From positions 1-64,000 of the forward strand of contig JAFGDD010000018.1 of NCBI GenBank assembly GCA_016932315.1: 64,000 nucleotides of DNA, written 5' to 3'. This DNA is from Candidatus Woesearchaeota archaeon. GTDB lineage: Archaea; Nanobdellota; Nanobdellia; Woesearchaeales; SM23-78. The notes under the pieces are model-generated. The model had not been told where the DNA came from. It did not search any database and saw only the letters and a program-made list of their open reading frames with translations. The translations under genes and the position numbers were made by a program. The stretch's first letter is position 1. Each line of letters starts with the position of its first letter. Positions 1 through 64,000 of this stretch are shown piece after piece.

Positions 1-65
1 TTATATATAAATCTTTCGTTCTTTCATTGGAAAACAATAAAAACCACAGAAAAACACCAGATGCC

Positions 66-1019
66 ATGATTAATGAGGCAAAAAGAAAAGACCTGGAAAA
101 ACAAGGCTACAGGTTAGTAGGAGAGCACTCTGCCATTAAAGTTTGTTTGTGGTGCAAGAACAGCCTGAGAGACCAAGGATTCTGCTACAAGCAAAAATTT
201 TATGGGATTAACAGCCACAGGTGCGTCCAGATGACGCCTAGCCTGCCTTATTGCACGCTAAGGTGTAAGTGGTGCTGGAGAGATATTGAGCACACCCTCC
301 CCAAATGGATCGGCAAGATAGATTCTGTGAAAAAGATAATTGATGATTGCATTAAGGAGCATGTCAAGTACTTGCAAGGCTTTGGCGGCAACAAGAAGAC
401 CAATGCAAAAAAATATTCTGAAGTGCAGAAACCCTTGCACTTTGCAATCAGCCTTGCCGGAGAGCCAACACTCTACCCTAAGCTTCCTGAGCTGATAAAA
501 GAATTGAAGAAGAGAAAAATAAGCTCATTCCTTGTGACCAATGGCACCAACCCTGAAATGTTAGAGAAGCTGAAGAAAAGCAAATCATTACCAACCCAAT
601 TATATATTACTCTGCCTGCGCCTAACAAGGAGGTTTTTGAAAAAGTTTGCTCTCCGCTCATCAGGAATTTGTGGGATAATATTATCAAGTCATTAAAGAT
701 AATGAAGAGCCTGAAAAAAAATGCGCGAACAACAATCAGACTAACATTAGCTAAAGAACTTAACATGCAAAACCCAGAGCAATATGCAGATTTGATCAAG
801 ATGGCAGAGCCAAAATTCCTTGAAGTTAAGGCTTACATGCACGTTGGCTATTCAAAGAAAAGGCTTGAGATTGGGAATATGCCCTTACATAGTGAGATAC
901 AGGAGTTTGCGCAAGAGCTGGCAAGGCTTACTGGCTACAAGATTATTGACGAGCAGCCAATATCAAGGGTTGTTCTGCTGATGAAGAAGGACGGCAAGAA
1001 TAGAAAATTGAAATTTTAA
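66..1019 (+). CDS. taw1: tRNA 4-demethylwyosine synthase (Taw1/TYW1), radical SAM
   Basis: Makes the tricyclic 4-demethylwyosine base from N1-methylguanosine-37 of tRNA-Phe. The radical-SAM motif CxxxCxxC reads CTLRCKWC. An auxiliary-cluster set of three cysteines lies upstream, each 13 residues apart; both sets have the spacing of the Methanocaldococcus enzyme. Start: a TTG at 27 is in frame, but the ATG at 66 puts the first cysteine at residue 27, close to the known enzyme (26). A TATA-like stretch sits at 1–12. The 3' end meets the convergent methyltransferase gene by 4 nt. Family assignment is secure; the start is less so. Confidence 0.9.
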   Translation: MINEAKRKDLEKQGYRLVGEHSAIKVCLWCKNSLRDQGFCYKQKFYGINSHRCVQMTPSLPYCTLRCKWCWRDIEHTLPKWIGKIDSVKKIIDDCIKEHVKYLQGFGGNKKTNAKKYSEVQKPLHFAISLAGEPTLYPKLPELIKELKKRKISSFLVTNGTNPEMLEKLKKSKSLPTQLYITLPAPNKEVFEKVCSPLIRNLWDNIIKSLKIMKSLKKNARTTIRLTLAKELNMQNPEQYADLIKMAEPKFLEVKAYMHVGYSKKRLEIGNMPLHSEIQEFAQELARLTGYKIIDEQPISRVVLLMKKDGKNRKLKF

Positions 1020-1648
1020 TTTATTTTTTTCGCAAGCACGTAAACATCATCTTCTTCAAAATATTTCCCTTTAAAATGTTCTATGCCTGTTTTTAATATT
1101 CTAAATTTGCTTAATTTGAGAACTTTAATGATTTCGCTCATAGAATAACCTGCGCCATACAATTCCATTTTTTTGCCATAAAACCCTTTAAATAATCCTT
1201 CACTTTCTCCTTTTACCATTCCGAGGAGTAATATCCCATATTTTTTCAGGATTTTTTTGCATATATTCATTGTTTTTTTGAATTCTGTTTTTGGAATATG
1301 ATTTAATGCAAAAAAAGAAATCACTGCATCAATCGAGTTGGGGTTGAAATTTATTTGAGTAAACTCTTTCTTATAAAATCTTGCTTTAGGAACATATTTT
1401 CTTGCTAATTTTAGCATCTTATCTGATATGTCTATTCCAATACCTTGGAATCCTTTGTCAACAAAATATTTTAAGGCTCGGCCGTTCCCACAGCCAAGAT
1501 CCAATACAACAGCTTCTTTGCTTAGTTTTGAAGCTAATAAGTCAAGCCATTTAACATATTGAAGGTACTCATAATGAAATTCTTTATGATGCAACTTAAT
1601 TATTTTATCATAGAATTCTTCTGCTAATTTTGCGTGATGCTTTTTCAT
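1016..1648 (-). CDS. class I SAM-dependent methyltransferase
   Basis: A 210-aa Rossmann methyltransferase. Motif I VLDLGCGNG is at residues 48–56 and an acidic strand-2 end (GIGIDIS) follows. A post-II motif (AVISFFALNHI) lies in the expected place. The substrate cannot be read from the sequence; the family includes small-molecule, lipid and tRNA methylases. It is convergent with taw1 (4-nt overlap of ends), so co-function with taw1 is not implied. Confidence 0.8.
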   Translation of the reverse strand: MKKHHAKLAEEFYDKIIKLHHKEFHYEYLQYVKWLDLLASKLSKEAVVLDLGCGNGRALKYFVDKGFQGIGIDISDKMLKLARKYVPKARFYKKEFTQINFNPNSIDAVISFFALNHIPKTEFKKTMNICKKILKKYGILLLGMVKGESEGLFKGFYGKKMELYGAGYSMSEIIKVLKLSKFRILKTGIEHFKGKYFEEDDVYVLAKKIN

Positions 1649-1668
1649 AAGTTTATGCTCGATTTATT

Positions 1669-2256
1669 TTATATCTCAATTAGCTGCCCTTCTGGCCCCG
1701 GGTTTATAACTAATGTCTTGCCTATCTTGTCCTGCACTCCATGATTCTCGTGCAGATGACCGCAGATGACCAACAGTGGCTTTTCTTCGCGGATAAAGTC
1801 TCTGTAGCTTTTGTTGCCTGCGTGCTCGCCCATTATCAGGTCTGTCTGGTTGCCGTATGGCGGTCCGTGGAATAAGAGGACAAGTTGTTTGCCAATCTTT
1901 TTTTGGCTTATCTTATCTTTGAATTTCTCGAATTTCTCGTCGCGCATTGAGAAGCCTCCTCCTCCAAAGCCTGTGAACAGGATGTTTTCCTTTTCATAGA
2001 ATTCCTTGTGCAAGTAGACCAGGTTTCTGTGGTGCTCGCATTCTGTCTTTAGCCGGCTTTCTGATTCGTGGTTGCCTGGGATTATGAGCACTGGCTTGTT
2101 AAAGCTGTTGATTTCCAGGAGCATTCGTCTGAGGTGGTTCTCGAATATTGTTAAGTCTCCTGCGCAGAGTACGAGGTCTGCCTTGGCTGCTTTCTTCTTT
2201 AGCTTGCGAAGGCAATCCAGGTCTCCGTGAGTATCTACAAATGTTAGGAGCATCAT
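1669..2256 (-). CDS. calcineurin-like metallophosphoesterase
   Basis: A 195-aa soluble phosphoesterase of the small archaeal/YfcE-like type. Metal ligands are visible in order: D8-x-H10, D34 in CAGDL, N62-H63 in PGNHE, a histidine in FHGPPYG near residue 129, and GHLH near 166–169. The substrate is unknown (phosphodiesters or phosphomonoesters in this superfamily). A TATA-like box at 2279–2289 about 25 nt upstream suggests a leaderless transcript starting at the ATG at 2256 or 2253. Confidence 0.85.
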   Translation of the reverse strand: MMLLTFVDTHGDLDCLRKLKKKAAKADLVLCAGDLTIFENHLRRMLLEINSFNKPVLIIPGNHESESRLKTECEHHRNLVYLHKEFYEKENILFTGFGGGGFSMRDEKFEKFKDKISQKKIGKQLVLLFHGPPYGNQTDLIMGEHAGNKSYRDFIREEKPLLVICGHLHENHGVQDKIGKTLVINPGPEGQLIEI

Positions 2257-2278
2257 TTTAGTTTCTGTTTGATACGCA

Positions 2279-2290
2279 GGTATTTAAAGC
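2279..2290 (-). promoter_or_regulatory. TATA-like box of the phosphoesterase gene
   Basis: Minus strand reads GCTTTAAATAC, 23–33 nt before the start codon at 2256. This is the usual archaeal spacing for leaderless mRNA. Confidence 0.5.
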
Positions 2291-2553
2291 TTTGGCAGGA
2301 GCAAGAACTAGCTAATTATTTAGAGATAAATATAACAATTTTAATTTTATTTTGTTATTTTAATGTTTATTATTTACTTATTATTAAAAATAATATAGAT
2401 AAATTAACTTATTTTAATATAAAAACATTAAAAATTTCTTTTTTTATGCAAAAACGAAACATTTATATATATTAAATACCTAATAGTATAGTGAAGGTTA
2501 ACAAAATATCACTAATGACTACAAATATTATATGAGTGTGTGAGGGATAAAAG
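2291..2553. other. AT-rich intergenic region with promoter of 2554 gene
   Basis: Very AT-rich. I see no credible gene; an open frame at 2269–2475 is low-complexity Leu/Ile/Asn/Tyr sequence. A TATA-like run at 2460–2474 and a GAGGGATAAAAG Shine-Dalgarno just before the ATG at 2554 serve the next gene. Confidence 0.5.
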
Positions 2554-3357
2554 ATGGGTTATGCAGCGAGGGACAATCAAGCAGAATCATACAACGGGCT
2601 AGAGAAGATACTCGAAGTTATTGAGCCAGAAAACCCAGAGCTCAGACAAACAGTACTTGCGACTTACAAAACAGCCAGCGAGTTAAAAGAGAAATACTTT
2701 AACCAAGAAAACTCAAGCCATCATGGAATAACCTTCTACATCAACCACGACCCATTAGAATCCAAACTCAAGATAAATGGCGGCAATGCAGAATTCCTGG
2801 ATGACTATAATTCAGTACTTCATCAGGAAGGCAAAGAACTCATTGAAAAAATATTCAATGATGAGGAAAGAAATGATGGGGCTGTAGAAATACTTGCAAA
2901 CGGATTAATCCCATCAATAAGAAGACTATTCAAAGGCGACCCTGACGAAACAGCAGCAGAGAACGGCATTGTAGCAAAAGGGCACGAAACCTCGTACAAG
3001 GACTGGGGCTTTGCAGTGCCAGTCTTCTCAAGACACATATATGCTATACATGCAAGCGCCAAAGACCACAAAATCTACGTGATAACCCTAAGCGAGAAAG
3101 GCCACTTAAGAATGATGCACGCAGGCAAGATATCCTACTCGACCATTAGTTCAGAAATCCACCCAACCTACAGGCAATACCTTGCAAGTAATAAAATAGA
3201 TTCAAATAAAAGAGTTAGCTCTGTAACAGGAGCAGAGATCCCATATCATACAGTGCACGAAGCAAGAGAGAGGCCAATAATATCTGCGGAGGAAGCACTG
3301 CGAATGCAGTTTGCAATACTCCACGAGCAAAAACTTGCACACGGCCACTATTATTAA
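2554..3357 (+). CDS. hypothetical protein, 267 aa
   Basis: Not recognised. A soluble, hydrophilic protein with no signal peptide or membrane segment. It has a Glu-rich helical N-terminus (residues 1–110) and a more beta-like C-terminal half with several His residues (for example SRHIYAIHASAKDH and a final HEQKLAHGHYY). The ATG at 2554 has a GAGGG Shine-Dalgarno 10 nt upstream. It is followed by repeat element A. Confidence 0.6.
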   Translation: MGYAARDNQAESYNGLEKILEVIEPENPELRQTVLATYKTASELKEKYFNQENSSHHGITFYINHDPLESKLKINGGNAEFLDDYNSVLHQEGKELIEKIFNDEERNDGAVEILANGLIPSIRRLFKGDPDETAAENGIVAKGHETSYKDWGFAVPVFSRHIYAIHASAKDHKIYVITLSEKGHLRMMHAGKISYSTISSEIHPTYRQYLASNKIDSNKRVSSVTGAEIPYHTVHEARERPIISAEEALRMQFAILHEQKLAHGHYY

Positions 3358-3432
3358 TACTCTCTTTTAACCTCTCTTGCTTCCAAATGCACTTTCTATT
3401 ATCCATTCTTATGATTCAAAAGTTGCCACAGG

Positions 3433-3552
3433 AAAAATTGCCTCAGCCTTCAGCAGCACCAAGGACGACATCAAAATTTCATTTTGAGGAGGGCTTGGTG
3501 AATGGCTGATGTGACGGGGGTCGCCCCCTACGGGGTGTCACTGGCAATTTTT
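3433..3552. repeat. fold-back element A (CCCCTACGGGG core)
   Basis: Nested inverted repeats: AAAAATTGCC (3433–3442) with GGCAATTTTT (3543–3552); TCAGCC (3443–3448) with GGCTGA (3504–3509); ACCAAG (3458–3463) with CTTGGT (3494–3499); a CAAAAT-TTC-ATTTTG hairpin (3472–3486); and GTGAC/GTCAC (3511–3541) enclosing a GC-rich core. The 21-nt core at 3516–3536 matches element B (12802–12822) at 20 of 21 positions, while the flanking stems differ but still pair. Confidence 0.75.
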
Positions 3553-3600
3553 CATTTTTCATCAAAAATTATTAAAGCACCAAAGTTTTTACTTCTTAAA

Positions 3601-4200
3601 ATGCAAGCCTACATTAGAACAACTCCGTTCACAACAGCAGCCAGCTCATTAATGGCAGTGATTAATCATTTCAATCCTGAGTTCAAGCTCTCCAAGGAGA
3701 ACGAGTTCTTGATATGGCGCAAAACAGTCAACCTTCCAATAAGGGCGTCATCCATTTATGGATTGGCAATATTTGCAAAAAAACAAGGGCTCAACCCTGT
3801 CGTTGTTCTCGAGGACAAAGACTATGAATACCCTGACTACAGGTTCAAAGGCTACAAGAAAAAGGAATTAGAATCTGCCAAGTTCTCATCACAGCTTTAC
3901 TACCAAGAAGCCAAAGAGCTCGGAATAGGGATCGAGGAAAGAGAATTTGAGTTCAGGGAAGCAAGAGAGCTAGTTAAGAAAGGCAAGATACTGATGCTGC
4001 GGCTCAACGCAGGAGTCCTCAGGGAGAAGAAAAGCACATCCAAATACATAGTAATCTTCGGCTACAACAAAGACAAAAAAGAATTCTCAGTCATGGACGC
4101 AAAGCAAGGAATAATCAAAGTAAAAGACGACTTATTAAAAGAAGCCTTTGAGACGCTGGTCACCAAGAAGAAGAGAGACCACAGGATGATGGTGTTCTGA
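3601..4200 (+). CDS. C39-peptidase-like protein without the usual cysteine
   Basis: A 199-aa protein with the layout of the C39-like (DUF3335) papain-fold family: an N-terminal 'TTAASSLMAVIN' helix where the family has CxxAsxxM, and a C-terminal YIVIFGYNKDKKEFSVMDA strand pair like the His/Asp region. The catalytic cysteine is not there, so it is probably not a protease. The open frame extends back to 3502 across repeat element A; the ATG at 3601 is the likely start. Family assignment is moderate. Confidence 0.5.
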   Translation: MQAYIRTTPFTTAASSLMAVINHFNPEFKLSKENEFLIWRKTVNLPIRASSIYGLAIFAKKQGLNPVVVLEDKDYEYPDYRFKGYKKKELESAKFSSQLYYQEAKELGIGIEEREFEFREARELVKKGKILMLRLNAGVLREKKSTSKYIVIFGYNKDKKEFSVMDAKQGIIKVKDDLLKEAFETLVTKKKRDHRMMVF

Positions 4201-4234
4201 ATTTCTTAAAAACAGCGCTCATTACTATTTTTAA

Positions 4235-4759
4235 CTAAGATTTTTTAGGTGACTCTTTTGTCGTCGTCCAATATTTCCAGTGCGGCTCCTGCCACCAGGA
4301 GTGGAACTTTAAGTGTATTCTGCCTTTGAAGTATATCTCAACAAGATGATTATCTATTATATGCCTTAAAAAAGAACGCCGCGGCTCTGGAAGTTTAGGG
4401 TCATAAGGATCAACTCCGTGGCTAAGCATGACCATTCTTCCGATACCATCTTCTGTTGGATGAATTCTTTCGTATGCAAGTGAGAAACCTTTTCCAGTTC
4501 TTGTTCCTCTGTCTTTTAAAGGTAAATGGAACACTTCATGATTATCAATGAGAAAAGAAAGGCCTGAGCTGTCTTTACTGAAATCAAGAGTTCTGCCTTC
4601 AAGCTTTTCCTCAACTTTTGTAAGTCCCTCCATGCGATAATTTCCATCAGCGTTATAACCGCCGCAGTCCCTGATAAAAAGGAAATCTGCCTTATAATTA
4701 TCAATGCATAGCCTGAGGTTCTTGAAATCCAGTCTTTTAGGCATCCAGTACTGTTCCAT
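4235..4759 (-). CDS. hypothetical protein, 174 aa
   Basis: Not recognised. A soluble mixed alpha/beta protein rich in Arg, His and Trp, with a Trp-rich C-terminus (WWQEPHWKYW). An upstream in-frame ATG at 4822 lies inside the VWA gene; the ATG at 4759 is preferred because a TATA-like box lies about 25 nt before it. Confidence 0.55.
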   Translation of the reverse strand: MEQYWMPKRLDFKNLRLCIDNYKADFLFIRDCGGYNADGNYRMEGLTKVEEKLEGRTLDFSKDSSGLSFLIDNHEVFHLPLKDRGTRTGKGFSLAYERIHPTEDGIGRMVMLSHGVDPYDPKLPEPRRSFLRHIIDNHLVEIYFKGRIHLKFHSWWQEPHWKYWTTTKESPKKS

Positions 4760-4775
4760 TATGAAATGAAAGGAA

Positions 4776-4794
4776 GGGGCATATTTATAAAATA
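4776..4794 (-). promoter_or_regulatory. TATA-like box deciding the 4759 start
   Basis: Minus strand CATATTTTATAAATATG lies about 20–35 nt before ATG 4759, between it and the end of the VWA gene. It supports an independent leaderless transcript. Confidence 0.5.
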
Positions 4795-4799
4795 TGCGT

Positions 4800-6002
4800 T
4801 TAAACGCAATAATAGTCTTCAAGTATCACAGTATCCAGTATCTCAACATTCTTTACTTTGTAAAGCCTTCCCTGTCCGACTTCTATTATTCTTTTTGCCA
4901 GCTTTTCACCATCTTTATCCAGGTTTATGCCAATCACAGAAATAGTGATGCCCTGGTCCCTTGCAATGCTTACTGCGCGGAGAGTTTCTTCTTCTGGCTT
5001 CTTGCCCTTGGTGGGCAGCACATCTGTCAGCAGAACGAGGTGCTTGGTTTCTTTGCTGTTGCCAAACAGTTCTACTGCTTTTTGTATGGTGGCTGATATG
5101 TCTGTTTCTGCTTTGGCTTTTATTGTTATTATGTTTTGTAGTATGTCGTTGAAGTCCAGGGTGGGCGGGACTATTTTCTTTACTTCCTCGCCGAATACTA
5201 TCAATCCAACCTTGTTCTTTTCATTGATGGCTTTGTAAGCAAGTGCTACTCCTGCTCTTTTACCCATGCTTATCTTTTCTCCTTTCATGCTGCCGGATGC
5301 ATCCAGTGCATATATTATGCTTATTCCTCCTTTTTTCTCTCTTTCAAAAATTCTAAGGTCTTCTTTTAGTATGTTGGTGTGTTGCCTTCTTATGGCTGTC
5401 TTCACGCTCTGCCTTACAGCAATATCCCTGTACCTTGTCTTCTTGTAATTAACATAATCTTTTTTATCGCCGTAAATGTCTTTTTTCTTCTCCTTCTTCT
5501 CGCCAAGGCCTTTTATGCGTAATTTGTCAAGCTCTTCTGTGTAAAGAACAAGCGAGCTGAGTCTTATGCCATGGTCTGTTATTTCTCCGTCCTTATTCAC
5601 CAAGTCTTCATTCTTCAGTTTTTTTATGTTCTCTTCAATATTCTCGCGCACTTCTTCCTGGAACTCCGGAATTTTTAGATTCTTTTCTACAAAGCTTGGG
5701 TCATAGCCAGTTAATTTGCGAATAATAAAATCTCCATAAAGCTTTTTTGCTAATTTATAATCATTAACAAGATTCCTGAAGATCAAGTCAGGAACAAAGC
5801 TGGACAGATTCTGGTTGATACTCTCGCCAAGAAGCTTGCCGTTCTCTATTGTTTCCTTGTCATTCTCAAGAACGCTGTGCATCAGCTTGTTCTCTTCCTT
5901 TTGCTTTGCAAGCTTACCAGTTAGCTCTTCTGCCTTCTCTAGCTTAGAAACCTTTTCCTTGCCTTGCTTGTACTCAACATAATCTGGGCTACCGGTAATC
6001 AC
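4800..6002 (-). CDS. VWA-domain protein (MoxR/CoxE-type partner)
   Basis: About 400 aa: a helical N-terminal part (residues 1–235) followed by a von Willebrand A domain. The MIDAS motif is DASGS, with the Thr of TDISATI and the Asp of LLTDVLP. It overlaps the end of the upstream AAA+ gene. MoxR-type ATPases with VWA partners form chaperone or metal-insertion complexes; the client here is unknown. Start is uncertain: GTG 6002 (used) or TTG 6026. Confidence 0.8.
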   Translation of the reverse strand: MITGSPDYVEYKQGKEKVSKLEKAEELTGKLAKQKEENKLMHSVLENDKETIENGKLLGESINQNLSSFVPDLIFRNLVNDYKLAKKLYGDFIIRKLTGYDPSFVEKNLKIPEFQEEVRENIEENIKKLKNEDLVNKDGEITDHGIRLSSLVLYTEELDKLRIKGLGEKKEKKKDIYGDKKDYVNYKKTRYRDIAVRQSVKTAIRRQHTNILKEDLRIFEREKKGGISIIYALDASGSMKGEKISMGKRAGVALAYKAINEKNKVGLIVFGEEVKKIVPPTLDFNDILQNIITIKAKAETDISATIQKAVELFGNSKETKHLVLLTDVLPTKGKKPEEETLRAVSIARDQGITISVIGINLDKDGEKLAKRIIEVGQGRLYKVKNVEILDTVILEDYYCV

Positions 6003-6999
6003 CTGGCTTGCCCATGAACTTCTCAAACTCCTCCCGAATATAATCCTCGGGTGATTTCAAGAACTTAACGCTGGGCTTAAGGCTTATCCTATGGCTTAGA
6101 ACAGAGACAATAACGTCCTGTATGTCTTTGAGAGATACTTTTTTCCTGCCATTAATGAGTGCATTGCTTTGCGCTCTCTCGTACAATCCAATGCTCGCCC
6201 TGACACTGGGTTTTTTTTCAACATCATTGTCAGCGCGAAGGTCCCTGATAAAGCTTATGACTTGAAACAACAGCTCGTTTGGAAACTCAACAATTTCTTT
6301 TCCAGACTTGTGAACTATTTCCATCTCTAATTCTGTATTCTCAGGGTATTCCATGTAAATCAGGTCAAACCTGTCAAGGAAAACATCGCTAAGAGGCTCT
6401 GTGCTCTTGTCATCAGGGTTCATCGTTCCAATGAAGATAAATGAGACATCAAAGTCAAATGAGTAGCTGCCAATAGTGATTTTCTTCTCCTCCAAAACCT
6501 GCAGGAGCGCGTTCTGCAGCTTTTCGCTGCACCTGTTGACTTCGTCAAAGAACAATATTCCCTGGTTAGCCTTGAAAATCTTGCCAGGAGTGAAAGCTTC
6601 AACGCTGAGAGGCCCGTACTTCAATGCCTTGACAGGATCAATGTCTCCGATAAGGTCCTCGGCTGTAAGATCAGGGCTTCCCTGCACTCTAACAAACAAT
6701 TCCTTGCCCTTAAGAACCTTGGTCTTGATTTTTTCCTTCTTCTTTTTCTTATCCAAACACTCAGGGCAGCAAGGATTATCAGGCGAGCAGTTGAACGAGC
6801 AGTCGTTCACAACCTTCTCTGGCAATAACTTTGCCACGTTCTTGGCGAGCGTAGTCTTGCCGATGCCTGGCTGGCCCACAAGGATTACGTGGCGGTCCAT
6901 CAGCAAAGCTGACTTGAGCTGCTGCTTGACCCGGTCCTGGCCCAGGATGTCGTTGAATTCATCTTCCAAAAGTTCCTTCTTGAATTGGTCGGATTGCAT
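5989..6999 (-). CDS. MoxR-family AAA+ ATPase with Cys-rich insertion
   Basis: Walker A GQPGIGKT lies near residues 42–49, Walker B ILFFDEVNR near 150 and a sensor stretch IGTMNPDD after it. The lid domain follows. Unlike typical MoxR, it has an insertion about 20 residues after Walker A with five cysteines (C…C…CC..C) and a Lys-rich tail, possibly a metal-binding knuckle. The ATG at 6999 lies ~25 nt after a TATA-like box (7023–7033). The next gene is its VWA partner. Confidence 0.85.
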   Translation of the reverse strand: MQSDQFKKELLEDEFNDILGQDRVKQQLKSALLMDRHVILVGQPGIGKTTLAKNVAKLLPEKVVNDCSFNCSPDNPCCPECLDKKKKKEKIKTKVLKGKELFVRVQGSPDLTAEDLIGDIDPVKALKYGPLSVEAFTPGKIFKANQGILFFDEVNRCSEKLQNALLQVLEEKKITIGSYSFDFDVSFIFIGTMNPDDKSTEPLSDVFLDRFDLIYMEYPENTELEMEIVHKSGKEIVEFPNELLFQVISFIRDLRADNDVEKKPSVRASIGLYERAQSNALINGRKKVSLKDIQDVIVSVLSHRISLKPSVKFLKSPEDYIREEFEKFMGKPGDYR

Positions 7000-7024
7000 A
7001 GACAAAAAAGGAAGAAATAACTGT

Positions 7025-7630
7025 TTATAAAGTTTTAGTTGCTCGTTTTCTCAGTGCTCTGCCAGAATTATTTTTTACAATTAATTTCTTCTTTGCAAAT
7101 AATAGGATCAGAACCCATGCTCCTCCGAGTACAAGCCCTCCTATCACGTCGCTGAGCCAATGAACCCTTAGGTAAATCCTGCTAAAGCCTATTAATAATA
7201 TCATGATGATGTTCGCTGCTATGAACAACTTCTTCCAGAGATTGTTCTTTATATCTTCCTTGAAGCAATAAGCCATCATTGCAAAGAATATGATTGCCAT
7301 GGTTGCGTGTCCGCTTGGAAAGCTGTAGCTGGTGGTTGTGGCCAAAGCATTCCCAGGCCTTGATCTCTGGATGATGAGCTTCACCAATAATTCCAGCACT
7401 ACTCCGCCTATCATGCTGAGAGTAAACAATGCTGCATTATGCCACCTCTTCTTGTAAACAAGCAGTGATAATAAGATAATTGACAAGACAGCCATTACTA
7501 GCGCGCCTGCAATGTTTGTGATTACTAGCATCGCCTTGTCCATTGCAGGCGACTGGAGCAATCCAACTTTTTCATTAACCAGCCTGTCAAGCCAGCCAAT
7601 TGATATTATAAGGAAATTCAGAGCACTCAT
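7025..7630 (-). CDS. PAP2-family membrane phosphatase
   Basis: A 201-aa integral membrane protein with five or six predicted membrane helices. The three phosphatase motifs are in order: KLIIQRSRPG, YSFPSGHAT, and SRIYLRVHWLSD. Such enzymes remove phosphate from lipid phosphates or polyprenyl pyrophosphates at the membrane; the exact substrate is not readable. A TATA-like TTTAAATATAAAAG at 7644–7657 supports the ATG at 7630. Confidence 0.88.
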   Translation of the reverse strand: MSALNFLIISIGWLDRLVNEKVGLLQSPAMDKAMLVITNIAGALVMAVLSIILLSLLVYKKRWHNAALFTLSMIGGVVLELLVKLIIQRSRPGNALATTTSYSFPSGHATMAIIFFAMMAYCFKEDIKNNLWKKLFIAANIIMILLIGFSRIYLRVHWLSDVIGGLVLGGAWVLILLFAKKKLIVKNNSGRALRKRATKTL

Positions 7631-7733
7631 GAACGTATTTGATATGCTTTTATATTTAAAGCATTTCTTTTGAAAATTTTATTGCCACTTAGCAATGGAA
7701 AACTTATTAAATTAATTTAAATTCCTTCGGAGC

Positions 7734-8753
7734 ATGAGTTACAAAGCATCAGGGATAAATCCTGCAGAGTTAGGGGAGGCTGTGCTGAAAAGAGTGTATG
7801 GCACTGACAAGCCATTCATGGACGAACCTGTTCTTGCATTGTACAATATTGGAAGAAAAATTGAACATGACCCTAACTGGGGGTTGTGCTATGTCAGTGA
7901 TGTGTTAATCTGCAATTACAGCTGCGCCCATTGCTGGGTAAGCATTTATGCGCGGAACGGGATTCTTGAGTCAGATTTCATGAGAAAAAAACCACAGAAA
8001 TTCGTATCAAATTTTAGAGGCAAAATAATTCACCCTGCTGATACTATTTTTGATTACCTAGAAAAAAAATCCGGTGATGTAAGGAAAAAAATATTTGCCT
8101 TCACAGGAGGAGAAACATTATTCCATCGTGCTGGCCTGAAAGTAATGGGGGAGTTGGCAAAACAAGCAGCAAGGGAGACAGGAAAAAAAATAATCATCGG
8201 CATTGACACCAATGGCTGGCTCATAGCAGAGCACAAGGATTACCTTGACGCGTGGGAAGGATTGCAGGACGTGATGAGCCTTTACGTATCTATCAAGGGG
8301 ACAGAGCCAAAAGAATTCCAGAGGTTCACAGGAGTTGACGGAAGATATTATGACTACCCTTTTATTGCGCTTGAGAGACTATTAAAACGAGGATTCTTTG
8401 CAATCCCAGGAGGAATAGTGCTCAATACATTTGCAGACAAGCATTCCCTGGAGCATAAGATTAACCCTGTAACCAGGCTGCATGAGCGCCTTTCAGCAAT
8501 TCACCCAGAGCTTCCATGCACAATTTCATACCATGCAGTCTCAATGAGGGCCCATGACCCAAAGGCTCTGTCAAGGAGAATGAAGAGTCGTGGCTATGAA
8601 AAAACCACGCCTTCCTTAGTGAAAGAAAGCTTAATCAACTATTTTAATAAGCAGGGCTCGCCCATTCTTGAACATTTGCCAGAAAACAAAGGCATCCCTG
8701 GCATTGTCCTGAAAGATAAAACCTTAACAGAAATAATTGCTTCTTTTAAATAA
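7734..8753 (+). CDS. radical SAM protein
   Basis: A 339-aa protein with the cluster motif C60-x3-C64-x2-C67 (CNYSCAHCW) and a GGE motif (FTGGETLFHRAG) for SAM binding. No SPASM-type Cys-rich tail is evident. It resembles uncharacterised archaeal radical SAM proteins; substrate unknown. It is transcribed alone, with AT-rich sequence upstream. Confidence 0.8.
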   Translation: MSYKASGINPAELGEAVLKRVYGTDKPFMDEPVLALYNIGRKIEHDPNWGLCYVSDVLICNYSCAHCWVSIYARNGILESDFMRKKPQKFVSNFRGKIIHPADTIFDYLEKKSGDVRKKIFAFTGGETLFHRAGLKVMGELAKQAARETGKKIIIGIDTNGWLIAEHKDYLDAWEGLQDVMSLYVSIKGTEPKEFQRFTGVDGRYYDYPFIALERLLKRGFFAIPGGIVLNTFADKHSLEHKINPVTRLHERLSAIHPELPCTISYHAVSMRAHDPKALSRRMKSRGYEKTTPSLVKESLINYFNKQGSPILEHLPENKGIPGIVLKDKTLTEIIASFK

Positions 8754-8807
8754 TAACTCGATAAACAATAACTAATATAAACTCGCTCTATTATTCATAC
8801 ATCAAAA

Positions 8808-9467
8808 ATGAGCGTCATCACTGATTTTTTCAGCTTTGTAATGCAAATTGATAAGCACTTGCTCTGGCTTATCAACCAGTTCGGTGCTTTTTCTTATGCA
8901 ATAATATTCTTCATAATATTCCTTGAGACAGGGCTTGTGTTCACGCCGTTCCTTCCAGGCGACTCCTTGCTCTTTGCCTCTGGCGCTTTGGCTGCTGTCG
9001 GAGCCTTTAATGTGTTCCTGCTCTTAATCCTGCTCTCATTTGCAGCAGTGCTTGGCGATAGCGTGAATTACGCAATAGGACATTTTATTGGCAAGAAAAT
9101 ATTAGAAAGGCATTCGGGCTTGATAAAAAAAGAGTATGTTGACCGCACCAAGAAGTTCTATGACAAGTACGGCGGAAAAACCATTATAATAGCGAGATTC
9201 ATTCCCATCATCAGAACTTTTGCTCCTTTTCTTGCCGGCATTGGCACAATGCAGTACTGGAAATTCCTTGCTTACAACGTCATAGGAGGGATTCTCTGGG
9301 TTGCATTCTTCCTCTTTGCAGGCTATTTCTTCGGAACTATCCCTTTTGTCAAGGAGCACTTCACGCTCGCTATTATAATAATAATTGTTGTATCATTAAT
9401 ACCTGCCATGATAGAATTTGTTAAGTATCTTAGGGAGAAAAAAAAACTTAAGCCAAGGAAATCTTAG
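8808..9467 (+). CDS. DedA-family membrane protein
   Basis: A 219-aa membrane protein with the DedA signature: an acidic residue and prolines before the re-entrant loop (ETGLVFTPFLPGDSLL), and the second motif RFIPIIRTFAPFLAGIGTM. Members act in phospholipid or undecaprenyl-phosphate recycling and proton-dependent transport in bacteria; the archaeal role is inferred only. Its 3' end overlaps the convergent CCA gene by 20 nt. Confidence 0.88.
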   Translation: MSVITDFFSFVMQIDKHLLWLINQFGAFSYAIIFFIIFLETGLVFTPFLPGDSLLFASGALAAVGAFNVFLLLILLSFAAVLGDSVNYAIGHFIGKKILERHSGLIKKEYVDRTKKFYDKYGGKTIIIARFIPIIRTFAPFLAGIGTMQYWKFLAYNVIGGILWVAFFLFAGYFFGTIPFVKEHFTLAIIIIIVVSLIPAMIEFVKYLREKKKLKPRKS

Positions 9468-10698
9468 CCACTCTTTCCCTGATATATGCTTCTTTAACCA
9501 AGTCTTTCACTAGCTGCTCTGGCTTATTATATTTGCGTTTCTCCTCAGCAAACAACCTATTTCCTTTCACAATAACCTTCTTGTGCTTTGCTTTGAACCT
9601 CGTAGCATCTTTTTTTTGCTTTATAGGTGGTCCGTACATCAATATTTTATCAGAAAGCTTTTCTTTCTTTAATATGAAATACATTAGGCTATTATAAGGC
9701 TCAAACTCCCAATTAGACTCAAGAATATTGAAATCATTCATTTTAAGGTGCTTTTCAATGTGCTCGAAGCACTTCATCACCTTGGTGCCAACCACGTCCT
9801 CATTTCCCTTGAGAGGCTTGGCTTTCAGCACTATCAGCCATTCATTCTTAGCCTTCGCCTTAATTGCTTTGATGTCAATCTTTTTTATCACAAAAAAATC
9901 CTCATTAGGCTTCTCAAGGAACATCCTTGCCTTCTGCTTGAAAACCTCAAACTTGTCCTTGCCAACAGCAGCTGCGGCATTCCTGTCAGGCTGAACAGGA
10001 TCAACAATGATTAATGGCGACTGGGTTTTTGACTTGTTAAGCTGCTTGATAGGGTCCTTTAAGTGGTGCTCAATATCAATAATCACCCTGCTGCCCCACA
10101 CAGCTGCCTGCATCAAGAGCTGCTCAAAACTACCATAATATATAATAAGCATGTCAAGCACATGGCCTGAAAATCCTCTGATATAGCTCTCTGCGCCGTA
10201 AATATTTGCTGATTTGCAAAACTGCTTAACTAATCTTACCTGGTCAGTAAGCCCCGGCTTTTGCTCAAACTTATTCCTTGCATAGCCTACGTGGAGCGGG
10301 CTCATGTCAGTAACATTAACAGCCTGCTTGTAATCCTCAATCATGAGCACAGGAATTATCTCGAACAATAATTTTTTTCTCCTAAGCTGGTAATAATCCC
10401 TGCTGCCATGCACCAGAGTTGGCTTGAGAGGCTCAAGAGCCTTGCCTAGAAGTTGCGAAATACCTTTTTCTTTATCTTGCTCTTTTACCTTGAAAGAGTA
10501 ATCAAACCTGACGAACAAGTCAATGTCAAAGTCGTTTTTTAGAATGGTGCCCTTGGCATAGCTGCCGCCAGCCATGCAGACAGCATTGATGTTTCTCTTC
10601 TTCAGAATGGCATTGATTTCTGCTATGGTTTCATCTGCCTCGATGAAAGACTCCTGCTCTGGCTTTATTCTTGATATGACCTTTTCAAAAAGCTCCAT
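9448..10698 (-). CDS. cca: CCA-adding tRNA nucleotidyltransferase (archaeal class I)
   Basis: Adds or repairs the 3' CCA of tRNAs. At 416 aa it fits archaeal class I enzymes. The Pol-beta signature GGSYAKGT (residues 44–51) is followed by catalytic D58-x-D60, and a long C-terminal body/tail follows. The one tRNA gene in this window does not encode CCA, which fits the need for this enzyme. Confidence 0.92.
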   Translation of the reverse strand: MELFEKVISRIKPEQESFIEADETIAEINAILKKRNINAVCMAGGSYAKGTILKNDFDIDLFVRFDYSFKVKEQDKEKGISQLLGKALEPLKPTLVHGSRDYYQLRRKKLLFEIIPVLMIEDYKQAVNVTDMSPLHVGYARNKFEQKPGLTDQVRLVKQFCKSANIYGAESYIRGFSGHVLDMLIIYYGSFEQLLMQAAVWGSRVIIDIEHHLKDPIKQLNKSKTQSPLIIVDPVQPDRNAAAAVGKDKFEVFKQKARMFLEKPNEDFFVIKKIDIKAIKAKAKNEWLIVLKAKPLKGNEDVVGTKVMKCFEHIEKHLKMNDFNILESNWEFEPYNSLMYFILKKEKLSDKILMYGPPIKQKKDATRFKAKHKKVIVKGNRLFAEEKRKYNKPEQLVKDLVKEAYIRERVAKISLA

Positions 10699-10773
10699 AA
10701 TCAGCTAATAATCCAAGGCTAATTATAAAATTTTTGAATTCGTTAAGAACGTGCACAGAATCAACAGAGATAC

Positions 10774-11511
10774 TCACTTTATCTTGGGAAACTCTCTCTT
10801 CTTAATGCGTCCGTAGCCGCCAAACTTGTATTTTATCTCTTTGTTGTCTAGAGTTATTCGTTCTACTTTTAAGTCACTTACAGTGGTCTTTATAATTTTT
10901 GATACATACCCCCACCGCCCCTCTTTCTCCATCCTCCGGATTGAGACATAAATGCTTTTTTTCTTAAGTATGCCAAAGGCATTGTACTTCTTGGTTTTAT
11001 GGGTCAAGTCAATATCCTCTCCTACAAGCAGGTTTTCATTAAAGCCATTGATCTCATTAAACACTTTTTTTCTGATGAAGATGCACCAACCTATCCCCCT
11101 TGGCTGGGTTCTAACAAGCATATAATTACCCAGATTAGCTATGGCAAAGCCTAAATTGTCAATTATGCTCCTAGATAAAGGTTTGGCTTTTACTCCTGCG
11201 CACACTAATTTTTTCTTCTTGAAATCAGCAAGATTTTCTTTAAGAAATCCTGATGGAAGAATTACATCAGCGTCAAGAAACAGCAGAATATCACCCTTGG
11301 CATGCCTAGCGCCGTTATTCCTCCCCCTTGCAGGCCTGCCTCCCTTGATGATTTTGCAGCCGTATTTTTTTGCAATACTCCTTGTAGCATCCTTGGAATT
11401 GGCGTCTGCCACGATAACTTCATAATCATGAAAATCCTGTTTTTTGATTGAATCCAGGAGAAGAGGAAGATATCTCTCTTCGTTATAAGTTGGTATGATT
11501 ATAGAGAGCAT
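10774..11511 (-). CDS. family 2 glycosyltransferase
   Basis: A GT-A enzyme of 245 aa starting MLSIIIPTYNEERYL. The nucleotide-binding D (VIVADANSKD) and the metal-binding DxD (FLDAD) are present, and the acceptor motif VGEDIDLTHK lies downstream. A GTG at 11523 is in frame, but it is part of the GGTGAAG Shine-Dalgarno; the ATG at 11511 is the better start. It follows the GT28-like gene immediately, suggesting one glycan or glycolipid pathway. Confidence 0.85.
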   Translation of the reverse strand: MLSIIIPTYNEERYLPLLLDSIKKQDFHDYEVIVADANSKDATRSIAKKYGCKIIKGGRPARGRNNGARHAKGDILLFLDADVILPSGFLKENLADFKKKKLVCAGVKAKPLSRSIIDNLGFAIANLGNYMLVRTQPRGIGWCIFIRKKVFNEINGFNENLLVGEDIDLTHKTKKYNAFGILKKKSIYVSIRRMEKEGRWGYVSKIIKTTVSDLKVERITLDNKEIKYKFGGYGRIKKREFPKIK

Positions 11512-11523
11512 TTTATTCTTCAC

Positions 11524-12660
11524 CTACTCTTTTCTGCACCCGGGCTTCTTTTGCATAGCTTTTGCCAATTCAGAGTTTATTATGTGCATAACAGTCCTGA
11601 TACCGTTGGTTATCCTTATTTTTCTTAATTTATGTTCATACTTATTAATATTGCTCAGGAAATGATTGATGTCCTCCTTCTTAACTTTTGTTATTTCCTC
11701 GTAATCCCCAATCCCTGCTTCCTTCACAGAATAGCCGTTAAGGGTTTGCTCAAATGTTCCTCCTTCAGGCATCAGGAATATTGGCTTGCCAAGATAAATG
11801 GCTTCTGCCATTAAAAGCTCGCCTGCACTAGCAACCACAGCCTTGCACCTAGCCAAGTCCTCTGCGAATTTTTGTGCAGAATGCTTCTTGTAAACTATGT
11901 TCTTGCTTTTTTTCTTCTTCTCAGGGTCATGGACGTACATGATAAATTTATGCTCTTTTATGCTCCTGAGCTTTGGGATTATTACTTTCTCAAGCACCGG
12001 TTTCACATAAACCAGCACAAAATCTTTTTTTACAACTTTTTTTCTGAGCTCTTCAACCTCCCTTCTTATCAATGGTCCGACCACAATAATTTCAGTTTTC
12101 CCTACTTTTTTCTTCCTTAGCTCTGGCTTGAACACAGAGGCTATTATGCATTTTCTTCCCAAAGGATGAAATGAGCGGACTACTTGGCTTGTAACGAGAT
12201 AGCTTGGTATGTGCTTGATTTTCATCTTCTTTGCAATCTTCTTGCCAAATATTATCTTGTGCTGGTTGTCAAAAGTTATGAAGCTCAATTTCTTGCTCTT
12301 AGCAGCCCTGGGGAGGAATGGCTCAAAATCAGTGATTGCAAAATCAAAACCATACTCATCAATAAGTTTTTTAAGCTTCTTAACAATGACATCTCCGGCT
12401 AAAATGGTTTCAAAATTACTGGCTGCAGTTTTTGCATAATCCACTTCTCCTTTCTTGTTATACGCAAACCTCAGGCCAGGAAGCCTGCGCAGAGAAACAT
12501 TCTTCATGCCCTGCATCGCATTTTCCAAGGGCTCATATGTGTCTCCTCCTGTTAGAACCATTATCTTGTGGCCTTGCTTAGCCAGGCGTCTTATTATTTC
12601 ATAGCCTCGGGAAGCATGCCCCCTTCCGTCCTGCGCCATTGAATAGAGTATTTTTGCCAC
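11524..12660 (-). CDS. GT28/GT1-like glycosyltransferase
   Basis: A 378-aa GT-B enzyme beginning VAKILYSMAQDGRGHASRG, the glycine/His N-terminal loop of UDP-sugar transferases. The C-terminal donor site includes VVASAGELLMAEAIYLGKP and a MPEGGTFEQTLNG segment. The frame is open back to 12786, but that stretch lies in repeat element B; the GTG at 12660 directly before the conserved N-terminus is chosen. It is operonic with the GT2 gene and divergent from another glycosyltransferase at 12932. Confidence 0.82.
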   Translation of the reverse strand: MAKILYSMAQDGRGHASRGYEIIRRLAKQGHKIMVLTGGDTYEPLENAMQGMKNVSLRRLPGLRFAYNKKGEVDYAKTAASNFETILAGDVIVKKLKKLIDEYGFDFAITDFEPFLPRAAKSKKLSFITFDNQHKIIFGKKIAKKMKIKHIPSYLVTSQVVRSFHPLGRKCIIASVFKPELRKKKVGKTEIIVVGPLIRREVEELRKKVVKKDFVLVYVKPVLEKVIIPKLRSIKEHKFIMYVHDPEKKKKSKNIVYKKHSAQKFAEDLARCKAVVASAGELLMAEAIYLGKPIFLMPEGGTFEQTLNGYSVKEAGIGDYEEITKVKKEDINHFLSNINKYEHKLRKIRITNGIRTVMHIINSELAKAMQKKPGCRKE

Positions 12661-12727
12661 GAATATCACGCAACAGATGAATCTAAGAAATAAGGGTTTT
12701 TTTAAAAGCTTTTTCATTGTTGTTTTG

Positions 12728-12840
12728 AAAAAGTCGCCGCAACCAGCGACAAGTGCAACGTCCGAACGAATGTGAAGGACTTGCACAGCGGTTGCTTAGC
12801 CGGGGGGCGCCCCCTACGGGGTGGCTAAGGCGACTTTTTT
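12728..12840. repeat. fold-back element B (compact, cloverleaf-like)
   Basis: The outer stem is AAAAAGTCGCC (12728–12738) with GGCGACTTTTT (12829–12839). Inside are GCAACC (12739–12744) with GGTTGC (12790–12795), which encloses a GTGCAA…GTCC/GGAC…TTGCAC arm (12753–12786). TTAGCC (12796–12801) pairs with GGCTAA (12823–12828) and encloses the GC core shared with element A. All stems are perfect or nearly so. It lies between divergent glycosyltransferase genes. Confidence 0.8.
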
Positions 12841-12931
12841 CTACAGATTAAGAATATTTTAATCAAAAGTTTTTTATACTCCTAAGCAATTATTATTTTA
12901 ATTATTTTAGATTAAAAAAAGAGGGTGTTTT

Positions 12932-14233
12932 TTGGCTAAGAACAGGAAGGCTTGGGTTGTTACTGTAGACATGGGGTACGGCCATCAAAGGGCTTCTTAC
13001 CCGCTGAAGGATATTGCTTATGAGAGGATTATAACTGCTAACAGCGACACTCTCGTAAGTGAGAAGGAGAAAAAATTGTGGAAGAAGCAGCAATCATTCT
13101 ACGAGAGTATCAGCAGGTTCACATCATTCCCATTAGTAGGAGGATTCTTTTTCAGGCTTTATGACAAGTTCCAGGCAATAGCTGATTTTTATCCTAGCAG
13201 GGATTTGTCAGGCCCCAACCTACCTGCTTTTTACATGCACTACCTTATCAAGAAGAAAAAGATGTGCCAGAGCTTGATGAACTATATCAAGAGAACCAAT
13301 ATGCCTGTTGTTACCACGCACTTCATGCCTGCACTGGCTGCAGAGTATCATGGAATAAAGAATGTTTTTTGTGTTGTGACTGATACTGATATCAACAGGG
13401 CTTGGCTGCCTTTGAATCCCAAACAAGCCAAGACCATTTACCTTGCTCCTTGCGAGCACACAGTGAAAAGGCTTAAGCAGTACAGGGTGCCTGATAACAA
13501 TATAATCCTAACTGGATTTCCATTGCCAAAAGAAAACCTCGGAGGCAAAAGTCTTTCTATTCTTAGAAGGGACTTAGCTAACAGACTGCCTAATCTTGAC
13601 CCTTATAAGAAGTATTTGTCAAATTACAAGGCAGTGGTCAAGGAAAAGCTTGGCAGTTATTACAAGGGTCGAAGCAACCATAAATTGACGCTTACTTTCA
13701 TGATAGGAGGAGCAGGTGCTCAAAAGGATATCGGCCTGAAAATGCTCGCCAGTCTCAAGAAAAGAATCATTGATAACGAGATGAGAATAAACCTGGTGGC
13801 AGGCACTCGACTTGAAATCGCAGAATATTATAGACACTACATACACCACTTAGGGATGGGCAACTGCATAGGCAAGAACATTAACATAGTATTTTCTTGG
13901 AACAAGCAGAATTATTTCAAAGCTTTCAATTATGTGCTTCACACCACAGATTTATTATGGACCAAGCCTAGTGAGCTAAGCTTTTATGCGGCGCTAGGAA
14001 TACCTATGATCATTGCTCCGCCAATAGGCGCGCATGAGCATTACAACAAGAAATGGCTTATGGATATGGGCTCTGGCTTTCCTCAGGAAAATCCAGAGTA
14101 CACTGATGAATGGCTTTATGACTGGATTGAGAGCGGAAGGCTTGCAGAAGCTGCATTCGAAGGCTTCCTAGAAGCGCCCAATCTCGGAACTTATAATATT
14201 GAGAAGGTTGTTTTTAGCAGGAAAAATTTATAA
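12932..14233 (+). CDS. MGDG-synthase-like (GT28) glycosyltransferase
   Basis: 433 aa. The N-terminal loop DMGYGHQRASYPLKD resembles diacylglycerol/processive GT28 enzymes, and the C-terminal half has the donor-site pattern TDLLWTKPSELSFYAALGIPMI. A role in glycolipid synthesis is plausible but inferred. Start is TTG at 12932 behind GAGGGTG. It is divergent from the other two glycosyltransferase genes. Confidence 0.65.
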   Translation: MAKNRKAWVVTVDMGYGHQRASYPLKDIAYERIITANSDTLVSEKEKKLWKKQQSFYESISRFTSFPLVGGFFFRLYDKFQAIADFYPSRDLSGPNLPAFYMHYLIKKKKMCQSLMNYIKRTNMPVVTTHFMPALAAEYHGIKNVFCVVTDTDINRAWLPLNPKQAKTIYLAPCEHTVKRLKQYRVPDNNIILTGFPLPKENLGGKSLSILRRDLANRLPNLDPYKKYLSNYKAVVKEKLGSYYKGRSNHKLTLTFMIGGAGAQKDIGLKMLASLKKRIIDNEMRINLVAGTRLEIAEYYRHYIHHLGMGNCIGKNINIVFSWNKQNYFKAFNYVLHTTDLLWTKPSELSFYAALGIPMIIAPPIGAHEHYNKKWLMDMGSGFPQENPEYTDEWLYDWIESGRLAEAAFEGFLEAPNLGTYNIEKVVFSRKNL

Positions 14234-14287
14234 ATTTAGAACGTAATGGTTTTAGAATATAACTTATAGAGAAAAGAGGTTAGTGAA

Positions 14288-15574
14288 ATGGATTCCTTGC
14301 TGATTCTTACAAATATTGCAGTTGTGTTATTGCTGGGCTTGTTATGCTCTTTCCTTGCAAAGAAACTGAAGATATCAGACGTCCTTGTCCTTTTGCTGCT
14401 CGGAATATTAATTGGTAGATTAGCCTACAATGGCCAGCCATTATTTGTTTTTGATAATATTTTCATCACAGCCGTCGGCGTGCTTGCCCTGGTTATGGTT
14501 GTGTTTGACAGCGCTTCAAGGTTCAGGTTGGACGAGAAGAACAGCTTTAGCCGCCCAGCTTTCAAGATGATTGGCTGGTTCTTCCTGTTTACAATATTAA
14601 TCATTCCTTCGTTCACCAACATCCTATTTTTTAAGAGCATCAGCTTGAATAATGTGTTGCTATCATTGATTCTCACCCTTATTATTGTGGGCACTGATTT
14701 GGATGCAGTCATTGTTATGCTCTCAGATTATGGGAGCGCAAGGGCAAAGAAAGTGCTTGGCTTGCTGCACACAGAAGCCACCCTTAATACCTTCCTTGTT
14801 GTGGTGCTGCCTTTCATTGTTTTAGATATTATCAATAACCTTTCGATTGGCCAGACAGGAGCAGCAATAAGTTTTTGGAGTCAGCTTTGGATGCTTGTAT
14901 TACAGTTAATAGTTGGTATTGGTGCGGGCGTTGTCATTGGGCTGGTTATTCTCAGGACTATGCAAAGATTTTATCATCATCACGTCTCGCCTATTATACT
15001 CGTAGCAGCTGCTTTGCTGGCTTATGTTGTGGCTGAGCATCTCGGAGGCAATGGCGCATTCGCAGTTGCAAGCCTGGGCTTCTTGTTTGGAAGCTTTTAT
15101 GTTAAGGAGAAGCCTAAGCTTCAGGAGTTTAGCAGCATGCTTTCAAATATGCTTGAAATACTTATCTTTATCATTTTAGGAATACTTATCAGGCTTCCAT
15201 TAACCTTTGATTTCATAACCAAGTCATTGCTCATCTTCATTCTCATAGTTATTTGTAGGCTGGCTGCTGTTTTTGTCAGCACGAGAAAATCAGATTATTC
15301 ATTAAAAGAGAAGTTCTTCATCAGCCTAAGCCTTCCGAAAGGCATTGCAGTTGTAGTCGTGGTTTTCTTCTTTGCGCTTTACAATGAGCAGAGCTTTGCA
15401 ACAATACTGAACCTGGTGTTGGCAGTTACGATTTATTCATTATTGCTATCATTGGTTCTTGACAAGCTTTCAAGGATATTCTTAGGAAATAATGCTGGTA
15501 ATAGCCACGGTAAAAATATAATAAGAAACCGTGAGATAAAAAGAAAGAAAAAACGATTAGCAGATTTATCCTAA
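14288..15574 (+). CDS. cation:proton antiporter (CPA family)
   Basis: A 428-aa membrane protein with about 12 helices. The TM5-like segment VGTDLDAVIVMLSDYG holds the two acidic residues typical of Na+(K+)/H+ exchangers, and a Lys/Arg-rich cytoplasmic tail ends the protein. There is no TrkA-N domain. Shine-Dalgarno AGAGGTTAGTGA is 3 nt before the ATG. The end overlaps the convergent PAC2 gene by 9 nt. Confidence 0.88.
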   Translation: MDSLLILTNIAVVLLLGLLCSFLAKKLKISDVLVLLLLGILIGRLAYNGQPLFVFDNIFITAVGVLALVMVVFDSASRFRLDEKNSFSRPAFKMIGWFFLFTILIIPSFTNILFFKSISLNNVLLSLILTLIIVGTDLDAVIVMLSDYGSARAKKVLGLLHTEATLNTFLVVVLPFIVLDIINNLSIGQTGAAISFWSQLWMLVLQLIVGIGAGVVIGLVILRTMQRFYHHHVSPIILVAAALLAYVVAEHLGGNGAFAVASLGFLFGSFYVKEKPKLQEFSSMLSNMLEILIFIILGILIRLPLTFDFITKSLLIFILIVICRLAAVFVSTRKSDYSLKEKFFISLSLPKGIAVVVVVFFFALYNEQSFATILNLVLAVTIYSLLLSLVLDKLSRIFLGNNAGNSHGKNIIRNREIKRKKKRLADLS

Positions 15575-16255
15575 GTAGCTCATGGCTTTCTTGTCAGCTT
15601 CCTTGACTGTCTTGCTGCTCTGCTGGATTATGGTTTTGAGCTTGTCCTCGAATGCTTCTGCCTGCTTTAGCAACGGGTTATAGTCGACTTTTAATCCCAG
15701 GTATTTATCGAGCACTTCAATTATTTTAGCAGCAGCCTTGCTGTCAGGCAATTGGCTGTGGGCAGCTCCAAAGATGCAGTTGATTTTCTTGTAGCGCTGC
15801 ATGAGAGCACCACTTACCCCCATGATTATGCTTTCCTTGACAGGCAACGCGCCAGTTGCTTCAAGCTTCTTGTCACCATAATAATAAACCTTGACTTCGC
15901 CAGTTGGGTCATCAGTGGCTACTCCTTCAATGCCCAGTATCTCCTTGGCCTGCATCTTCTGAGCCATCTTGATTATCTCATCGGCAAGCTCCCATTCATA
16001 GCCTTTGACATTCAGTATGGTGTGCAGTATTACTATATTCTTGCTCGGCACATGCCAGACTGCCATGGGATTGACTAATTTGCCTTTGTGAATCGCTGAT
16101 ATTGGTCCTAGCTCAGTGTACTGGAATTCCCCGATTAATTCAGCCTTAAGGTGTTCGAGAAGGAACTCTGTTGTTATGGTTCCAACGAGCCCAAAGCTCG
16201 GGAAGCCTTCAATGATGATAGGATTCTTTGGTATTTTTTTCAGAATAATCTTCAA
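15566..16255 (-). CDS. PAC2-family proteasome-assembly-chaperone-like protein
   Basis: 229 aa with the family N-terminus (IIIEGFPSFGLVGTITTEFLLEHL) and the central pattern GVATDDPTGEVKVYY. PAC2-type proteins act in 20S proteasome assembly in eukaryotes; archaeal members (PbaA/PbaB-like) are related. Start codon TTG at 16255 is supported by GAGGTGA 8 nt upstream. Confidence 0.85.
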   Translation of the reverse strand: MKIILKKIPKNPIIIEGFPSFGLVGTITTEFLLEHLKAELIGEFQYTELGPISAIHKGKLVNPMAVWHVPSKNIVILHTILNVKGYEWELADEIIKMAQKMQAKEILGIEGVATDDPTGEVKVYYYGDKKLEATGALPVKESIIMGVSGALMQRYKKINCIFGAAHSQLPDSKAAAKIIEVLDKYLGLKVDYNPLLKQAEAFEDKLKTIIQQSSKTVKEADKKAMSYLG

Positions 16256-16387
16256 GCCATTTCACCTCTTTAATTAAATTATGAATATCTAAATTGTTTT
16301 ATTATTAATTGTTTTTATAAAGCTTGCGGAAAAATAAGATTTAAATACCAGCAGTTTATTCTTTTTTTATATTAGTGGGGTGATTAA

Positions 16388-16771
16388 ATGGGATTTCTTA
16401 AGGAGTTCAAGGAATTTGCTGTTAAGGGCAACATGGTGGACATGGCTATAGGTATCATCATAGGCGGCGCCTTTGGCAAGGTAATCAGTTCTCTTGTGAC
16501 TGATGTGATTATGCCGCCTGTTGGGTTGTTGATTGGAGGAATTGATTTTTCAAAGATAATGATTCCATTGAATAGCACTATCAACATTAATATAGGGGTT
16601 TTCATTAATACAGTGATCGACTTCGTAATTATTGCTTTGGCTATCTTCATCATGATTAAGCAGATGAACAGGCTGAAGAAGAAGGAAGAAGCCAAGCCTG
16701 CGGCGCCTGCTAAGCCTAGCGAGGAGGTATTGTTGCTGAGGGATATTAGGAATTCTCTTAAGAAGAAATAA
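16388..16771 (+). CDS. mscL: large-conductance mechanosensitive channel MscL
   Basis: 127 aa, normal family length. The TM1 signature [28 protein letters not shown], a periplasmic loop, TM2 and a charged C-terminal bundle (residues 105–127) are all present. It protects the cell from osmotic downshock. A strong GGGGTGATT Shine-Dalgarno precedes the ATG. Single-gene unit. Confidence 0.95.
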
Positions 16772-16873
16772 ATTTTTTAAATAAATTTTTTTTTATTGCT
16801 TACCTGTTGTTTTTTATAGTATTTTTTTCTATTTAATTTTAAGAAAATGTTGGGGTTCTGCTTTTTTATGCAG

Positions 16874-17053
16874 TCAGTTAATGTGCTCTAGGAAGAACCA
16901 GCCAAAGAACCCTATTGCTCCAAGGGCCATTATTGTGCCGAAGACCGTGCTGAAATTGCCTATGGCTTGGTATATGAAGAATACAACTATCAATGCTAAT
17001 ATAGCCATGCCTGTCCACATCAACATCGACTGCAAATTAATTTGTTTCTTCAT
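16874..17053 (-). CDS. small two-helix membrane protein
   Basis: 59 aa with two hydrophobic segments (about residues 10–32 and 34–55) and no recognised domain. The in-frame start at 17095 overlaps the promoter; ATG 17053 lies 25 nt after a TATA-like ACATTTAAATC. It shares a short intergenic region with the divergent PIN-domain gene. Confidence 0.55.
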   Translation of the reverse strand: MKKQINLQSMLMWTGMAILALIVVFFIYQAIGNFSTVFGTIMALGAIGFFGWFFLEHIN

Positions 17054-17125
17054 GGTAGTAACGGAAATAGGTTTTGATTTAAATGTTTTTCGCAAAAAAC
17101 CCCCTAAAAGAAAGTATTTTCCAAA

Positions 17126-17137
17126 CCTTTTTAAAAA
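17126..17137 (+). promoter_or_regulatory. TATA-like box of the PIN–rpo7 operon
   Basis: CCTTTTTAAAAAC about 25 nt before ATG 17158. It lies inside the longer open frame that begins at 17083, so it argues against that earlier start. Confidence 0.5.
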
Positions 17138-17157
17138 CAGCAGTGCAACTCAAGTCT

Positions 17158-17550
17158 ATGAAAAAGAAAGTCATCCTGGACACCAACTTCCTGCTCGTAC
17201 CAGGACAGTTTATGGTGGACATCTTCACAGAGCTTGAAAGGATAATGAGCGAGCCATTTGAGATGTGCGTGATAGATAAGAGCATTGCTGAGCTTAACCA
17301 ATTAGTCGCTGCAGGCAAGGAAAAGGACAAATTTGCTGCAAAGCTTGCTCTCGTGCTGATAAGACAGAAAAACTTAAAAACCCTGCATAGTTTCGTGAGT
17401 AAAAACAGCGTTGACGATATTATCGTATCAAAGGCAGATGCGAGTACATACGTTGCAACCCAGGACAAAGCCTTAAGGGACAGGGTCAGTGAGAAAGGCG
17501 CCAAGACGATAGGCTTGCGCCAGAAAAAATATTTGATGATAATAAAATAA
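17158..17550 (+). CDS. PIN-domain protein (Fcf1/Utp24-like)
   Basis: 130 aa starting MKKKVILDTNFLLVPGQF, the first acidic motif of PIN nucleases; further acidic residues lie in IDKSIAEL, NSVDDIIVSKA and TQDKALRD. Archaeal PIN proteins placed before rpo7/spt4 resemble the Fcf1 rRNA-processing nuclease. The gene heads the rpo7–spt4–S24e–S27ae operon, consistent with ribosome biogenesis. Confidence 0.85.
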   Translation: MKKKVILDTNFLLVPGQFMVDIFTELERIMSEPFEMCVIDKSIAELNQLVAAGKEKDKFAAKLALVLIRQKNLKTLHSFVSKNSVDDIIVSKADASTYVATQDKALRDRVSEKGAKTIGLRQKKYLMIIK

Positions 17551-17592
17551 TTCATGAATAAGAAATAACAAATAAAATCTGGTGATGAGATA

Positions 17593-18198
17593 ATGTTTTA
17601 CAAAGTAAAGATAAAGGACCACATCAGGGTGTCGCCTGACAAGTTCGGCATGGAATTAAAACAAGCAGTAATCACAGAGATAAAGAGCAAGTATTCAGGA
17701 TTCATATCAAAAGAAACAGGCATGGTAATTGATGTGTCTGGCGTTGAGAGTATAGGAGAAGGAGTAATCATACCAGGCGACGGGGCATCATACTATGAGA
17801 CCACTTTCAACCTGCTCACATTTGAACCAGAAATGCAGGAAGTAGTCAAAGGCAAGATAAAAGACATCGCAGACTTCGGAGTGTTTTTCTCAATGGGGCC
17901 AATAGACGGCATGATACACATAAGCCAGACCATGAATGACTTTGTCAGCTTCAGCAAGGACAAAGTATTACTGGGCAAGGACTCAAAGAGAAGCATCAAG
18001 GTAGGAGATAAGTGCAGAGCAAGAATAATAGCAATCTCATACAAGGACGTAGCCAACCCTAAGCTCGGACTGACCATGAGGCAGGCAGGCCTTGGAAAAG
18101 ATGAATGGGTTGAACCCGACTTAAAAGAGGGAGCAGAAGGAAGGCCTAGAAGGGCAAAGCCAGAAGAAGGAAGAAAAGACAAGAGAAACAAGGAATAA
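17593..18198 (+). CDS. rpo7: RNA polymerase subunit Rpo7 (RpoE')
   Basis: 201 aa. The N-terminal RNP-like domain begins MFYKVKIKDHIRVSPDKFG; an S1 RNA-binding domain follows (VKGKIKDIADFGVFFSMGPIDGMIHISQ). Forms the stalk of archaeal RNA polymerase with Rpo4. The Lys/Arg/Glu tail of about 30 residues is somewhat long. GGTGATGAG lies 6 nt before the ATG. Confidence 0.95.
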   Translation: MFYKVKIKDHIRVSPDKFGMELKQAVITEIKSKYSGFISKETGMVIDVSGVESIGEGVIIPGDGASYYETTFNLLTFEPEMQEVVKGKIKDIADFGVFFSMGPIDGMIHISQTMNDFVSFSKDKVLLGKDSKRSIKVGDKCRARIIAISYKDVANPKLGLTMRQAGLGKDEWVEPDLKEGAEGRPRRAKPEEGRKDKRNKE

Positions 18199-18231
18199 AT
18201 AAAATAAATAAAAAATAATGAGTTGATAATC

Positions 18232-18420
18232 ATGGCGAAAAAACAAGTATGCAGGAGCTGCAAGATATTCACAGAAGACGACGTGTGCCCAGTCTGCAAG
18301 AGGAAAAACCTCTCAACAGTGTGGCAAGGCAGAGTGCAATTCCTAAATATTGGCAAATCAGTCATCGCAAAGAAGATGGGCGTAGAGAAAGACGGCGAAT
18401 ACGCCATCAAGGTAAGATAA
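18232..18420 (+). CDS. spt4: transcription elongation factor Spt4 (RpoE'')
   Basis: 62 aa with a zinc finger CxxC…CxxC (C7, C10, C19, C22) and the core NIGKSVIAKKMGVEKDGEYAIKV. With Spt5 it keeps RNA polymerase processive. ATG 18232 follows GTTGATAAT; upstream in-frame codons belong to the Shine-Dalgarno region. Confidence 0.93.
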   Translation: MAKKQVCRSCKIFTEDDVCPVCKRKNLSTVWQGRVQFLNIGKSVIAKKMGVEKDGEYAIKVR

Positions 18421-18444
18421 GCGCATGATCAGAGAGTGATTATT

Positions 18445-18768
18445 ATGAACATACAAATAATTAATGATGAGAAGAAACAACTGCTTAAGAAAAGGACATT
18501 AACAGGAAAGCTGGGATATGAAGGCAAGACTCCAGGAAGACTGGAATTAAGGAAAGAAATTGCTCACAAACTCAATGCAAAAGAAGAATTGGTATTGGTC
18601 AAGCAATTAAAGCCAGACTACGGCAACCAGTCAGCGCACTTCATAATCGAAATATATGATGATGCAGAAACCATGAAGCAGGTAGAGCAGAACTACATGC
18701 TCTTAAGGCACGGCCAAGGAGAGCAAAAAGAATCCAAGCCAGCAGAAGAAGCAGCAGAGAAGAAATAA
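18445..18768 (+). CDS. rps24e: 30S ribosomal protein S24e
   Basis: 107 aa. Conserved features: NDEKKQLLKKRTLTG, the TPGRLELRKEIAHKL segment and FIIEIYDDAE. An acidic tail follows. ATG 18445 with GAGTGATT upstream is chosen over the GTG at 18436, which is in the Shine-Dalgarno. Confidence 0.93.
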   Translation: MNIQIINDEKKQLLKKRTLTGKLGYEGKTPGRLELRKEIAHKLNAKEELVLVKQLKPDYGNQSAHFIIEIYDDAETMKQVEQNYMLLRHGQGEQKESKPAEEAAEKK

Positions 18769-18804
18769 ACATTAATTAAAAATCATAATTCGGAGAAAAA
18801 TAAA

Positions 18805-19014
18805 ATGGCAGATGACAAGAAAGGAGCAGCAAAGAAACCAGCAGGGCCGGTAAAGAAAGGCAAGGCTTACAAGATAAGCAAGGTTTATGAAGTCAGCGGA
18901 GGACACGTCAGCAAGAAAAACAAGACCTGCCCCAAGTGCGGACCAGGAACCTTCATGGCAAACCACAAAGACCGATGGACCTGCGGCAAATGCAAGTATT
19001 CTGAGAAGAAGTAA
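18805..19014 (+). CDS. rps27ae: 30S ribosomal protein S27ae
   Basis: 69 aa. An Ala/Lys-rich N-terminus is followed by the zinc ribbon [22 protein letters not shown]. Last gene of the rpo7 operon, in the standard archaeal order. Confidence 0.93.
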
Positions 19015-19170
19015 GATTTTTTCTAATTTTTTATCTTTATAATCAGCAATAACTTCAACTCAATTCGAATTCTTAACAAAACATATATAAGAGGGCATCT
19101 TAACAGGTTGTATTAAGGCATTAAAAAAGAGGAGAATGAATAATTAAAAACAAAAACCAAGGTGATAATA

Positions 19171-21396
19171 ATGAAGAAAGCCAACAATTTTTGGGAAACG
19201 ATTACAGTTTCTATCGGAATACTGATGCTCGTCGCAGTTCTTTTACTGGCAGGCTGCAAAACAATACCTCCATCAGGTCCAGGAACCGGCGGAACAGGAG
19301 GCACCGGAGGCACAGGCACAGTTCTTACTCAAGGAACTTATGAGCCTGCACAAGTCTTTGACCCAACCATAGATTTGAATGCCAAGAACTTTAAGACAGA
19401 GGCAGAGTTTGAGGCTTTTGTGAAATCAAATGCTGCAAGCAATTATTATGGGTATTATAGAGGTGGAGGAGGAATAATGTATGATATGGCTATGGAGAAA
19501 TCAATTTCTTCTGTTGCGCCAACAGCAGCCGGAGCTGATAGCAATGCAGCAGTTCAAGTGAATGCAGAGGAAGGAGACTTCTCAACTACCAACAACCAGG
19601 TTAGCGGAGTTGATGAAGGAGACATCATGAAGACAGATGGAGAATATATATACACTATCACTGGCAACACAGTCTTCATAATAAAGGCTTACCCTGGGGC
19701 AGACGCAGAAATAGTATCAACCATCAAGTTCAAGGACAATATCAACCCGTCAGGCTTGTTCATTAACGGGGACCACCTTGCAGTGTACGGCAACTTCTAT
19801 GACCTTGATTATTTCAAAAGCATTGACTTTGTCCCAAGGCAGGGCATGTCATTCTTCAACATATACGACTTAAGCGACAAGGAAGAGCCTGACTTAGTCA
19901 AGGAGTACAAGTTCGAGGGCAACTACTTTGAGTCAAGGATGACTGATGATTATGTGTATTTCATAACAACCACAGGAGCATATTACAGGGATGTTTACCC
20001 AACCCCTTTGATTGTTGAAGGCAATGTGAAAAGCTCAATACCTATTGACAAGATATATTATTACCCCATACCTTACCAGACAGTGCAGTTCGCCAACATA
20101 CACGCAATCAAAATAACAGAGCCAGAGCAGGACGTGAACTCCAAGAGCATCGCTGTTGAGGCAAGCCAGAACATGTACATGTCAGAGAATAACATCTTCA
20201 TAACCTACACAGAATACATTAATGAATGGGAGCTCAGGAACAAGATAACCATTGACTTAGTAACGCCGCAGCTGACAGACTCTGACAAAGAGCTGATTAA
20301 GAAGATAAAAGCAACAGACAATGACGTGCTTTCACAGCCAGAAAAGGAATCCAAGATACTGCAAATCGTTCAGTCATACGTTAATTATATGGATAACAAG
20401 GAGCAGGAAGATTTCAACGACCAGGTTGACGAGGAATTGCAGAAAAAGCTCGATGAGTACGAGTACATGGAATACACTATAATAAACAAGGTAAGCGTTG
20501 ACAATGGTGAGATAAGCATTGCAGCCAACGGCAAAGTGCCAGGCCACGTTAACAACCAGTTCAGCATGGACGAATACAAAAACATATTCAGGATAGCCAC
20601 CACTATTAGCGCAAGGTGGACTTACTGGGCAGAGGAAGAGAAAGAAACCCAGTCAACCAACAACATCTTTACCCTGGACAAAGACCTTGACGTTATGGAC
20701 TCATTAAAAGGATTAGCAAAAGGAGAGCAGATATACTCAACAAGGTTCATGGGAGAAAGGCTTTACATGGTGACCTTCAGGCAGGTTGACCCATTCTTTG
20801 TGATAGACTTAAGCAACCCGAACGACATTACCGAGCTGGGAAAACTAAAGATTCCAGGCTTCTCAAGATACCTGCACCCATACGATGAGAACACCATAAT
20901 CGGGATAGGAAGGGATACCAGCGCCACCGGAAGGCAGGAAGGGCTTAAAATAAGCCTCTTTGATGTTACAGATGTTGAGCATCCAAAAGAGATAGCCAAG
21001 TTTGTGACAGAAGAAGACTATGCGCAGAGCACAGCAGAATACGAGCACAAAGCCTTCTTGTTCAGCAAGGCAAACAACCTGCTCGTAATACCAGCTTACA
21101 GTTATAACTATGGGCGCTGCTGGGGAGATGTTTGCACAACAGGCACTGGCGGCACAGGATACAACGGAGCATTTGTATTCAAGATAACCAAGGACGAGAT
21201 AACCTTGAGAGGATTAATCGACCACTCACAAGGAAGCGACAACTACTACAGCCCAGCAGTTGAGAGAAGCCTGTACATCAAGGACATGCTCTACACCAAG
21301 TCACCCAACCTTCTCAGGATTAATGAGCTCAGCGACCTAAGCAAGGTCAAGAACATAGACTTGGAGACGACCACAGGAGCTTATCCGGTGTACTAA
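19171..21396 (+). CDS. secreted lipoprotein with beta-propeller domain
   Basis: 741 aa of the archaeal/bacterial 'C-terminal beta-propeller' secreted family (Beta_propel type). The signal peptide ends in the lipobox LLAGC near residue 27, followed by a Gly/Thr linker (GTGGTGGTGG). The recognisable motif VSGVDEGDIMKTDGEYIYTITGN opens the propeller. Function unknown; it sits outside the membrane. GTG 19162 is in the GGTGATAATA Shine-Dalgarno, so ATG 19171 is used. Confidence 0.85.
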   Translation: MKKANNFWETITVSIGILMLVAVLLLAGCKTIPPSGPGTGGTGGTGGTGTVLTQGTYEPAQVFDPTIDLNAKNFKTEAEFEAFVKSNAASNYYGYYRGGGGIMYDMAMEKSISSVAPTAAGADSNAAVQVNAEEGDFSTTNNQVSGVDEGDIMKTDGEYIYTITGNTVFIIKAYPGADAEIVSTIKFKDNINPSGLFINGDHLAVYGNFYDLDYFKSIDFVPRQGMSFFNIYDLSDKEEPDLVKEYKFEGNYFESRMTDDYVYFITTTGAYYRDVYPTPLIVEGNVKSSIPIDKIYYYPIPYQTVQFANIHAIKITEPEQDVNSKSIAVEASQNMYMSENNIFITYTEYINEWELRNKITIDLVTPQLTDSDKELIKKIKATDNDVLSQPEKESKILQIVQSYVNYMDNKEQEDFNDQVDEELQKKLDEYEYMEYTIINKVSVDNGEISIAANGKVPGHVNNQFSMDEYKNIFRIATTISARWTYWAEEEKETQSTNNIFTLDKDLDVMDSLKGLAKGEQIYSTRFMGERLYMVTFRQVDPFFVIDLSNPNDITELGKLKIPGFSRYLHPYDENTIIGIGRDTSATGRQEGLKISLFDVTDVEHPKEIAKFVTEEDYAQSTAEYEHKAFLFSKANNLLVIPAYSYNYGRCWGDVCTTGTGGTGYNGAFVFKITKDEITLRGLIDHSQGSDNYYSPAVERSLYIKDMLYTKSPNLLRINELSDLSKVKNIDLETTTGAYPVY

Positions 21397-21456
21397 AATT
21401 ATTTCAAATTTTTTATTTTTTTATTTTTTATTATATTTTTTGGATTTTTTCTATTT

Positions 21457-22017
21457 TTATTTTATTATCTCTTTCAGGAGAGAAGGGAACTCTTTTATGG
21501 TTGCTTCATCATCAAAGTGGCCTTTATTATGCTCCAGGATTATTTTAGCATTAAGCTTTTCCTTGAATATCTTTGAGTCTTCAACAGGCACGAACACATC
21601 ATTGTCTGAGAAGAATGCAACAAATTTTTTGGAGTTTTTTCTTACTTTTTCCCAATTGATTGGCGTGCTGAGCCAGGGTTTTGCTATATCTTTTTCCTCT
21701 TTGCTTTCTAGGCCTTTTAAGTGAACAAACCCCGCAACAAGGAACACTCCGCCAAATTTTATTTTCGTGTCTATAGACTCAAGATATCGCAAAATCGTTT
21801 GGCATCCAATAGAATGGCCAATGAGAATAGTATTTTGGTCAGGCTTTATTATTTTTTTTAAAGCACCAACCCAGGTATTAATTCTTGGGTTTTCAGGGTC
21901 AGGCATTGCCGGAGCAAATACTGTGTATCCTCGCTCTTCTAATTCGTGTTTTAGCCAGGGGAACCAGCAGTTTTCAGGATTGCCTTCCCATCCATGAACT
22001 AAATATGCTTTTTTCAT
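21457..22017 (-). CDS. RBBP9/YdeN-type alpha/beta hydrolase
   Basis: 186 aa. N-terminal YLVHGWEGNPE (oxyanion region), nucleophile S69 in GHSIG, an Asp in FFSDNDVFVP and the catalytic His in KGHFDDEA. A small serine hydrolase; physiological ester unknown. Confidence 0.85.
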   Translation of the reverse strand: MKKAYLVHGWEGNPENCWFPWLKHELEERGYTVFAPAMPDPENPRINTWVGALKKIIKPDQNTILIGHSIGCQTILRYLESIDTKIKFGGVFLVAGFVHLKGLESKEEKDIAKPWLSTPINWEKVRKNSKKFVAFFSDNDVFVPVEDSKIFKEKLNAKIILEHNKGHFDDEATIKEFPSLLKEIIK

Positions 22018-22072
22018 GGTTGCCAGAAGAATTAATCATATTTAAATAATTTATCTTATAATAATTCTAAAA

Positions 22073-22366
22073 TCAGGCTACAATCCTTATTCCGCCATCT
22101 TCTGGTATGAGGGTTACTTCACCTTTTAGTTTGTATTTCTCAGCCAGCTTCTTTGGAATCCTTAGGCCCAGGCTTTTCCCCCAGGGTGTGAGCTTTGCAG
22201 AGTAGCGCTTCATCTCGCGATACTTATTAGCTACTTCGTGCAGTTGCTTCATGTCAACAATTTCAGAATTACAATTGGAGCATTTGTAATACTTGTATTC
22301 TACTCCTTCAGGAGTCTTGGCTTTCATCTCTTTCATTTCAGAGTTGCATTCAGAGCATTTTTTCAT
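22073..22366 (-). CDS. MqsA/YgiT-like antitoxin: zinc finger plus AbrB domain
   Basis: 97 aa with CxxC…CxxC (CSEC and CSNC) followed by a swapped-hairpin AbrB/SpoVT segment (RYSAKLTPWGKSLGLRIPKKLAEKY). It overlaps the upstream DUF4258-like gene by 4 nt, the typical layout of a type II toxin–antitoxin pair. It probably binds the toxin and its own promoter. Confidence 0.75.
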   Translation of the reverse strand: MKKCSECNSEMKEMKAKTPEGVEYKYYKCSNCNSEIVDMKQLHEVANKYREMKRYSAKLTPWGKSLGLRIPKKLAEKYKLKGEVTLIPEDGGIRIVA

Positions 22367-22593
22367 TTTCTGACCTCGATTGTTACGATGATGATTCTTT
22401 CACCTTGAATCCGGTCTACACAGACCACTGTGAACTCTTCGTATTCTCTGCAGAACTTGTAGTTGTTCTTGCCGTGCCTGACAACCCGGCCGCCTTTGAG
22501 AGTTGCCTCTATCATGTCCGGCGTTACTCCTCTTTGCATTGCGCGGATAAAGGCGTGCCTCTTTATTTCGAACTCGAACTTGGAAAAGTCCAT
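22363..22593 (-). CDS. DUF4258/RelE-like toxin
   Basis: 76 aa: FEIKRHAFIRAMQRGVTPDMIEATLKGG, then YKFCREYEEFTVVCVDRI and a terminal IIIVTIEV strand. This is the pattern of DUF4258 proteins, distant relatives of RelE mRNA interferases. First gene of the pair. Confidence 0.72.
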   Translation of the reverse strand: MDFSKFEFEIKRHAFIRAMQRGVTPDMIEATLKGGRVVRHGKNNYKFCREYEEFTVVCVDRIQGERIIIVTIEVRK

Positions 22594-22677
22594 TTGATAC
22601 TCCTTGATATCTCATAATATCAATTAATATGAATCATTTTATATACTTTTTGTTTTAGAACCCCTTAATAAAATACT

Positions 22678-23139
22678 ATGGTAAAAAAGTGCAAGATTTC
22701 CGGCAACTTCACCATAACTTTTATAAAACCTTTTATTCCTATTAACTGCATGACTGACTTAGTAGCCTGCCTTAGCACTGGCAAAGGAACATGGACTGGA
22801 GTGTTGAAGCTAATCAGCAAGCTAGAGTTCGACAACATATTTCTCGTTGCCAACCAGTGGAGCAAGGAGAACCTCAAGATTAAAAAACAAAACATCCATT
22901 TCATCATTATCAATTCTGAGGACAATACAAGCAAGATACGGGACAGCATAACCAGCCAGCTTGAAGGAAAAATAAAAGGCTTTGATGTTGCCGTCAACCT
23001 TGACTCTGGCACTGGCAAAGAGCACACAGCAATAATCACTGCATTAATCAAGCTGGGATTTGCATTAAGGTTTGTCGTGGCAGAAGGCGATGAGATAGAG
23101 GAAGTATCGACTAATGTTTCTTATGGCGGAGAAGAATAA
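22678..23139 (+). CDS. hypothetical Rossmann-like protein, possibly CARF-related
   Basis: 153 aa. Alternating strands and helices; the segment VNLDSGTGKEHTAIITALIKLG resembles the strand–loop–helix of CARF ligand-binding domains (D/N-S-G-T-G-K). No effector domain is fused and no CRISPR array is seen. Similarity is my pattern impression only. Confidence 0.4.
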   Translation: MVKKCKISGNFTITFIKPFIPINCMTDLVACLSTGKGTWTGVLKLISKLEFDNIFLVANQWSKENLKIKKQNIHFIIINSEDNTSKIRDSITSQLEGKIKGFDVAVNLDSGTGKEHTAIITALIKLGFALRFVVAEGDEIEEVSTNVSYGGEE

Positions 23140-23148
23140 GCGGGGCGG

Positions 23149-23450
23149 AAAAAGTTGTTCTGTTTGACTTGACTGCTCGCATTTGCGTCCACCACCTTGC
23201 AAACTTTTGATTCTGATTTCCGAAGGCGCTATCTCCCCGTATGGTCACAAAAACTCTGTTTTTGGGACAAACGAAACTTGTTTTGTTGTGCTAGAAAACT
23301 TTGTTTTCTTCGCACATCAAAAGAGCCCTGCTCTTTTGCTTGGGTAACCCCCAATTAACGCGCCAATCTTATGTTACCGTAGAAGTTTGCACCTGATGGC
23401 GGTGGTGGACTTAATGCTCGCCTTATTTATTTAGGCGGTAACTTTTTTTT
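23149..23450. repeat. fold-back element E with internal hairpin array
   Basis: The outer pairing is AAAAAGTTG (23149–) with GGTAACTTTTTTT (23437–). Next come GTCCACCACC (23187–23196) with GGTGGTGGAC (23401–23410), then TGCAAACTT (~23198–23206) with AAGTTTGCA (~23383–23391). In between are small hairpins: 7-bp CAAAAAC-TCT-GTTTTTG (23248–23264), CGAAAC-TT-GTTTTG, AGAAAAC-TTT-GTTTTCT (23293–23309), a 9-bp stem with CCT loop (23318–23338), and GGTAAC/GTTACC. GTGC and CGCAC separate neighbouring hairpins. No gene seen. Confidence 0.78.
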
Positions 23451-23530
23451 CTGTGAAGCTTTTCAAAGCAAACATATAAATATAAGCTTATCCAAGATTG
23501 TTAAATAATAAAAATTCAGGGGGTGATTTG

Positions 23531-23944
23531 ATGGCTGGTGAAGAACTTGCGATGCTTGGACCATACGCAGCTTTGTTCGGCGCATTTCTCGCGCTAGGGA
23601 TTGTAATCCTGATAGTGCTTTATGTGTATTATGCGCTTGCGTGGATGACTATTGCTAGGAAGCTTAATTATGACAAGCCATGGCTTGCATGGATACCCAT
23701 TGCCAACGCATTCTTGATACCGATCCTGGCGAAGAAGAAATGGCCTTGGGGGTTCATCTTCCTTGTGCCTATTGTAGGAGCAGTTTTCTACTTCATCTGG
23801 ACCTGGAACATTTACGAGCAGAGAAAGTATCCTGGTTGGCTGTGCCTGGCAATCCTAGTTGGATTGATACCAGTGATTGGATGGCTGGGGGGCATTGCAA
23901 ACCTGGTCATAACAGGACTGGTGGCGTGGTCTGACAGAAAGTAA
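23531..23944 (+). CDS. small membrane protein (DUF5684-like)
   Basis: 137 aa with about four membrane helices. The pattern WMTIARKLNYDKPWLAWIPIANAF and a second GLIPVIGWLGGIANLV motif resemble DUF5684-type 'inner membrane' proteins. Function unknown. GGGGGTGATTT before ATG 23531 decides the start over the one at 23498. Confidence 0.7.
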   Translation: MAGEELAMLGPYAALFGAFLALGIVILIVLYVYYALAWMTIARKLNYDKPWLAWIPIANAFLIPILAKKKWPWGFIFLVPIVGAVFYFIWTWNIYEQRKYPGWLCLAILVGLIPVIGWLGGIANLVITGLVAWSDRK

Positions 23945-24025
23945 AAATATTTTATTTTTTTCTTTTGTTATATTAATTATTTCTTATCATATTGAAAGAA
24001 TTCTAAATAATGCTCAGATCAATTA

Positions 24026-24760
24026 TTAGTTCATTATTCCAAGAAGGTTGTACATTGTTCTGTCTGCAACTCTTACCATGTCGTTGTAACTCTTGGCTTC
24101 GAGAATGATGCAGTAATCATAGGAATAAGCAATGTTTTTGTCGCTCAATGTGAGCCATATCACCAAGGTTTGGTTGCTTGAATCCTTGCAAGTTATTATT
24201 GGCGTTCCTGTCTCAACATTTGTATTTTTTGGTGGCTTAATAAATGCTGAGTGCGTTGGTACGTTTAGTAACTGGTATTTGTCTCCTGTAATCCTGGCTA
24301 TCTCAACGCCTGCAATGATTATAGTATTATTCTCTGCGTCAGGGTCTAGGGTGATGAATATCCTGCCATTATTGTCCCTTACCTCAAAGAATTTACCCCT
24401 TAGGTTGGCGTCAATAGGTATGTCTTCGAGCTCTTTTGGGTGGTAGTAGAATGGTATCCAGTAAGGCTGGTCTCCTTTTTGCACTTTGGTGTACCAGAAG
24501 CCGTCGCTGTGCTTAATGAAATCAAATCCGTTGTACTTGTTATTCTCAAAATTAATCTTCCTGATAAGAGCAGGCACAAGCACAATTCCCAGGAATATTA
24601 TGACAAGCACTGCTGTGAATATGATAAATTTCAGGTTGCTCTTCCTGCTGTCTTTCTTCTTCTTTTCAAACTTTTCCTCAGCAGAAACATCTTTTTCCTG
24701 CTCTTCTTGCTGCGGCTTGTCTTTCTTATTCTTTTTCTCAACTGCAACTGGCTTATTCAT
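24026..24760 (-). CDS. membrane-anchored exported protein, paralogous pair member 1
   Basis: 244 aa. A Lys/Glu-rich cytoplasmic N-terminus (1–45), one membrane helix (about 47–68), then an exported domain with two cysteines near the end (ITCKDSS…YDYCIILEA). Its C-terminal layout (VIxxL(T/N)xSD/N…DxCIxLxA…R.L.Y) parallels the upstream gene, with which it overlaps by 8 nt. Function unknown. Confidence 0.6.
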   Translation of the reverse strand: MNKPVAVEKKNKKDKPQQEEQEKDVSAEEKFEKKKKDSRKSNLKFIIFTAVLVIIFLGIVLVPALIRKINFENNKYNGFDFIKHSDGFWYTKVQKGDQPYWIPFYYHPKELEDIPIDANLRGKFFEVRDNNGRIFITLDPDAENNTIIIAGVEIARITGDKYQLLNVPTHSAFIKPPKNTNVETGTPIITCKDSSNQTLVIWLTLSDKNIAYSYDYCIILEAKSYNDMVRVADRTMYNLLGIMN

Positions 24761-25337
24761 TTTGTATCACACCGTAATAAGAATACAATAACCTGTCCCT
24801 CAATATCAAGAAATCCTGCCCTCTGGCGTTCAGGTAGATGCAATTATCAACATCCACAATGCTGGTATTATCTGACATGTTCAGCACAATGACCGGCGTC
24901 TTGAGCGTGGCATTTGCACAGGTCAGCACTGGCAAGTCAGGGTATTGCTCAGATGCATTGAGAACTCCATTATACACTACCTTGCCGAGCAGCTGCGACA
25001 AGTCAAACCTCACCATCTCCATTAGCTGGATATTGTTTGTATCATAAGGGTTGAATGTGATAGTTATCATGTAAGCTTCTTTTAGCTTGTTAGTAATAAC
25101 GCTTGAAAGATTAATTCCTTCTATTTGTTTGGGCAAGGAGTAAAAAGCCATTTGCTGGCCATTAATCTTGGTGACATAAACATTGCCCTGAATCTCAAAC
25201 TTGTACTTGCCGTAGCGCATCTCATTGCCCACAGTGCCAAGCATCACTCCAAAAGCAGAGAATATCATGATAGCAGCAAGAATAACACTAATCAGAATCT
25301 GCTTCTTCTTATCACTCGCTCTCTCACGCCTACCCAT
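24753..25337 (-). CDS. membrane-anchored exported protein, paralogous pair member 2
   Basis: 194 aa: basic N-terminus MGRRERASDKKKQ, a membrane helix (about 14–36), then an exported domain ending LTCANAT…VVDVDNCIYLNARGQDFLILRDRLLYSYYG, matching its neighbour's C-terminus. ATG 25337 follows a TATA-like CTTTTTAAACC; the frame's earlier start at 25439 is rejected. Confidence 0.6.
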   Translation of the reverse strand: MGRRERASDKKKQILISVILAAIMIFSAFGVMLGTVGNEMRYGKYKFEIQGNVYVTKINGQQMAFYSLPKQIEGINLSSVITNKLKEAYMITITFNPYDTNNIQLMEMVRFDLSQLLGKVVYNGVLNASEQYPDLPVLTCANATLKTPVIVLNMSDNTSIVDVDNCIYLNARGQDFLILRDRLLYSYYGVIQNE

Positions 25338-25393
25338 AGGCCAAGGAATAAAATAAGGGTTTAAAAAGCTTGCTGAAAAAATAAAAATATGTT

Positions 25394-25662
25394 GAAGAAA
25401 TCGCCTTAGCCATTCGCTCGTCAAACTTTTAGAAAGCATTGTTGATAGGACAAGCGTCCTAAGGTCGAAATTTCTTAGAAGAACAAAACCTTATGCGTTG
25501 CGCGGGGTCGCGCCGCCGGGCGCGCAGCATCATCGATAATAATTGCTTAAATTTCGAAGACGCTTGTCAACAACGCAAATAAGAAAATTTGTTCCTTACT
25601 ACTTAAATTTTCCGTTTTATACAGGCCTCGCTCGCATCTTGGCATATGCCCGAATTTTTCTA
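25394..25662. repeat. fold-back element H
   Basis: The left end GAAGAAATCGCCTTAGCC resembles the reverse complement of element B's right end. Stacked stems: CAAGCGTC (25451–25458) with GACGCTTG (25559–25566); CGAAATTT (25466–25473) with AAATTTCG (25549–25556); and ATGC..TGCGCG (25493–25504) with CGCGCAGCAT (25521–25530) around a GC-rich loop. The right part to 25662 is less clear. No gene seen in 25338–25717 apart from the AlaRS promoter. Confidence 0.6.
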
Positions 25663-25683
25663 TAACACCTCAAAATGCAAAAG

Positions 25684-25694
25684 CTTTTAATAGC
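25684..25694 (+). promoter_or_regulatory. TATA-like box of alaS
   Basis: CTTTTAATAGC about 25–30 nt before ATG 25718; implies a leaderless alaS mRNA. Confidence 0.4.
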
Positions 25695-25717
25695 CATTTT
25701 CTACTCTATGTCTTAAC

Positions 25718-28279
25718 ATGCTGTCAGACAAGGAGCTTAAGACCAAATTCAAGAAGCTGGCTAGTGCTGAGCCTGACAAATACTATGCTACTAATGTGTT
25801 GAGAGCAGAAGGCTTTATGCGCAAGCAGTGCAAGTGCGGGATGCATTTCTGGGCGATTCACCAGGACCAGACTACTTGCGGTGATCCTGCCTGCATCGGT
25901 GGAGTTGATATATTCCGCGGTGCGCCTGTTAAGAAAAAGCTCAGCTTCCCTGATGTTTGGCTTGGCTTCAAGAAGTTCTTTGAAGCAAGAGGTTATAAGG
26001 CTATTAATCGTTATCCTGTAATTGCAAGATGGAACCCTACAATTGATTTCACAAATGCCTCAATAGCTGCTTTCCAGCCTTATGTTATCAGCGGTGAAAG
26101 CTCTCCGCCTGCAAAAAAACTTGTAATACCGCAATTCTGCCTCAGGTTCGGGGATGTTGATAATGTTGGCGTTACTGGTAGCCATTGCACAGGATTCGTG
26201 ATGATAGGCCAGCACGTGTTTGTTGAGCCATCAGAATGGGACCAGAATGAATTATTCCAGGATATTTATGACTATATAACTAAGGATGTTGGAGTGCCAA
26301 AGGAAGAACTTACATTGCACGAAGAGTCCTGGGCAGGAGGGGGTAATTACGGCCCTTGCATGGAATTCTTCAGTAGGGGGGTGGAGCTGTTCAATCAGGT
26401 TTACATGATGTATGAGCACAGTGATTCTGGAGATAAGGAATTAAAGATAAAAGTGCTTGACATGGGATTAGGCATGGAAAGAGTTGCCTGGTTCAGCCAA
26501 AGCGCGCTAACTATTTATGACGCGGCTTTCCCGACAGTAATAGCAAAATTAAGGAAAAAGCTCAATGTTGAATTTGATGAGAACCTTTACAGGAAATTTG
26601 CTCCATTATCATCCAAGCTCAACCTTGATGAGGCAGAAAATATTGACGAGCAATGGGAAGACGTCGCTGCAGAGCTTAAGATAAACGTTGATGAGCTGAA
26701 AAATAAGATACTGCCCATGACTGCGCTATACTCAATAGCAGAGCATTCACGAGCATTATTGTTCGCAATCATTGATGGAGGGCTGCCCTCGAATGTCGGC
26801 GGATATTATAATCTTAGGGTTATTTTCAGGAGAGCCTTGGGCTTCATTGAAAAATTCAAATGGGATGTTTCCTTGCCAGAAGTTTGTGAGTGGCATGCAG
26901 AATACCTGAAACAGGTTTATCCAGAACTTCTCAAGGGTTTGGGCGAGGTTAAGAAAATCCTTGAGGTGGAGAAGCACAAGTATTATCAGAGCAAGAGAAA
27001 AGGAGAGCAAGTAGTTGAGCAATTGCTTAAGAGCAAGAAAGAGATTACTCCTGAAAAACTTGTTGAGCTTTATGATAGCCACGGCATAAGCCCAGAGCAG
27101 GTAATAGAAGAAGCTGCCAAGCAAGGAATGAAAGTAGAAGTGCCTGAGAACTTTTATGCATTGGTAGCTAAGAAGCATGAGCAGTCTGATGCAGAGCAAG
27201 AGCAAAAAACCCAGACGCATAAGGCCATAGAGCTTGATTTAAAAGATATTCCTGCTACAGAAGCGCTTTACTTTGACAGCTATGACTATGTGGACTTTGA
27301 GGCTAGAGTGTTGAGGATAATAGATGACAAATACATAATCCTTGACAGGACAGCATTTTATCCTACAAGCGGAGGCCAATTGCATGACAAAGGCGTAATC
27401 GGAAAGACAGAAATAGCTGATGTTTTCAAGCAAGGCAATGTGATTGTGCACGTTGCAAAGCACAAGCCTGACTTTCATGAGGGCGACAAGGTTGCTGGTA
27501 GGATAGACTTTGACACCAGACTCCAACTCGCCCAGCATCACACAGCAGCCCATATCATTAATGGTGTTGCAAGGCGAGTGCTAGGCAATCATGTATGGCA
27601 GGCAGGAGCTTCCAAGTCACTGGAAAAGGCCAGGCTTGACATAACTCATTATGATTCCCTGACTGATGAAGAAGTCGCTAAGATAGAACAGGCAGCCAAT
27701 GAGATAATAAAAAACAACCTTCCAGTATACAAGAGTTTCATGGACAGGAATGTTGCAGAAGCCAAATACGGCTTTGTACTCTACCAAGGCGGAGCAGTGC
27801 CTGGCAGGCAGATAAGAGTGGTTGCAATTTCTGGCCTGGATGTTGAGGCTTGCGGAGGAACACACCTCGACCTGACCGGAGATGTGAAGATTATCAAGAT
27901 TCTCAAGACGAGCAAGGTGCAGGACGGAATTGTAAGGATAGAGTTTACAGCAGGACAAGCAGCTGTCAAGACGGCAAACGCAGAAAAGAATGTTCTATCA
28001 GAAACAGCCCAACTGCTTGATGTGGACATTGACCAGCTTCCTGCAAGAGTTGAAGAATTGTTTGAGAAATGGAAAAAGGCAAGAAAGGCAGTGCAAAAAG
28101 GAACCAAGCTTGAGAAGAAAGAGCTTGAAGAATTTAAGTTGGTGAGCACAGTTGCCTACAAAGGAGAGGAGGTGCTTGGAAAGCTTGCAGAAATACTAAA
28201 GACCCAGCCAGAGCACGTGAATAATACTGTAAAAAGGTTTTTGAAGGAATTGGATGAATTTAAGAAAAAACTTAGTTGA
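25718..28279 (+). CDS. alaS: alanyl-tRNA synthetase (archaeal type)
   Basis: 853 aa, a little shorter than typical archaeal AlaRS. N-terminal archaeal zinc motif (CKCGMHFWAIHQDQTTCGDPAC), class II catalytic core (RYPVIARWNP, MEFFSRGVELFNQVYM, DMGLGMERVAWF), then the editing domain with HTAAH near residue 608 and CGGTH near 712 (zinc ligands), and a short C-terminal domain. Transcribed alone or with the small membrane protein 28333–28872. Confidence 0.95.
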   Translation: MLSDKELKTKFKKLASAEPDKYYATNVLRAEGFMRKQCKCGMHFWAIHQDQTTCGDPACIGGVDIFRGAPVKKKLSFPDVWLGFKKFFEARGYKAINRYPVIARWNPTIDFTNASIAAFQPYVISGESSPPAKKLVIPQFCLRFGDVDNVGVTGSHCTGFVMIGQHVFVEPSEWDQNELFQDIYDYITKDVGVPKEELTLHEESWAGGGNYGPCMEFFSRGVELFNQVYMMYEHSDSGDKELKIKVLDMGLGMERVAWFSQSALTIYDAAFPTVIAKLRKKLNVEFDENLYRKFAPLSSKLNLDEAENIDEQWEDVAAELKINVDELKNKILPMTALYSIAEHSRALLFAIIDGGLPSNVGGYYNLRVIFRRALGFIEKFKWDVSLPEVCEWHAEYLKQVYPELLKGLGEVKKILEVEKHKYYQSKRKGEQVVEQLLKSKKEITPEKLVELYDSHGISPEQVIEEAAKQGMKVEVPENFYALVAKKHEQSDAEQEQKTQTHKAIELDLKDIPATEALYFDSYDYVDFEARVLRIIDDKYIILDRTAFYPTSGGQLHDKGVIGKTEIADVFKQGNVIVHVAKHKPDFHEGDKVAGRIDFDTRLQLAQHHTAAHIINGVARRVLGNHVWQAGASKSLEKARLDITHYDSLTDEEVAKIEQAANEIIKNNLPVYKSFMDRNVAEAKYGFVLYQGGAVPGRQIRVVAISGLDVEACGGTHLDLTGDVKIIKILKTSKVQDGIVRIEFTAGQAAVKTANAEKNVLSETAQLLDVDIDQLPARVEELFEKWKKARKAVQKGTKLEKKELEEFKLVSTVAYKGEEVLGKLAEILKTQPEHVNNTVKRFLKELDEFKKKLS

Positions 28280-28332
28280 AAAAGTTAGGCGAAAAAGAAA
28301 AATGTTACTATGTAGAATCAAAGGGTGAGATA

Positions 28333-28872
28333 ATGAACAAGATGCTTAAATGGGCAGCTATTGCAGCAGTAATCAACGCAATAATAGTCATTCCAGGATT
28401 TATATTAGGGTTTCTTACTGGCTACCTGAAAGATAATCTCCCTGTTAAGATTATCACGTTATTACTTTTAATAATCGGGCTAATAGCAGGGCTTCTGGTA
28501 CTTAACGGCTACTTTATACTTTCAAAAAAGCTTAAGCTGAAATTCTTGCACACAATGACGTTGATTGGAGTGGTCTTCACAGTGGTGCTTACAGGAGTTG
28601 ATTTCTTACTAGTACTCATACCATCAGTTGGTTTGAGCACGCTAACCCTTTGGTTGCTTGTAATGATTGGTTTAGTCGAAATATTATTTGGGATTTCAAT
28701 ATTCAAGCTGAAGAAAAAGCTTGGTCGCCTGCCATTAGCAACAGGAATACTTTACATAGTTTCAGGAGCATTATATGCCACTCTATTCCTAGCAGTCATG
28801 GGCCCGTTAATAGGCTTAGCCACCAGCATCCTAGAGGTAATACTTTTATCAAAGGCAGCAAAGAAGTTCTGA
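28333..28872 (+). CDS. integral membrane protein, 179 aa
   Basis: About six hydrophobic segments with short loops and a few lysines; no recognised family. ATG 28333 is preceded by GGGTGAGATA. It lies 54 nt after alaS on the same strand. Confidence 0.6.
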   Translation: MNKMLKWAAIAAVINAIIVIPGFILGFLTGYLKDNLPVKIITLLLLIIGLIAGLLVLNGYFILSKKLKLKFLHTMTLIGVVFTVVLTGVDFLLVLIPSVGLSTLTLWLLVMIGLVEILFGISIFKLKKKLGRLPLATGILYIVSGALYATLFLAVMGPLIGLATSILEVILLSKAAKKF

Positions 28873-28887
28873 AAAGTTGACACAATA

Positions 28888-29181
28888 GAAAATTTCGTCT
28901 GTGCCAATATTGCGAGCGAGCTGATGAACATCGTAAGAAGCGCTGTAGTTGTTTTTTCCTAATTCTAATTTATTACAAAAAGAGAATACCTCCCCCTTAA
29001 GGTCGGGGTCTTCCTTTTTGAATCAACAAAAGCCTCTGGCTTTTGAGTGCCAAAAACGAAGTTTTTGAGCACAACTACCATCGCTCGATGTTAAAGCAAC
29101 TTCATAAAGACATACCTCACCCTTTAGGGCGAGGTAGTTGATTTTCGAGAAAAAACCGAGCGAGCAGGCACAGAAATTTTC
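28888..29181. repeat. fold-back element F with hairpin array and IS200/IS605-like palindromes
   Basis: The ends pair: AAAATTTCGTCTGTGCC (28889–28905) with GGCACAGAAATTTT (29167–29180). Inside are CAAAAGCC-TCT-GGCTTTTG (29027–29045) and CAAAAAC-GAA-GTTTTTG (29051–29067), separated by GTGC and GCAC. AACTACC (about 29074) pairs with GGTAGTT (about 29132), and there is an ACCTC-A-CCC-TTTA-GGG-C-GAGGT palindrome (29114–29135). A related CCCC…GGGG palindrome is near 28990–29010. The last two recall IS200/IS605 end hairpins; no transposase is present. Confidence 0.65.
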
Positions 29182-29206
29182 TTTTTTTATATTGAATCTT
29201 CTCAAC

Positions 29207-29503
29207 CTATTTCATAACCCTCACGAATAATGCTAGCACTATGAGTATTGCTCCTACAAGAATTGTTCCCAAGCCTTGGGCGAGCCTTGGCACGACGGCA
29301 TTCAAGTATTGCGCAAGCCCAACAAGCATGAATATTACTCCTATGAGCATCATGAGGAACAATATTGAAGTCTTAATGACTTTCTTGGTTATTATCTCAA
29401 TTCTCTGCTCAACTTTCTTGACTGTTTCATCAACTTTTGACTGGAGCTTGTTTATGCCTTCGCCAAGAATGAACTTTCCTATTTCCTTTAAAAATCCTGC
29501 CAT
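29207..29503 (-). CDS. small membrane protein with amphipathic N-terminus
   Basis: 98 aa: an amphipathic, charged helix (residues 1–45, MAGFLKEIGKFILGEGINKLQSKVDETVKKVEQRI) followed by two membrane helices. Resembles holin-III/DUF1469-like small membrane proteins; function unknown. The ATG has GAGGGGTGG just upstream on the minus strand. Confidence 0.6.
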   Translation of the reverse strand: MAGFLKEIGKFILGEGINKLQSKVDETVKKVEQRIEIITKKVIKTSILFLMMLIGVIFMLVGLAQYLNAVVPRLAQGLGTILVGAILIVLALFVRVMK

Positions 29504-29713
29504 GAAAAACCACCCCTCTAATATATAATATAAATATATAATGCATCTTTAACTTTGGTTTTTATATAATTTGCTGTTTTATAATGCCTTTTACTTCCAT
29601 AAACTATTTAAACAACTCCTTTCCTTTTCATATAATCTGTTCTCTTGTTTTTTTAGCAAGGGATGACGTTCGTAGCGGAAGATAAATACAATAAATACAT
29701 TTGATTGAATGGG

Positions 29714-29896
29714 ATGAGGATGCACATGTTTAGGTCGTCGCATTTGGAATTAGTATGCCCTTCGTGTAGAAAGGAGCATAACGGTAATTGGGAGCCTGAG
29801 TTCTGGAAACATGAACACTACCAGACCTGTACTTGCCCTCACTGCGATTATAAGATATTCTTCAAGACAGAGCGCATGCACTCTGGCCACTATTAA
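29714..29896 (+). CDS. small zinc-ribbon protein
   Basis: 60 aa with two Cys pairs, LVCPSCRKEHNG and TCTCPHCDYKIFF, so a zinc ribbon is likely. Role unknown. Start ATG 29714 was chosen after GGGATGAGG; later in-frame ATGs at 29720 and 29726 are possible. Confidence 0.55.
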   Translation: MRMHMFRSSHLELVCPSCRKEHNGNWEPEFWKHEHYQTCTCPHCDYKIFFKTERMHSGHY

Positions 29897-29971
29897 GGCG
29901 GAGCATTAAGCATGATAGGAATATGTTTTTTCTTGATGATTATAGAATAATCACAATTTCAAATCACGAAT

Positions 29972-31609
29972 TCAAGCTTTCTTTCTCTTGACTGAATCAT
30001 AAACAATTGAGAACAGTAATTGAATGACGAGAATGCAAGCTATGATGATGAAAAGCACACCCATCCACTGCACTGCATTGTAAACCAGGCTTGCACCTAT
30101 GACTAGAGCTGCTATGATTACCCCTATGATAATCCTCCAGCCTTCAACCCTTACTTCGCGCGTCAAGCTTCGTAAGTCTGTGTTAATGCTGTCAAGGGCT
30201 ATGTCTGCTTTTTGTATTGTCTTGTAAACCTTCTGGGATTCGTCAGGCAGTCCTTGGACAAATTCTGCAAAACGCGTAGTTTCACGCGCAAGCCTCTGAG
30301 CCAGGTAAGAAGGCTTTCTCTTCTCATTAACAAGATGGTCGATAAAAGGCTTGGTTTCCCTTACAAGGTTAAAATAAGGGTTGAGCTCAATGCCAACGCC
30401 CTGCAAGGTTACCAGGGATTTGCCTAGCAGCACAAAATCCTTGGGCAATCGAATATCGTGTTTCTTTGCTACGCCGATGCTTTTGAAGAATAATTCTGCA
30501 AAATCCATTTTTTCCAAGCCAGTATCATAATACTCACCCAAAGTGTTCCGGATGTCTTCCTTCAATCCATTAACATCAACATCAGAATCCACCATGTTAA
30601 GGCTGATGAAAGATTTAACCATGCCATTTGCATCCCTGTGAATCATGCTAATAAACAATAAGCCAAGCTTTTCCTTTAATTCCTCGTCAAGCCTGCCAAT
30701 AATCCCGAAATCAATCAACCCTATCTTTTCCTTGTTTACCAGGATGTTGGCAGGGTGAGGGTCTGCGTGGAAGAATCCATCAACAAATATTTGTTTCATA
30801 AAGCTGTAAACAATCAAACTGGCAATCCTTTTCTTGTTCACCTGCTTGAACTGCTTTGCATGGGAGATTATGTCCTTGAGCTCAATGCCCTCGACAAAAT
30901 CCATGACCAGAACGCGATGAGTAGTCAATTTTTCATGCACTGCAGGAATGATTATTCTCTTGTCATTCCTGAAGTTATTATAGAACATCTTTATATTATG
31001 GGCTTCTTTCAAATAATCAAGCTCGTTCTCAGTGTATTGCTTGAACTCCTGCACCACCTCCTCAGGGTCAACAATGCTTTGCCTGACGTGGTGCTTGATA
31101 AGCCTTGCCAGGTACTCAAGTATTTCAATGTCTGTCTCAAAGAGATTCTTTATGCTTGTCCGCATAACCTTCACAGCAACCTTTTTGCCATTCATTAATC
31201 TGGCGATGTGAACTTGGCCGATGCTTGCACTTGCAATTGGTTTTTTGTCAAAGCTCCTGAACAATTTCTTGATAGGCTTGCCAAACTCTAATTTTAAGAC
31301 GTGCTCAACCTCTGCATAAGATATCGGTGGAACCTTGTCCTGCAATTTGCTTAATTCATCGCAATACTCCTGTGGAATAAGGTCAGGTCTTAGACTCAAT
31401 AGTTGACCAAGCTTGATAAAGCTGCCGCCTAATTCCTCGAACATCTTCCTGAGTTCAGCAGGAATAGGGTTCTTCTTCCTAGGAAGTAATGAGCGCTTCT
31501 TGAGATGAATTTTTTCCAGCAAGAAGCCTAGCTCGTACTTGGCCAGAATCCTCAGAATCTGCTCAAACCTCTTTATCCCGCGAAACCGCCTGGGTATGAT
31601 AAACATCAA
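29972..31609 (-). CDS. ABC1/UbiB-family atypical kinase
   Basis: 545 aa. Family motifs: the KxGQ motif as FIKLGQLLSLRPDLIPQEYCDEL, the Ala-rich nucleotide loop as ASASIGQVHIARL, KVAVKVMR, and catalytic FFHADPHPANILV with IGLIDFGIIG. Two C-terminal membrane helices (about 493–535). In bacteria and mitochondria the family supports quinone synthesis; here the target lipid is unknown. Confidence 0.9.
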   Translation of the reverse strand: MMFIIPRRFRGIKRFEQILRILAKYELGFLLEKIHLKKRSLLPRKKNPIPAELRKMFEELGGSFIKLGQLLSLRPDLIPQEYCDELSKLQDKVPPISYAEVEHVLKLEFGKPIKKLFRSFDKKPIASASIGQVHIARLMNGKKVAVKVMRTSIKNLFETDIEILEYLARLIKHHVRQSIVDPEEVVQEFKQYTENELDYLKEAHNIKMFYNNFRNDKRIIIPAVHEKLTTHRVLVMDFVEGIELKDIISHAKQFKQVNKKRIASLIVYSFMKQIFVDGFFHADPHPANILVNKEKIGLIDFGIIGRLDEELKEKLGLLFISMIHRDANGMVKSFISLNMVDSDVDVNGLKEDIRNTLGEYYDTGLEKMDFAELFFKSIGVAKKHDIRLPKDFVLLGKSLVTLQGVGIELNPYFNLVRETKPFIDHLVNEKRKPSYLAQRLARETTRFAEFVQGLPDESQKVYKTIQKADIALDSINTDLRSLTREVRVEGWRIIIGVIIAALVIGASLVYNAVQWMGVLFIIIACILVIQLLFSIVYDSVKRKKA

Positions 31610-31667
31610 TAAAGAGAATGTTTTATTGCGTTTATATACTTTACCAAATAAACAACGCTAACTTGTA

Positions 31668-31685
31668 AACCACACCAGAGTGGTT
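31668..31685. promoter_or_regulatory. AACCAC…GTGGTT palindrome upstream of promoter
   Basis: AACCAC (31668–31673) and GTGGTT (31680–31685) with 6 nt between, about 18 nt before a TTTATAAG TATA box (31698–31705) that serves ATG 31734. A similar palindrome lies at the same relative place before the 34775 gene. Possible regulator site. Confidence 0.4.
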
Positions 31686-31733
31686 ATTTTAATAACATTT
31701 ATAAGAAAAAAGTCATTCCCTCTTTCTATTTTC

Positions 31734-32420
31734 ATGGCATCGCTACTGGAAGAAGTGATAAGGAGAAAAGAGAATGAAGAGCCTCTGCTAAGCTTTATAA
31801 TAAAATGGGCAATACAGGAAGCATACTACTTTGAGATTAATCATGGACGAGCCCAGGAATTTTTTAGAAAATATTTTGCATGTGAACTCGCAGAATGCGT
31901 AGGCAAGAAAAAGGATGTTATAGAGCGCATTGTGAGCCTACAAGCCCCAACCTCATGCATGTACTTCAAGACAGATTCTTCAAGTACAGAAACTTATAAC
32001 AAAATATTTGCAGAATACATGTCAAGGGAAGCAAAGAGTTTTGGCTTTGATGATCACTCTCTAAGACTCTGCTTTGCAGAAGCCTACTCCAATGCAGTAC
32101 TACACGGCAACAAGGGAGGAGAAGAATCCTGTTATGAGATTGGAAGCCGCTGCATTCCAAGGCCCACTGACATAGAGGAGAACCGTAAGAAGCTAATCGA
32201 GATAGAGTTCCTCATTAATAATCAGTTCTATTTCCTCAGGATAACTGATGTTGGAGAAGGGGTTGATAAGAGCAAAATCCTGCCTGGAAAAAACGGTGAT
32301 ACCTTGTCATTTAGCGGAAGAGGCCTGTTCATAATAAACGCGCACACAGACTGCTTCATCTTCAATAAGCAAGACGAACCAAAAAGATTCTCCATCAGCA
32401 TGGTCAAGTTCAAGGAGTGA
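31734..32420 (+). CDS. RsbW-like GHKL ATPase/serine kinase domain protein
   Basis: 228 aa. Helical N-terminus, then a HATPase_c_2-type domain: N-box LRLCFAEAYSNAVLHGNKG, G1 box ITDVGEGVD and G2 box FSGRGLFII. This domain family acts as anti-sigma kinases or signalling ATPases in bacteria; there is no sigma factor in archaea, so the partner is unclear. ATG 31734 lies ~28 nt after a TATA box, so it is likely leaderless; the longer frame from 31680 is rejected. Confidence 0.75.
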   Translation: MASLLEEVIRRKENEEPLLSFIIKWAIQEAYYFEINHGRAQEFFRKYFACELAECVGKKKDVIERIVSLQAPTSCMYFKTDSSSTETYNKIFAEYMSREAKSFGFDDHSLRLCFAEAYSNAVLHGNKGGEESCYEIGSRCIPRPTDIEENRKKLIEIEFLINNQFYFLRITDVGEGVDKSKILPGKNGDTLSFSGRGLFIINAHTDCFIFNKQDEPKRFSISMVKFKE

Positions 32421-32518
32421 GGATATAACAAGGGATGAGGATATAATAAGCCCCTGTCTGAATTGAAGGATCTTTAGAAAGCAAAAAATTTTATACTAGT
32501 CACCGTTTCCATTTGATC

Positions 32519-33091
32519 ATGGACAAATTCACTCTAGCTTTCCATGAAAGTGTCGACAAGAATCTTCTTCATATGACTTATTCAATCGTAAAAGGGCTCG
32601 GGTGCAAGAATATTTATCTGGCGGGCGGATCTATATATAGAAATATCATCGCCACATTTTACGGCGTAAAGTCTTCGCAAATTGACTTCGATTTTCTGGT
32701 CGAAGAAGTTCCCAAAACAATCGATGTTTTAGGATGGATCATGAAGATGAATAGGTTCGGGCATCCAAAGCTCATGCGCGATGACCTGAGCATTGATATC
32801 GCACCATTGCATACTGTGCCCTCAATTGCCAGAAGGAAAGTTGCACCAACAATAGAAAATTATCTAACGGGTGTCCCACTGAAAGTGCAGTCTCTCGTTT
32901 ATTCTTTCGAAGAAGATATTGTTATAGGAGAGATTGGGAAACAGGCCATTCTTGATAAACGTATTGAGATCAATGATATTATTGAAGCTGAAAACGCAGC
33001 ACTAAAAAAAGGGTTGACCCTGAATCAGATGATTGAGGAAAAAGCTAGAAGCACTCAGTTCCTTCCGATATATCCGATAAAAAAGAATTAA
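32519..33091 (+). CDS. nucleotidyltransferase-like protein (poly(A)-polymerase head type)
   Basis: 190 aa. YLAGGSIYRNIIATFYG followed by QIDFDFLVEE matches the GG(S/A)…DxD pattern of the Pol-beta/PcnB head domain (DFDF). No tRNA-binding body domain is present, and the substrate is unknown. ATG 32519 is ~25 nt after a TATA-like TTTTATAC. Confidence 0.6.
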   Translation: MDKFTLAFHESVDKNLLHMTYSIVKGLGCKNIYLAGGSIYRNIIATFYGVKSSQIDFDFLVEEVPKTIDVLGWIMKMNRFGHPKLMRDDLSIDIAPLHTVPSIARRKVAPTIENYLTGVPLKVQSLVYSFEEDIVIGEIGKQAILDKRIEINDIIEAENAALKKGLTLNQMIEEKARSTQFLPIYPIKKN

Positions 33092-33201
33092 ACTGGAAAT
33101 TACAATCTTATCATAGCGGACACGAAACTGACAAAAGTTATTATTGCAGGATATTTTTCAAGAAAATTCACAAAAGCTGGAAGTAGGATCATAAAAAATT
33201 A

Positions 33202-33332
33202 AGCCTCCGGGGAGACGTTCAGAAAAACCCTGTTTTTCCGGTTGTGAAACATGGTTTCTCATTTGAACTCCCGACCTGCGCATTGCCCGATTGGTTACGA
33301 GTGCGCTGCTCAAGCCACTAAGCTACGGAGGC
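33202..33332 (-). tRNA. trnT: tRNA-Thr(CGT) with two introns
   Basis: Acceptor GCCTCCG (33326–33332) pairs perfectly with CGGAGGC (33203–33209). D arm GCTT/GAGC. Anticodon stem GCGCA/TGCGC. T stem GGGAG/CTCCC. A 12-nt intron (33284–33295) follows position 37; removing it gives loop CTCGTAA (anticodon CGT). A 46-nt intron (33216–33261) interrupts the T loop at 59/60; removing it gives TTCAAAT. At the T-loop site, TTCA:TGAA forms a 4-bp helix between 3-nt bulges (AAT, CGT), a canonical bulge-helix-bulge. Mature length is 73 nt; CCA is not encoded. Confidence 0.9.
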
Positions 33333-33360
33333 ACGAGGATAGAATAAGTTAATGCCTTAT

Positions 33361-33513
33361 TTAAAGTTTTGTTCTTATCTCGCTTGTCGTGTATCTCTTC
33401 TGGCACTCATTGCACACAGTTTTCTTTTTTCCCTTTTCATCCCTTATGACTGTGCCTATAATTTTGTTGAGAAAGGTTGTTTCTATTTTTTTCCCGCAAA
33501 CATCGCATTTCAT
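33361..33513 (-). CDS. small zinc-ribbon protein, 50 aa
   Basis: Translation begins MKCDVCGKKIETTFLNK and contains CDVC and CNEC pairs (CxxC…CxxC), ending in SEIRTKL. Likely a zinc ribbon. It sits 17 nt after the coiled-coil gene 33531–33848 on the same strand, as the third gene of the site-2 protease operon. Too short for most gene callers. Confidence 0.6.
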   Translation of the reverse strand: MKCDVCGKKIETTFLNKIIGTVIRDEKGKKKTVCNECQKRYTTSEIRTKL

Positions 33514-33530
33514 TTTATGCCTCTATATTC

Positions 33531-33848
33531 CTATTCTTCCTGTTTTGCTTTTTCTTTTCGTATGGTTTCAAGCTCAAAGTAGAGTGATTGTATCTCTCCC
33601 ATTTGCCTTTCAAGCTCCCAGTTATTCATGCCTATGCTTTTCTCGTTCTGAAGAACACCCCTGAGTTTGTTGGTTAGGTCTTCAAGGAATTCTTGGTGCT
33701 GCTCAACTTCTTCAAGATTCTTATAGCCTTTCTTAATTTTCTTCTTTATTTCCTGTATTGATTTCTTGTCTTGCATAGACAGTTCATAATCGTCAAAATC
33801 TCTCTTTGCGATTTCATCAATGCTGTGTTCATAAGGTTGCGGGCTCAT
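33531..33848 (-). CDS. coiled-coil protein, 105 aa
   Basis: Not recognised. Almost entirely charged helix with heptad-like Leu/Ile spacing (residues 30–105); no membrane segment. Between the site-2 protease gene and the zinc-ribbon gene (10 and 17 nt gaps), so probably one operon. Confidence 0.6.
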   Translation of the reverse strand: MSPQPYEHSIDEIAKRDFDDYELSMQDKKSIQEIKKKIKKGYKNLEEVEQHQEFLEDLTNKLRGVLQNEKSIGMNNWELERQMGEIQSLYFELETIRKEKAKQEE

Positions 33849-33858
33849 TCTTTTCGCC

Positions 33859-34434
33859 TCATATGCTCATTATGTTGGGCAGGATTACATGCAATACATT
33901 CATCAATATTGCTATGCCTAGCAGCATGAAGTAGGCGGGCTTGCTCCAATCAAGGATTTTGCGGCCGTCAAACCCTAAGAAGGGCATGAGGTTGAAGAGC
34001 GCTAGCCAGGAGTTAATCATGAAACCATAAAATGCTATAGTCGGAATAATGAGCATAAGCGGTAGGAATATTATCGCTAGTGCCATGTTAGATGCAGGCC
34101 CTGCTGTTGCGATTATTCCTGCTTCTTTCCTATGTACAAAGCCAGATATTATTACTGCTCCTGGCACTGCTATAATTATATTGAATAAGAAGCTCATAAT
34201 AATGGCGATGACCAGCATCATGTTGTTGGCTCTGAACTCTGAGTACTTATGAAACTTCCTTGCATAGTGCCTGTGGCTCAGTTCATGCACCAGGAAGCCT
34301 AAGCCGACAGTTAGCGCTGCTATTAGGAAGCTGAAGCCAAATGTTTTGCCATCCTTCATGATGATTATGCCAAAGGCTATGCTTATAGCCAGCCATGCTT
34401 TTACTATTTCCTTGAGTTCAGTGCTTACCTTCAT
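33859..34434 (-). CDS. site-2 protease family membrane metalloprotease (M50)
   Basis: 191 aa, several membrane helices. Zinc motif HELSH in a membrane helix (FLVHELSHRHYARKF) and the third ligand NLMPFLGFDGRK (NxxPxxxxDG). Cleaves within membranes; substrate unknown. ATG 34434 is ~28 nt after a TATA-like TTTATAAAT (34462–34470); the TTG at 34443 is less likely. Confidence 0.88.
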   Translation of the reverse strand: MKVSTELKEIVKAWLAISIAFGIIIMKDGKTFGFSFLIAALTVGLGFLVHELSHRHYARKFHKYSEFRANNMMLVIAIIMSFLFNIIIAVPGAVIISGFVHRKEAGIIATAGPASNMALAIIFLPLMLIIPTIAFYGFMINSWLALFNLMPFLGFDGRKILDWSKPAYFMLLGIAILMNVLHVILPNIMSI

Positions 34435-34495
34435 GTTCAACACAGAATGCGGCGTTAATTTATAAATTTGTGCGTTAATGCTTATTAAGAGCGTG

Positions 34496-34681
34496 AAAAA
34501 GTCGGGCTATGGCCTGAAGCGCGAGCGAAACGGGTGAAAAGCAGAGCTTAACAACAAAAACTCAGATAGTGAGTTTTTGAGTGAGAAATTTTCGAAATTT
34601 CTCACAGCAAGGTACAAATTTTCTTGAGAATTATTTTGTGCGAAAAATTTGTTGAGCGAGCTGGCCAAGGCGACTTTTTTT
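34496..34681. repeat. fold-back element C with hairpin array
   Basis: Ends AAAAAGTCG (34496–34504) and CGACTTTTT (34671–34679), then GGCC/GGCC (34511–34514 / 34663–34666). Inside: a 10-bp stem CAAAAACTCA/TGAGTTTTTG (34555–34579, 5-nt loop), a 10-bp stem TGAGAAATTT/AAATTTCTCA with TCG loop (34582–34604), and ACAAATTTT/AAAATTTGT (34614–34652). No gene seen in 34435–34774 other than the promoter of 34775. Confidence 0.78.
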
Positions 34682-34703
34682 GTAACCCGTTATGATTTCA
34701 CTC

Positions 34704-34721
34704 AACCACTCTGGAGTGGTT
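34704..34721. promoter_or_regulatory. AACCACT…AGTGGTT palindrome upstream of promoter
   Basis: Seven-bp inverted repeat AACCACT-CTGG-AGTGGTT, about 20 nt before a TTTTATATAC TATA box (34736–34745). It shares arms and position with the site at 31668–31685. Confidence 0.4.
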
Positions 34722-34774
34722 ATCAAATGAAAAGTTTTATATACTACTTTTATTTTTCTAGCAAAGGGGTTAAA

Positions 34775-35818
34775 ATGGTTGGATTATTCAAGCAGAGAGC
34801 AATATTCTTGCTGGTAATCAGCGCATTAATAATACCGCTAATATTCTTCACGAGCGAGATAGTATCGCTAGCTAGCCTGGTTTTGTTCTTCATCATAGCC
34901 CAAGTCATTATGCTGTACTTGTTCCATAAGGAGGAAGAATTGGGTATTGAGCAGTGGAGTGTTTTCTGGGCAGCAATTCTCGGCTTGGCGTTCATGCTTT
35001 TGCTCGTATTGATTAACAGGAGCTTGTTCACAGAATTCATAGGACTGCTAATGTTCCTGATATATTTCATTTGCGTTGTAATCTTGCTTTTCAAGAAAAA
35101 GCTGCAATTCAAGCTGCCAAAAATAAAAAAGAAGCCTTCAGAACCCAGAGCAGATGACATTGAAGCATTCAGGCAGAAGGATGAACTAAATAAAATGGCA
35201 GGCTTTTTTGAGCCAGAAATAAGGTCAGGGATAAAGATAGTTGATATACCCGAGCCCAGGATTGAGAAGATTGTTTACGACACAAATGATGAAGAAGAAG
35301 AGCCTGAGGAAGAGCCTGAGGAAGAGCCTGAAAAAGATTATGAGAAAGAAAGAAAAAAGTATGAAGCAGAAAAAGCAGAGGAAGAAGAGGAGTGGAAGGT
35401 TCTAGGCGAGCAACTTCCAAAATCAATAATTCTCGATTATGAAGAAGAGCCTAAGATAAAAGAGCTTCCTAAAGTCCGGGAACTAAAAGAAACTCCTAAG
35501 CTGGACATGGAAAAAGTAAAAAGGGACATTGACAAGATTGATGAGGGTGTTAAGACCATAAGCGAGAAGATAAGATTAATCAGTGAGAAAGCCATACTCG
35601 AAGGAGCAGATAAGAAGATAAGAGAGATTCAGCAGAAGAAGCAGCTCAAGCCTAAGAAGAGCGAGATAAAGGTCTTCGCATCCAAAACAGGAACCAAGTT
35701 CCATTATAAGAGAAACTGCCTTGGACTAAGAAGAGTCAAGAATAAAGACATGATAACCTATGCTAATTCTGATGAAGCAAGAAAAAAAAGGCTCAAGGCT
35801 TGCGGGATGTGCAAGTAA
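34775..35818 (+). CDS. membrane protein with acidic repeat and C-terminal Cys motif
   Basis: 347 aa. Four hydrophobic segments (residues 1–110), a charged linker with a threefold 12-nt repeat encoding EEPE (35297–35332), a coiled coil, and a C-terminal module KVFASKTGTKFHY…C…ACGMCK like the Ada-type metal-binding tail often attached to secreted nucleases. ATG 34775 follows GGGGTTAAA; the frame's earlier start lies in repeat element C. Function unknown. Confidence 0.65.
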   Translation: MVGLFKQRAIFLLVISALIIPLIFFTSEIVSLASLVLFFIIAQVIMLYLFHKEEELGIEQWSVFWAAILGLAFMLLLVLINRSLFTEFIGLLMFLIYFICVVILLFKKKLQFKLPKIKKKPSEPRADDIEAFRQKDELNKMAGFFEPEIRSGIKIVDIPEPRIEKIVYDTNDEEEEPEEEPEEEPEKDYEKERKKYEAEKAEEEEEWKVLGEQLPKSIILDYEEEPKIKELPKVRELKETPKLDMEKVKRDIDKIDEGVKTISEKIRLISEKAILEGADKKIREIQQKKQLKPKKSEIKVFASKTGTKFHYKRNCLGLRRVKNKDMITYANSDEARKKRLKACGMCK

Positions 35819-35831
35819 TTTTTTATTTTTT

Positions 35832-36575
35832 TTACCATTCAGAAAGATTCTTCTGGTCTTTATTATATCTCTCCAGTCTCTTCGGAGGATTGACCTGCTT
35901 CCATTCAAAACCCCACTTCTTCAGCATATCCAGCGCATTAGGGCTGATTGATGGGCTTGCAAGAATTCCCTTAACTCTTTTTATATCAATTCCTTTCAGC
36001 TCGCTAATCTTCTCAACATACCTTCTTAGTTGCGTCACGCATTGGAGGCTTGCAGTGTATCTCTTGCACTCAATAATTACAAGGTTGCCTTTCTTGTCAT
36101 GGCCAAAAACATCTATAAAGCCGAACTTGGTGTGTTCCTCTCGCGATAAGGGTTGGAAATCTGGGCTTATAAGGTGAGGATGCTCTTTTATCATGTCGCT
36201 CATGTCCTTTTCATTGCCAGCAAGCTCCTGCTTCATGCCATCCTCTAGTTTGTGGCTCATGAAATTATGAATCCTGAATATCTCAATATCAAGATAATCC
36301 TTTGAATCCATGTTCTGAGCTTTGAGAACAAGATGATTTTCAAGTTCGTCAAGCATGATTTTGCTGCCTGGCTTTATGTAATTAATAGGCATGCCTCCTT
36401 CTGGCTGGTGAACCAATAAAGTATTGTCACTTTTCACGATGATTATCCTGTCGCCACGCGCAAGATAAGCCTCTGCTCTCCCGCTATAAGCAATCTCGCA
36501 GCTGCAGAAGAAGACTAGAGAATCATTTCTAGCAAATGCTTCTTCAAACTTGACCTTGAAATCGATGAGCTCCAT
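35832..36575 (-). CDS. nucS: mismatch endonuclease NucS/EndoMS
   Basis: 247 aa. N-terminal DNA-binding beta domain; C-terminal RecB-like nuclease core with D of FGFIDVFGHD and ExK in VIIECKRYTASLQCVTQLRRY. The C-terminus ends QKNLSEW, which fits the PCNA-interacting motif QxxLxxF/W. Cuts mismatched or branched DNA in replication-linked repair. Confidence 0.93.
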   Translation of the reverse strand: MELIDFKVKFEEAFARNDSLVFFCSCEIAYSGRAEAYLARGDRIIIVKSDNTLLVHQPEGGMPINYIKPGSKIMLDELENHLVLKAQNMDSKDYLDIEIFRIHNFMSHKLEDGMKQELAGNEKDMSDMIKEHPHLISPDFQPLSREEHTKFGFIDVFGHDKKGNLVIIECKRYTASLQCVTQLRRYVEKISELKGIDIKRVKGILASPSISPNALDMLKKWGFEWKQVNPPKRLERYNKDQKNLSEW

Positions 36576-36753
36576 TGCTCGTATGAACTTGGGTGAGAAT
36601 AAAAAGATTTGGATTGTAAAATATTAATTACGCAATCTCATTAGTTACTTCATAGTGATTAAAATACCGAAACTTTTATAAATGAATAGTCGCATCTATA
36701 GTGGAAAAATAGGTAAAGTATAATATTTATTAAAAAAATTTGGGGATGATAAT

Positions 36754-37617
36754 ATGGCTCAAACAAAAGGATTAGAAAATTTGGTTAATGTTCCTTGCCC
36801 TCTTGACAATGCGCACGCTCAGCTTGCTCCTGAAACAATTCAGGAGGCTCATGAGATTCAGCTTGATAGAATAAAAGATAAGAGCCTTAGGAGTGAGTGG
36901 TTCATTGTAGGCAATGGCTGTGTTTATAATATTGAGAAAGGAGAAGCTATTCTTTATTTCACCAATACTGCACTTAATCCTGTTCTTAAGCAGGAGAACA
37001 TTGCTGATGCCGTCAATCAGATTAGGAATTCTAGAAATTACAAAGTTGAAACCTATGATTTCTTATTGATACGGGGAGGGGCTGCTAAGAGGAATGGCGG
37101 AGCTAAGCGTTATGTCTTACATGATTTGAACTTGACTAAGCATGATGATGAGTGGAGCTTTTATGAGATAGATACTACAAAATATAATAAGCTAAATAAG
37201 ACTCAGAGAGCTTTTGCAGAGCAGGTTCATGGCAAAGGAAAGCAATTTGAGAAAGTAATGGATGAGATGAGCAAAGCAGGCATAACCAAAACCAGAATCT
37301 ATGTCTTAAACCCAGAATACGTTCAAAAGACTGCTAGCGATGGAGCTGTGGCGCGTGTTGGCAGGCTCAACGACTTCTACTACATTAGCTACTTCGATGC
37401 CTGCAACTGGTACATAGACAACTACATTGACCGCGTTCGTGGGGTACGTCGTGAAACAGTCGCCGAAGGCGACGACGCGACAAAACCACTGCCTTTTGAC
37501 TACAAAACAGCTTACGAAACTATTTTAGCCAACCCTGACGAAGCACTAAAAAGTTTAGACAAAAAGAAAGCAGCAGGATTACTAGACTTAGCTAACAGGT
37601 TTTACCAAAAACAGTAA
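36754..37617 (+). CDS. DGR target protein (diversified by adenine mutagenesis)
   Basis: 287 aa, no signal peptide. The variable repeat codes for residues about 199–232. Compared with the template, twelve residues differ: 207, 209, 210, 211, 213, 215, 217, 219, 220, 224, 225 and 226 (now D, Y, Y, I, Y, D, C, W, Y, Y, I, D), each explained by template adenines. The aromatic-rich region ending RVRGVR suggests the C-type-lectin-like fold of known DGR targets. Unusually, about 55 residues follow the variable region. TATA-like CTTTTATAAATG (36674–36685) and GGGGATGATAAT precede ATG 36754. Confidence 0.9.
   Translation: MAQTKGLENLVNVPCPLDNAHAQLAPETIQEAHEIQLDRIKDKSLRSEWFIVGNGCVYNIEKGEAILYFTNTALNPVLKQENIADAVNQIRNSRNYKVETYDFLLIRGGAAKRNGGAKRYVLHDLNLTKHDDEWSFYEIDTTKYNKLNKTQRAFAEQVHGKGKQFEKVMDEMSKAGITKTRIYVLNPEYVQKTASDGAVARVGRLNDFYYISYFDACNWYIDNYIDRVRGVRRETVAEGDDATKPLPFDYKTAYETILANPDEALKSLDKKKAAGLLDLANRFYQKQ
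37347..37446 (+). repeat. DGR variable repeat (VR)
   Basis: Aligned to the template repeat at +470 nt. Mismatches at 37372, 37378, 37381, 37385, 37390, 37396, 37402, 37408, 37411, 37423, 37427 and 37429, plus 37443 and 37444 at the edge. Every one is an A in the template; nine became T and the rest G. The other bases are identical. The 3' invariant stretch CCGCGTTCGTGG (37431–37442) matches the initiation-homology region of DGRs. Confidence 0.93.
37459..37473 (+). promoter_or_regulatory. hairpin downstream of VR
   Basis: GTCGCC-GAA-GGCGAC, 6-bp stem with 3-nt loop, about 18 nt after the VR and inside the target gene. Known DGRs carry a hairpin/cruciform just after the VR that raises retrohoming efficiency. 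Confidence 0.6.
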
Positions 37618-37757
37618 GCTTTATTAAACTCTTTTATCATTTTCTTTTTCGTCTCAGCACAAACTCTATTTTTTTGTTTTTTGTGGAGTGGTGTTTGGAC
37701 TACACGCCCTTTTACTACGGCAAGAAATATTCTTGTCATGAAATACAGCTGCGACAC

Positions 37758-37773
37758 ATAACTTTCGAGTTAT
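37758..37773 (+). other. TTCG-capped stem-loop before the template repeat
   Basis: ATAACT-TTCG-AGTTAT, about 45 nt upstream of the TR in the 200-nt spacer between target and RT genes. A second hairpin, CAAGAA-ATA-TTCTTG, lies near 37731–37745. Both may fold in the template RNA. No accessory (Avd-like) gene is found in this spacer. Confidence 0.4.
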
Positions 37774-37816
37774 AAGGATGAAGCAGCAGTGCTAGAAGCA
37801 GTAAAAGAGCTACAAA

Positions 37817-37916
37817 TGTGGCGCGTGTTGGCAGGCTCAACAACTTCAACAACAATAGCAACTTCAATGCCAGCAACAGGAACATAGACAACAACAATAA
37901 CCGCGTTCGTGGAATA
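37817..37916 (+). repeat. DGR template repeat (TR)
   Basis: The donor copy: rich in AAC/AAT codons (reads N-N-F-N-N-N-S-N-F-N when translated in the VR frame). It directly precedes the reverse transcriptase gene, and its reading frame is open and in phase with it. The 3' end differs from VR after GTGG, as expected for IMH*. Confidence 0.93.
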
Positions 37917-37940
37917 GCCCAAGACCCTGCTGAGACCTTT

Positions 37941-39065
37941 ATGATGAAAAAGCCAAGAGACTTATGGCAAGAGCTATGCTCGTACAAGAATCTTGAACTT
38001 GCTTGGCGCAAAGCCCGAAAGCACAAAGCCAAAAAACAATATGTTATTGATTTCGAGAAGAACCTTGCTGAAAACCTTACACTTCTAAGAACTGAATTGT
38101 TGCTTCACGCTTATAGACCTTTGCCGCTAAAGACATTCATTCTTCGTGATCCAAAAACAAGAGTCATAAGCAAATCAGATTTTCGCGATAGAGTTATTCA
38201 TCATGCTCTTTGCAACATCATCGAGCCGATATTTGACAAGGCTTTCATTTATGATTCTTATGCCAATAGAAAAGGCAAGGGAACGCTCGCAGCTATCAAG
38301 AGGTTTGAGTATTTTAAGAACAAAGCCAGCAGAAACCTCACAAAAATTGATAAAACTAAAGGTATAAAAGGCTTTGTTCTCAAGGCAGATGTGAAGCATT
38401 ACTTTGACACAGTCGATCACGAAATCCTTGTAAGGATAATCCAAAAGAAGATTAACGACAAGCGCATTATTTGGCTGATAAAAACAATTCTCTCGAATCA
38501 TAAAACTAAAACACAAGGTAAAGGAATGCCTCTTGGCAACCTGACATCTCAGTTCTTTGCTAACGTTTACCTTAATGAGCTTGATCAATACATCAAGCAC
38601 GAGCTCAAAGCTAGGCATTACATAAATTACATAAGATACGTTGATGACTTTGTCATTCTTCACCGCTCTGCAGAGCGGCTTGAATATTGCAAAGAGCAAA
38701 TCAACCGCTTCCTCAAGGATGAGCTTGCTTTGCAGCTTCACCCGGATAAATCCAAGATTCATCCTCTCTATACGGGAACTGATTTTCTCGGATTAAGAAT
38801 ATATCCTTACCACAGGCTCTTAAAGAGAAGAAACCTAAGGAAATTCAGGAAAAAACTGGAATTGATGCATTCAGAGTACAAAGTCAAGAAAGTTAAGTAT
38901 GATGCAATTTATGATTTCCTAGAAGGATGGACTGCTTATAGCAAGTATACGAACACGTTCAAACTCAGAAGAAAGCAGATTGCTCATGCAGAAAACTTAT
39001 TTGGAGGAGCTTTATCAAATAAAGAGTTGAACAGATACTTTAAACATGTTTCTCTAGTTTTCTAA
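37941..39065 (+). CDS. DGR reverse transcriptase
   Basis: 374 aa from ATG 37941. RT motifs: FVLKADVKHYFDTVDH (catalytic Asp), MPLGNLTSQFFANVYLNELD (the GNxxSQ form typical of DGR-type RTs), YIRYVDDFVIL (YxDD box) and FLGLRIYPYHRLLKRRN. No maturase, endonuclease or RNase H domain. An upstream GTG at 37818 is in frame but lies in the template repeat. Its 3' end overlaps the convergent HEPN gene by 26 nt. Confidence 0.93.
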   Translation: MMKKPRDLWQELCSYKNLELAWRKARKHKAKKQYVIDFEKNLAENLTLLRTELLLHAYRPLPLKTFILRDPKTRVISKSDFRDRVIHHALCNIIEPIFDKAFIYDSYANRKGKGTLAAIKRFEYFKNKASRNLTKIDKTKGIKGFVLKADVKHYFDTVDHEILVRIIQKKINDKRIIWLIKTILSNHKTKTQGKGMPLGNLTSQFFANVYLNELDQYIKHELKARHYINYIRYVDDFVILHRSAERLEYCKEQINRFLKDELALQLHPDKSKIHPLYTGTDFLGLRIYPYHRLLKRRNLRKFRKKLELMHSEYKVKKVKYDAIYDFLEGWTAYSKYTNTFKLRRKQIAHAENLFGGALSNKELNRYFKHVSLVF

Positions 39066-39447
39066 CCAATTCAGGAATTTCTTTTAGCGCTTCTTTCACA
39101 GTCTCTTCTTCGATTGTTTCGCCGTAGTAGTTTATGCCGTTGCGAAGCTTTCTGTACCTGTCAAACTTATTCGCTAGAACTTCTTCTTTCAAAATTTCCC
39201 TTATGAAGAAAGCTATGCATTCGTGAGTCTGGAACTTGTAGCCTTTTATGTAGCCAAGGGCGTCGCAGTATTCGCGCAAGCCTTCATAAAGTTCCCTAAA
39301 GATGCTTTTGGCAGATTCTTTTGTCAGAATTATGGTTTTTGCTGTTGCAATTGCTTGTTTAGAAGATAGAGTTATGTTTTTTGCTCGAAGAATATCAACC
39401 GGCACTTTTCTTGCATCGCCAAGTGTTATGGCTTTTTCAAAGTTCAT
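39040..39447 (-). CDS. HEPN-domain protein (HepT-like), partner of MNT protein
   Basis: 135 aa, all-helical. RKLRNGINYYGE resembles the HEPN active motif Rx4–6H, but the His position is Tyr. It overlaps the end of the upstream HTH-nucleotidyltransferase gene by 4 nt, as in HEPN/MNT toxin–antitoxin pairs. It is convergent with the RT gene, overlapping it. Confidence 0.72.
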   Translation of the reverse strand: MNFEKAITLGDARKVPVDILRAKNITLSSKQAIATAKTIILTKESAKSIFRELYEGLREYCDALGYIKGYKFQTHECIAFFIREILKEEVLANKFDRYRKLRNGINYYGETIEEETVKEALKEIPELVRKLEKHV

Positions 39448-39977
39448 ATTATTGCCTCTAGCTGCCCTGAGAGAACAATTCCGTTGCAGATGTTGTTTAT
39501 TAGTTCTTTGTTTTCCCTAATCATTTTTTTCCATTTTTCCTTTGTGAAATTGTGCAGGCTGGCTTTCCTGTTAAGTGTCTTTTCATATTTTTCTATATTC
39601 GCCTCTTTAGCTATGTTACTTATAACACAAATATCTAGATCACTATTTTTGTCGTCGTAAGCCTTGGCATAGCTTCCAAATAAGACTATGGCGGGATAAT
39701 CATATGCTTTTTCCAGCTCTTCCACGATGTTGCTCAATCTGATTTTTTCAAGATTATAATAAAGTTTGATGTTTAGGAATTTCTTTGTCATGTTCGGCTT
39801 GTAAGCAGAGTAAAGCTTTCCCTTGGTTACTTCTAATATCCCCTCGCTAACAAGCTTATTGAGCTGTTGCCTCACAGTGGTGTGGTTTATCTTAAGCATC
39901 CTTGCAAGTTCACGGATGTGATATTCTCTAGTTGGCTCTTCGAAGAATGGCTTTAAAATGGTTATTTTTGTTTCCAT
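39444..39977 (-). CDS. winged-helix plus minimal nucleotidyltransferase (MntA-like)
   Basis: 177 aa. N-terminal winged helix (YHIRELARMLKINHTTVRQQLNKLVSEGIL, residues ~18–50) and an MNT domain with GSYAKAYDDKNSDLDI (GSx10DxD). Such proteins adenylylate and silence their HEPN partner; the DNA-binding domain suggests autoregulation. Confidence 0.8.
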   Translation of the reverse strand: METKITILKPFFEEPTREYHIRELARMLKINHTTVRQQLNKLVSEGILEVTKGKLYSAYKPNMTKKFLNIKLYYNLEKIRLSNIVEELEKAYDYPAIVLFGSYAKAYDDKNSDLDICVISNIAKEANIEKYEKTLNRKASLHNFTKEKWKKMIRENKELINNICNGIVLSGQLEAII

Positions 39978-40128
39978 GTGGAAATAATAGTTTACAATTG
40001 TTTATAAATGTTTCCATTTGAAGCCTTGCTCTTGAAAAATACTATGAATGAGATATCTTATATTGTTTATAAGCTTGACGTCGACTTGTCCAGTGTAATA
40101 TGAATAATTTTCGGTTTCGATTGGCGAT

Positions 40129-41349
40129 TTATATGAACGAATCTAATTTCCTCTGTGTCCTGATCGTGTTCAACAAAATGCTCTTTTGTAGCATCTCCGA
40201 AAGGTCATACCCAAATTTCTTTTTTGCAAGCCCTTTTGCATAAGCAAGCATGAGCTCTTTCGATGAGAATTCGATTGGTTTATTTGATAATGCTTTCCTA
40301 ACTGCTTCTCTAACGACCCACACCCCTAAAGGTGCATAATACTCTCCGGTTATGAACCTCAAGCACAAACAACTCGCTTGTCGTTTCATACTGCCAAGCT
40401 TCTCAAGCAAAGCCAGCCTGCAGGCATAGAATCCTCCTCCACAATTCTCAGCATAGCTCTTTCTCCCATCATAAGGCTCATAATCAGTCGTGTAATTTGT
40501 TTCTTCACTAATGTTCCAGCTTACATTCGGCGCATAAGTCTCAAAAAGCTCATACGAGTAAACTTCGGGGAATAAGAGAATCAAGAAATAATTTCCTAGA
40601 TACCCTCCGAAAAAGGCAAGATGTCCTGTTTGATTGTATTCTTTTATTCTTTTTACAAGATCGTTCCCGAGATTGCTATCTATGGCAGTTATCGCAAATC
40701 TCGTAGGCACCAGCTTTCTCTGATTCTTAACGCCCAAAGTGCCGATGCTGAGCAGCCTTGTAAGGTAGTGCTCGTCAACATTCCTCTTGTAAAGCTCATT
40801 AATAGCAAGGCTCGCTTTCAGGTCAACGTCATCAACTGCTTTGTCAACAGCAGAAGGAACTTTAGGGTTTTCTGTAATCCTTGCCTTCTTAAGCTCAACA
40901 TTAGGGCCGTGAGGCATGGTGTCCTGGTTAAAGCTGAGCGAGAACACAGGCTTCTTTGACAACCCAATCTCCATGTCAACAGGCTTCTCTGCCATGCCCA
41001 CTTCCTTGCTAACCTCCATGAACCTCTCTTTGAATCCAGTTATTTGTGCCTTGAAGTTCGAATTAACCAGGCTGCTCCTAAGATTGATAATCCTTGCAAT
41101 ATCATAATTCTCTCGTGACCACAGCAAAGGATTGTCATGCTCTTCATACTGCTCAACGCCAAGAATGCCAACATTGACTTCTGGATAGCCAAACCTTCCG
41201 ACAAAGACGTTGGGGCTCTGGCCAAAGAAATCCTGCTTAGCCTCAATATTGACTTTTTTCTGGGCGCCAATCTTAACCATAATAGGACAGAAAGTTCTGC
41301 CGCAGATGCTTGGATCCTTTCCCTTGCACTTGATGCAGCGGATGTTCAT
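40129..41349 (-). CDS. nreA: archaeal DNA repair protein NreA
   Basis: 406 aa, the Nre (DUF650/651) family length. N-terminal zinc finger CIKCKGKDPSICGRTFCP; core motif FVGRFGYPEVNVGI; C-terminal PIP-like QRKLDSFI. Nre proteins act with PCNA in repair of DNA damage in halophilic archaea. TATA-like CCTTTTTATC near 41372–41384 supports ATG 41349. Confidence 0.9.
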   Translation of the reverse strand: MNIRCIKCKGKDPSICGRTFCPIMVKIGAQKKVNIEAKQDFFGQSPNVFVGRFGYPEVNVGILGVEQYEEHDNPLLWSRENYDIARIINLRSSLVNSNFKAQITGFKERFMEVSKEVGMAEKPVDMEIGLSKKPVFSLSFNQDTMPHGPNVELKKARITENPKVPSAVDKAVDDVDLKASLAINELYKRNVDEHYLTRLLSIGTLGVKNQRKLVPTRFAITAIDSNLGNDLVKRIKEYNQTGHLAFFGGYLGNYFLILLFPEVYSYELFETYAPNVSWNISEETNYTTDYEPYDGRKSYAENCGGGFYACRLALLEKLGSMKRQASCLCLRFITGEYYAPLGVWVVREAVRKALSNKPIEFSSKELMLAYAKGLAKKKFGYDLSEMLQKSILLNTIRTQRKLDSFI

Positions 41350-41401
41350 GATCTTTAGAATTAGTTATCAAGATAAAAAGGTTTTGAAAAAAGGCTTTGA
41401 A

Positions 41402-42871
41402 TTAAGGAGCTGGCGCTGGCTTGCTCTTCAGCTTGTCGTACTGTGCTTTAACCCTTTGGACGTATCGCTGGGTTTCTGCAGGAAGATTTTGTTCGATATC
41501 CGCGTATTCGACTGCTCTGATTTCTTTTTTTTGCTCTAAATTAGCGACTGCTGTATAAATCTTCTCTCTAACACCGCACAATTGGTTGATATACCCCGTG
41601 GGTCCTTTTATTCTGTCAACTTCAGGAATGACTGCGCCTTTGCCGTGATTATAAGCTGCAGCCACGAATAATAGCAATTCCTTTTCAGAAACTTTGTAGC
41701 CATTGCCGTTCTTATCAACAAACCGCTTGCCCGAAACATCCGTTCTGATAGGTCGATAAGTTTCATTCCTAAAGACTTCCATCAGCTCTTTGATGTGGTC
41801 GACTCCGAGATCAAGGCTTAATTCAGGGTCGAGCAAGTTTTCGCCATAGATGACTCTCTTGTCTTTGGCCAAGTCCTTGCTTATCATCATCAGGCCCCTG
41901 GCAGTTTCTATTCTGTGCCCTTGCTTGTTCTTAACATAAACGAACTTGGTCACTCCATTGACTTTTTTTGGCTTAACCCTATACGCGATTTTATTAGGAT
42001 TGAAATGAGATTCTTCTTGAATGATTGAGCTGACAAAATCAGAGTCAACAGAATATTTTTGGCTTTTTTCTGCCACAAGTTCCATGATCGGCCTGGTTTT
42101 CTTTTTCACTGTTACTTTTACTTTTTCAAGCTCTGGCTTGCTGACCATAAAGGGGTGCTTCTCGTTTTTTATTAAAGACAACCAATCTTTCTCAAGCCGG
42201 CCGTTAACATTAAGATAAGTGATAGTCCACATTTCATCAATTTTCAGGCCGAGCTTCTGAGCTTCTGGGCTGAAAACCCTCTCGGCGCTCTTTATGCCTT
42301 CATCTTCGGCTTTGAATGGTCCTAGCAACATCACATAGGTTTCTTTTTCATCTACTATGGCTCTGTCAAATAATAAATTCTGATAACCTAATTTCATTAG
42401 CGCTTCTTTCCAGCTGAGAATGTTTTCTTTTTCGCTAAAGGCACCTAGCTGCACATAATATTTATTAGCTTGTGGAGTAACCCTGCTTTCATCAACTATG
42501 TCAGCAGGAGAATATTTGGTGTTGAACGACTGGACATCCATTCTTTTCAGGCTCTGCGCTACTCTGGCTTTTTCATCTTCATCATCATATGCGATTAGCA
42601 TCCTCACTATTCCATCATCATCCTTTGTAAGAACAGTTCTTTTGCCGAATTCCCTCTTGATTCTTGCGTAGAATTCCTTGTCAATGCCAAACTGATACGC
42701 TCCTGCCTGCAATCCGTGTTTCTCTGGCACAGAACTACCCGTCAGCACACTGATAATTTCCTTCTTCACCGTAGCTTCGAGAGAATGGACTGTAGCAATA
42801 GATGCAGCGCCGCCTATGAACAAGCGCCCTAGGAATTTCCTTCTTTGCATTTGCTTATCGAAATCTTTCAT
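41402..42871 (-). CDS. Tat-exported SPOR plus lytic transglycosylase (SLT) domain protein
   Basis: 489 aa. A twin-arginine-type signal, QRRKFLGRLFIGGAASIA (residues 9–26); a SPOR-like domain (YYVQLGAFSEKENILSWKEAL, ~138–215); then an SLT fold with IIQEESHFNP (likely catalytic E287), ARGLMMIS and AAAYNHGKGAV. The C-terminus is Pro/Ala-rich. Such enzymes cut peptidoglycan, which archaea lack, so a bacterial target or a derived role is likely. It overlaps the upstream gene by 4 nt. Confidence 0.82.
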   Translation of the reverse strand: MKDFDKQMQRRKFLGRLFIGGAASIATVHSLEATVKKEIISVLTGSSVPEKHGLQAGAYQFGIDKEFYARIKREFGKRTVLTKDDDGIVRMLIAYDDEDEKARVAQSLKRMDVQSFNTKYSPADIVDESRVTPQANKYYVQLGAFSEKENILSWKEALMKLGYQNLLFDRAIVDEKETYVMLLGPFKAEDEGIKSAERVFSPEAQKLGLKIDEMWTITYLNVNGRLEKDWLSLIKNEKHPFMVSKPELEKVKVTVKKKTRPIMELVAEKSQKYSVDSDFVSSIIQEESHFNPNKIAYRVKPKKVNGVTKFVYVKNKQGHRIETARGLMMISKDLAKDKRVIYGENLLDPELSLDLGVDHIKELMEVFRNETYRPIRTDVSGKRFVDKNGNGYKVSEKELLLFVAAAYNHGKGAVIPEVDRIKGPTGYINQLCGVREKIYTAVANLEQKKEIRAVEYADIEQNLPAETQRYVQRVKAQYDKLKSKPAPAP

Positions 42872-44253
42872 TTGGTTTCAGCAGCTCGCTTTACTCTTTT
42901 TTCCTCTTTAATTTTTACCTCAACTTTTTCCGGGAGTAGTGACTTAACAGCCTCATAACTGTCCTTCCCGTTGAGAAGACCTCGGATGATAAACCCGACA
43001 CTATCTGTGATTGACCAGAGAAGCTCTGCGTTCCGGATTCCTGCATCTTGTCGTTCCCTGATGAAATTATCACGCACAGATGCAACTGCCTTGTTATAAT
43101 CAGCTATAACTTGCTTGTCATATACGAGTTTTGCCAGTTCTTCAGGATTGGCTTTTAAATCACGACATTCCATTATCTTATAACCCTTGCCGGTGTTTTC
43201 TGTAGAGATATAGCCGCCGAATAAAGATGCTGCTTCCTGGCTTGATTTTTTCAGCAAACTATAGAAATTATGAGCTAAAGCGTCTTTCCAACTTGCCATA
43301 TGATATAAAAAAGGAACTGCGCATCTGGTCTGGCTTTTTTGAATCGCCTGGCTCAAGGAATGGTCGCCGGTAACCAGCGAGAGCGTGTCTGTCAATGCAA
43401 GGATTGACCTAAAGATATTATCTGAAACGCCGCCTAGCTCTATCACTGTTATTGGCGAAGGAGTTCTCCTGCTTTCTCGTTCACAGAGGTTATGATACTG
43501 GAAATCAAGTCGTTCTGCTTTTTTTGAAACCTCTTTTTGGTCTCCCTCTGGCGCGGTGCTAAAGATGAAAAGTGGCTTGTCCAGCTTTGATTTTGCTGCG
43601 TCGATAATATCAAAGAAATTCCAGTAACTGGCAAGGCTGCTTGAATATGCGAGCGACCACCTGCTATTTAGCAAATCCTGTTCGTTAGCTCCTATAAAAG
43701 CCTTCATCCATTTATTCATTTTATATTGATGCCATGTTTCTGCCAGAACACGCTTTCTCAATGGCTTTGTATCTCCACCGGAATTCACTGCATCCTCTAT
43801 TGTTTTTAACATGAATTCGAGGTTTTTTCGTACATACACACCTGCCTGAACATCTTCTACGGCTGGTTTAAAACCGAATCCTGTCGAGATCGTTATTATG
43901 TTATTTGAATAATTGCTCCATGTAGTGTACCGATCACGGTCATATTCCGTAACTATAACGGAATTTCTGGTTTTTGCTTTTTGTTCTGCGGATCGGCTAT
44001 CCGACACAGGGCAAACCGAGACGAATTCCGAGTTTAAGCCGTCATTAAAAGCAGGCAATTGTGTTGACTTAGACCGTCCTAACACTTGATTGAATTGGGA
44101 CTTTATAAGGTCGTTCGGGGCATATATTTTATGTGAGATTCCTATACTATCAAAGTATTCGTGGAATGCAACTCCGGCGATGATATCGCCGTAACCGCCC
44201 ATACTTGTGATTGGAATGAGTATGTTTTGGCTCTCTTTGTTTACAATATCCAT
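42868..44253 (-). CDS. hypothetical protein, possibly GT-B-like; operon partner of SLT gene
   Basis: 461 aa, not securely recognised. N-terminal ILIPITSMGGYGDIIAGVAFHEYFDS resembles the first GT-B strand/loop of ADP-heptose-type transferases, and VTGDHSLSQAIQKSQTRCAVPFLYHM could be a donor-site segment. No signal peptide. ATG 44253 follows GGGAGTG; the ATG at 44334 lies inside the TATA box TTTATAAATG and cannot be transcribed. Confidence 0.4.
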   Translation of the reverse strand: MDIVNKESQNILIPITSMGGYGDIIAGVAFHEYFDSIGISHKIYAPNDLIKSQFNQVLGRSKSTQLPAFNDGLNSEFVSVCPVSDSRSAEQKAKTRNSVIVTEYDRDRYTTWSNYSNNIITISTGFGFKPAVEDVQAGVYVRKNLEFMLKTIEDAVNSGGDTKPLRKRVLAETWHQYKMNKWMKAFIGANEQDLLNSRWSLAYSSSLASYWNFFDIIDAAKSKLDKPLFIFSTAPEGDQKEVSKKAERLDFQYHNLCERESRRTPSPITVIELGGVSDNIFRSILALTDTLSLVTGDHSLSQAIQKSQTRCAVPFLYHMASWKDALAHNFYSLLKKSSQEAASLFGGYISTENTGKGYKIMECRDLKANPEELAKLVYDKQVIADYNKAVASVRDNFIRERQDAGIRNAELLWSITDSVGFIIRGLLNGKDSYEAVKSLLPEKVEVKIKEEKRVKRAAETK

Positions 44254-44332
44254 TTTGCCGCACTCCCTTTGTATTAATAAGGTGAGATTAAAGATTATCA
44301 GATCTCCCTTTATAGCATTCGTTGATTCGCTC

Positions 44333-44343
44333 ATTTATAAATC
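44333..44343 (-). promoter_or_regulatory. TATA box deciding the 44253 start
   Basis: Minus strand GATTTATAAATGAG; the ATG of the longest frame is part of this box, which places transcription start near 44310. Confidence 0.5.
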
Positions 44344-44398
44344 TTTCGTTTTTGTAGCTACTATTTAGTGGTTAAATAATCTATGAGCTTTTTAAGGG

Positions 44399-44412
44399 TT
44401 AAATATAAATAC
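44399..44412 (+). promoter_or_regulatory. TATA box of ThiF-like gene
   Basis: GGTTAAATATAAATAC, giving a leader of about 45 nt that contains the Shine-Dalgarno GGAGGGATTAAG before ATG 44473. Confidence 0.5.
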
Positions 44413-44472
44413 TCTACCAAACCCCCTTGTCTCTCTTCTATTCAAAAAGGGGAATTAACGGAGGGATTAAGT

Positions 44473-45135
44473 ATGAGATATGAACAACTAGTCAAATTCA
44501 AAGAGATAGGTGAAAAAGGACAGAAAATCCTTGAGACTAAAACAGTTACAATAGCAGGCATGGGCAGCATAGGATCAACAGTTGCAGAAATGCTCAGCAG
44601 ATCAGGAATCAACCTTAGACTTATAGACAAAGGCAGATGCTTAATCCCAGATTTGTCATCGCAATCGCTTTACCTCGAAGAAGACGATACCAAGTTCAAG
44701 GCAAAGCAGGCAAAGAAGTATTTGGATGTGATTAATCCAAGAGTCAAGGTAAGAACATTTCATGAAGATTTAAACAAGAACAACATATTCCTTATTGATG
44801 CAGACGTTGTAATTGACGCTACAGGAAATGCTGAAGCCAGCGAGATGATTTCTGAGCATACCAAGAAGAAAAAAATGCCACTCATATACACTATCTCATC
44901 TGGCAGCCAAGGGTTAGTCATAACCAGTGATAAGGGAATAAACTTTTCAAAACTAAAAAAAATAAGCGGCAAAATAAAATCCGCCGAAGACGTTGGCATA
45001 ATCAATCCTGCAGTTCACATGGCAGCAGCCATGATAGTAAAGAAAGTATTTAAGATAATTCTAAAAAAACCGTATCACAAGGATGTTGTGTTGTTTGACA
45101 TCTGGAATGACAGCATAAAAAGACAAAAAATATAA
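44473..45135 (+). CDS. ThiF/MoeB/HesA-family E1-like protein
   Basis: 220 aa. Nucleotide-binding GMGSIGSTVAEMLSRSGI with the acidic DKGR, the LYLEEDD loop and DATGNAEASE. It lacks a clear catalytic cysteine and zinc CxxC pairs, so it is a minimal adenylation domain. It may activate a ubiquitin-like or sulfur-carrier protein; none is seen here. Confidence 0.78.
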   Translation: MRYEQLVKFKEIGEKGQKILETKTVTIAGMGSIGSTVAEMLSRSGINLRLIDKGRCLIPDLSSQSLYLEEDDTKFKAKQAKKYLDVINPRVKVRTFHEDLNKNNIFLIDADVVIDATGNAEASEMISEHTKKKKMPLIYTISSGSQGLVITSDKGINFSKLKKISGKIKSAEDVGIINPAVHMAAAMIVKKVFKIILKKPYHKDVVLFDIWNDSIKRQKI

Positions 45136-45170
45136 GTGCTAGCAAAGGGATTGCAATAAGAGGATGCTCT

Positions 45171-46202
45171 ATGGGACTAAAAGAACCTCAGCTAAACGAA
45201 CTTAAGCAAATATTTGATGGAACACACAGGCCGGTCATCCTCTTTGACGATGATGCAGATGGATTGGCAAGTTTTCTAATGATATACAAACATATTGGAG
45301 AAGGCAAAGGAATGCCAGTAAAAAATGCTCCTGAACTAGGATCTGAACTGGCGCAAAAAGTAAATGATTATTCCCCTGATACAGTAATAATAGCGGATAT
45401 ACCTATTGTGAGCCAGGAATTCATAAATAAAGTCTCTTCAAAAATCATCTGGATTGACCACCATCCGATTGTTGAAAGAAAAGGGGTAGAATACTACAAT
45501 CCTCGCGTAAATGATGCTTCAGACAACAGGCCTACATCATACTGGATTTACAAAGTGCTAAAAGAGAACCTGTGGATAGCTATGACTGGTATAATAGGCG
45601 ACTGGTTCTTGCCTGAGCAGGAAATCCTTGATGATTTCAGGACAAAATACCCTGACCTGCTTTCGCCAGATATAACAAAGCCAGAAGTGGCTCTTCATGA
45701 TTCAAAAATAGGAGAACTCATACAGATAATCTCATTCAATCTCAAGGGAAAGGCATATGATGTTATGAAATCAGTTAAGGTAATGACCCGAGTAAGGGAG
45801 CCGAGCGAGATCTTGGAACAAAAAACAGCAGGGGGGAGGTTTATCTACAAGAAATATTTTAAGCTAAAGGAGAAGTACGATGCATTGGTTAAGCAGATAA
45901 AGGTTGCGCCTCATGACAAGCTAGTTGTTTTCCATTATGATAGCCCTGATTATTCTTTCTCAGCAGAGTTGAGCAATGAGTTGATTTACAAACATCCAGA
46001 TAAGGTCATTTTGGTGGTGTGGGAATACAATGGCGAGTACAAGTGTTCTCTCAGGTCGACGAAAGTAAAACTTCCTCAGTTAATTGAAAAAGCACTTCAA
46101 AATGTGAACGGCTATGGCGGGGGGCATGACCACGCTGCAGGTGCATGCGTCAAGATAGCTGACTTTGATATTTTTGTTGAGAATATAAGAAAACAGTTAT
46201 GA
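45171..46202 (+). CDS. DHH-family phosphoesterase (RecJ/GAN-like)
   Basis: 343 aa. N-terminal DHH motifs: FDDDADGLAS, ADIPIV, WIDHHP; C-terminal DHHA1 GYGGGHDHAAGA. Archaeal RecJ-like proteins (GAN) act as single-strand exonucleases at the replisome; others cleave oligo- or cyclic nucleotides. 35 nt after the ThiF-like gene. Confidence 0.82.
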   Translation: MGLKEPQLNELKQIFDGTHRPVILFDDDADGLASFLMIYKHIGEGKGMPVKNAPELGSELAQKVNDYSPDTVIIADIPIVSQEFINKVSSKIIWIDHHPIVERKGVEYYNPRVNDASDNRPTSYWIYKVLKENLWIAMTGIIGDWFLPEQEILDDFRTKYPDLLSPDITKPEVALHDSKIGELIQIISFNLKGKAYDVMKSVKVMTRVREPSEILEQKTAGGRFIYKKYFKLKEKYDALVKQIKVAPHDKLVVFHYDSPDYSFSAELSNELIYKHPDKVILVVWEYNGEYKCSLRSTKVKLPQLIEKALQNVNGYGGGHDHAAGACVKIADFDIFVENIRKQL

Positions 46203-46275
46203 TTCTTCTTCTGTGCTCTGTAATTTGTTATTTTTCAACATTATTATTTACTCTATAGAAACTAATGAGGTGGGT

Positions 46276-46309
46276 CGAAAACTTACAAAAGAATCTTTTG
46301 ATGTTTTCG
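46276..46309. other. nested hairpin 3' of DHH gene
   Basis: CGAAAAC (46276–46282) with GTTTTCG (46303–46309), enclosing CAAAAG-AAT-CTTTTG (46286–46300). CGAAAAC recurs at 46320–46326 just before the TATA box. Could be a terminator or operator. Confidence 0.4.
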
Positions 46310-46328
46310 CTTTAAAAAATCGAAAACT

Positions 46329-46339
46329 TTATATATAAG
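46329..46339 (+). promoter_or_regulatory. TATA box of the 46.4–46.9 kb unit
   Basis: ACTTTATATATAAG; transcription start expected near 46355–46360, leaving a leader of about 180 nt before ATG 46539. Confidence 0.55.
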
Positions 46340-46381
46340 TACTACCATGTAATAGTAACAGATGAGGTTTTTGGGGGATTT

Positions 46382-46399
46382 ATGATTAACAAAACCTAA
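46382..46399 (+). CDS. possible 5-codon leader peptide (MINKT)
   Basis: ATG ATT AAC AAA ACC TAA, 4 nt after the strong ribosome site TTGGGGGA. AGGTTTT (about 46365) pairs with AAAACCT (46391–46397), so the site could be masked in a hairpin. Too short to prove by sequence. Confidence 0.3.
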   Translation: MINKT

Positions 46400-46419
46400 T
46401 CGTCGATCGCATATTCAAA

Positions 46420-46500
46420 GTAACGCAGAGAGGTCGTCACTAGGTTCTTAAGATCACCTCACCCACCCTTAACCCTATACATTCAAACTCTCTGCGTTAC
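46420..46500 (+). ncRNA. structured leader RNA or small RNA with 13-bp stem
   Basis: A perfect inverted repeat: GTAACGCAGAGAG (46420–46432) and CTCTCTGCGTTAC (46488–46500) with a 55-nt loop that is C-rich (CACCTCACCCACCC). It lies in the transcribed leader of gene 46539. Not a tRNA; no known riboswitch recognised. Confidence 0.5.
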
Positions 46501-46538
46501 CTGATATTAACCAATAAATAAAAAAGGAGGAATGAAAA

Positions 46539-46904
46539 ATGAGCAACTTAACACTAAGACAAATTGTAAACAACCATCCTTGGGCAAAAAAAGTAAATGG
46601 TTCTAAATTAGGAGTTATGTTTCAGAATTCGAAGTTTGCTAAAGGAGTTGAATCAACAGCATACCTTTTCAAAGAAGGCGTTTCTAGAGAAATCATTTCC
46701 GGATCTGGAATTATTGAATCTTTAAAAGATGGAATTAAAAATGCTTTTTCAGGAGAGGGTAGATGTCATTGCATTCATTACTCCCTCGGCGCATCTCGAC
46801 CAGATCTCTGCGGCGCAATTAATCCATCAAAATATGATTATGCACTAATGCGTCAAGCTTGGGGAAACGATCCTGATACACTTATAAAAGAATTAAGACG
46901 CTAA
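46539..46904 (+). CDS. hypothetical protein, 121 aa
   Basis: Not recognised. Soluble; a Cys/His cluster RCHCIHYSLGASRPDLCGA in the C-terminal third could bind metal. AAAGGAGGAATGAAAA precedes the ATG. It is the only gene of the unit with the long structured leader and ends just before the convergent srp54 gene. Confidence 0.6.
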   Translation: MSNLTLRQIVNNHPWAKKVNGSKLGVMFQNSKFAKGVESTAYLFKEGVSREIISGSGIIESLKDGIKNAFSGEGRCHCIHYSLGASRPDLCGAINPSKYDYALMRQAWGNDPDTLIKELRR

Positions 46905-46932
46905 CTTAATTTTTTTTATTGTTTTTAATTTT

Positions 46933-48294
46933 CTAGAACTTAAACTTTACATTCCCGCCTTTCTGCAGTCTCTGGAGTGCTTTTTGCATTCCTTTCTCAG
47001 AATCAGCGCCTTTCATTAGCTTGACGAGCTTCTTGCTTTCACGATACTGTTTTAATAATCCGCGGACTTCTTGAGTGCCGACGCCCGCGCCTTTTGCAAT
47101 CCTTTCGACGCGATTGCTTGTTATAATTTCAGGATCTTCAAGCTCTTCCTTGGTCATGCTGTTCATTATATGGCGCCAAAGCTCAAGCTTTTTCTCCTGA
47201 ACCTGCAAAGCCTCTTTGGGCAATTTAACCTGGCCCATTCCGGGAATCATTTCCATAACCTTGCCGATAGGGCCCATTTTCTTTAATGCACTCATCTGCT
47301 CGTACAAGTCAATAAGGTTGAACTCTCCTTTCAGGAACTTCCTGCCAAGATCCTGCGCTTCTTCCTCTGTAATGGCTTCCTTGGCTTTCTCAAGCAGAGC
47401 TTCTAAATCGCCCATGCCGAGCAATCTTCCGACAAATCCTTCTGGCTTGAACTCCTCGATGTCAGGGATCTTCTCACCAATACCTATGAATTTGACAGGG
47501 GCGCCGGTAACTGCACAAGCAATAAGCGCTCCTCCTCCTTTGGCAGTTCCCTCGAGTTTTGAAATAAATACTCCAGTAACTTTGCAAGTCTCGTGGAATT
47601 TTCTCGCTTGGTTCTCAGCAGCTTGGCCAATGTCAGCGCTGATTACAAGAACATTTTCCTCTGGCTTTACAGCACTATAAATCCTGTTGAGCTCGTCGAT
47701 AAGATCAGCGCTCAAAGCATCCCTGCCTGCAGTGTCAATGATGAGCATGTCATATTTGTGATATTCTTTCTCAAATGATTTGTAAATCTTGACAGCATCT
47801 TTTTCTTTCCTGATGCCAAAGAAATCCACTCCGACTTTTTTCGCAAGTATTTCCAACTGGTCATAAGCAGCAGGCCTCCAAGTGTCTGTCTGCACAACAG
47901 CAACCTTTAAGCCTCTCTTCTTGTAAAAAGCAGCAAGCTTGCCAGCGCTGGTAGTCTTTCCGCTGCCGAACAATCCGACGAGCATGAGCTTGAAAGGCTG
48001 CCCCTTGACAAGAATCTTGGCGCCAGGGCCGCCCAAAAAGTTGACTAATTCATCATAAACAATTTTTATCAAAAATTCTTTTCGCGTTACCCCGCTCGGA
48101 GGCTCTTCCTTCAATGCACGAGTCTTAATCTTGTTAGTAAGCTCAAAAACCAGCTTCACATTAACATCGCCCTGCAGGAGAGCGCGCTGGATATCCTTCA
48201 CCAGCTCATTGATTAGTTTCTCATCTACAAAAGACGCTCCTGTAATCTTCTTAAGCGTGTTCTTCAATGAGTCTGAAAGCTTGTCTAAAACCAT
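46933..48294 (-). CDS. srp54: signal recognition particle GTPase SRP54
   Basis: 453 aa. N domain; G domain with GLFGSGKTT (G1), DTAGRD (G3) and SKLEGTAKGGGAL; M domain at the C-terminus (MIPGMGQVKLPKEA, SNRVERIAKGAG) for SRP RNA and signal peptides. ATG 48294 is ~27 nt after a TATA-like TTTTTAAATATTC; the longer frame from 48351 is rejected. Confidence 0.95.
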   Translation of the reverse strand: MVLDKLSDSLKNTLKKITGASFVDEKLINELVKDIQRALLQGDVNVKLVFELTNKIKTRALKEEPPSGVTRKEFLIKIVYDELVNFLGGPGAKILVKGQPFKLMLVGLFGSGKTTSAGKLAAFYKKRGLKVAVVQTDTWRPAAYDQLEILAKKVGVDFFGIRKEKDAVKIYKSFEKEYHKYDMLIIDTAGRDALSADLIDELNRIYSAVKPEENVLVISADIGQAAENQARKFHETCKVTGVFISKLEGTAKGGGALIACAVTGAPVKFIGIGEKIPDIEEFKPEGFVGRLLGMGDLEALLEKAKEAITEEEAQDLGRKFLKGEFNLIDLYEQMSALKKMGPIGKVMEMIPGMGQVKLPKEALQVQEKKLELWRHIMNSMTKEELEDPEIITSNRVERIAKGAGVGTQEVRGLLKQYRESKKLVKLMKGADSEKGMQKALQRLQKGGNVKFKF

Positions 48295-48363
48295 TATTAG
48301 CAGAGTATAGGCAGAATATTTAAAAAACTTGTGCATAAAATGATAGAACACAAAAAAATGCTA

Positions 48364-49374
48364 TTATTTATCTTGATATTTTAAAAGTGCTCTTCGCTCA
48401 CATTTTTTTAAAGGATAGGGGTCGTATACCAAATCGTCTTCAAACATTATTATGAATTCAACATTTTTTATGACATCCTTGAACTGATTTCTCAGGTTAG
48501 AAATTTCTTTTTGCAATTGCTCTTGGTTTTCAACTTCCAAAGTAATCTCAAAATTCCACCCCCCGACACACTCTATAGCAAGTATGCAATTCTTGTTTGA
48601 GTTAACATATGCGAAGAGAACTGATCTCTTTTTTTCATCCATATTTTGAAGCGATAATAACAGCCTGTAACTTTGCATCCCATAATTTTGAGCTTTGATA
48701 TAGGCTGAGTAGCCCTGAATGATCCCTTTTTTCTCTAATTGTTTTATCCTCAAAGATATTGTGCTTGACGGCCTTTTGAGAGCTTCTGCCAAGCTTATTA
48801 CGGTCATCCTCGCATTATTTGACAGCAGAGATAGTATATTTTCATCAAGATCATCCAATTCCTCTATTTCTGGTTCCTTGCCAAAAAAAGGCGGTTCAAA
48901 GAGTTCTGGTTTTTCTTCTATTAGGTATTTTCTTTTATGCTGCCTTAATTCTGTTCTAATCTCGATATTATTATCGACAAGATAATTTCCGAATTCTGTC
49001 AAAATCTTATAATAAACTTTGTTAAACTCAAAAACGCTCCTTGCCATTATCCCAAAAACAAAATCAAATTTTCCTCCTACAAGAGCTATCCAGTAAAGCT
49101 CAGGAATGGCGGATAAATACTTTATGATGTTTTTCTTTATTTCTTCATTAACATTTTGAAATCGGCTGAATACGGCATAGCCAGTATATCCTAGCTTTGA
49201 AAAATTTACTAAGGTGATGTATCTTTGAATGATGTTTTTTTTCTCTAAAAGTTTAACCCTGTAGATGACAGATTCCTTTGATAGCCTTGCTTTTTTAGCC
49301 ACCTCTTGAAATGATGCCCTTGCGTTTAAATCAAGCTCTGCAAGTATTCTCCTGTCCTTTAGGTTTAGCTTCAT
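48364..49374 (-). CDS. double Lrp/AsnC-type transcription regulator
   Basis: 336 aa made of two Lrp units: HTH (LNLKDRRILAELDLNARASFQEVAKKARLS…) plus a ligand domain (about 60–150), then a second HTH (LDDLDENILSLLSNNARMTVISLAEALKRPSSTI) and a second ligand domain. A tandem fusion gives a built-in dimer. Its ligand is unknown; it is divergent from 49504. Confidence 0.85.
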   Translation of the reverse strand: MKLNLKDRRILAELDLNARASFQEVAKKARLSKESVIYRVKLLEKKNIIQRYITLVNFSKLGYTGYAVFSRFQNVNEEIKKNIIKYLSAIPELYWIALVGGKFDFVFGIMARSVFEFNKVYYKILTEFGNYLVDNNIEIRTELRQHKRKYLIEEKPELFEPPFFGKEPEIEELDDLDENILSLLSNNARMTVISLAEALKRPSSTISLRIKQLEKKGIIQGYSAYIKAQNYGMQSYRLLLSLQNMDEKKRSVLFAYVNSNKNCILAIECVGGWNFEITLEVENQEQLQKEISNLRNQFKDVIKNVEFIIMFEDDLVYDPYPLKKCERRALLKYQDK

Positions 49375-49503
49375 ATTATCTTATTAAACATAAATAGTAT
49401 ATAAATATTGTGTTTTATGAAAAAAATTAATAGAAATTTTAATATATCATATAAGTTACTACTGTGATATAATAATTCAAAAATGAATTTGGGGGGATAA
49501 AAA

Positions 49504-49953
49504 ATGCCAAAAATAATAACTGTAAAGTACGAATCAGATAAATGCCAGCCTCTATGGAAGGCAAATCCTGAAATGGCCGGATTTGCAACTCGTTTTCTGG
49601 GGTTGCAAACAGTAATGGATGTCAGTGTTTGTGAAGATGCAGAAGAAACCATAAGAAATGCCATGGATTTGTTAGCAGCAGCCTATAAAAAACACAGCAG
49701 CCAGGCAGATTTTGGGATCATTGATTCAGATGACCTAACTGACCTTTGCTTTAGCAACCAGTGTTTTTATGAAAAATATCTGGAAGAATCGCTTCAAAAA
49801 CAAGGAATTGCTGATGTCACAGCATATGGCTCGGGAGGAGGTCGTTATGAAGTGCTTCTGGAAGAGATAAAAAAATTCGGTTCAGAAATAGAATATTTGG
49901 ATAACATCAAATCAGCAAATAGCCCTGTTCTTTATAGATTCGAGAGGCGATAA
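49504..49953 (+). CDS. hypothetical protein, 149 aa
   Basis: Not recognised. Soluble alpha/beta protein; a central acidic stretch FGIIDSDDLTDLCFSNQCFYEKYL. A TATA-like TTTAATATATCATA (near 49440) and the strong TTGGGGGGA Shine-Dalgarno precede ATG 49504. First of two genes, 2 nt before the next; possibly controlled by the divergent Lrp protein. Confidence 0.55.
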   Translation: MPKIITVKYESDKCQPLWKANPEMAGFATRFLGLQTVMDVSVCEDAEETIRNAMDLLAAAYKKHSSQADFGIIDSDDLTDLCFSNQCFYEKYLEESLQKQGIADVTAYGSGGGRYEVLLEEIKKFGSEIEYLDNIKSANSPVLYRFERR

Positions 49954-49955
49954 AA

Positions 49956-50441
49956 ATGGTTCAACTCGAATATTGCTTAGAAGAGTGCCCAAGAAATAAG
50001 GAAATAATCGCAAAGGTAATGAAAGGATATGTAACAGGCAGGTTTAAAGCGTTAAAAGAAAAGAGTCCTCTAGGATTATTTGAAGATGCTGAAGAAAAGA
50101 AATTGTTCGATCAACTAATTGAAGTCGAAGATGACATTCTGGCAACAGGGTATACTATACATGATAATATCATTCCAAATATCGCGGCAGGCTATTTGAG
50201 GAAAATATTCCCCAAAGATGTTAGAGATAAAGCAGAGAAATGTTACCGTGGATGTCCAGGCGCAACTTACGGGATTTACAGTAAAAGAGACTTCAGAGAG
50301 GTTTTATCTGATCCTAAAGTCTGTAAGAAAGCTACAAAAAAGGGCAGAAGGTTTTTGGAAGCATCATATACCTATTTGGAAAGTTATATTGAAAGTTATA
50401 TTAATAATAAAAAAGAAATAAAAGCTCCCAATGGTTTTTGA
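49956..50441 (+). CDS. hypothetical Cys-containing protein, 161 aa
   Basis: Not recognised. Helical, with cysteines in pairs YCLEECP and KCYRGCPG plus one near the end, suggesting metal or cluster binding. Two nt after 49953, so cotranscribed. Its last codons overlap the terminator-like hairpin. Confidence 0.55.
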   Translation: MVQLEYCLEECPRNKEIIAKVMKGYVTGRFKALKEKSPLGLFEDAEEKKLFDQLIEVEDDILATGYTIHDNIIPNIAAGYLRKIFPKDVRDKAEKCYRGCPGATYGIYSKRDFREVLSDPKVCKKATKKGRRFLEASYTYLESYIESYINNKKEIKAPNGF

Positions 50442-50495
50442 GGAAAAGGGGGAGGGTGGTTAGATAAGAACTAACCAAAGGGAGCTCTTTTTCAA
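50423..50495 (+). terminator. two-tier hairpin followed by a T run
   Basis: AGCTCCC (50423–50429) with GGGAGCT (50480–50486), enclosing GGTTAG-ATAAGAA-CTAACC (50458–50476), followed by CTTTTTC. Looks like an intrinsic-terminator fold at the end of the 49504–50441 unit. Confidence 0.5.
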
Positions 50496-50516
50496 AACAT
50501 GATTAATTATTTTCTC

Positions 50517-50936
50517 TTATTTTCTCTTGAACAGGAATGGCCTCGGGGGCTTTCTGTACTCTTGCAGCCACATTAGTCCTATGCGCATCATGTTCTTGTT
50601 GAACTTCTCACTGAGCTTGTAGGTTTTCTTGTAAAGGTCGTAGTCGATCAAGCCCATGGTTTTCATTGGTGTTAGTATTCTGTCGTAAAACTGCCTTTTG
50701 TTGTAGGATATATTCGTGGTTTTCTTAACGCCGAATTTTTCATCTGCAGAGGTCTCTACGTCAACGCCGTCATGGAGGGCTGTCGCGAACATTGACATCT
50801 CTGTTTTTCCTATTTCTCCTTCTTTTGCTTTCATTTCTTCTATGAGCATCTTGGCAACAATAACTTGTTGTTTTGTCGCAAAAATTATCTCATATATGTT
50901 TTCAGGTAGGTTGTATTGATCAAAAAGGATGACCAT
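50517..50936 (-). CDS. hypothetical protein, 139 aa (possible winged-helix)
   Basis: Soluble, mostly helical, basic C-terminus (RKPPRPFLFKRK). The stretch ISYNKRQFYDRILTPMKTMGLIDYDLYKKTYKLS has a helix–turn–helix/wing look. Not assigned to a family; may bind DNA. Confidence 0.5.
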   Translation of the reverse strand: MVILFDQYNLPENIYEIIFATKQQVIVAKMLIEEMKAKEGEIGKTEMSMFATALHDGVDVETSADEKFGVKKTTNISYNKRQFYDRILTPMKTMGLIDYDLYKKTYKLSEKFNKNMMRIGLMWLQEYRKPPRPFLFKRK

Positions 50937-51057
50937 AACAACACTAATATCATTACCAGTATATAAATATTTCGTTTTGTATAGCTTTTAGTATATCAAA
51001 AATAAGTAAAAAAATAAGTAAATTTAAATATTTGCTTGCTGATTAACCAATAAAAAG

Positions 51058-51240
51058 ATGGAATTCCGAAGAAAAATCTATACTCGCGGCAGCAGCTACG
51101 AAACAACCATACCAATGCCGTTATTATTCTCAGCAGACAAGAAAAAGAAATACGTCGCAGTCTTTACATATGACCAGATAACAGGAAAATGGTTCCTCAA
51201 AATAGAAGAAGAAAATACAGGAAAACAAAATGCAAGATAA
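51058..51240 (+). CDS. small basic protein, possibly AbrB-like
   Basis: 60 aa, MEFRRKIYTRGSSYETTIPMPLLF, which looks like one swapped-hairpin beta unit (RG.S.ETTIP). Possibly a DNA-binding regulator of the surface-gene cluster it precedes, overlapping the next gene by 11 nt. TATA-like AAATTTAAATATT (51018–51030). Confidence 0.5.
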   Translation: MEFRRKIYTRGSSYETTIPMPLLFSADKKKKYVAVFTYDQITGKWFLKIEEENTGKQNAR

Positions 51241-51907
51241 GAATATAATAATAGAAGAAGCATTACTTGTGATCACAGTAGTGTTACTCTTATCTCTGAC
51301 TATGCTTGTCTTAGAGAAAACACTACCATTATCATTCCAAAAGATAACAGGTGCAGTGGTTACCACAGTTAACGTGACTCAACCAGAAGGAGCAGACTGT
51401 AATTTCACATTAAGCCAAGGCCTGAATTTAGTTTCATTCTTTTGTATACCAAACATGATGCCAAGGGATTTTATGATAGAAAATATTACTAACTTGGAAT
51501 TTATTTTTGAATACCAAGAGGGCAGCGATGACAAATGGAAAAGCTACAACCCTGCCCTTCCAAGCTTTGTTATTCAAGATCTGAACACATTAAGCAGGAC
51601 AGAAGGTTATTGGATAAGTGTGAGCAGTGTTGAGGATTTCTTTTTAGCTGGAGGCTTAAGATTGCCGACGAGCATTGACCTACAATCAGGTTGGAATTTG
51701 GCCGGCTATCCTACCAATGAAATCAAATCAGTGAATGATTCATTTGCCTCAATCGATGGCAACTTCACAGAAGTCCGCACTTATAAAACATTATCAGGCA
51801 GCTTTATCAGCTATGTTCCTGGCGTAGGTGGAGCTCTGAACCAAACAGAACCGTATTATGGTTACTGGATTAATGCTACAACCAATGAGGTGTGGGTAGT
51901 TGATTAG
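51230..51907 (+). CDS. membrane-anchored surface protein
   Basis: 225 aa. Membrane helix near residues 8–30, then an exported domain with two related halves: LSQGLNLVSFFCIP / LQSGWNLAGYPTN and GYWISVSSVEDFF / YYGYWINATTNEVW. Several NxS/T sequons. Adhesion-like; function unknown. Overlaps neighbours on both sides, so one operon. Confidence 0.6.
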   Translation: MQDKNIIIEEALLVITVVLLLSLTMLVLEKTLPLSFQKITGAVVTTVNVTQPEGADCNFTLSQGLNLVSFFCIPNMMPRDFMIENITNLEFIFEYQEGSDDKWKSYNPALPSFVIQDLNTLSRTEGYWISVSSVEDFFLAGGLRLPTSIDLQSGWNLAGYPTNEIKSVNDSFASIDGNFTEVRTYKTLSGSFISYVPGVGGALNQTEPYYGYWINATTNEVWVVD

Positions 51908-53804
51908 AAAAATTAAAAGAATTAAAGATTATTCAAGCAAAAAATCCATTATGATAATTTTATTTATAATAATAAATATATTATTAATACTCGATTTAAT
52001 GAATTTTGTATCTGCACTTCCTCCTTTGCCGACAGAATTCTATGGAGTAATTCGCTCTTACAATTATAATGGCTCTGCAGGCCAAACAATACACGCATAT
52101 GATTCAGACGGGACATTGTGTGGCTCATTTACAATAGTTAACGAAGGGTATTATGGCATACTAACATGCAACGGGGATGATCCTGAAACCAGCACTGATG
52201 AAGGCGCGATCACAGGCGAAAATATAACCTTCAGGTATTTGGGAGGCTACACAACATTAGCAGGCGATGATAGCTGGGATGCAGGAGAATTCCATTATGT
52301 CAACATTACCTATCCTGTAGTTTACTGCGGGGATAATTTTTGTGATTCATGGTATGAGAATGCAATTTCGTGTCCTAGCGATTGCCCAACCTATAACGGC
52401 ACCATCAACATAACCTTTAATCAGACCAATATTAGCGGAGGCGGAGGCGGTGGTACAGGAACAGGCGAGGGTGGTGAAGCAGAAGAGGAACCAGATTCAG
52501 GCGGGGACATGCTTGGAGTAATGCCTCAGACCTATGACAATTTCACCAGTAACATGACTGGCCAACAAGGCTTAGGATTTGAATGCCAGGAAAACTGGGT
52601 TTGCTCTAACTGGACAAAATGCGGCATGGATGGTTTCCAAAGCAGGAACTGCACAGATAAGAATAGTTGCGAAACTTTTGAGAACAAGCCGCCAGAAGTT
52701 CAGAAATGCATTTACACACCAACCTGCTTTGACGGCGCGAAAAACGGGCTTGAAGAAGGAATTGACTGTGGCGGCTTATGTAAGCCATGCATCTCTTGCT
52801 CAGATGGAATCCAGAACTGCCATGAAGGCGAATGCGAGGAAGATGTAGATTGCGGAGGGCCTTGTCCTCCTTGCCCAACTTGCTTTGACGGATTCCAGAA
52901 CTGTCATGACGGAAGTTGTGAAGAAGGAGTTGATTGCAATGGCCCATGCGAAAAAAGATGTCCAACTATCCAATTACCAGGGCTAGTTTTTGTTTGCAAG
53001 AAAGACTTCAACCCATTATCTAACCAGAGCATAATCTTCTTTATCATAATAATATTGCTTATTGCAATTGACATGGTTTATTCTAGTTATAGGATAAAAG
53101 AAACGCGCAAAAACAAGAGCCTTAGTGATATTAAGCGCGCCAAAAAAGTATTGTCAATCAAGAGAAGGAGATACTTGTTCATATTCATAACACTCCTCTT
53201 GGCAATACTCCTCTACCTGTATTATTATTTCTTTATAATGTGCGAGGTAGAGTATAAATTCCTCTGGCTGCTCCTGGTATTGTTGTTCCTTAGCCCGCTA
53301 ATAATCCACCTGATAATAAGGAGGCTTGAGTACACAGAACACAAGAGGTTAAGCAAGCTTGAGGCTATGCTCAATAACCATTACAAGCAAATTAATAGCC
53401 TTATTAGGATAGAGAATGAGCACATATCTGAGCTAGAAGAGGAACTGGCAGACGAGCTCTATTTGCTACTGGAAAAACCAGAATACAAAGAAAAGGAATC
53501 TTCTGACGAGATTAAACTCTTTAAGGAACTTTACAAGGAGTTGGTGTCATTATACTCCAAATACAAGGAAAAGGATTCTCCTTTTGAAGATGAAAAAATC
53601 CTTTGCAATGAAATCTACGAGCTGGTTGAGAATGAGAAATATAAAGAGATTATTAGCAGCGATATGAACTTTTCCAACATGGTAACCAAGCTTAAGATAC
53701 TTTACAAGCAATACGAGGAAAAGCAAAAGCTTTATGATGAAATTAATAAGATAGAAGAATCAAAAGAAGAGCTTAAGCACGAGTTAAAAGAAGGGGAAAA
53801 ATAG
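51900..53804 (+). CDS. Cys-rich surface protein with membrane helices and coiled coil
   Basis: 634 aa. Signal-like helix (~17–40); a GGGGGG-linker; then cysteine modules: one ECQENWVCSNWTKC unit and three CxDGxxNxxExGxDCGGxCxxC-like repeats (~275–360). Two or three membrane helices (~375–400, 425–475) and a charged cytoplasmic coiled coil follow. This puts the Cys-rich part outside and the coiled coil inside. Start TTG 51900, or ATG 51951. Confidence 0.65.
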   Translation: MIRKIKRIKDYSSKKSIMIILFIIINILLILDLMNFVSALPPLPTEFYGVIRSYNYNGSAGQTIHAYDSDGTLCGSFTIVNEGYYGILTCNGDDPETSTDEGAITGENITFRYLGGYTTLAGDDSWDAGEFHYVNITYPVVYCGDNFCDSWYENAISCPSDCPTYNGTINITFNQTNISGGGGGGTGTGEGGEAEEEPDSGGDMLGVMPQTYDNFTSNMTGQQGLGFECQENWVCSNWTKCGMDGFQSRNCTDKNSCETFENKPPEVQKCIYTPTCFDGAKNGLEEGIDCGGLCKPCISCSDGIQNCHEGECEEDVDCGGPCPPCPTCFDGFQNCHDGSCEEGVDCNGPCEKRCPTIQLPGLVFVCKKDFNPLSNQSIIFFIIIILLIAIDMVYSSYRIKETRKNKSLSDIKRAKKVLSIKRRRYLFIFITLLLAILLYLYYYFFIMCEVEYKFLWLLLVLLFLSPLIIHLIIRRLEYTEHKRLSKLEAMLNNHYKQINSLIRIENEHISELEEELADELYLLLEKPEYKEKESSDEIKLFKELYKELVSLYSKYKEKDSPFEDEKILCNEIYELVENEKYKEIISSDMNFSNMVTKLKILYKQYEEKQKLYDEINKIEESKEELKHELKEGEK

Positions 53805-53876
53805 AGTTAATATTCTAATAAATAATCAATGGTTAAGATTAAATCTTACTTAGTTAAATTTATCATCTAATCTAAA

Positions 53877-54815
53877 TTACGGTGCAATAGCTGAGAACAC
53901 TACTGTTCCATTGCAGATTCCGAATGGGTTGGTGCTGATGTTAACGTGCAACATCCAGTAAGTGCTGTTAATCACCTGAGTGGATTCGTCTGTTTGCCGA
54001 ATAATCTTTAAGTCAGTAATTGTAGTGGGAGTTGTTGACACTGCAGTCATGGCGGCATAACCTGCGCCTGAAGCCAAACTGTATCTTTCGTTAGATATGC
54101 TTATATTTCTTTGTTCACAAACCATGGCCAAACCCGCATATGTTACTTCATCTTCTCCGCCATATCCATATATTGTAACGTTAATATCCATGTTGCCGAA
54201 GTTTGTAATGTTGGCTGTTTTTTCAGTGGATGTATCACCAACCGGAACGTCTCCGAAGTCAATTGGGTTTGTGACGTTAAGGGCGTATAGTGCGTTTATT
54301 GTGAAGTTGGTAAGCCCTGAGTCTATGTTATCCATATCGTCTTTTACAGTAACATTGGCTGTCCACGTTCCATTGTTTGCATAATAAAGAAGGTCTATGC
54401 CGCAAATCCAGCTAGCATTATATCCGTTCGTGCTGTTTTCCGTGCACGTGGTATTGGTATAGTGAGTATTATTGTCGTTAGGATCATCACTTTCATTGGC
54501 AAAATAGTAGAATGTGAGGTTGGTGCTGTTGATGGTGTCTCCGCCTTCAAAATCCATGATGTTGATCACACACAGAATATTTGTGGTAGTTCCTGCATTG
54601 AGGGTAATGCTCTCGTTGTTGTTGCATATTATGCTTATTATTTCAGGAAATGATTCGTTAACATTGACGGTGGTTCTTACACTATAATTCTGGTAATTAT
54701 TTATAGGCCCCCAGCTCAGAACTGCTGGTAAAAGAGTGTAAATATAAGTTACTAAGAGTGTGCTAATTAAGATTAATACTATGAGAGTTCTGTTTTTAAT
54801 TTTTATCACAACCAA
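53877..54815 (-). CDS. secreted surface protein with Ig-like domains
   Basis: 312 aa. N-terminal hydrophobic signal/anchor (residues 8–32), then a Ser/Thr/Asn-rich region with many NxS/T sequons (likely N-glycosylated), including an Ig-like module ending LTNFTINA and a second starting ALNVTNPIDFGDVPVGDTS. No C-terminal anchor. Ends just after the previous gene's convergent end. Confidence 0.62.
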   Translation of the reverse strand: MVVIKIKNRTLIVLILISTLLVTYIYTLLPAVLSWGPINNYQNYSVRTTVNVNESFPEIISIICNNNESITLNAGTTTNILCVINIMDFEGGDTINSTNLTFYYFANESDDPNDNNTHYTNTTCTENSTNGYNASWICGIDLLYYANNGTWTANVTVKDDMDNIDSGLTNFTINALYALNVTNPIDFGDVPVGDTSTEKTANITNFGNMDINVTIYGYGGEDEVTYAGLAMVCEQRNISISNERYSLASGAGYAAMTAVSTTPTTITDLKIIRQTDESTQVINSTYWMLHVNISTNPFGICNGTVVFSAIAP

Positions 54816-54910
54816 GTCACCGTTGCAGCTGTTAGTATAGTTTTATGTATGTTATTAGTGTATTAAGTATATAAATGTTTCGTTTTAGAAGGATTGAATT
54901 CAAAATCTCC

Positions 54911-55219
54911 AAAAAGTCGCCATTGCCACCCCGAAGGGAACCCCAAAACCGCTGGTTTTGGTGCAGCAAAATCCCTGATTTTGCGTGTCAAAACAAGGTT
55001 TTGAGCACATCAAAAACCCTTTTGGGATTTTTGCTTGCGACCCCCGGTAATGTAGCCAGCGTGCAAGTCCCTCGCTTTTGCTCGTGGCGTTGCACTAGCA
55101 GCCGTCAAAAATCCTCTGAATTTTTGTGGTGCAATGAAATCCCTGATTTCATGCACAAGCAATCTTTGATTGCTTTGTGCCAGAAGCGCACTTCTGAGCA
55201 CAGGCTGCGGTGACCTTTT
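54911..55219. repeat. fold-back element D, inverted relative to B, with long hairpin array
   Basis: Ends AAAAAGTCGCC (54911–54921) and GGTGACCTTTT (55209–55219). The arm 55061–55095 (GTGCAAGTCC … CGTTGCAC) matches the reverse complement of element B's arm (12753–12786), and ACCCCGAAGGG (54928–54938) matches B's GC core. Inserted hairpins: CCAAAACC-GCT-GGTTTTGG (54943–54961), CAAAATC-CCT-GATTTTG (54967–54983), CAAAAC-AAG-GTTTTG (54989–55003), one at 55011–55033, and more at 55105–55197. GTGC/GCAC commonly separates them. No gene seen. Confidence 0.8.
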
Positions 55220-55265
55220 GAATGCATCCATTTTAGAAGGCTATTAAAAATGTCAAATGTCAGCT

Positions 55266-58118
55266 TTATGAATTCATTAAATCTTTTTTTTGCATCTCCA
55301 AAGAGTTCAGAATATTATCATGAAGAGTGTTCATTTCAAAGTTTATCTTAAGCCTGTCCTTTATTGATAAATTAACGCGCGAATATTGAGATAAAGCTAA
55401 GGAATATTTTTGTGTTGCAAGCTCTAAATCCCTGTTTTCAATTGCTTCATATGCCTCTTGAATAACTAATAATAGGACGCTGCTATCAAATTTCAACCCT
55501 GCTTCTGGATGAGCATAATCCTTTTGTCCTGCGATGAAAGAGCGCGATACATGCACAGATTTTTGTTCACCAGAATATTCTAAAGAGCCTGTTTTTAAGA
55601 AGAACAAATAATAGACGAGCAATCCTGCAATGATTATCAATGCGATCGGAAGGAATATGTTTTGCACCCAATTGCCAGCCAATCCCGAGAAAATGGATAA
55701 ACCAGTTGCTTGCCCTTGATTTGCATTGCCTTGAGTAGTAGTTGAAGGCTCTGATGATAACAGCCTGAGGAAATCCTCAACATTATAAAGTAGCACTGTC
55801 CTTATGTTTTGTAGCTGGTTTAAATCGCCCTCGTAATTCACCTCATACTTTATTTCACGATTAGTTAGGTCATTCCAACTCCATAAAATACCCATCTGGT
55901 TGAAATCTACAGGCGGGTTTATGAAATTTATCTCAGACGTTTTGATAAGCCCGGCGGGAACAACCTCCTGGACTGTAATACCAGAAATCTCTGAAGGCGT
56001 GATAAACTTTTCCTTTATCGTGACTTTATGCACAGGCTCAACTTCCTGATATTCAATCGAATAGCGCATTATTTCCTGAGTCATCCTGACTTGCTGCTGA
56101 AGAGCGCTTGTCTTTTCATAATAGGCAATCTTCTGGCTCTCTGTCAATGCCTTATTTTTTAAATACTCATTAATGGCTTCTTGAACTAATGATACATCGC
56201 TGAGCTGCTCTTTTTGTATTTTATTTTCCAGCTCTATATTGGTGATTATCTCTGCCTTGTAGCTTTTGAGTTTTGCATCTATAACCTGTACCTTTGAGAT
56301 CATATCCTCAAATGTAATTTTGGTTTCCCTGTATGTTTTGAGTTCGCCTATCAGGCTTTGTATTTTTCCTTTTACTTCCTTTTGATTGGCTACTATGCTT
56401 TGCTCATTTATTATTTCTAGCAGGCTCTCATCAGTTGTTGACTCAAGCCTGGCAATTGTTACATCCATTCCTTGGGTTATTTTTTCAAGCTCGATTATCT
56501 TCTCATTAATCCTGGCTAATATTTGAGGTTCTTGCTGGAACTGTGAAGTCTGGTTTTGGTATTCTGTCATGAGAAATTCCTCTTCTGAAAGATCTCCCTC
56601 ATTACCTGCCTTATCAACTGCGCTTACCCTGTAGAAATAGCCTATCTTGTTAGTAACGTCTGAATCAAAGTATGTCTTGTCATTAGCTGTAGTTTTGAAA
56701 TGAGATTTGTCAGTGTTGCCAGTGGTCGACCTGTAAATATTGTAATGGTCAAGCTCTTCTCCTATATAATCCCAGGAAAGCCTGATTCTATTATTGTCAT
56801 TCATCAGCTTGAGCTCTATTGGCTGATTAGGCTTTACCGTGTCAATGAGCACAAGTTTTCCGCTGGTTATATCTGTTCCTGCTGTGCCTTTTGAATCTAT
56901 TCCGCTGAATATAAATTCGCCAATATCTTCACCTTCATCAGATGCAAAGATGAGGAAGCCATTCCAGCTTTGCTGTGTTCCTTCTAATGGTATGTTAATG
57001 AGCCTGTTGCTGTGTTTTAGCTTGAGGCTTGGAGTTTGCGTAACAGGTTCTGATATTGCCAGCAGAATCTTGTATGTGCCTGCCTGCAATGCGCGGTAAG
57101 AGCTGTTTTTTTCTATGCTTATCGAGGCAGAGGGCGGTAAGTTGAGTTCTAGATTAATAGCCATTGTGGGTTTTTTGTTTTCCATCTGGTCTTTACAGCT
57201 GACATATAATGTATTGAGCCCTTCACTAAGTTGTAATGGCTGCTCATGCAGTGTTGCTCCTGTTGACTGGAAGATGTTCTCAATATAATCATATTCCTGG
57301 TTAATTCTTCCCCATTTGCATATTGCCATCTCATCTGTAGTTATCTTAAGAGTTATTTGCGGCTGGGTTACTATGCCTGTAGGAATAATGCTGCCAATAT
57401 TTGGAGGGGTGGTATCTATTCTGAATCTTATAATTTTTCCTGTTCCTATATTGTTTGAATCATCCTTGCATCTCACATAGAGCTGGGTTTCTCCCTCACC
57501 AAAGCTTCGCAGCTTGGTGTGTATTAATCCGCTTCCACTAAGCGTGAAAAGCATTGAATCATAGCTGACGTCTACTACATCATACTTGCATGTGCTGTTC
57601 TCATTGGTTACGGCCTTTAGCTCTATAAGGTTGTAGGTAAGTGTGCCTTCTGGTTGTAGGCTTGTTAATTCGGGCGGGGTTGTATCAATTACTGTGAATG
57701 TTCCGTTAAGTACTTGAGTCTGGTTTGGATTCTGAGAGTCTGTTGCATACACCATGTAATTATAAACTCCTTTTTGTAGAGGCAGCCAGTAATAGCTATA
57801 CTGATTATTCTCTTTTTGGAGCGTATGATTCTGTTGCTCAAATTCTATGAGCGCCTGTGTAATTGTTGCATTTGGCTCTGACGAGTATATATTCAATGTA
57901 AGTGCTTGTGCCTCGCCGTATTCAACAGGGTTATTCTGGCTTATTATTTCTATTTGAGCGAGTGCATTGGCAGATGGTAATGAGTTTATAACCGCTAATA
58001 AGCTAATTATACTTATGCTTATGAGTAATACAAATGTACTGAAAATATTGTTTTTCAGCTTTATTCTGTGATTCTCTGTTTTTTCTTTCTTTGTTGCTTT
58101 CATTTTTTCATCTATCAT
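55266..58118 (-). CDS. large surface protein with Ig/FN3-like domains and C-terminal anchor
   Basis: 950 aa. Signal helix (~28–50), repeated Ig-like modules with paired motifs (GEGETQLYVRCKDDSNN… / SEGLNTLYVSCKDQMEN…), an FN3 domain (QPIELKLMNDNNRIRLSWDY, ~425–515), a long coiled coil (~525–700), one membrane helix (~805–825, IFLPIALIIIAGLLVYYLFFL) and a cytoplasmic helical tail. A cell-surface protein; ligand unknown. Confidence 0.68.
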   Translation of the reverse strand: MIDEKMKATKKEKTENHRIKLKNNIFSTFVLLISISIISLLAVINSLPSANALAQIEIISQNNPVEYGEAQALTLNIYSSEPNATITQALIEFEQQNHTLQKENNQYSYYWLPLQKGVYNYMVYATDSQNPNQTQVLNGTFTVIDTTPPELTSLQPEGTLTYNLIELKAVTNENSTCKYDVVDVSYDSMLFTLSGSGLIHTKLRSFGEGETQLYVRCKDDSNNIGTGKIIRFRIDTTPPNIGSIIPTGIVTQPQITLKITTDEMAICKWGRINQEYDYIENIFQSTGATLHEQPLQLSEGLNTLYVSCKDQMENKKPTMAINLELNLPPSASISIEKNSSYRALQAGTYKILLAISEPVTQTPSLKLKHSNRLINIPLEGTQQSWNGFLIFASDEGEDIGEFIFSGIDSKGTAGTDITSGKLVLIDTVKPNQPIELKLMNDNNRIRLSWDYIGEELDHYNIYRSTTGNTDKSHFKTTANDKTYFDSDVTNKIGYFYRVSAVDKAGNEGDLSEEEFLMTEYQNQTSQFQQEPQILARINEKIIELEKITQGMDVTIARLESTTDESLLEIINEQSIVANQKEVKGKIQSLIGELKTYRETKITFEDMISKVQVIDAKLKSYKAEIITNIELENKIQKEQLSDVSLVQEAINEYLKNKALTESQKIAYYEKTSALQQQVRMTQEIMRYSIEYQEVEPVHKVTIKEKFITPSEISGITVQEVVPAGLIKTSEINFINPPVDFNQMGILWSWNDLTNREIKYEVNYEGDLNQLQNIRTVLLYNVEDFLRLLSSEPSTTTQGNANQGQATGLSIFSGLAGNWVQNIFLPIALIIIAGLLVYYLFFLKTGSLEYSGEQKSVHVSRSFIAGQKDYAHPEAGLKFDSSVLLLVIQEAYEAIENRDLELATQKYSLALSQYSRVNLSIKDRLKINFEMNTLHDNILNSLEMQKKDLMNS

Positions 58119-58163
58119 GATGTGGCGTTCCCAGGGAAACTGCTAGCTTCATTGATCTCGCTC

Positions 58164-58319
58164 TTATGGCTTGATCTTGGCTAGAATTCCTTTGTCCTTC
58201 TCAACAGCCTTTTCTATGGCTTGTGCGAGGTAGTCGTTAAGGGTCACTCCCTGGAGAACGCTTATTATTTTGGCTTTTGCGTGGGTTTCCTTGTTTATTC
58301 CTATGTTGACTTTTTTCAT
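58164..58319 (-). CDS. ribbon-helix-helix regulator, 51 aa
   Basis: Begins MKKVNIGINKETHAKAKII and continues VLQGVTLNDYLAQAIEKAVEKD: a beta strand and two helices as in CopG/Arc-type regulators. It lies 45 nt upstream of the large surface-protein gene on the same strand and may control it. Missed easily because of its size. Start ATG 58319 has GAGGTGGGAA upstream. Confidence 0.7.
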   Translation of the reverse strand: MKKVNIGINKETHAKAKIISVLQGVTLNDYLAQAIEKAVEKDKGILAKIKP

Positions 58320-58462
58320 TTCCCACCTCGTCGAATGGTTTTATGACTAGGCTCTCCTGTTATTAGACGGCAGGCTTTAAATATTTTTCTATAAAAGTTA
58401 TAAAAATATTAAAATATAAAAATATTTTACTTATTAAAGCAAGTCTTTTGCTTTGGTTTACG

Positions 58463-58491
58463 CTCGCCATCAGTGTTGGCGGCGACTTTTT
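58463..58491. repeat. partial fold-back element G
   Basis: CGCC (58465–58468) pairs with GGCG, and the right end GGCGACTTTTT (58481–58491) is that of elements B and C, but no matching left end is found. Probably a decayed copy. Confidence 0.35.
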
Positions 58492-58513
58492 GAAACAGCC
58501 CTATTTTTCAGAA

Positions 58514-58525
58514 AGATTTATATAG
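58514..58525 (+). promoter_or_regulatory. TATA box of 58608 gene
   Basis: GATTTATATAGG; gives a leader of about 65 nt before the GGGTGAAGG Shine-Dalgarno of the TTG start. Confidence 0.45.
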
Positions 58526-58607
58526 GGCATTTGCAGAGAAGAAAAAGTAGTATTAAGCTGTTTAAGCTGTATTAAGCTGAACTGGGAAATGTGAGTGGGT
58601 GAAGGAT

Positions 58608-59849
58608 TTGAGTAATAAGGGATTATTGATAAAAGCGAGCTTCTTATTTATAATATTAGCTGGCATTCTGGTTTTGAGCTCTTTTTTTGCAGAGGCAACT
58701 GTTATAGGGGCCAACAAAGGGGTTATCACATTCAAGAATGTCCTGAAAAATGGCTATGCCCAGGAGCCCATTACCTTAACAACTGACACTGACTTTAACC
58801 TTAGTGTTACTTACAAGATTGAGGGCGATATTGCTGACTGGATAAGGATTGAGCCTGCAGAGCAGCCTTTTTTTATTAGCAGAACAAGCCAAAATACAGT
58901 GCTTGTTATAATTGAGCCTCCAGAGGATGCTAAGAATCAGCGTTATTCTGCATCCATAAGATTTCTTACAGGAGCCCTCGCTGGTCCAGAGGGGCAGTTC
59001 GGCACTGCTGTAAGGGCTGCTATTAATATCCGCCTTGGAGTTGACATTACAGGGCAAGAAATTGTTGCTTGCAGGGCTGGCGGCTTTGAGATGGAAGATG
59101 TAGAGGAAGGCTATCCCTTAGAGTTTTATGCTATATTCACTAATGATGGTAATGTGCGCCTGAGGCCAAACTTTGTTCTCGAATTTTGGAATCAGGACCA
59201 GACAGAGCTCGTTAAGACATTTAATTTAACGCTGAACGAATCCATCCTTCCAACTGTGCAGAAAAAAGTCTTCTTCCAGATAAATAATAACCTGAAGATT
59301 GGGCAATACTGGGTAAAGATTCGCGCGCCATCCTGTGGAGAAGGTGATGTTGGTTTTATCACTGTAAGCGTTATTGAGCGAGGCGGAGTAAGCGATAAGG
59401 GAGAGCTTATTGAGATTGACAATGCAGTATGGGCAAAGGTAGGCGATATTGTGCCTATTGACGCAGTTTTCAAGAATCTCGGCTCTCGAGTGGTGAGTGC
59501 AAAGTTTAAGGGCACAGTGACTTCTGGTGAGAATATATTCAAGGTTATTGACACTGACCCTTTGGATGTTATGCCTGGCGAGACCGTCAGGATAAGGACT
59601 TATTTCAATCCTGTGCAGGAAGGCCAATATATGATTACAGGAAGGGTTCTTTACAACAAGAAGCTGACTTTTGAGAAGAGCTCTGTTTTGAATGTTAATC
59701 CTTCAGGCAAGCCGCCGTCTGGCCAAGGCATTGGTTGGGTTACAATACTGGCGATTTTGGTTGTTGCAATAATCATCCTGCTCATACTCATTATCAGGAA
59801 AAAGAAGAATTTGAATTTGTTGCAAAGGCATAAGCCTGGCTTTAGATAA
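58608..59849 (+). CDS. secreted Ig-like protein with C-terminal membrane anchor
   Basis: 413 aa. Signal helix (~5–28), two or three beta-sandwich modules (for example YPLEFYAIFTNDGNVRLRPNFVLEF and DIVPIDAVFKNLGSRVVSAKFKG, a CARDB-like pattern), then a membrane helix (~380–402) and a Lys/Arg tail. Start TTG 58608 with GGGTGAAGG; GTG 58599 is within that Shine-Dalgarno. Same operon as the next gene. Confidence 0.68.
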   Translation: MSNKGLLIKASFLFIILAGILVLSSFFAEATVIGANKGVITFKNVLKNGYAQEPITLTTDTDFNLSVTYKIEGDIADWIRIEPAEQPFFISRTSQNTVLVIIEPPEDAKNQRYSASIRFLTGALAGPEGQFGTAVRAAINIRLGVDITGQEIVACRAGGFEMEDVEEGYPLEFYAIFTNDGNVRLRPNFVLEFWNQDQTELVKTFNLTLNESILPTVQKKVFFQINNNLKIGQYWVKIRAPSCGEGDVGFITVSVIERGGVSDKGELIEIDNAVWAKVGDIVPIDAVFKNLGSRVVSAKFKGTVTSGENIFKVIDTDPLDVMPGETVRIRTYFNPVQEGQYMITGRVLYNKKLTFEKSSVLNVNPSGKPPSGQGIGWVTILAILVVAIIILLILIIRKKKNLNLLQRHKPGFR

Positions 59850-59917
59850 ATGATTAATTCAAATTAATTTGGCATTTTTTTTATGCTAATAATTTTTTTT
59901 TGTTTGTGGTGGTGTAG

Positions 59918-62900
59918 ATGCGTTCAAAGTTTTTTTTACTTGTAAGTATTATGCTCATCTTTCTTCTTGTTAGTTTTAAGGCGATGATTGGCGAGCCAGG
60001 ACAGCCTCCCTTGAAAGTTGATAAGAGTGTTTATGAAGTAGAAGAGACTGTCACTCTGAGCATTAACCTTGACCCCTCGCAATACTATTTTTATTATCTT
60101 CTGATATCAGAAAAAAATAACAGCTATACCTACAAAGGTGATTTTAACCCTGCGATGTTCTTTTATCCTACAGAGGAAGGCATCTACACCATAGCCCTGG
60201 TTGAGAAATCAACCGGGGCAATTTATTATTCATTATCATTTAATGTAGACCCAAAGCCAGGGGCACATGAGAAAGATTATCCTGTTTATATTGGTGGAAC
60301 ACCCGGCATTGGCTCTGGTTCCCCTTATGGCGCTGGCTCTGTAGGAGAAGATAAGCTGGCTAATGAGAGCATTAATATCCTTAACACCCTTAATATCACA
60401 GGGCAAATAAACCGCTCCACGACTTTTCCTCAGGAAATTAGGATTGAGGTTATCAAGGAGAAAATTATTTCTCTTGAAAAGGATGATTTCCTTCCTGGAG
60501 AAAAGTTAAGGGCAACCCTTAACATTGAGATTATCAAGAACCAGGAAAAGTTCAGGCTTTACCATGTGTTCAACAACACAAGGAAGAAGTATATGGGGGA
60601 TTTTGGCTTTATAGAGTTCTCTCCTGAAGGCATAGGCTTGCACGAGCTTGTGATTACTGATGATGCTAACAATGTGGTTGACACTTATCGTTTCGAGGTA
60701 GTTGATTCAATAGCCCAGAGCTTTATTAAAGTGATTGATTATATTGGGCATATCCAAGAGTTTTCTGCTTTGCTTTATGATAAGTCAGGAAGAGCAATCA
60801 GCACTAAAGATAATCATGTTTTTGAGACCCTTGCCAGAAAAGAAAATGAAACTGAAACCGAAACTGAAATTGAGGCCGAAATTGAGAATGAAATTGAAAT
60901 AGATAATCAGGCTTATGACCTGGAAATAACTCCTGACCAAAACATCCTTAAACGCCTGAGATTTAATAATCTTAAATTCAGGACTCTTCCTGGCGAGCTA
61001 AAAATTGGGGTTGATAATGTTCCTCTTAATCGATTAAACGTTAAGAACAGGAGAGTAATAAAGGCTTTTGCACTTGACCCTTCAAATCTTGACTTCACTA
61101 ATGGAAGCGCTACTGCAGTTGCCTTAGGAACAGAATTATGGAAGTGCAAGGATTGGGCTTTTGAAGCCCAAGCTTGCATTGGTGAATGGGAAAAAGTCAT
61201 GGACCTGACCCCGGGTCAGGAATATAATATAACCCTGACCATGGATGACCCTGGCTTTGCTGAGACTGCAATCACCATTATCAATACGCAAAGCTACCCG
61301 ACTTATCGCGGCAACTGGACAGTGATGTTCAACACAACAGGAGTAGCAGACCTGGTTATAAGGGTGGTTGATGGAACCAGCTGGGATTATTCAGAGGAAC
61401 CAGGACAGGAAACAGATTTAAGATTCTTTGAGGTTCGCTGCGGAAATGAGATACTTGCTTATGAGTGGGTTAATAATAGCGTGCTGATAACAAATTTTTC
61501 ATGCTCAGAAAGGGCTTATGAGACCAGCCAGGTACTGACAGTAGGAGTGCACACTTTAGAGTTCAGGTTTGGGGAGGATGTAGATTATGCCCATAACCTG
61601 GTGGTTTATGAATATTGGCTCCAGACTCTTAATGCAGAATTTAACAATGGTACAAAGAGCAATATTAATGTGAGCGCTGATTCTTTCATGCTTAACAGGA
61701 CAACTTACCCTTGCACTGGCTCTCCTAGCTCTTGCGGAAGCTTCTCTTCAAACCCTCCTTGCTCGTCAACATGTGGATGCACGTGGACTCCTAGTTATTG
61801 CTCTAATAACGGTGTTTGTGATGGCCTAGCTGAAGCCCCTTGCAGCTCTTGCCCTGGCTGCAGCTGGGCTACTTCCAGTTGCCCATTAGTTGAGGCATGG
61901 AACGGCTCAGCATGGGTTGCTGAGCATGAAGCTTTCCCTTTCTCTATATTCAAGTCAGTAAGCAGGACTACTTATGATTCTCTGCCAAGCATTAAATGCA
62001 TTGACGGAGAAGCAAAAATAAGGATTTATGAGAGCCTGCCTGAAATTACTTACCTGGATGATTTCAAGGCTTATGCTGTAAGTATTGAAAGCAATGAAAG
62101 TACTTTGAGAGACGGGGGAGATGAGACAGATGAGAAAGATGAGATAAAGCAGAGAGATGAGAAAGATGAGAAAGAAACCTTGAATAACCCATTAATGAAG
62201 CCGGACTTGGAAGGCAGAGTCAGGTTCATGAATAAGCAAGTCTTTCCTGTTGTATGCAATTCTACTTCTTACTCAAGCGAAGATTGCCTTGGTTTAATAA
62301 AAGAGATTGATAAAGAGTTTGCAGAGCCAGTGTTTAATCCCTCAAGAATTGATGACTGGCTAACTTTAGAATTTGACAATATTTCTTCCCCTGATGTAAA
62401 ATTATATTTGGTTGTCAGGAAACAGAATTTCCTTGATGCATATTACATTTACATGGTCCATGCCATGGGAAAGAAAAATTTCCCTTTCTTCAGCGAAATA
62501 TCTGCTCTTCCCGGGATTAGCTGGGTTACAAACAAATGGTGGGAAGACTCATTATTCTTCCAGGTAGAAGTATGGGATGATAGAAATCATAAGTGGATAA
62601 GGCAGGCAGCTTTTGGCGCAGGGCATCAACTCCCTAAAAGCGGAGGAGCAGATGATTTCCTAGTTTCAGTGCATAATCCTTGCGTAGCAGACTGCACAAA
62701 CAAGTCTCTTAAGTTGAGGCTTAGGTTTATGACTGGCTCTTATGGGGTTGATTACGCCGCTGTCGATGACTCACTTGACCCTGGTTTCAAAGTTCGCGAG
62801 ATGGCTCCTAAAAGCATTGTCTTCAGTCAAAGCTCAGGGATTCAGCCTGCCAGTGAGTTCAAGAGGACTATGACTAAGGATGATTTTTTCATTGTTACTT

Positions 62901-64000
62901 ATGACTGCAACCAGAGCGAAGAGATATATACCTCAATAAGTGGGTATTATAATCATGGCGAGTTTGACCAGCAGAGAGAAAAAGACCAGATATCTGCTTG
63001 GTATGAATACATAATGCTTTTCACCCTTGGCAAGGAATATGTTATCCAGACCGCCCAGGAAAAAGGTCTTTACAAGGGAGCAAAAAGCATGTGCGAATTT
63101 GAAAGCTCTGAGATAGAAGCACAAAAAAGGCCTGACGGGCTCTACATCTTCATAGCGTTTGTTTCAATCATGACAGTAATTAATTTGCTCATCCTTTTAT
63201 TTTTGTTCAAGCAAAAAAAAGCATTCATGATATGCTTGTTAGTATCAATAGTGGTTATAATAATCATCTTAATAATATCTAGCATTCCATATGTCATTTC
63301 AGGAGGAGTTTGCAGCGGGACCCTTAACTGCGGTAATTATAATGCAAGCCAGCCAGGATGTGAAGGATGCAGCCAATGCTTATGGAGCCCAGATACCTGC
63401 GGCGGGTCAGCAAGTAATTGCAGCACTTTTAGCTCTCAGAGCGACTGCGGGACTTGCGGCTGCACATGGCAGCCATATTTCCTTAACGGCAGCCTTGTTT
63501 CCCAGGCAAAAGATACAGGCAGAGCCAGCCCTGTCTTCACTAATATATTCATAGCCAATACTACTCCTGCAGGAACCAATATCACCTGGGAATTGAGAGC
63601 ATCAACTACTCAGGCAGGATTATCATCCGCGATCTGGTACACTAATCTTTCCCAAGTTCCTAGCATTAGATGGGTTCAATGGAGAATTAATCTAAGCAGC
63701 AACGGCTCAAGCACTCCTGTTGTTTATGATGTCAATCTAACATGGACTTTCACTGACAACCCTCCGAACGTCACAGCCCTGAACTATCCAGGGAGCAGCT
63801 CTATTTTGAATTTCTCCCTTATCAGCTTTAATTTCACTGCTGTAGATGACTTTAATTTCACTAACTGCACGCTTTACGGCAATTTTACTGGTGTATGGGC
63901 TGCAAATAAAACCTTGTTCAATGTAATTAATGGCTCAGTGAATAACATAACCATTACTTTGCCTGACGGAAGCTTCATATGGAACGTGCTTTGTTATGAT
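59918..64000 (+). CDS. giant surface protein, partial (runs off the window)
   Basis: At least 1361 codons with no stop to position 64000. Signal helix (residues 3–23), Ig-like modules, an acidic TETE/IE repeat (~310–330), Cys-rich segments (PCSSTCGCTWTPSYC near 615), two membrane helices near residues 1080–1125, then a second Cys-rich (ASQPGCEGCSQC) and Ig-like region after them. The internal membrane helices are odd for a surface protein. ATG 59918 follows GGTGGTGTAG. Confidence 0.72.
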   Translation, partial: MRSKFFLLVSIMLIFLLVSFKAMIGEPGQPPLKVDKSVYEVEETVTLSINLDPSQYYFYYLLISEKNNSYTYKGDFNPAMFFYPTEEGIYTIALVEKSTGAIYYSLSFNVDPKPGAHEKDYPVYIGGTPGIGSGSPYGAGSVGEDKLANESINILNTLNITGQINRSTTFPQEIRIEVIKEKIISLEKDDFLPGEKLRATLNIEIIKNQEKFRLYHVFNNTRKKYMGDFGFIEFSPEGIGLHELVITDDANNVVDTYRFEVVDSIAQSFIKVIDYIGHIQEFSALLYDKSGRAISTKDNHVFETLARKENETETETEIEAEIENEIEIDNQAYDLEITPDQNILKRLRFNNLKFRTLPGELKIGVDNVPLNRLNVKNRRVIKAFALDPSNLDFTNGSATAVALGTELWKCKDWAFEAQACIGEWEKVMDLTPGQEYNITLTMDDPGFAETAITIINTQSYPTYRGNWTVMFNTTGVADLVIRVVDGTSWDYSEEPGQETDLRFFEVRCGNEILAYEWVNNSVLITNFSCSERAYETSQVLTVGVHTLEFRFGEDVDYAHNLVVYEYWLQTLNAEFNNGTKSNINVSADSFMLNRTTYPCTGSPSSCGSFSSNPPCSSTCGCTWTPSYCSNNGVCDGLAEAPCSSCPGCSWATSSCPLVEAWNGSAWVAEHEAFPFSIFKSVSRTTYDSLPSIKCIDGEAKIRIYESLPEITYLDDFKAYAVSIESNESTLRDGGDETDEKDEIKQRDEKDEKETLNNPLMKPDLEGRVRFMNKQVFPVVCNSTSYSSEDCLGLIKEIDKEFAEPVFNPSRIDDWLTLEFDNISSPDVKLYLVVRKQNFLDAYYIYMVHAMGKKNFPFFSEISALPGISWVTNKWWEDSLFFQVEVWDDRNHKWIRQAAFGAGHQLPKSGGADDFLVSVHNPCVADCTNKSLKLRLRFMTGSYGVDYAAVDDSLDPGFKVREMAPKSIVFSQSSGIQPASEFKRTMTKDDFFIVTYDCNQSEEIYTSISGYYNHGEFDQQREKDQISAWYEYIMLFTLGKEYVIQTAQEKGLYKGAKSMCEFESSEIEAQKRPDGLYIFIAFVSIMTVINLLILLFLFKQKKAFMICLLVSIVVIIIILIISSIPYVISGGVCSGTLNCGNYNASQPGCEGCSQCLWSPDTCGGSASNCSTFSSQSDCGTCGCTWQPYFLNGSLVSQAKDTGRASPVFTNIFIANTTPAGTNITWELRASTTQAGLSSAIWYTNLSQVPSIRWVQWRINLSSNGSSTPVVYDVNLTWTFTDNPPNVTALNYPGSSSILNFSLISFNFTAVDDFNFTNCTLYGNFTGVWAANKTLFNVINGSVNNITITLPDGSFIWNVLCYD

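Follow-up and report, generated by a model that had tools for sequence, protein, structure and literature searches.

A diversity-generating retroelement in a Woesearchaeota-like archaeon, with a conserved RNA domain adjoining its template repeat

Diversity-generating retroelements (DGRs) belong to the most powerful targeted diversifiers known in nature, and nano-sized archaea often carry them. What is known of the mechanism comes mainly from phage BPP-1, where both the protein Avd and a 3' spacer are required. A cassette found in the window (the whole 64,000-nt stretch of archaeal DNA analysed here) raises the question of whether it is a genuine DGR, and how its template could be used in the absence of an Avd gene. 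The initial annotation of the window had described a complete DGR in an archaeal chromosome, with target gene, VR, TR and reverse transcriptase (RT) lying in that order on one strand. The arrangement was recovered on the + strand, and the features of the cassette are as follows.

36754..37617, + strand: DGR target gene, encoding a 287-aa variable protein (putatively AvpA-like); its VR is internal, and the C-terminal tail measures ~55 aa
37347..37442, + strand: VR (variable repeat), from the VR/TR comparison
37440..37445, + strand: IMH, TGGGGT, a motif already described in nanoarchaeal DGRs (PMC4372165)
37459..37473, + strand: hairpin GTCGCC-GAA-GGCGAC, 3' of the VR and within the target gene, with a 6-bp stem and a GAA loop
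37817..37912, + strand: TR (template repeat), from the VR/TR comparison
37910..37915, + strand: IMH*, TGGAAT, at the 3' end of the TR
37941..39065, + strand: DGR reverse transcriptase, 374 aa, with YVDD and the LGNLTSQ motif (RVT_1, 6e-25; phrog_1423, 1e-116)

The VR (37347-37446) and the TR (37817-37916) could be aligned without gaps at a spacing of 470 nt, and they form the sole repeat pair of its kind within the window. The alignment contains 14 differences in 100 nt, all of which fall at TR adenines (36 of the 100 TR positions are A; hypergeometric P = 8.6e-8). Of these differences, the 12 internal ones alter 12 codons and 12 amino acids of one protein segment, in agreement with the initial annotation, and none is at another base. 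That annotation had also counted 14 differences including the edge; these are indeed all at adenines, but the last two (A>G at 37913-37914) are a fixed IMH*/IMH difference and not the result of mutagenesis. They are common to nearly all relatives, and VR GGGGT stands opposite TR GGAAT in 37 of 40 scorable loci. Among related loci (n = 56), 779 VR/TR differences were found at A sites vs 12 at other bases. The TR has 19 variable codons, corresponding to ~5.6e18 protein variants, and a stop is possible at none of them. At one related locus (L057, genome G198), a single TR is accompanied by three VRs, which are up to 4 kb distant.

The RT was compared with solved structures, and the nearest was the BPP-1 enzyme bRT (8ub7, 2e-45), whereas the best group II RT reached only 3.5e-22. 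In the RT tree (70 rows), the enzyme fell within a DPANN clade (support 96/96), which was placed on the DGR side and was split from the group II intron RTs with support of 100/100. It could still be argued that the enzyme belongs to a group II intron or a retron and that the repeat pair arose by chance, since the best NCBIfam match is a group II RT/maturase model (TIGR04416), though its score of 167 bits is below the cut-off of 300. This can be practically disregarded given the tree, which excludes a group II grouping, the nearest solved structure, the TR/VR statistics, and the same arrangement in dozens of relatives. The RT start is most likely at 37941, because the ORF from 37818 runs through the TR. 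RT relatives were detected in 90 of 353 genomes of the order; only distant DGR RTs were found in viral contigs. About a quarter of the related RTs (L066, L072, L080, L085, L101, L108 and others) have a C-terminal extension of ~210 aa with a helix-turn-helix-like stretch, and in most of these the TR-RNA unit lies on the opposite strand.

The genome (1.34 Mb in 28 contigs, 91% complete) provides an archaeal and chromosomal context, and the neighbours of the cassette include Nre and an archaeal-type NucS. The element meets the criteria for a DGR in its adenine-only TR/VR pair, its DGR-clade RT, its IMH/IMH* and the hairpin 3' of the VR. It was therefore confirmed, as far as sequence data allow, as an element of an already known kind in the chromosome of a Woesearchaeota-like DPANN archaeon. 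DGRs had been said to occur in DPANN genomes, and nanoarchaeal DGRs with the same IMH pair have indeed been reported (PMC4372165). A second complete DGR, which the initial annotation did not include, is present on contig 13 of the same genome (G000; L005 7632-10909, - strand); it has an unrelated target N-terminus, its own TR/VR and its own RNA (74.6 bits). A winged-helix nucleotidyltransferase gene (MNT), mostly with a HEPN-like gene, lies within ~0.5 kb of the RT at 6 of ~80 loci, vs ~0.5 expected from genome frequency. These are the window (39040-39977, - strand), L005 (7632-8603), L077, L073, L115 and L091. The HEPN-MNT genes are adjacent to both DGRs of this genome, but this low frequency among the relatives led us to reject them as a DGR component.

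The target protein had not been recognised in the initial annotation, and this is partly upheld: no significant family was found in Pfam, NCBIfam, PADLOC or PHROGs, and no match in the viral contigs searched. However, members of its family occur in 48 of 353 genomes of the order, and a profile of 24 aligned relatives gave a weak in-register match to AvpA (5ioo, E = 0.07), covering the VR end and the tail. AvpA also has an internal VR, together with a 46-residue extension (PMC5006420). A single-sequence structure model was too poor for comparison (pLDDT 43). A C-type-lectin fold, in which the VR would lie on the binding face, is a likely assignment for this AvpA-like target, although no usable structure model supports the prediction. 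The hairpin GTCGCC-GAA-GGCGAC codes for a conserved VAEGD that follows the VR. A hairpin of this type within 70 nt of the VR was found in 40 of 60 relatives vs 12% of shuffles, and the GAA loop in the window agrees with the GRA triloop described for nanoarchaeal DGRs (PMC4372165). In three genomes (G169, G180 and G184), five or six members of the target family are present, only some of them near an RT; the others may be remote VR targets.

The nanoarchaeal (DUSEL4) DGRs and AvpA (PMC4372165, PMC5006420) are among the closest parallels to the cassette. They share with it the target-TR-RT order, the TGGGGT/TGGAAT pair, the GRA-loop hairpin in the target gene, an internal VR followed by a helical tail, and the occurrence of several DGRs per genome (two here). 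The ORFs between target and RT were marked Avd-like in those papers by size and pI only, whereas the window and its relatives carry a conserved structured RNA in the target-RT interval and no detectable Avd. An Avd-like ORF at this place, as drawn in PMC4372165, was considered and rejected: the interval has no conserved ORF and is occupied by the RNA. This structured template RNA between target and TR was likewise absent from the initial annotation. Its 5' part comprises the following features.

37652..37818, + strand: Rfam RT-16 RNA match (RF03019), 75.0 bits against a gathering cut-off of 50, ending at the TR edge
37695..37816, + strand: template-RNA 5' domain, model R1, 102.6 bits, supported by covariation
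37706-37716/37800-37810, + strand: R1 helix P1, covariation
37719-37724/37732-37737, + strand: R1 helix P2, covariation
37748-37752/37783-37787, + strand: R1 helix P3, covariation

The R1 covariance model was built on an alignment of 35 relatives and contains 24 pairs, of which 20 show double-sided compensatory changes. The cells were paired in 95.1% of cases vs 77% in shuffles (0 of 500 as high) and at most 57% in slid controls; many G-U pairs are tolerated in P1-P3. Within the order, R1 matched 79 of 82 RT loci (35 of these had served to build it), and genomes sampled across the phylum contained further members of the same class. For the named loci outside the order, the only R1 matches were DPANN records and one weak CPR match, and the covariance model search found no R1 in BPP-1, ANMV-1 or Moritella. 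The Rfam families RT-16 and RT-11 (RF03106, 45 bits here) represent the same RNA domain, and the RT-16 model stops at the TR edge; the link to the TR, the helices P0 and PT (below), the RNA ends and the promoter are added in the present analysis.

In most loci the RNA and the RT share a strand, with the RNA upstream, and the Rfam family is named after its RT neighbour, so it might be read as a leader or regulator of the RT mRNA that is not part of the template RNA. We give this very little weight. In most loci with an identified VR/TR pair, no more than ~8 nt separate the 3' end of the RNA from the start of the TR, and 13 loci with the RT on the opposite strand contradict a leader: the RT is up to 6 kb away, and the RNA is still within ~5 nt of the TR in most of them. 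The RNA thus travels with the TR even when the RT is inverted, and is therefore assigned to the template rather than to the mRNA of the RT. Two further helices, which pair the RNA with sequence 3' of the TR, also speak against a leader. They are listed below with the putative promoter.

37694..37702, + strand: P0 5' strand (TTTGGACTA), just 5' of the RNA domain
37915..37923, + strand: P0 3' strand (TAGCCCAAG), at the TR 3' edge
37651..37659, + strand: PT 5' strand (GTCTCAGCA), where the template RNA is predicted to begin
37928..37936, + strand: PT 3' strand (TGCTGAGAC), with a short U tract after it; the template RNA is predicted to end here
37621..37629, + strand: TATA-like box (TTTATTAAA), ~26-28 nt upstream of the predicted template-RNA start

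The mean duplex score of P0 over 58 loci was 19.3, vs 14.1 (sd 0.43) for permuted partners, and none of 2000 permutations was as high. Its central pair is U-A in 48 loci and C-G in 10, with no mismatches, and at least seven U-A/C-G switches were inferred on the RT tree. The corresponding PT score was 23.7 vs 18.8 (sd 0.43; 0 of 2000). A hold-out set comprised 40 loci from other orders, none of them used for the model. The TR adjoins the RNA in 30 of the 40, and in the 28 that were testable for the helices, P0 scored 21.0 vs 14.1 and PT 22.7 vs 18.9 (each 0 of 2000). The permutation tests do not fully remove relatedness and shared composition, which inflate the pairing scores. The z values were 14.6 for PT and 9.5 for P0, compared with 4.6 for one decoy pairing. 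A local 5' hairpin of the Rfam model is a competitor of P0 and PT; its support (z 6.1) is weaker than that of either helix, and it and P0/PT may be alternative folds. In the minimum-energy fold of the window RNA, PT and P1-P3 are present and P0 is missing. Comparative evidence was used because folding energies were not decisive, either for the RNA (z = -2.0) or for the VR-hairpin region as a whole (z = -0.5, not unusual).

DGRs use DNA hairpins downstream of the VR, and P0 and PT might accordingly act at the level of DNA instead of RNA, for instance as homing cruciforms or as the arms of a mobile unit. This is very unlikely: P0 and PT flank the TR rather than the VR, and P1-P3 tolerate many G-U pairs. 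Moreover, the segment is delimited like a transcript, by a TATA box at -28 and a U tract. TATA-like hexamers in the relatives peak at -28/-29 from the PT 5' strand; the frequency at -28 was 50% where the RT is on the same strand and 100% where it is on the opposite strand, vs 1-2% elsewhere. A T-rich stretch follows the PT 3' strand. The simplest reading is that the template RNA is a dedicated transcript of ~290 nt (~37651-37940), a prediction for which no expression data are available.

A single VR state is known, from one genome, and the VR/TR pattern could in principle be a fossil of a decayed or silent DGR. We consider a dead cassette quite unlikely. The RT is intact with its catalytic YVDD, the TR contains no stop-capable codon, and no non-A differences were found; the IMH, IMH*, hairpin, promoter and all RNA helices are likewise intact.

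Avd was searched with a profile based on three known Avd proteins, followed by one iteration. The first-pass profile matched none of 122 archaeal loci; after one iteration, Avd was detected at 92 of 105 bacterial or viral DGR loci. The iterated profile also gave two Avd-like ORFs at archaeal loci, of which one is convincing (L049) and one marginal. The L049 ORF is on the - strand near position 23, ~5 kb or more from its RT. No match to PF05635 was found in the window's genome (91% complete), and the cassette contains no Avd. Avd is encoded by most but not all known DGRs (PMC10053308), so its absence does not exclude membership. An ordinary Avd-dependent archaeal DGR, with Avd encoded elsewhere and the RNA acting together with it, is unlikely but should be kept in mind: ~9% of the genome is missing, and L049 illustrates a distant Avd-like ORF. 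It is opposed by the absence of PF05635 from the assembly and by the contrast in adjacent Avd genes (0 of 122 first-pass archaeal loci vs 92 of 105 bacterial or viral loci). Comparison among the relatives thus establishes, as predicted features, the RNA domain, P0, PT, the promoter and the absence of Avd from the cassettes.

The BPP-1 element shares with the cassette the RT family, the A-specific TR/VR pair, the IMH, the post-VR hairpin and a structured RNA beside the TR (PMC12875486). In BPP-1, however, the structured RNA (Rfam Phage_DGR) is 3' of the TR and avd is 5' of it, whereas in the window the structure is 5' of the TR and Avd is absent. The Phage_DGR model had no match in the window region, and in the BPP-1 control it matched 3' of the TR. 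The BPP-1 3' spacer is described as the structure responsible for recruiting bRT-Avd and for priming the cDNA at IMH* (PMC12875486). The DGR of the archaeal virus ANMV-1 has an archaeal-associated RT that is 43% identical; however, it lacks the R1 RNA, and its RT groups (weakly, 81/32) with an Avd-bearing RT and not with the DPANN clade.

Taken together, our preferred reading is a DPANN-type DGR in which the 5' domain is proposed to replace Avd and the 3' spacer. The RT would copy the TR out of the dedicated ~290-nt template RNA (~37651-37940) with misincorporation at adenines. P0, which by the comparative evidence connects the 5' domain (P1-P3) with the 3' edge of the TR right at IMH*, is inferred to be the RNA-RNA duplex where cDNA synthesis starts. 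The 5' domain is inferred to recruit the RT, in place of Avd and a BPP-1-type 3' spacer, and the RT may stop at or near this domain after copying the TR. The cDNA would then replace the VR of the AvpA-like binding protein up to the IMH. The VR hardly ever receives the two As adjoining P0, as expected if the cDNA starts just 5' of P0. We regard this reading as probable; its activity, RNA ends and priming are without expression, read or biochemical data. A more specific version is only tentative, and we would put it somewhat below an even chance: DPANN DGRs might have swapped Avd and the 3' spacer for an RNA domain 5' of the TR, P0 would fold this domain onto IMH*, with the cDNA being primed at GGAA|U by an adenosine of the invariant CYACA (CTACA in the window, 37700-37704). 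Priming at this position would be the reason why the AA of IMH* is so rarely transferred.

The template RNA architecture looks like a distinct variant, and no description of it was found in the literature examined; its novelty was not fully checked, and a prior description is possible. An Avd-less template RNA with predicted ends and a predicted initiation duplex would offer small constructs for testing how archaeal DGR mutagenesis is started and bounded, and a function is proposed for an Rfam family whose name reflects nothing but the neighbouring RT. R1 may also serve as a search model that locates TRs even in loci with an inverted RT or a distant VR. The template-RNA domain was further observed on contigs without an RT match, i.e. 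G167:C7, C25 and C36; G293:C161 and C274; G239:C5 and C64; and G331:C26. These copies are possibly trans-acting or orphan TR units, or they might reflect contig breaks.
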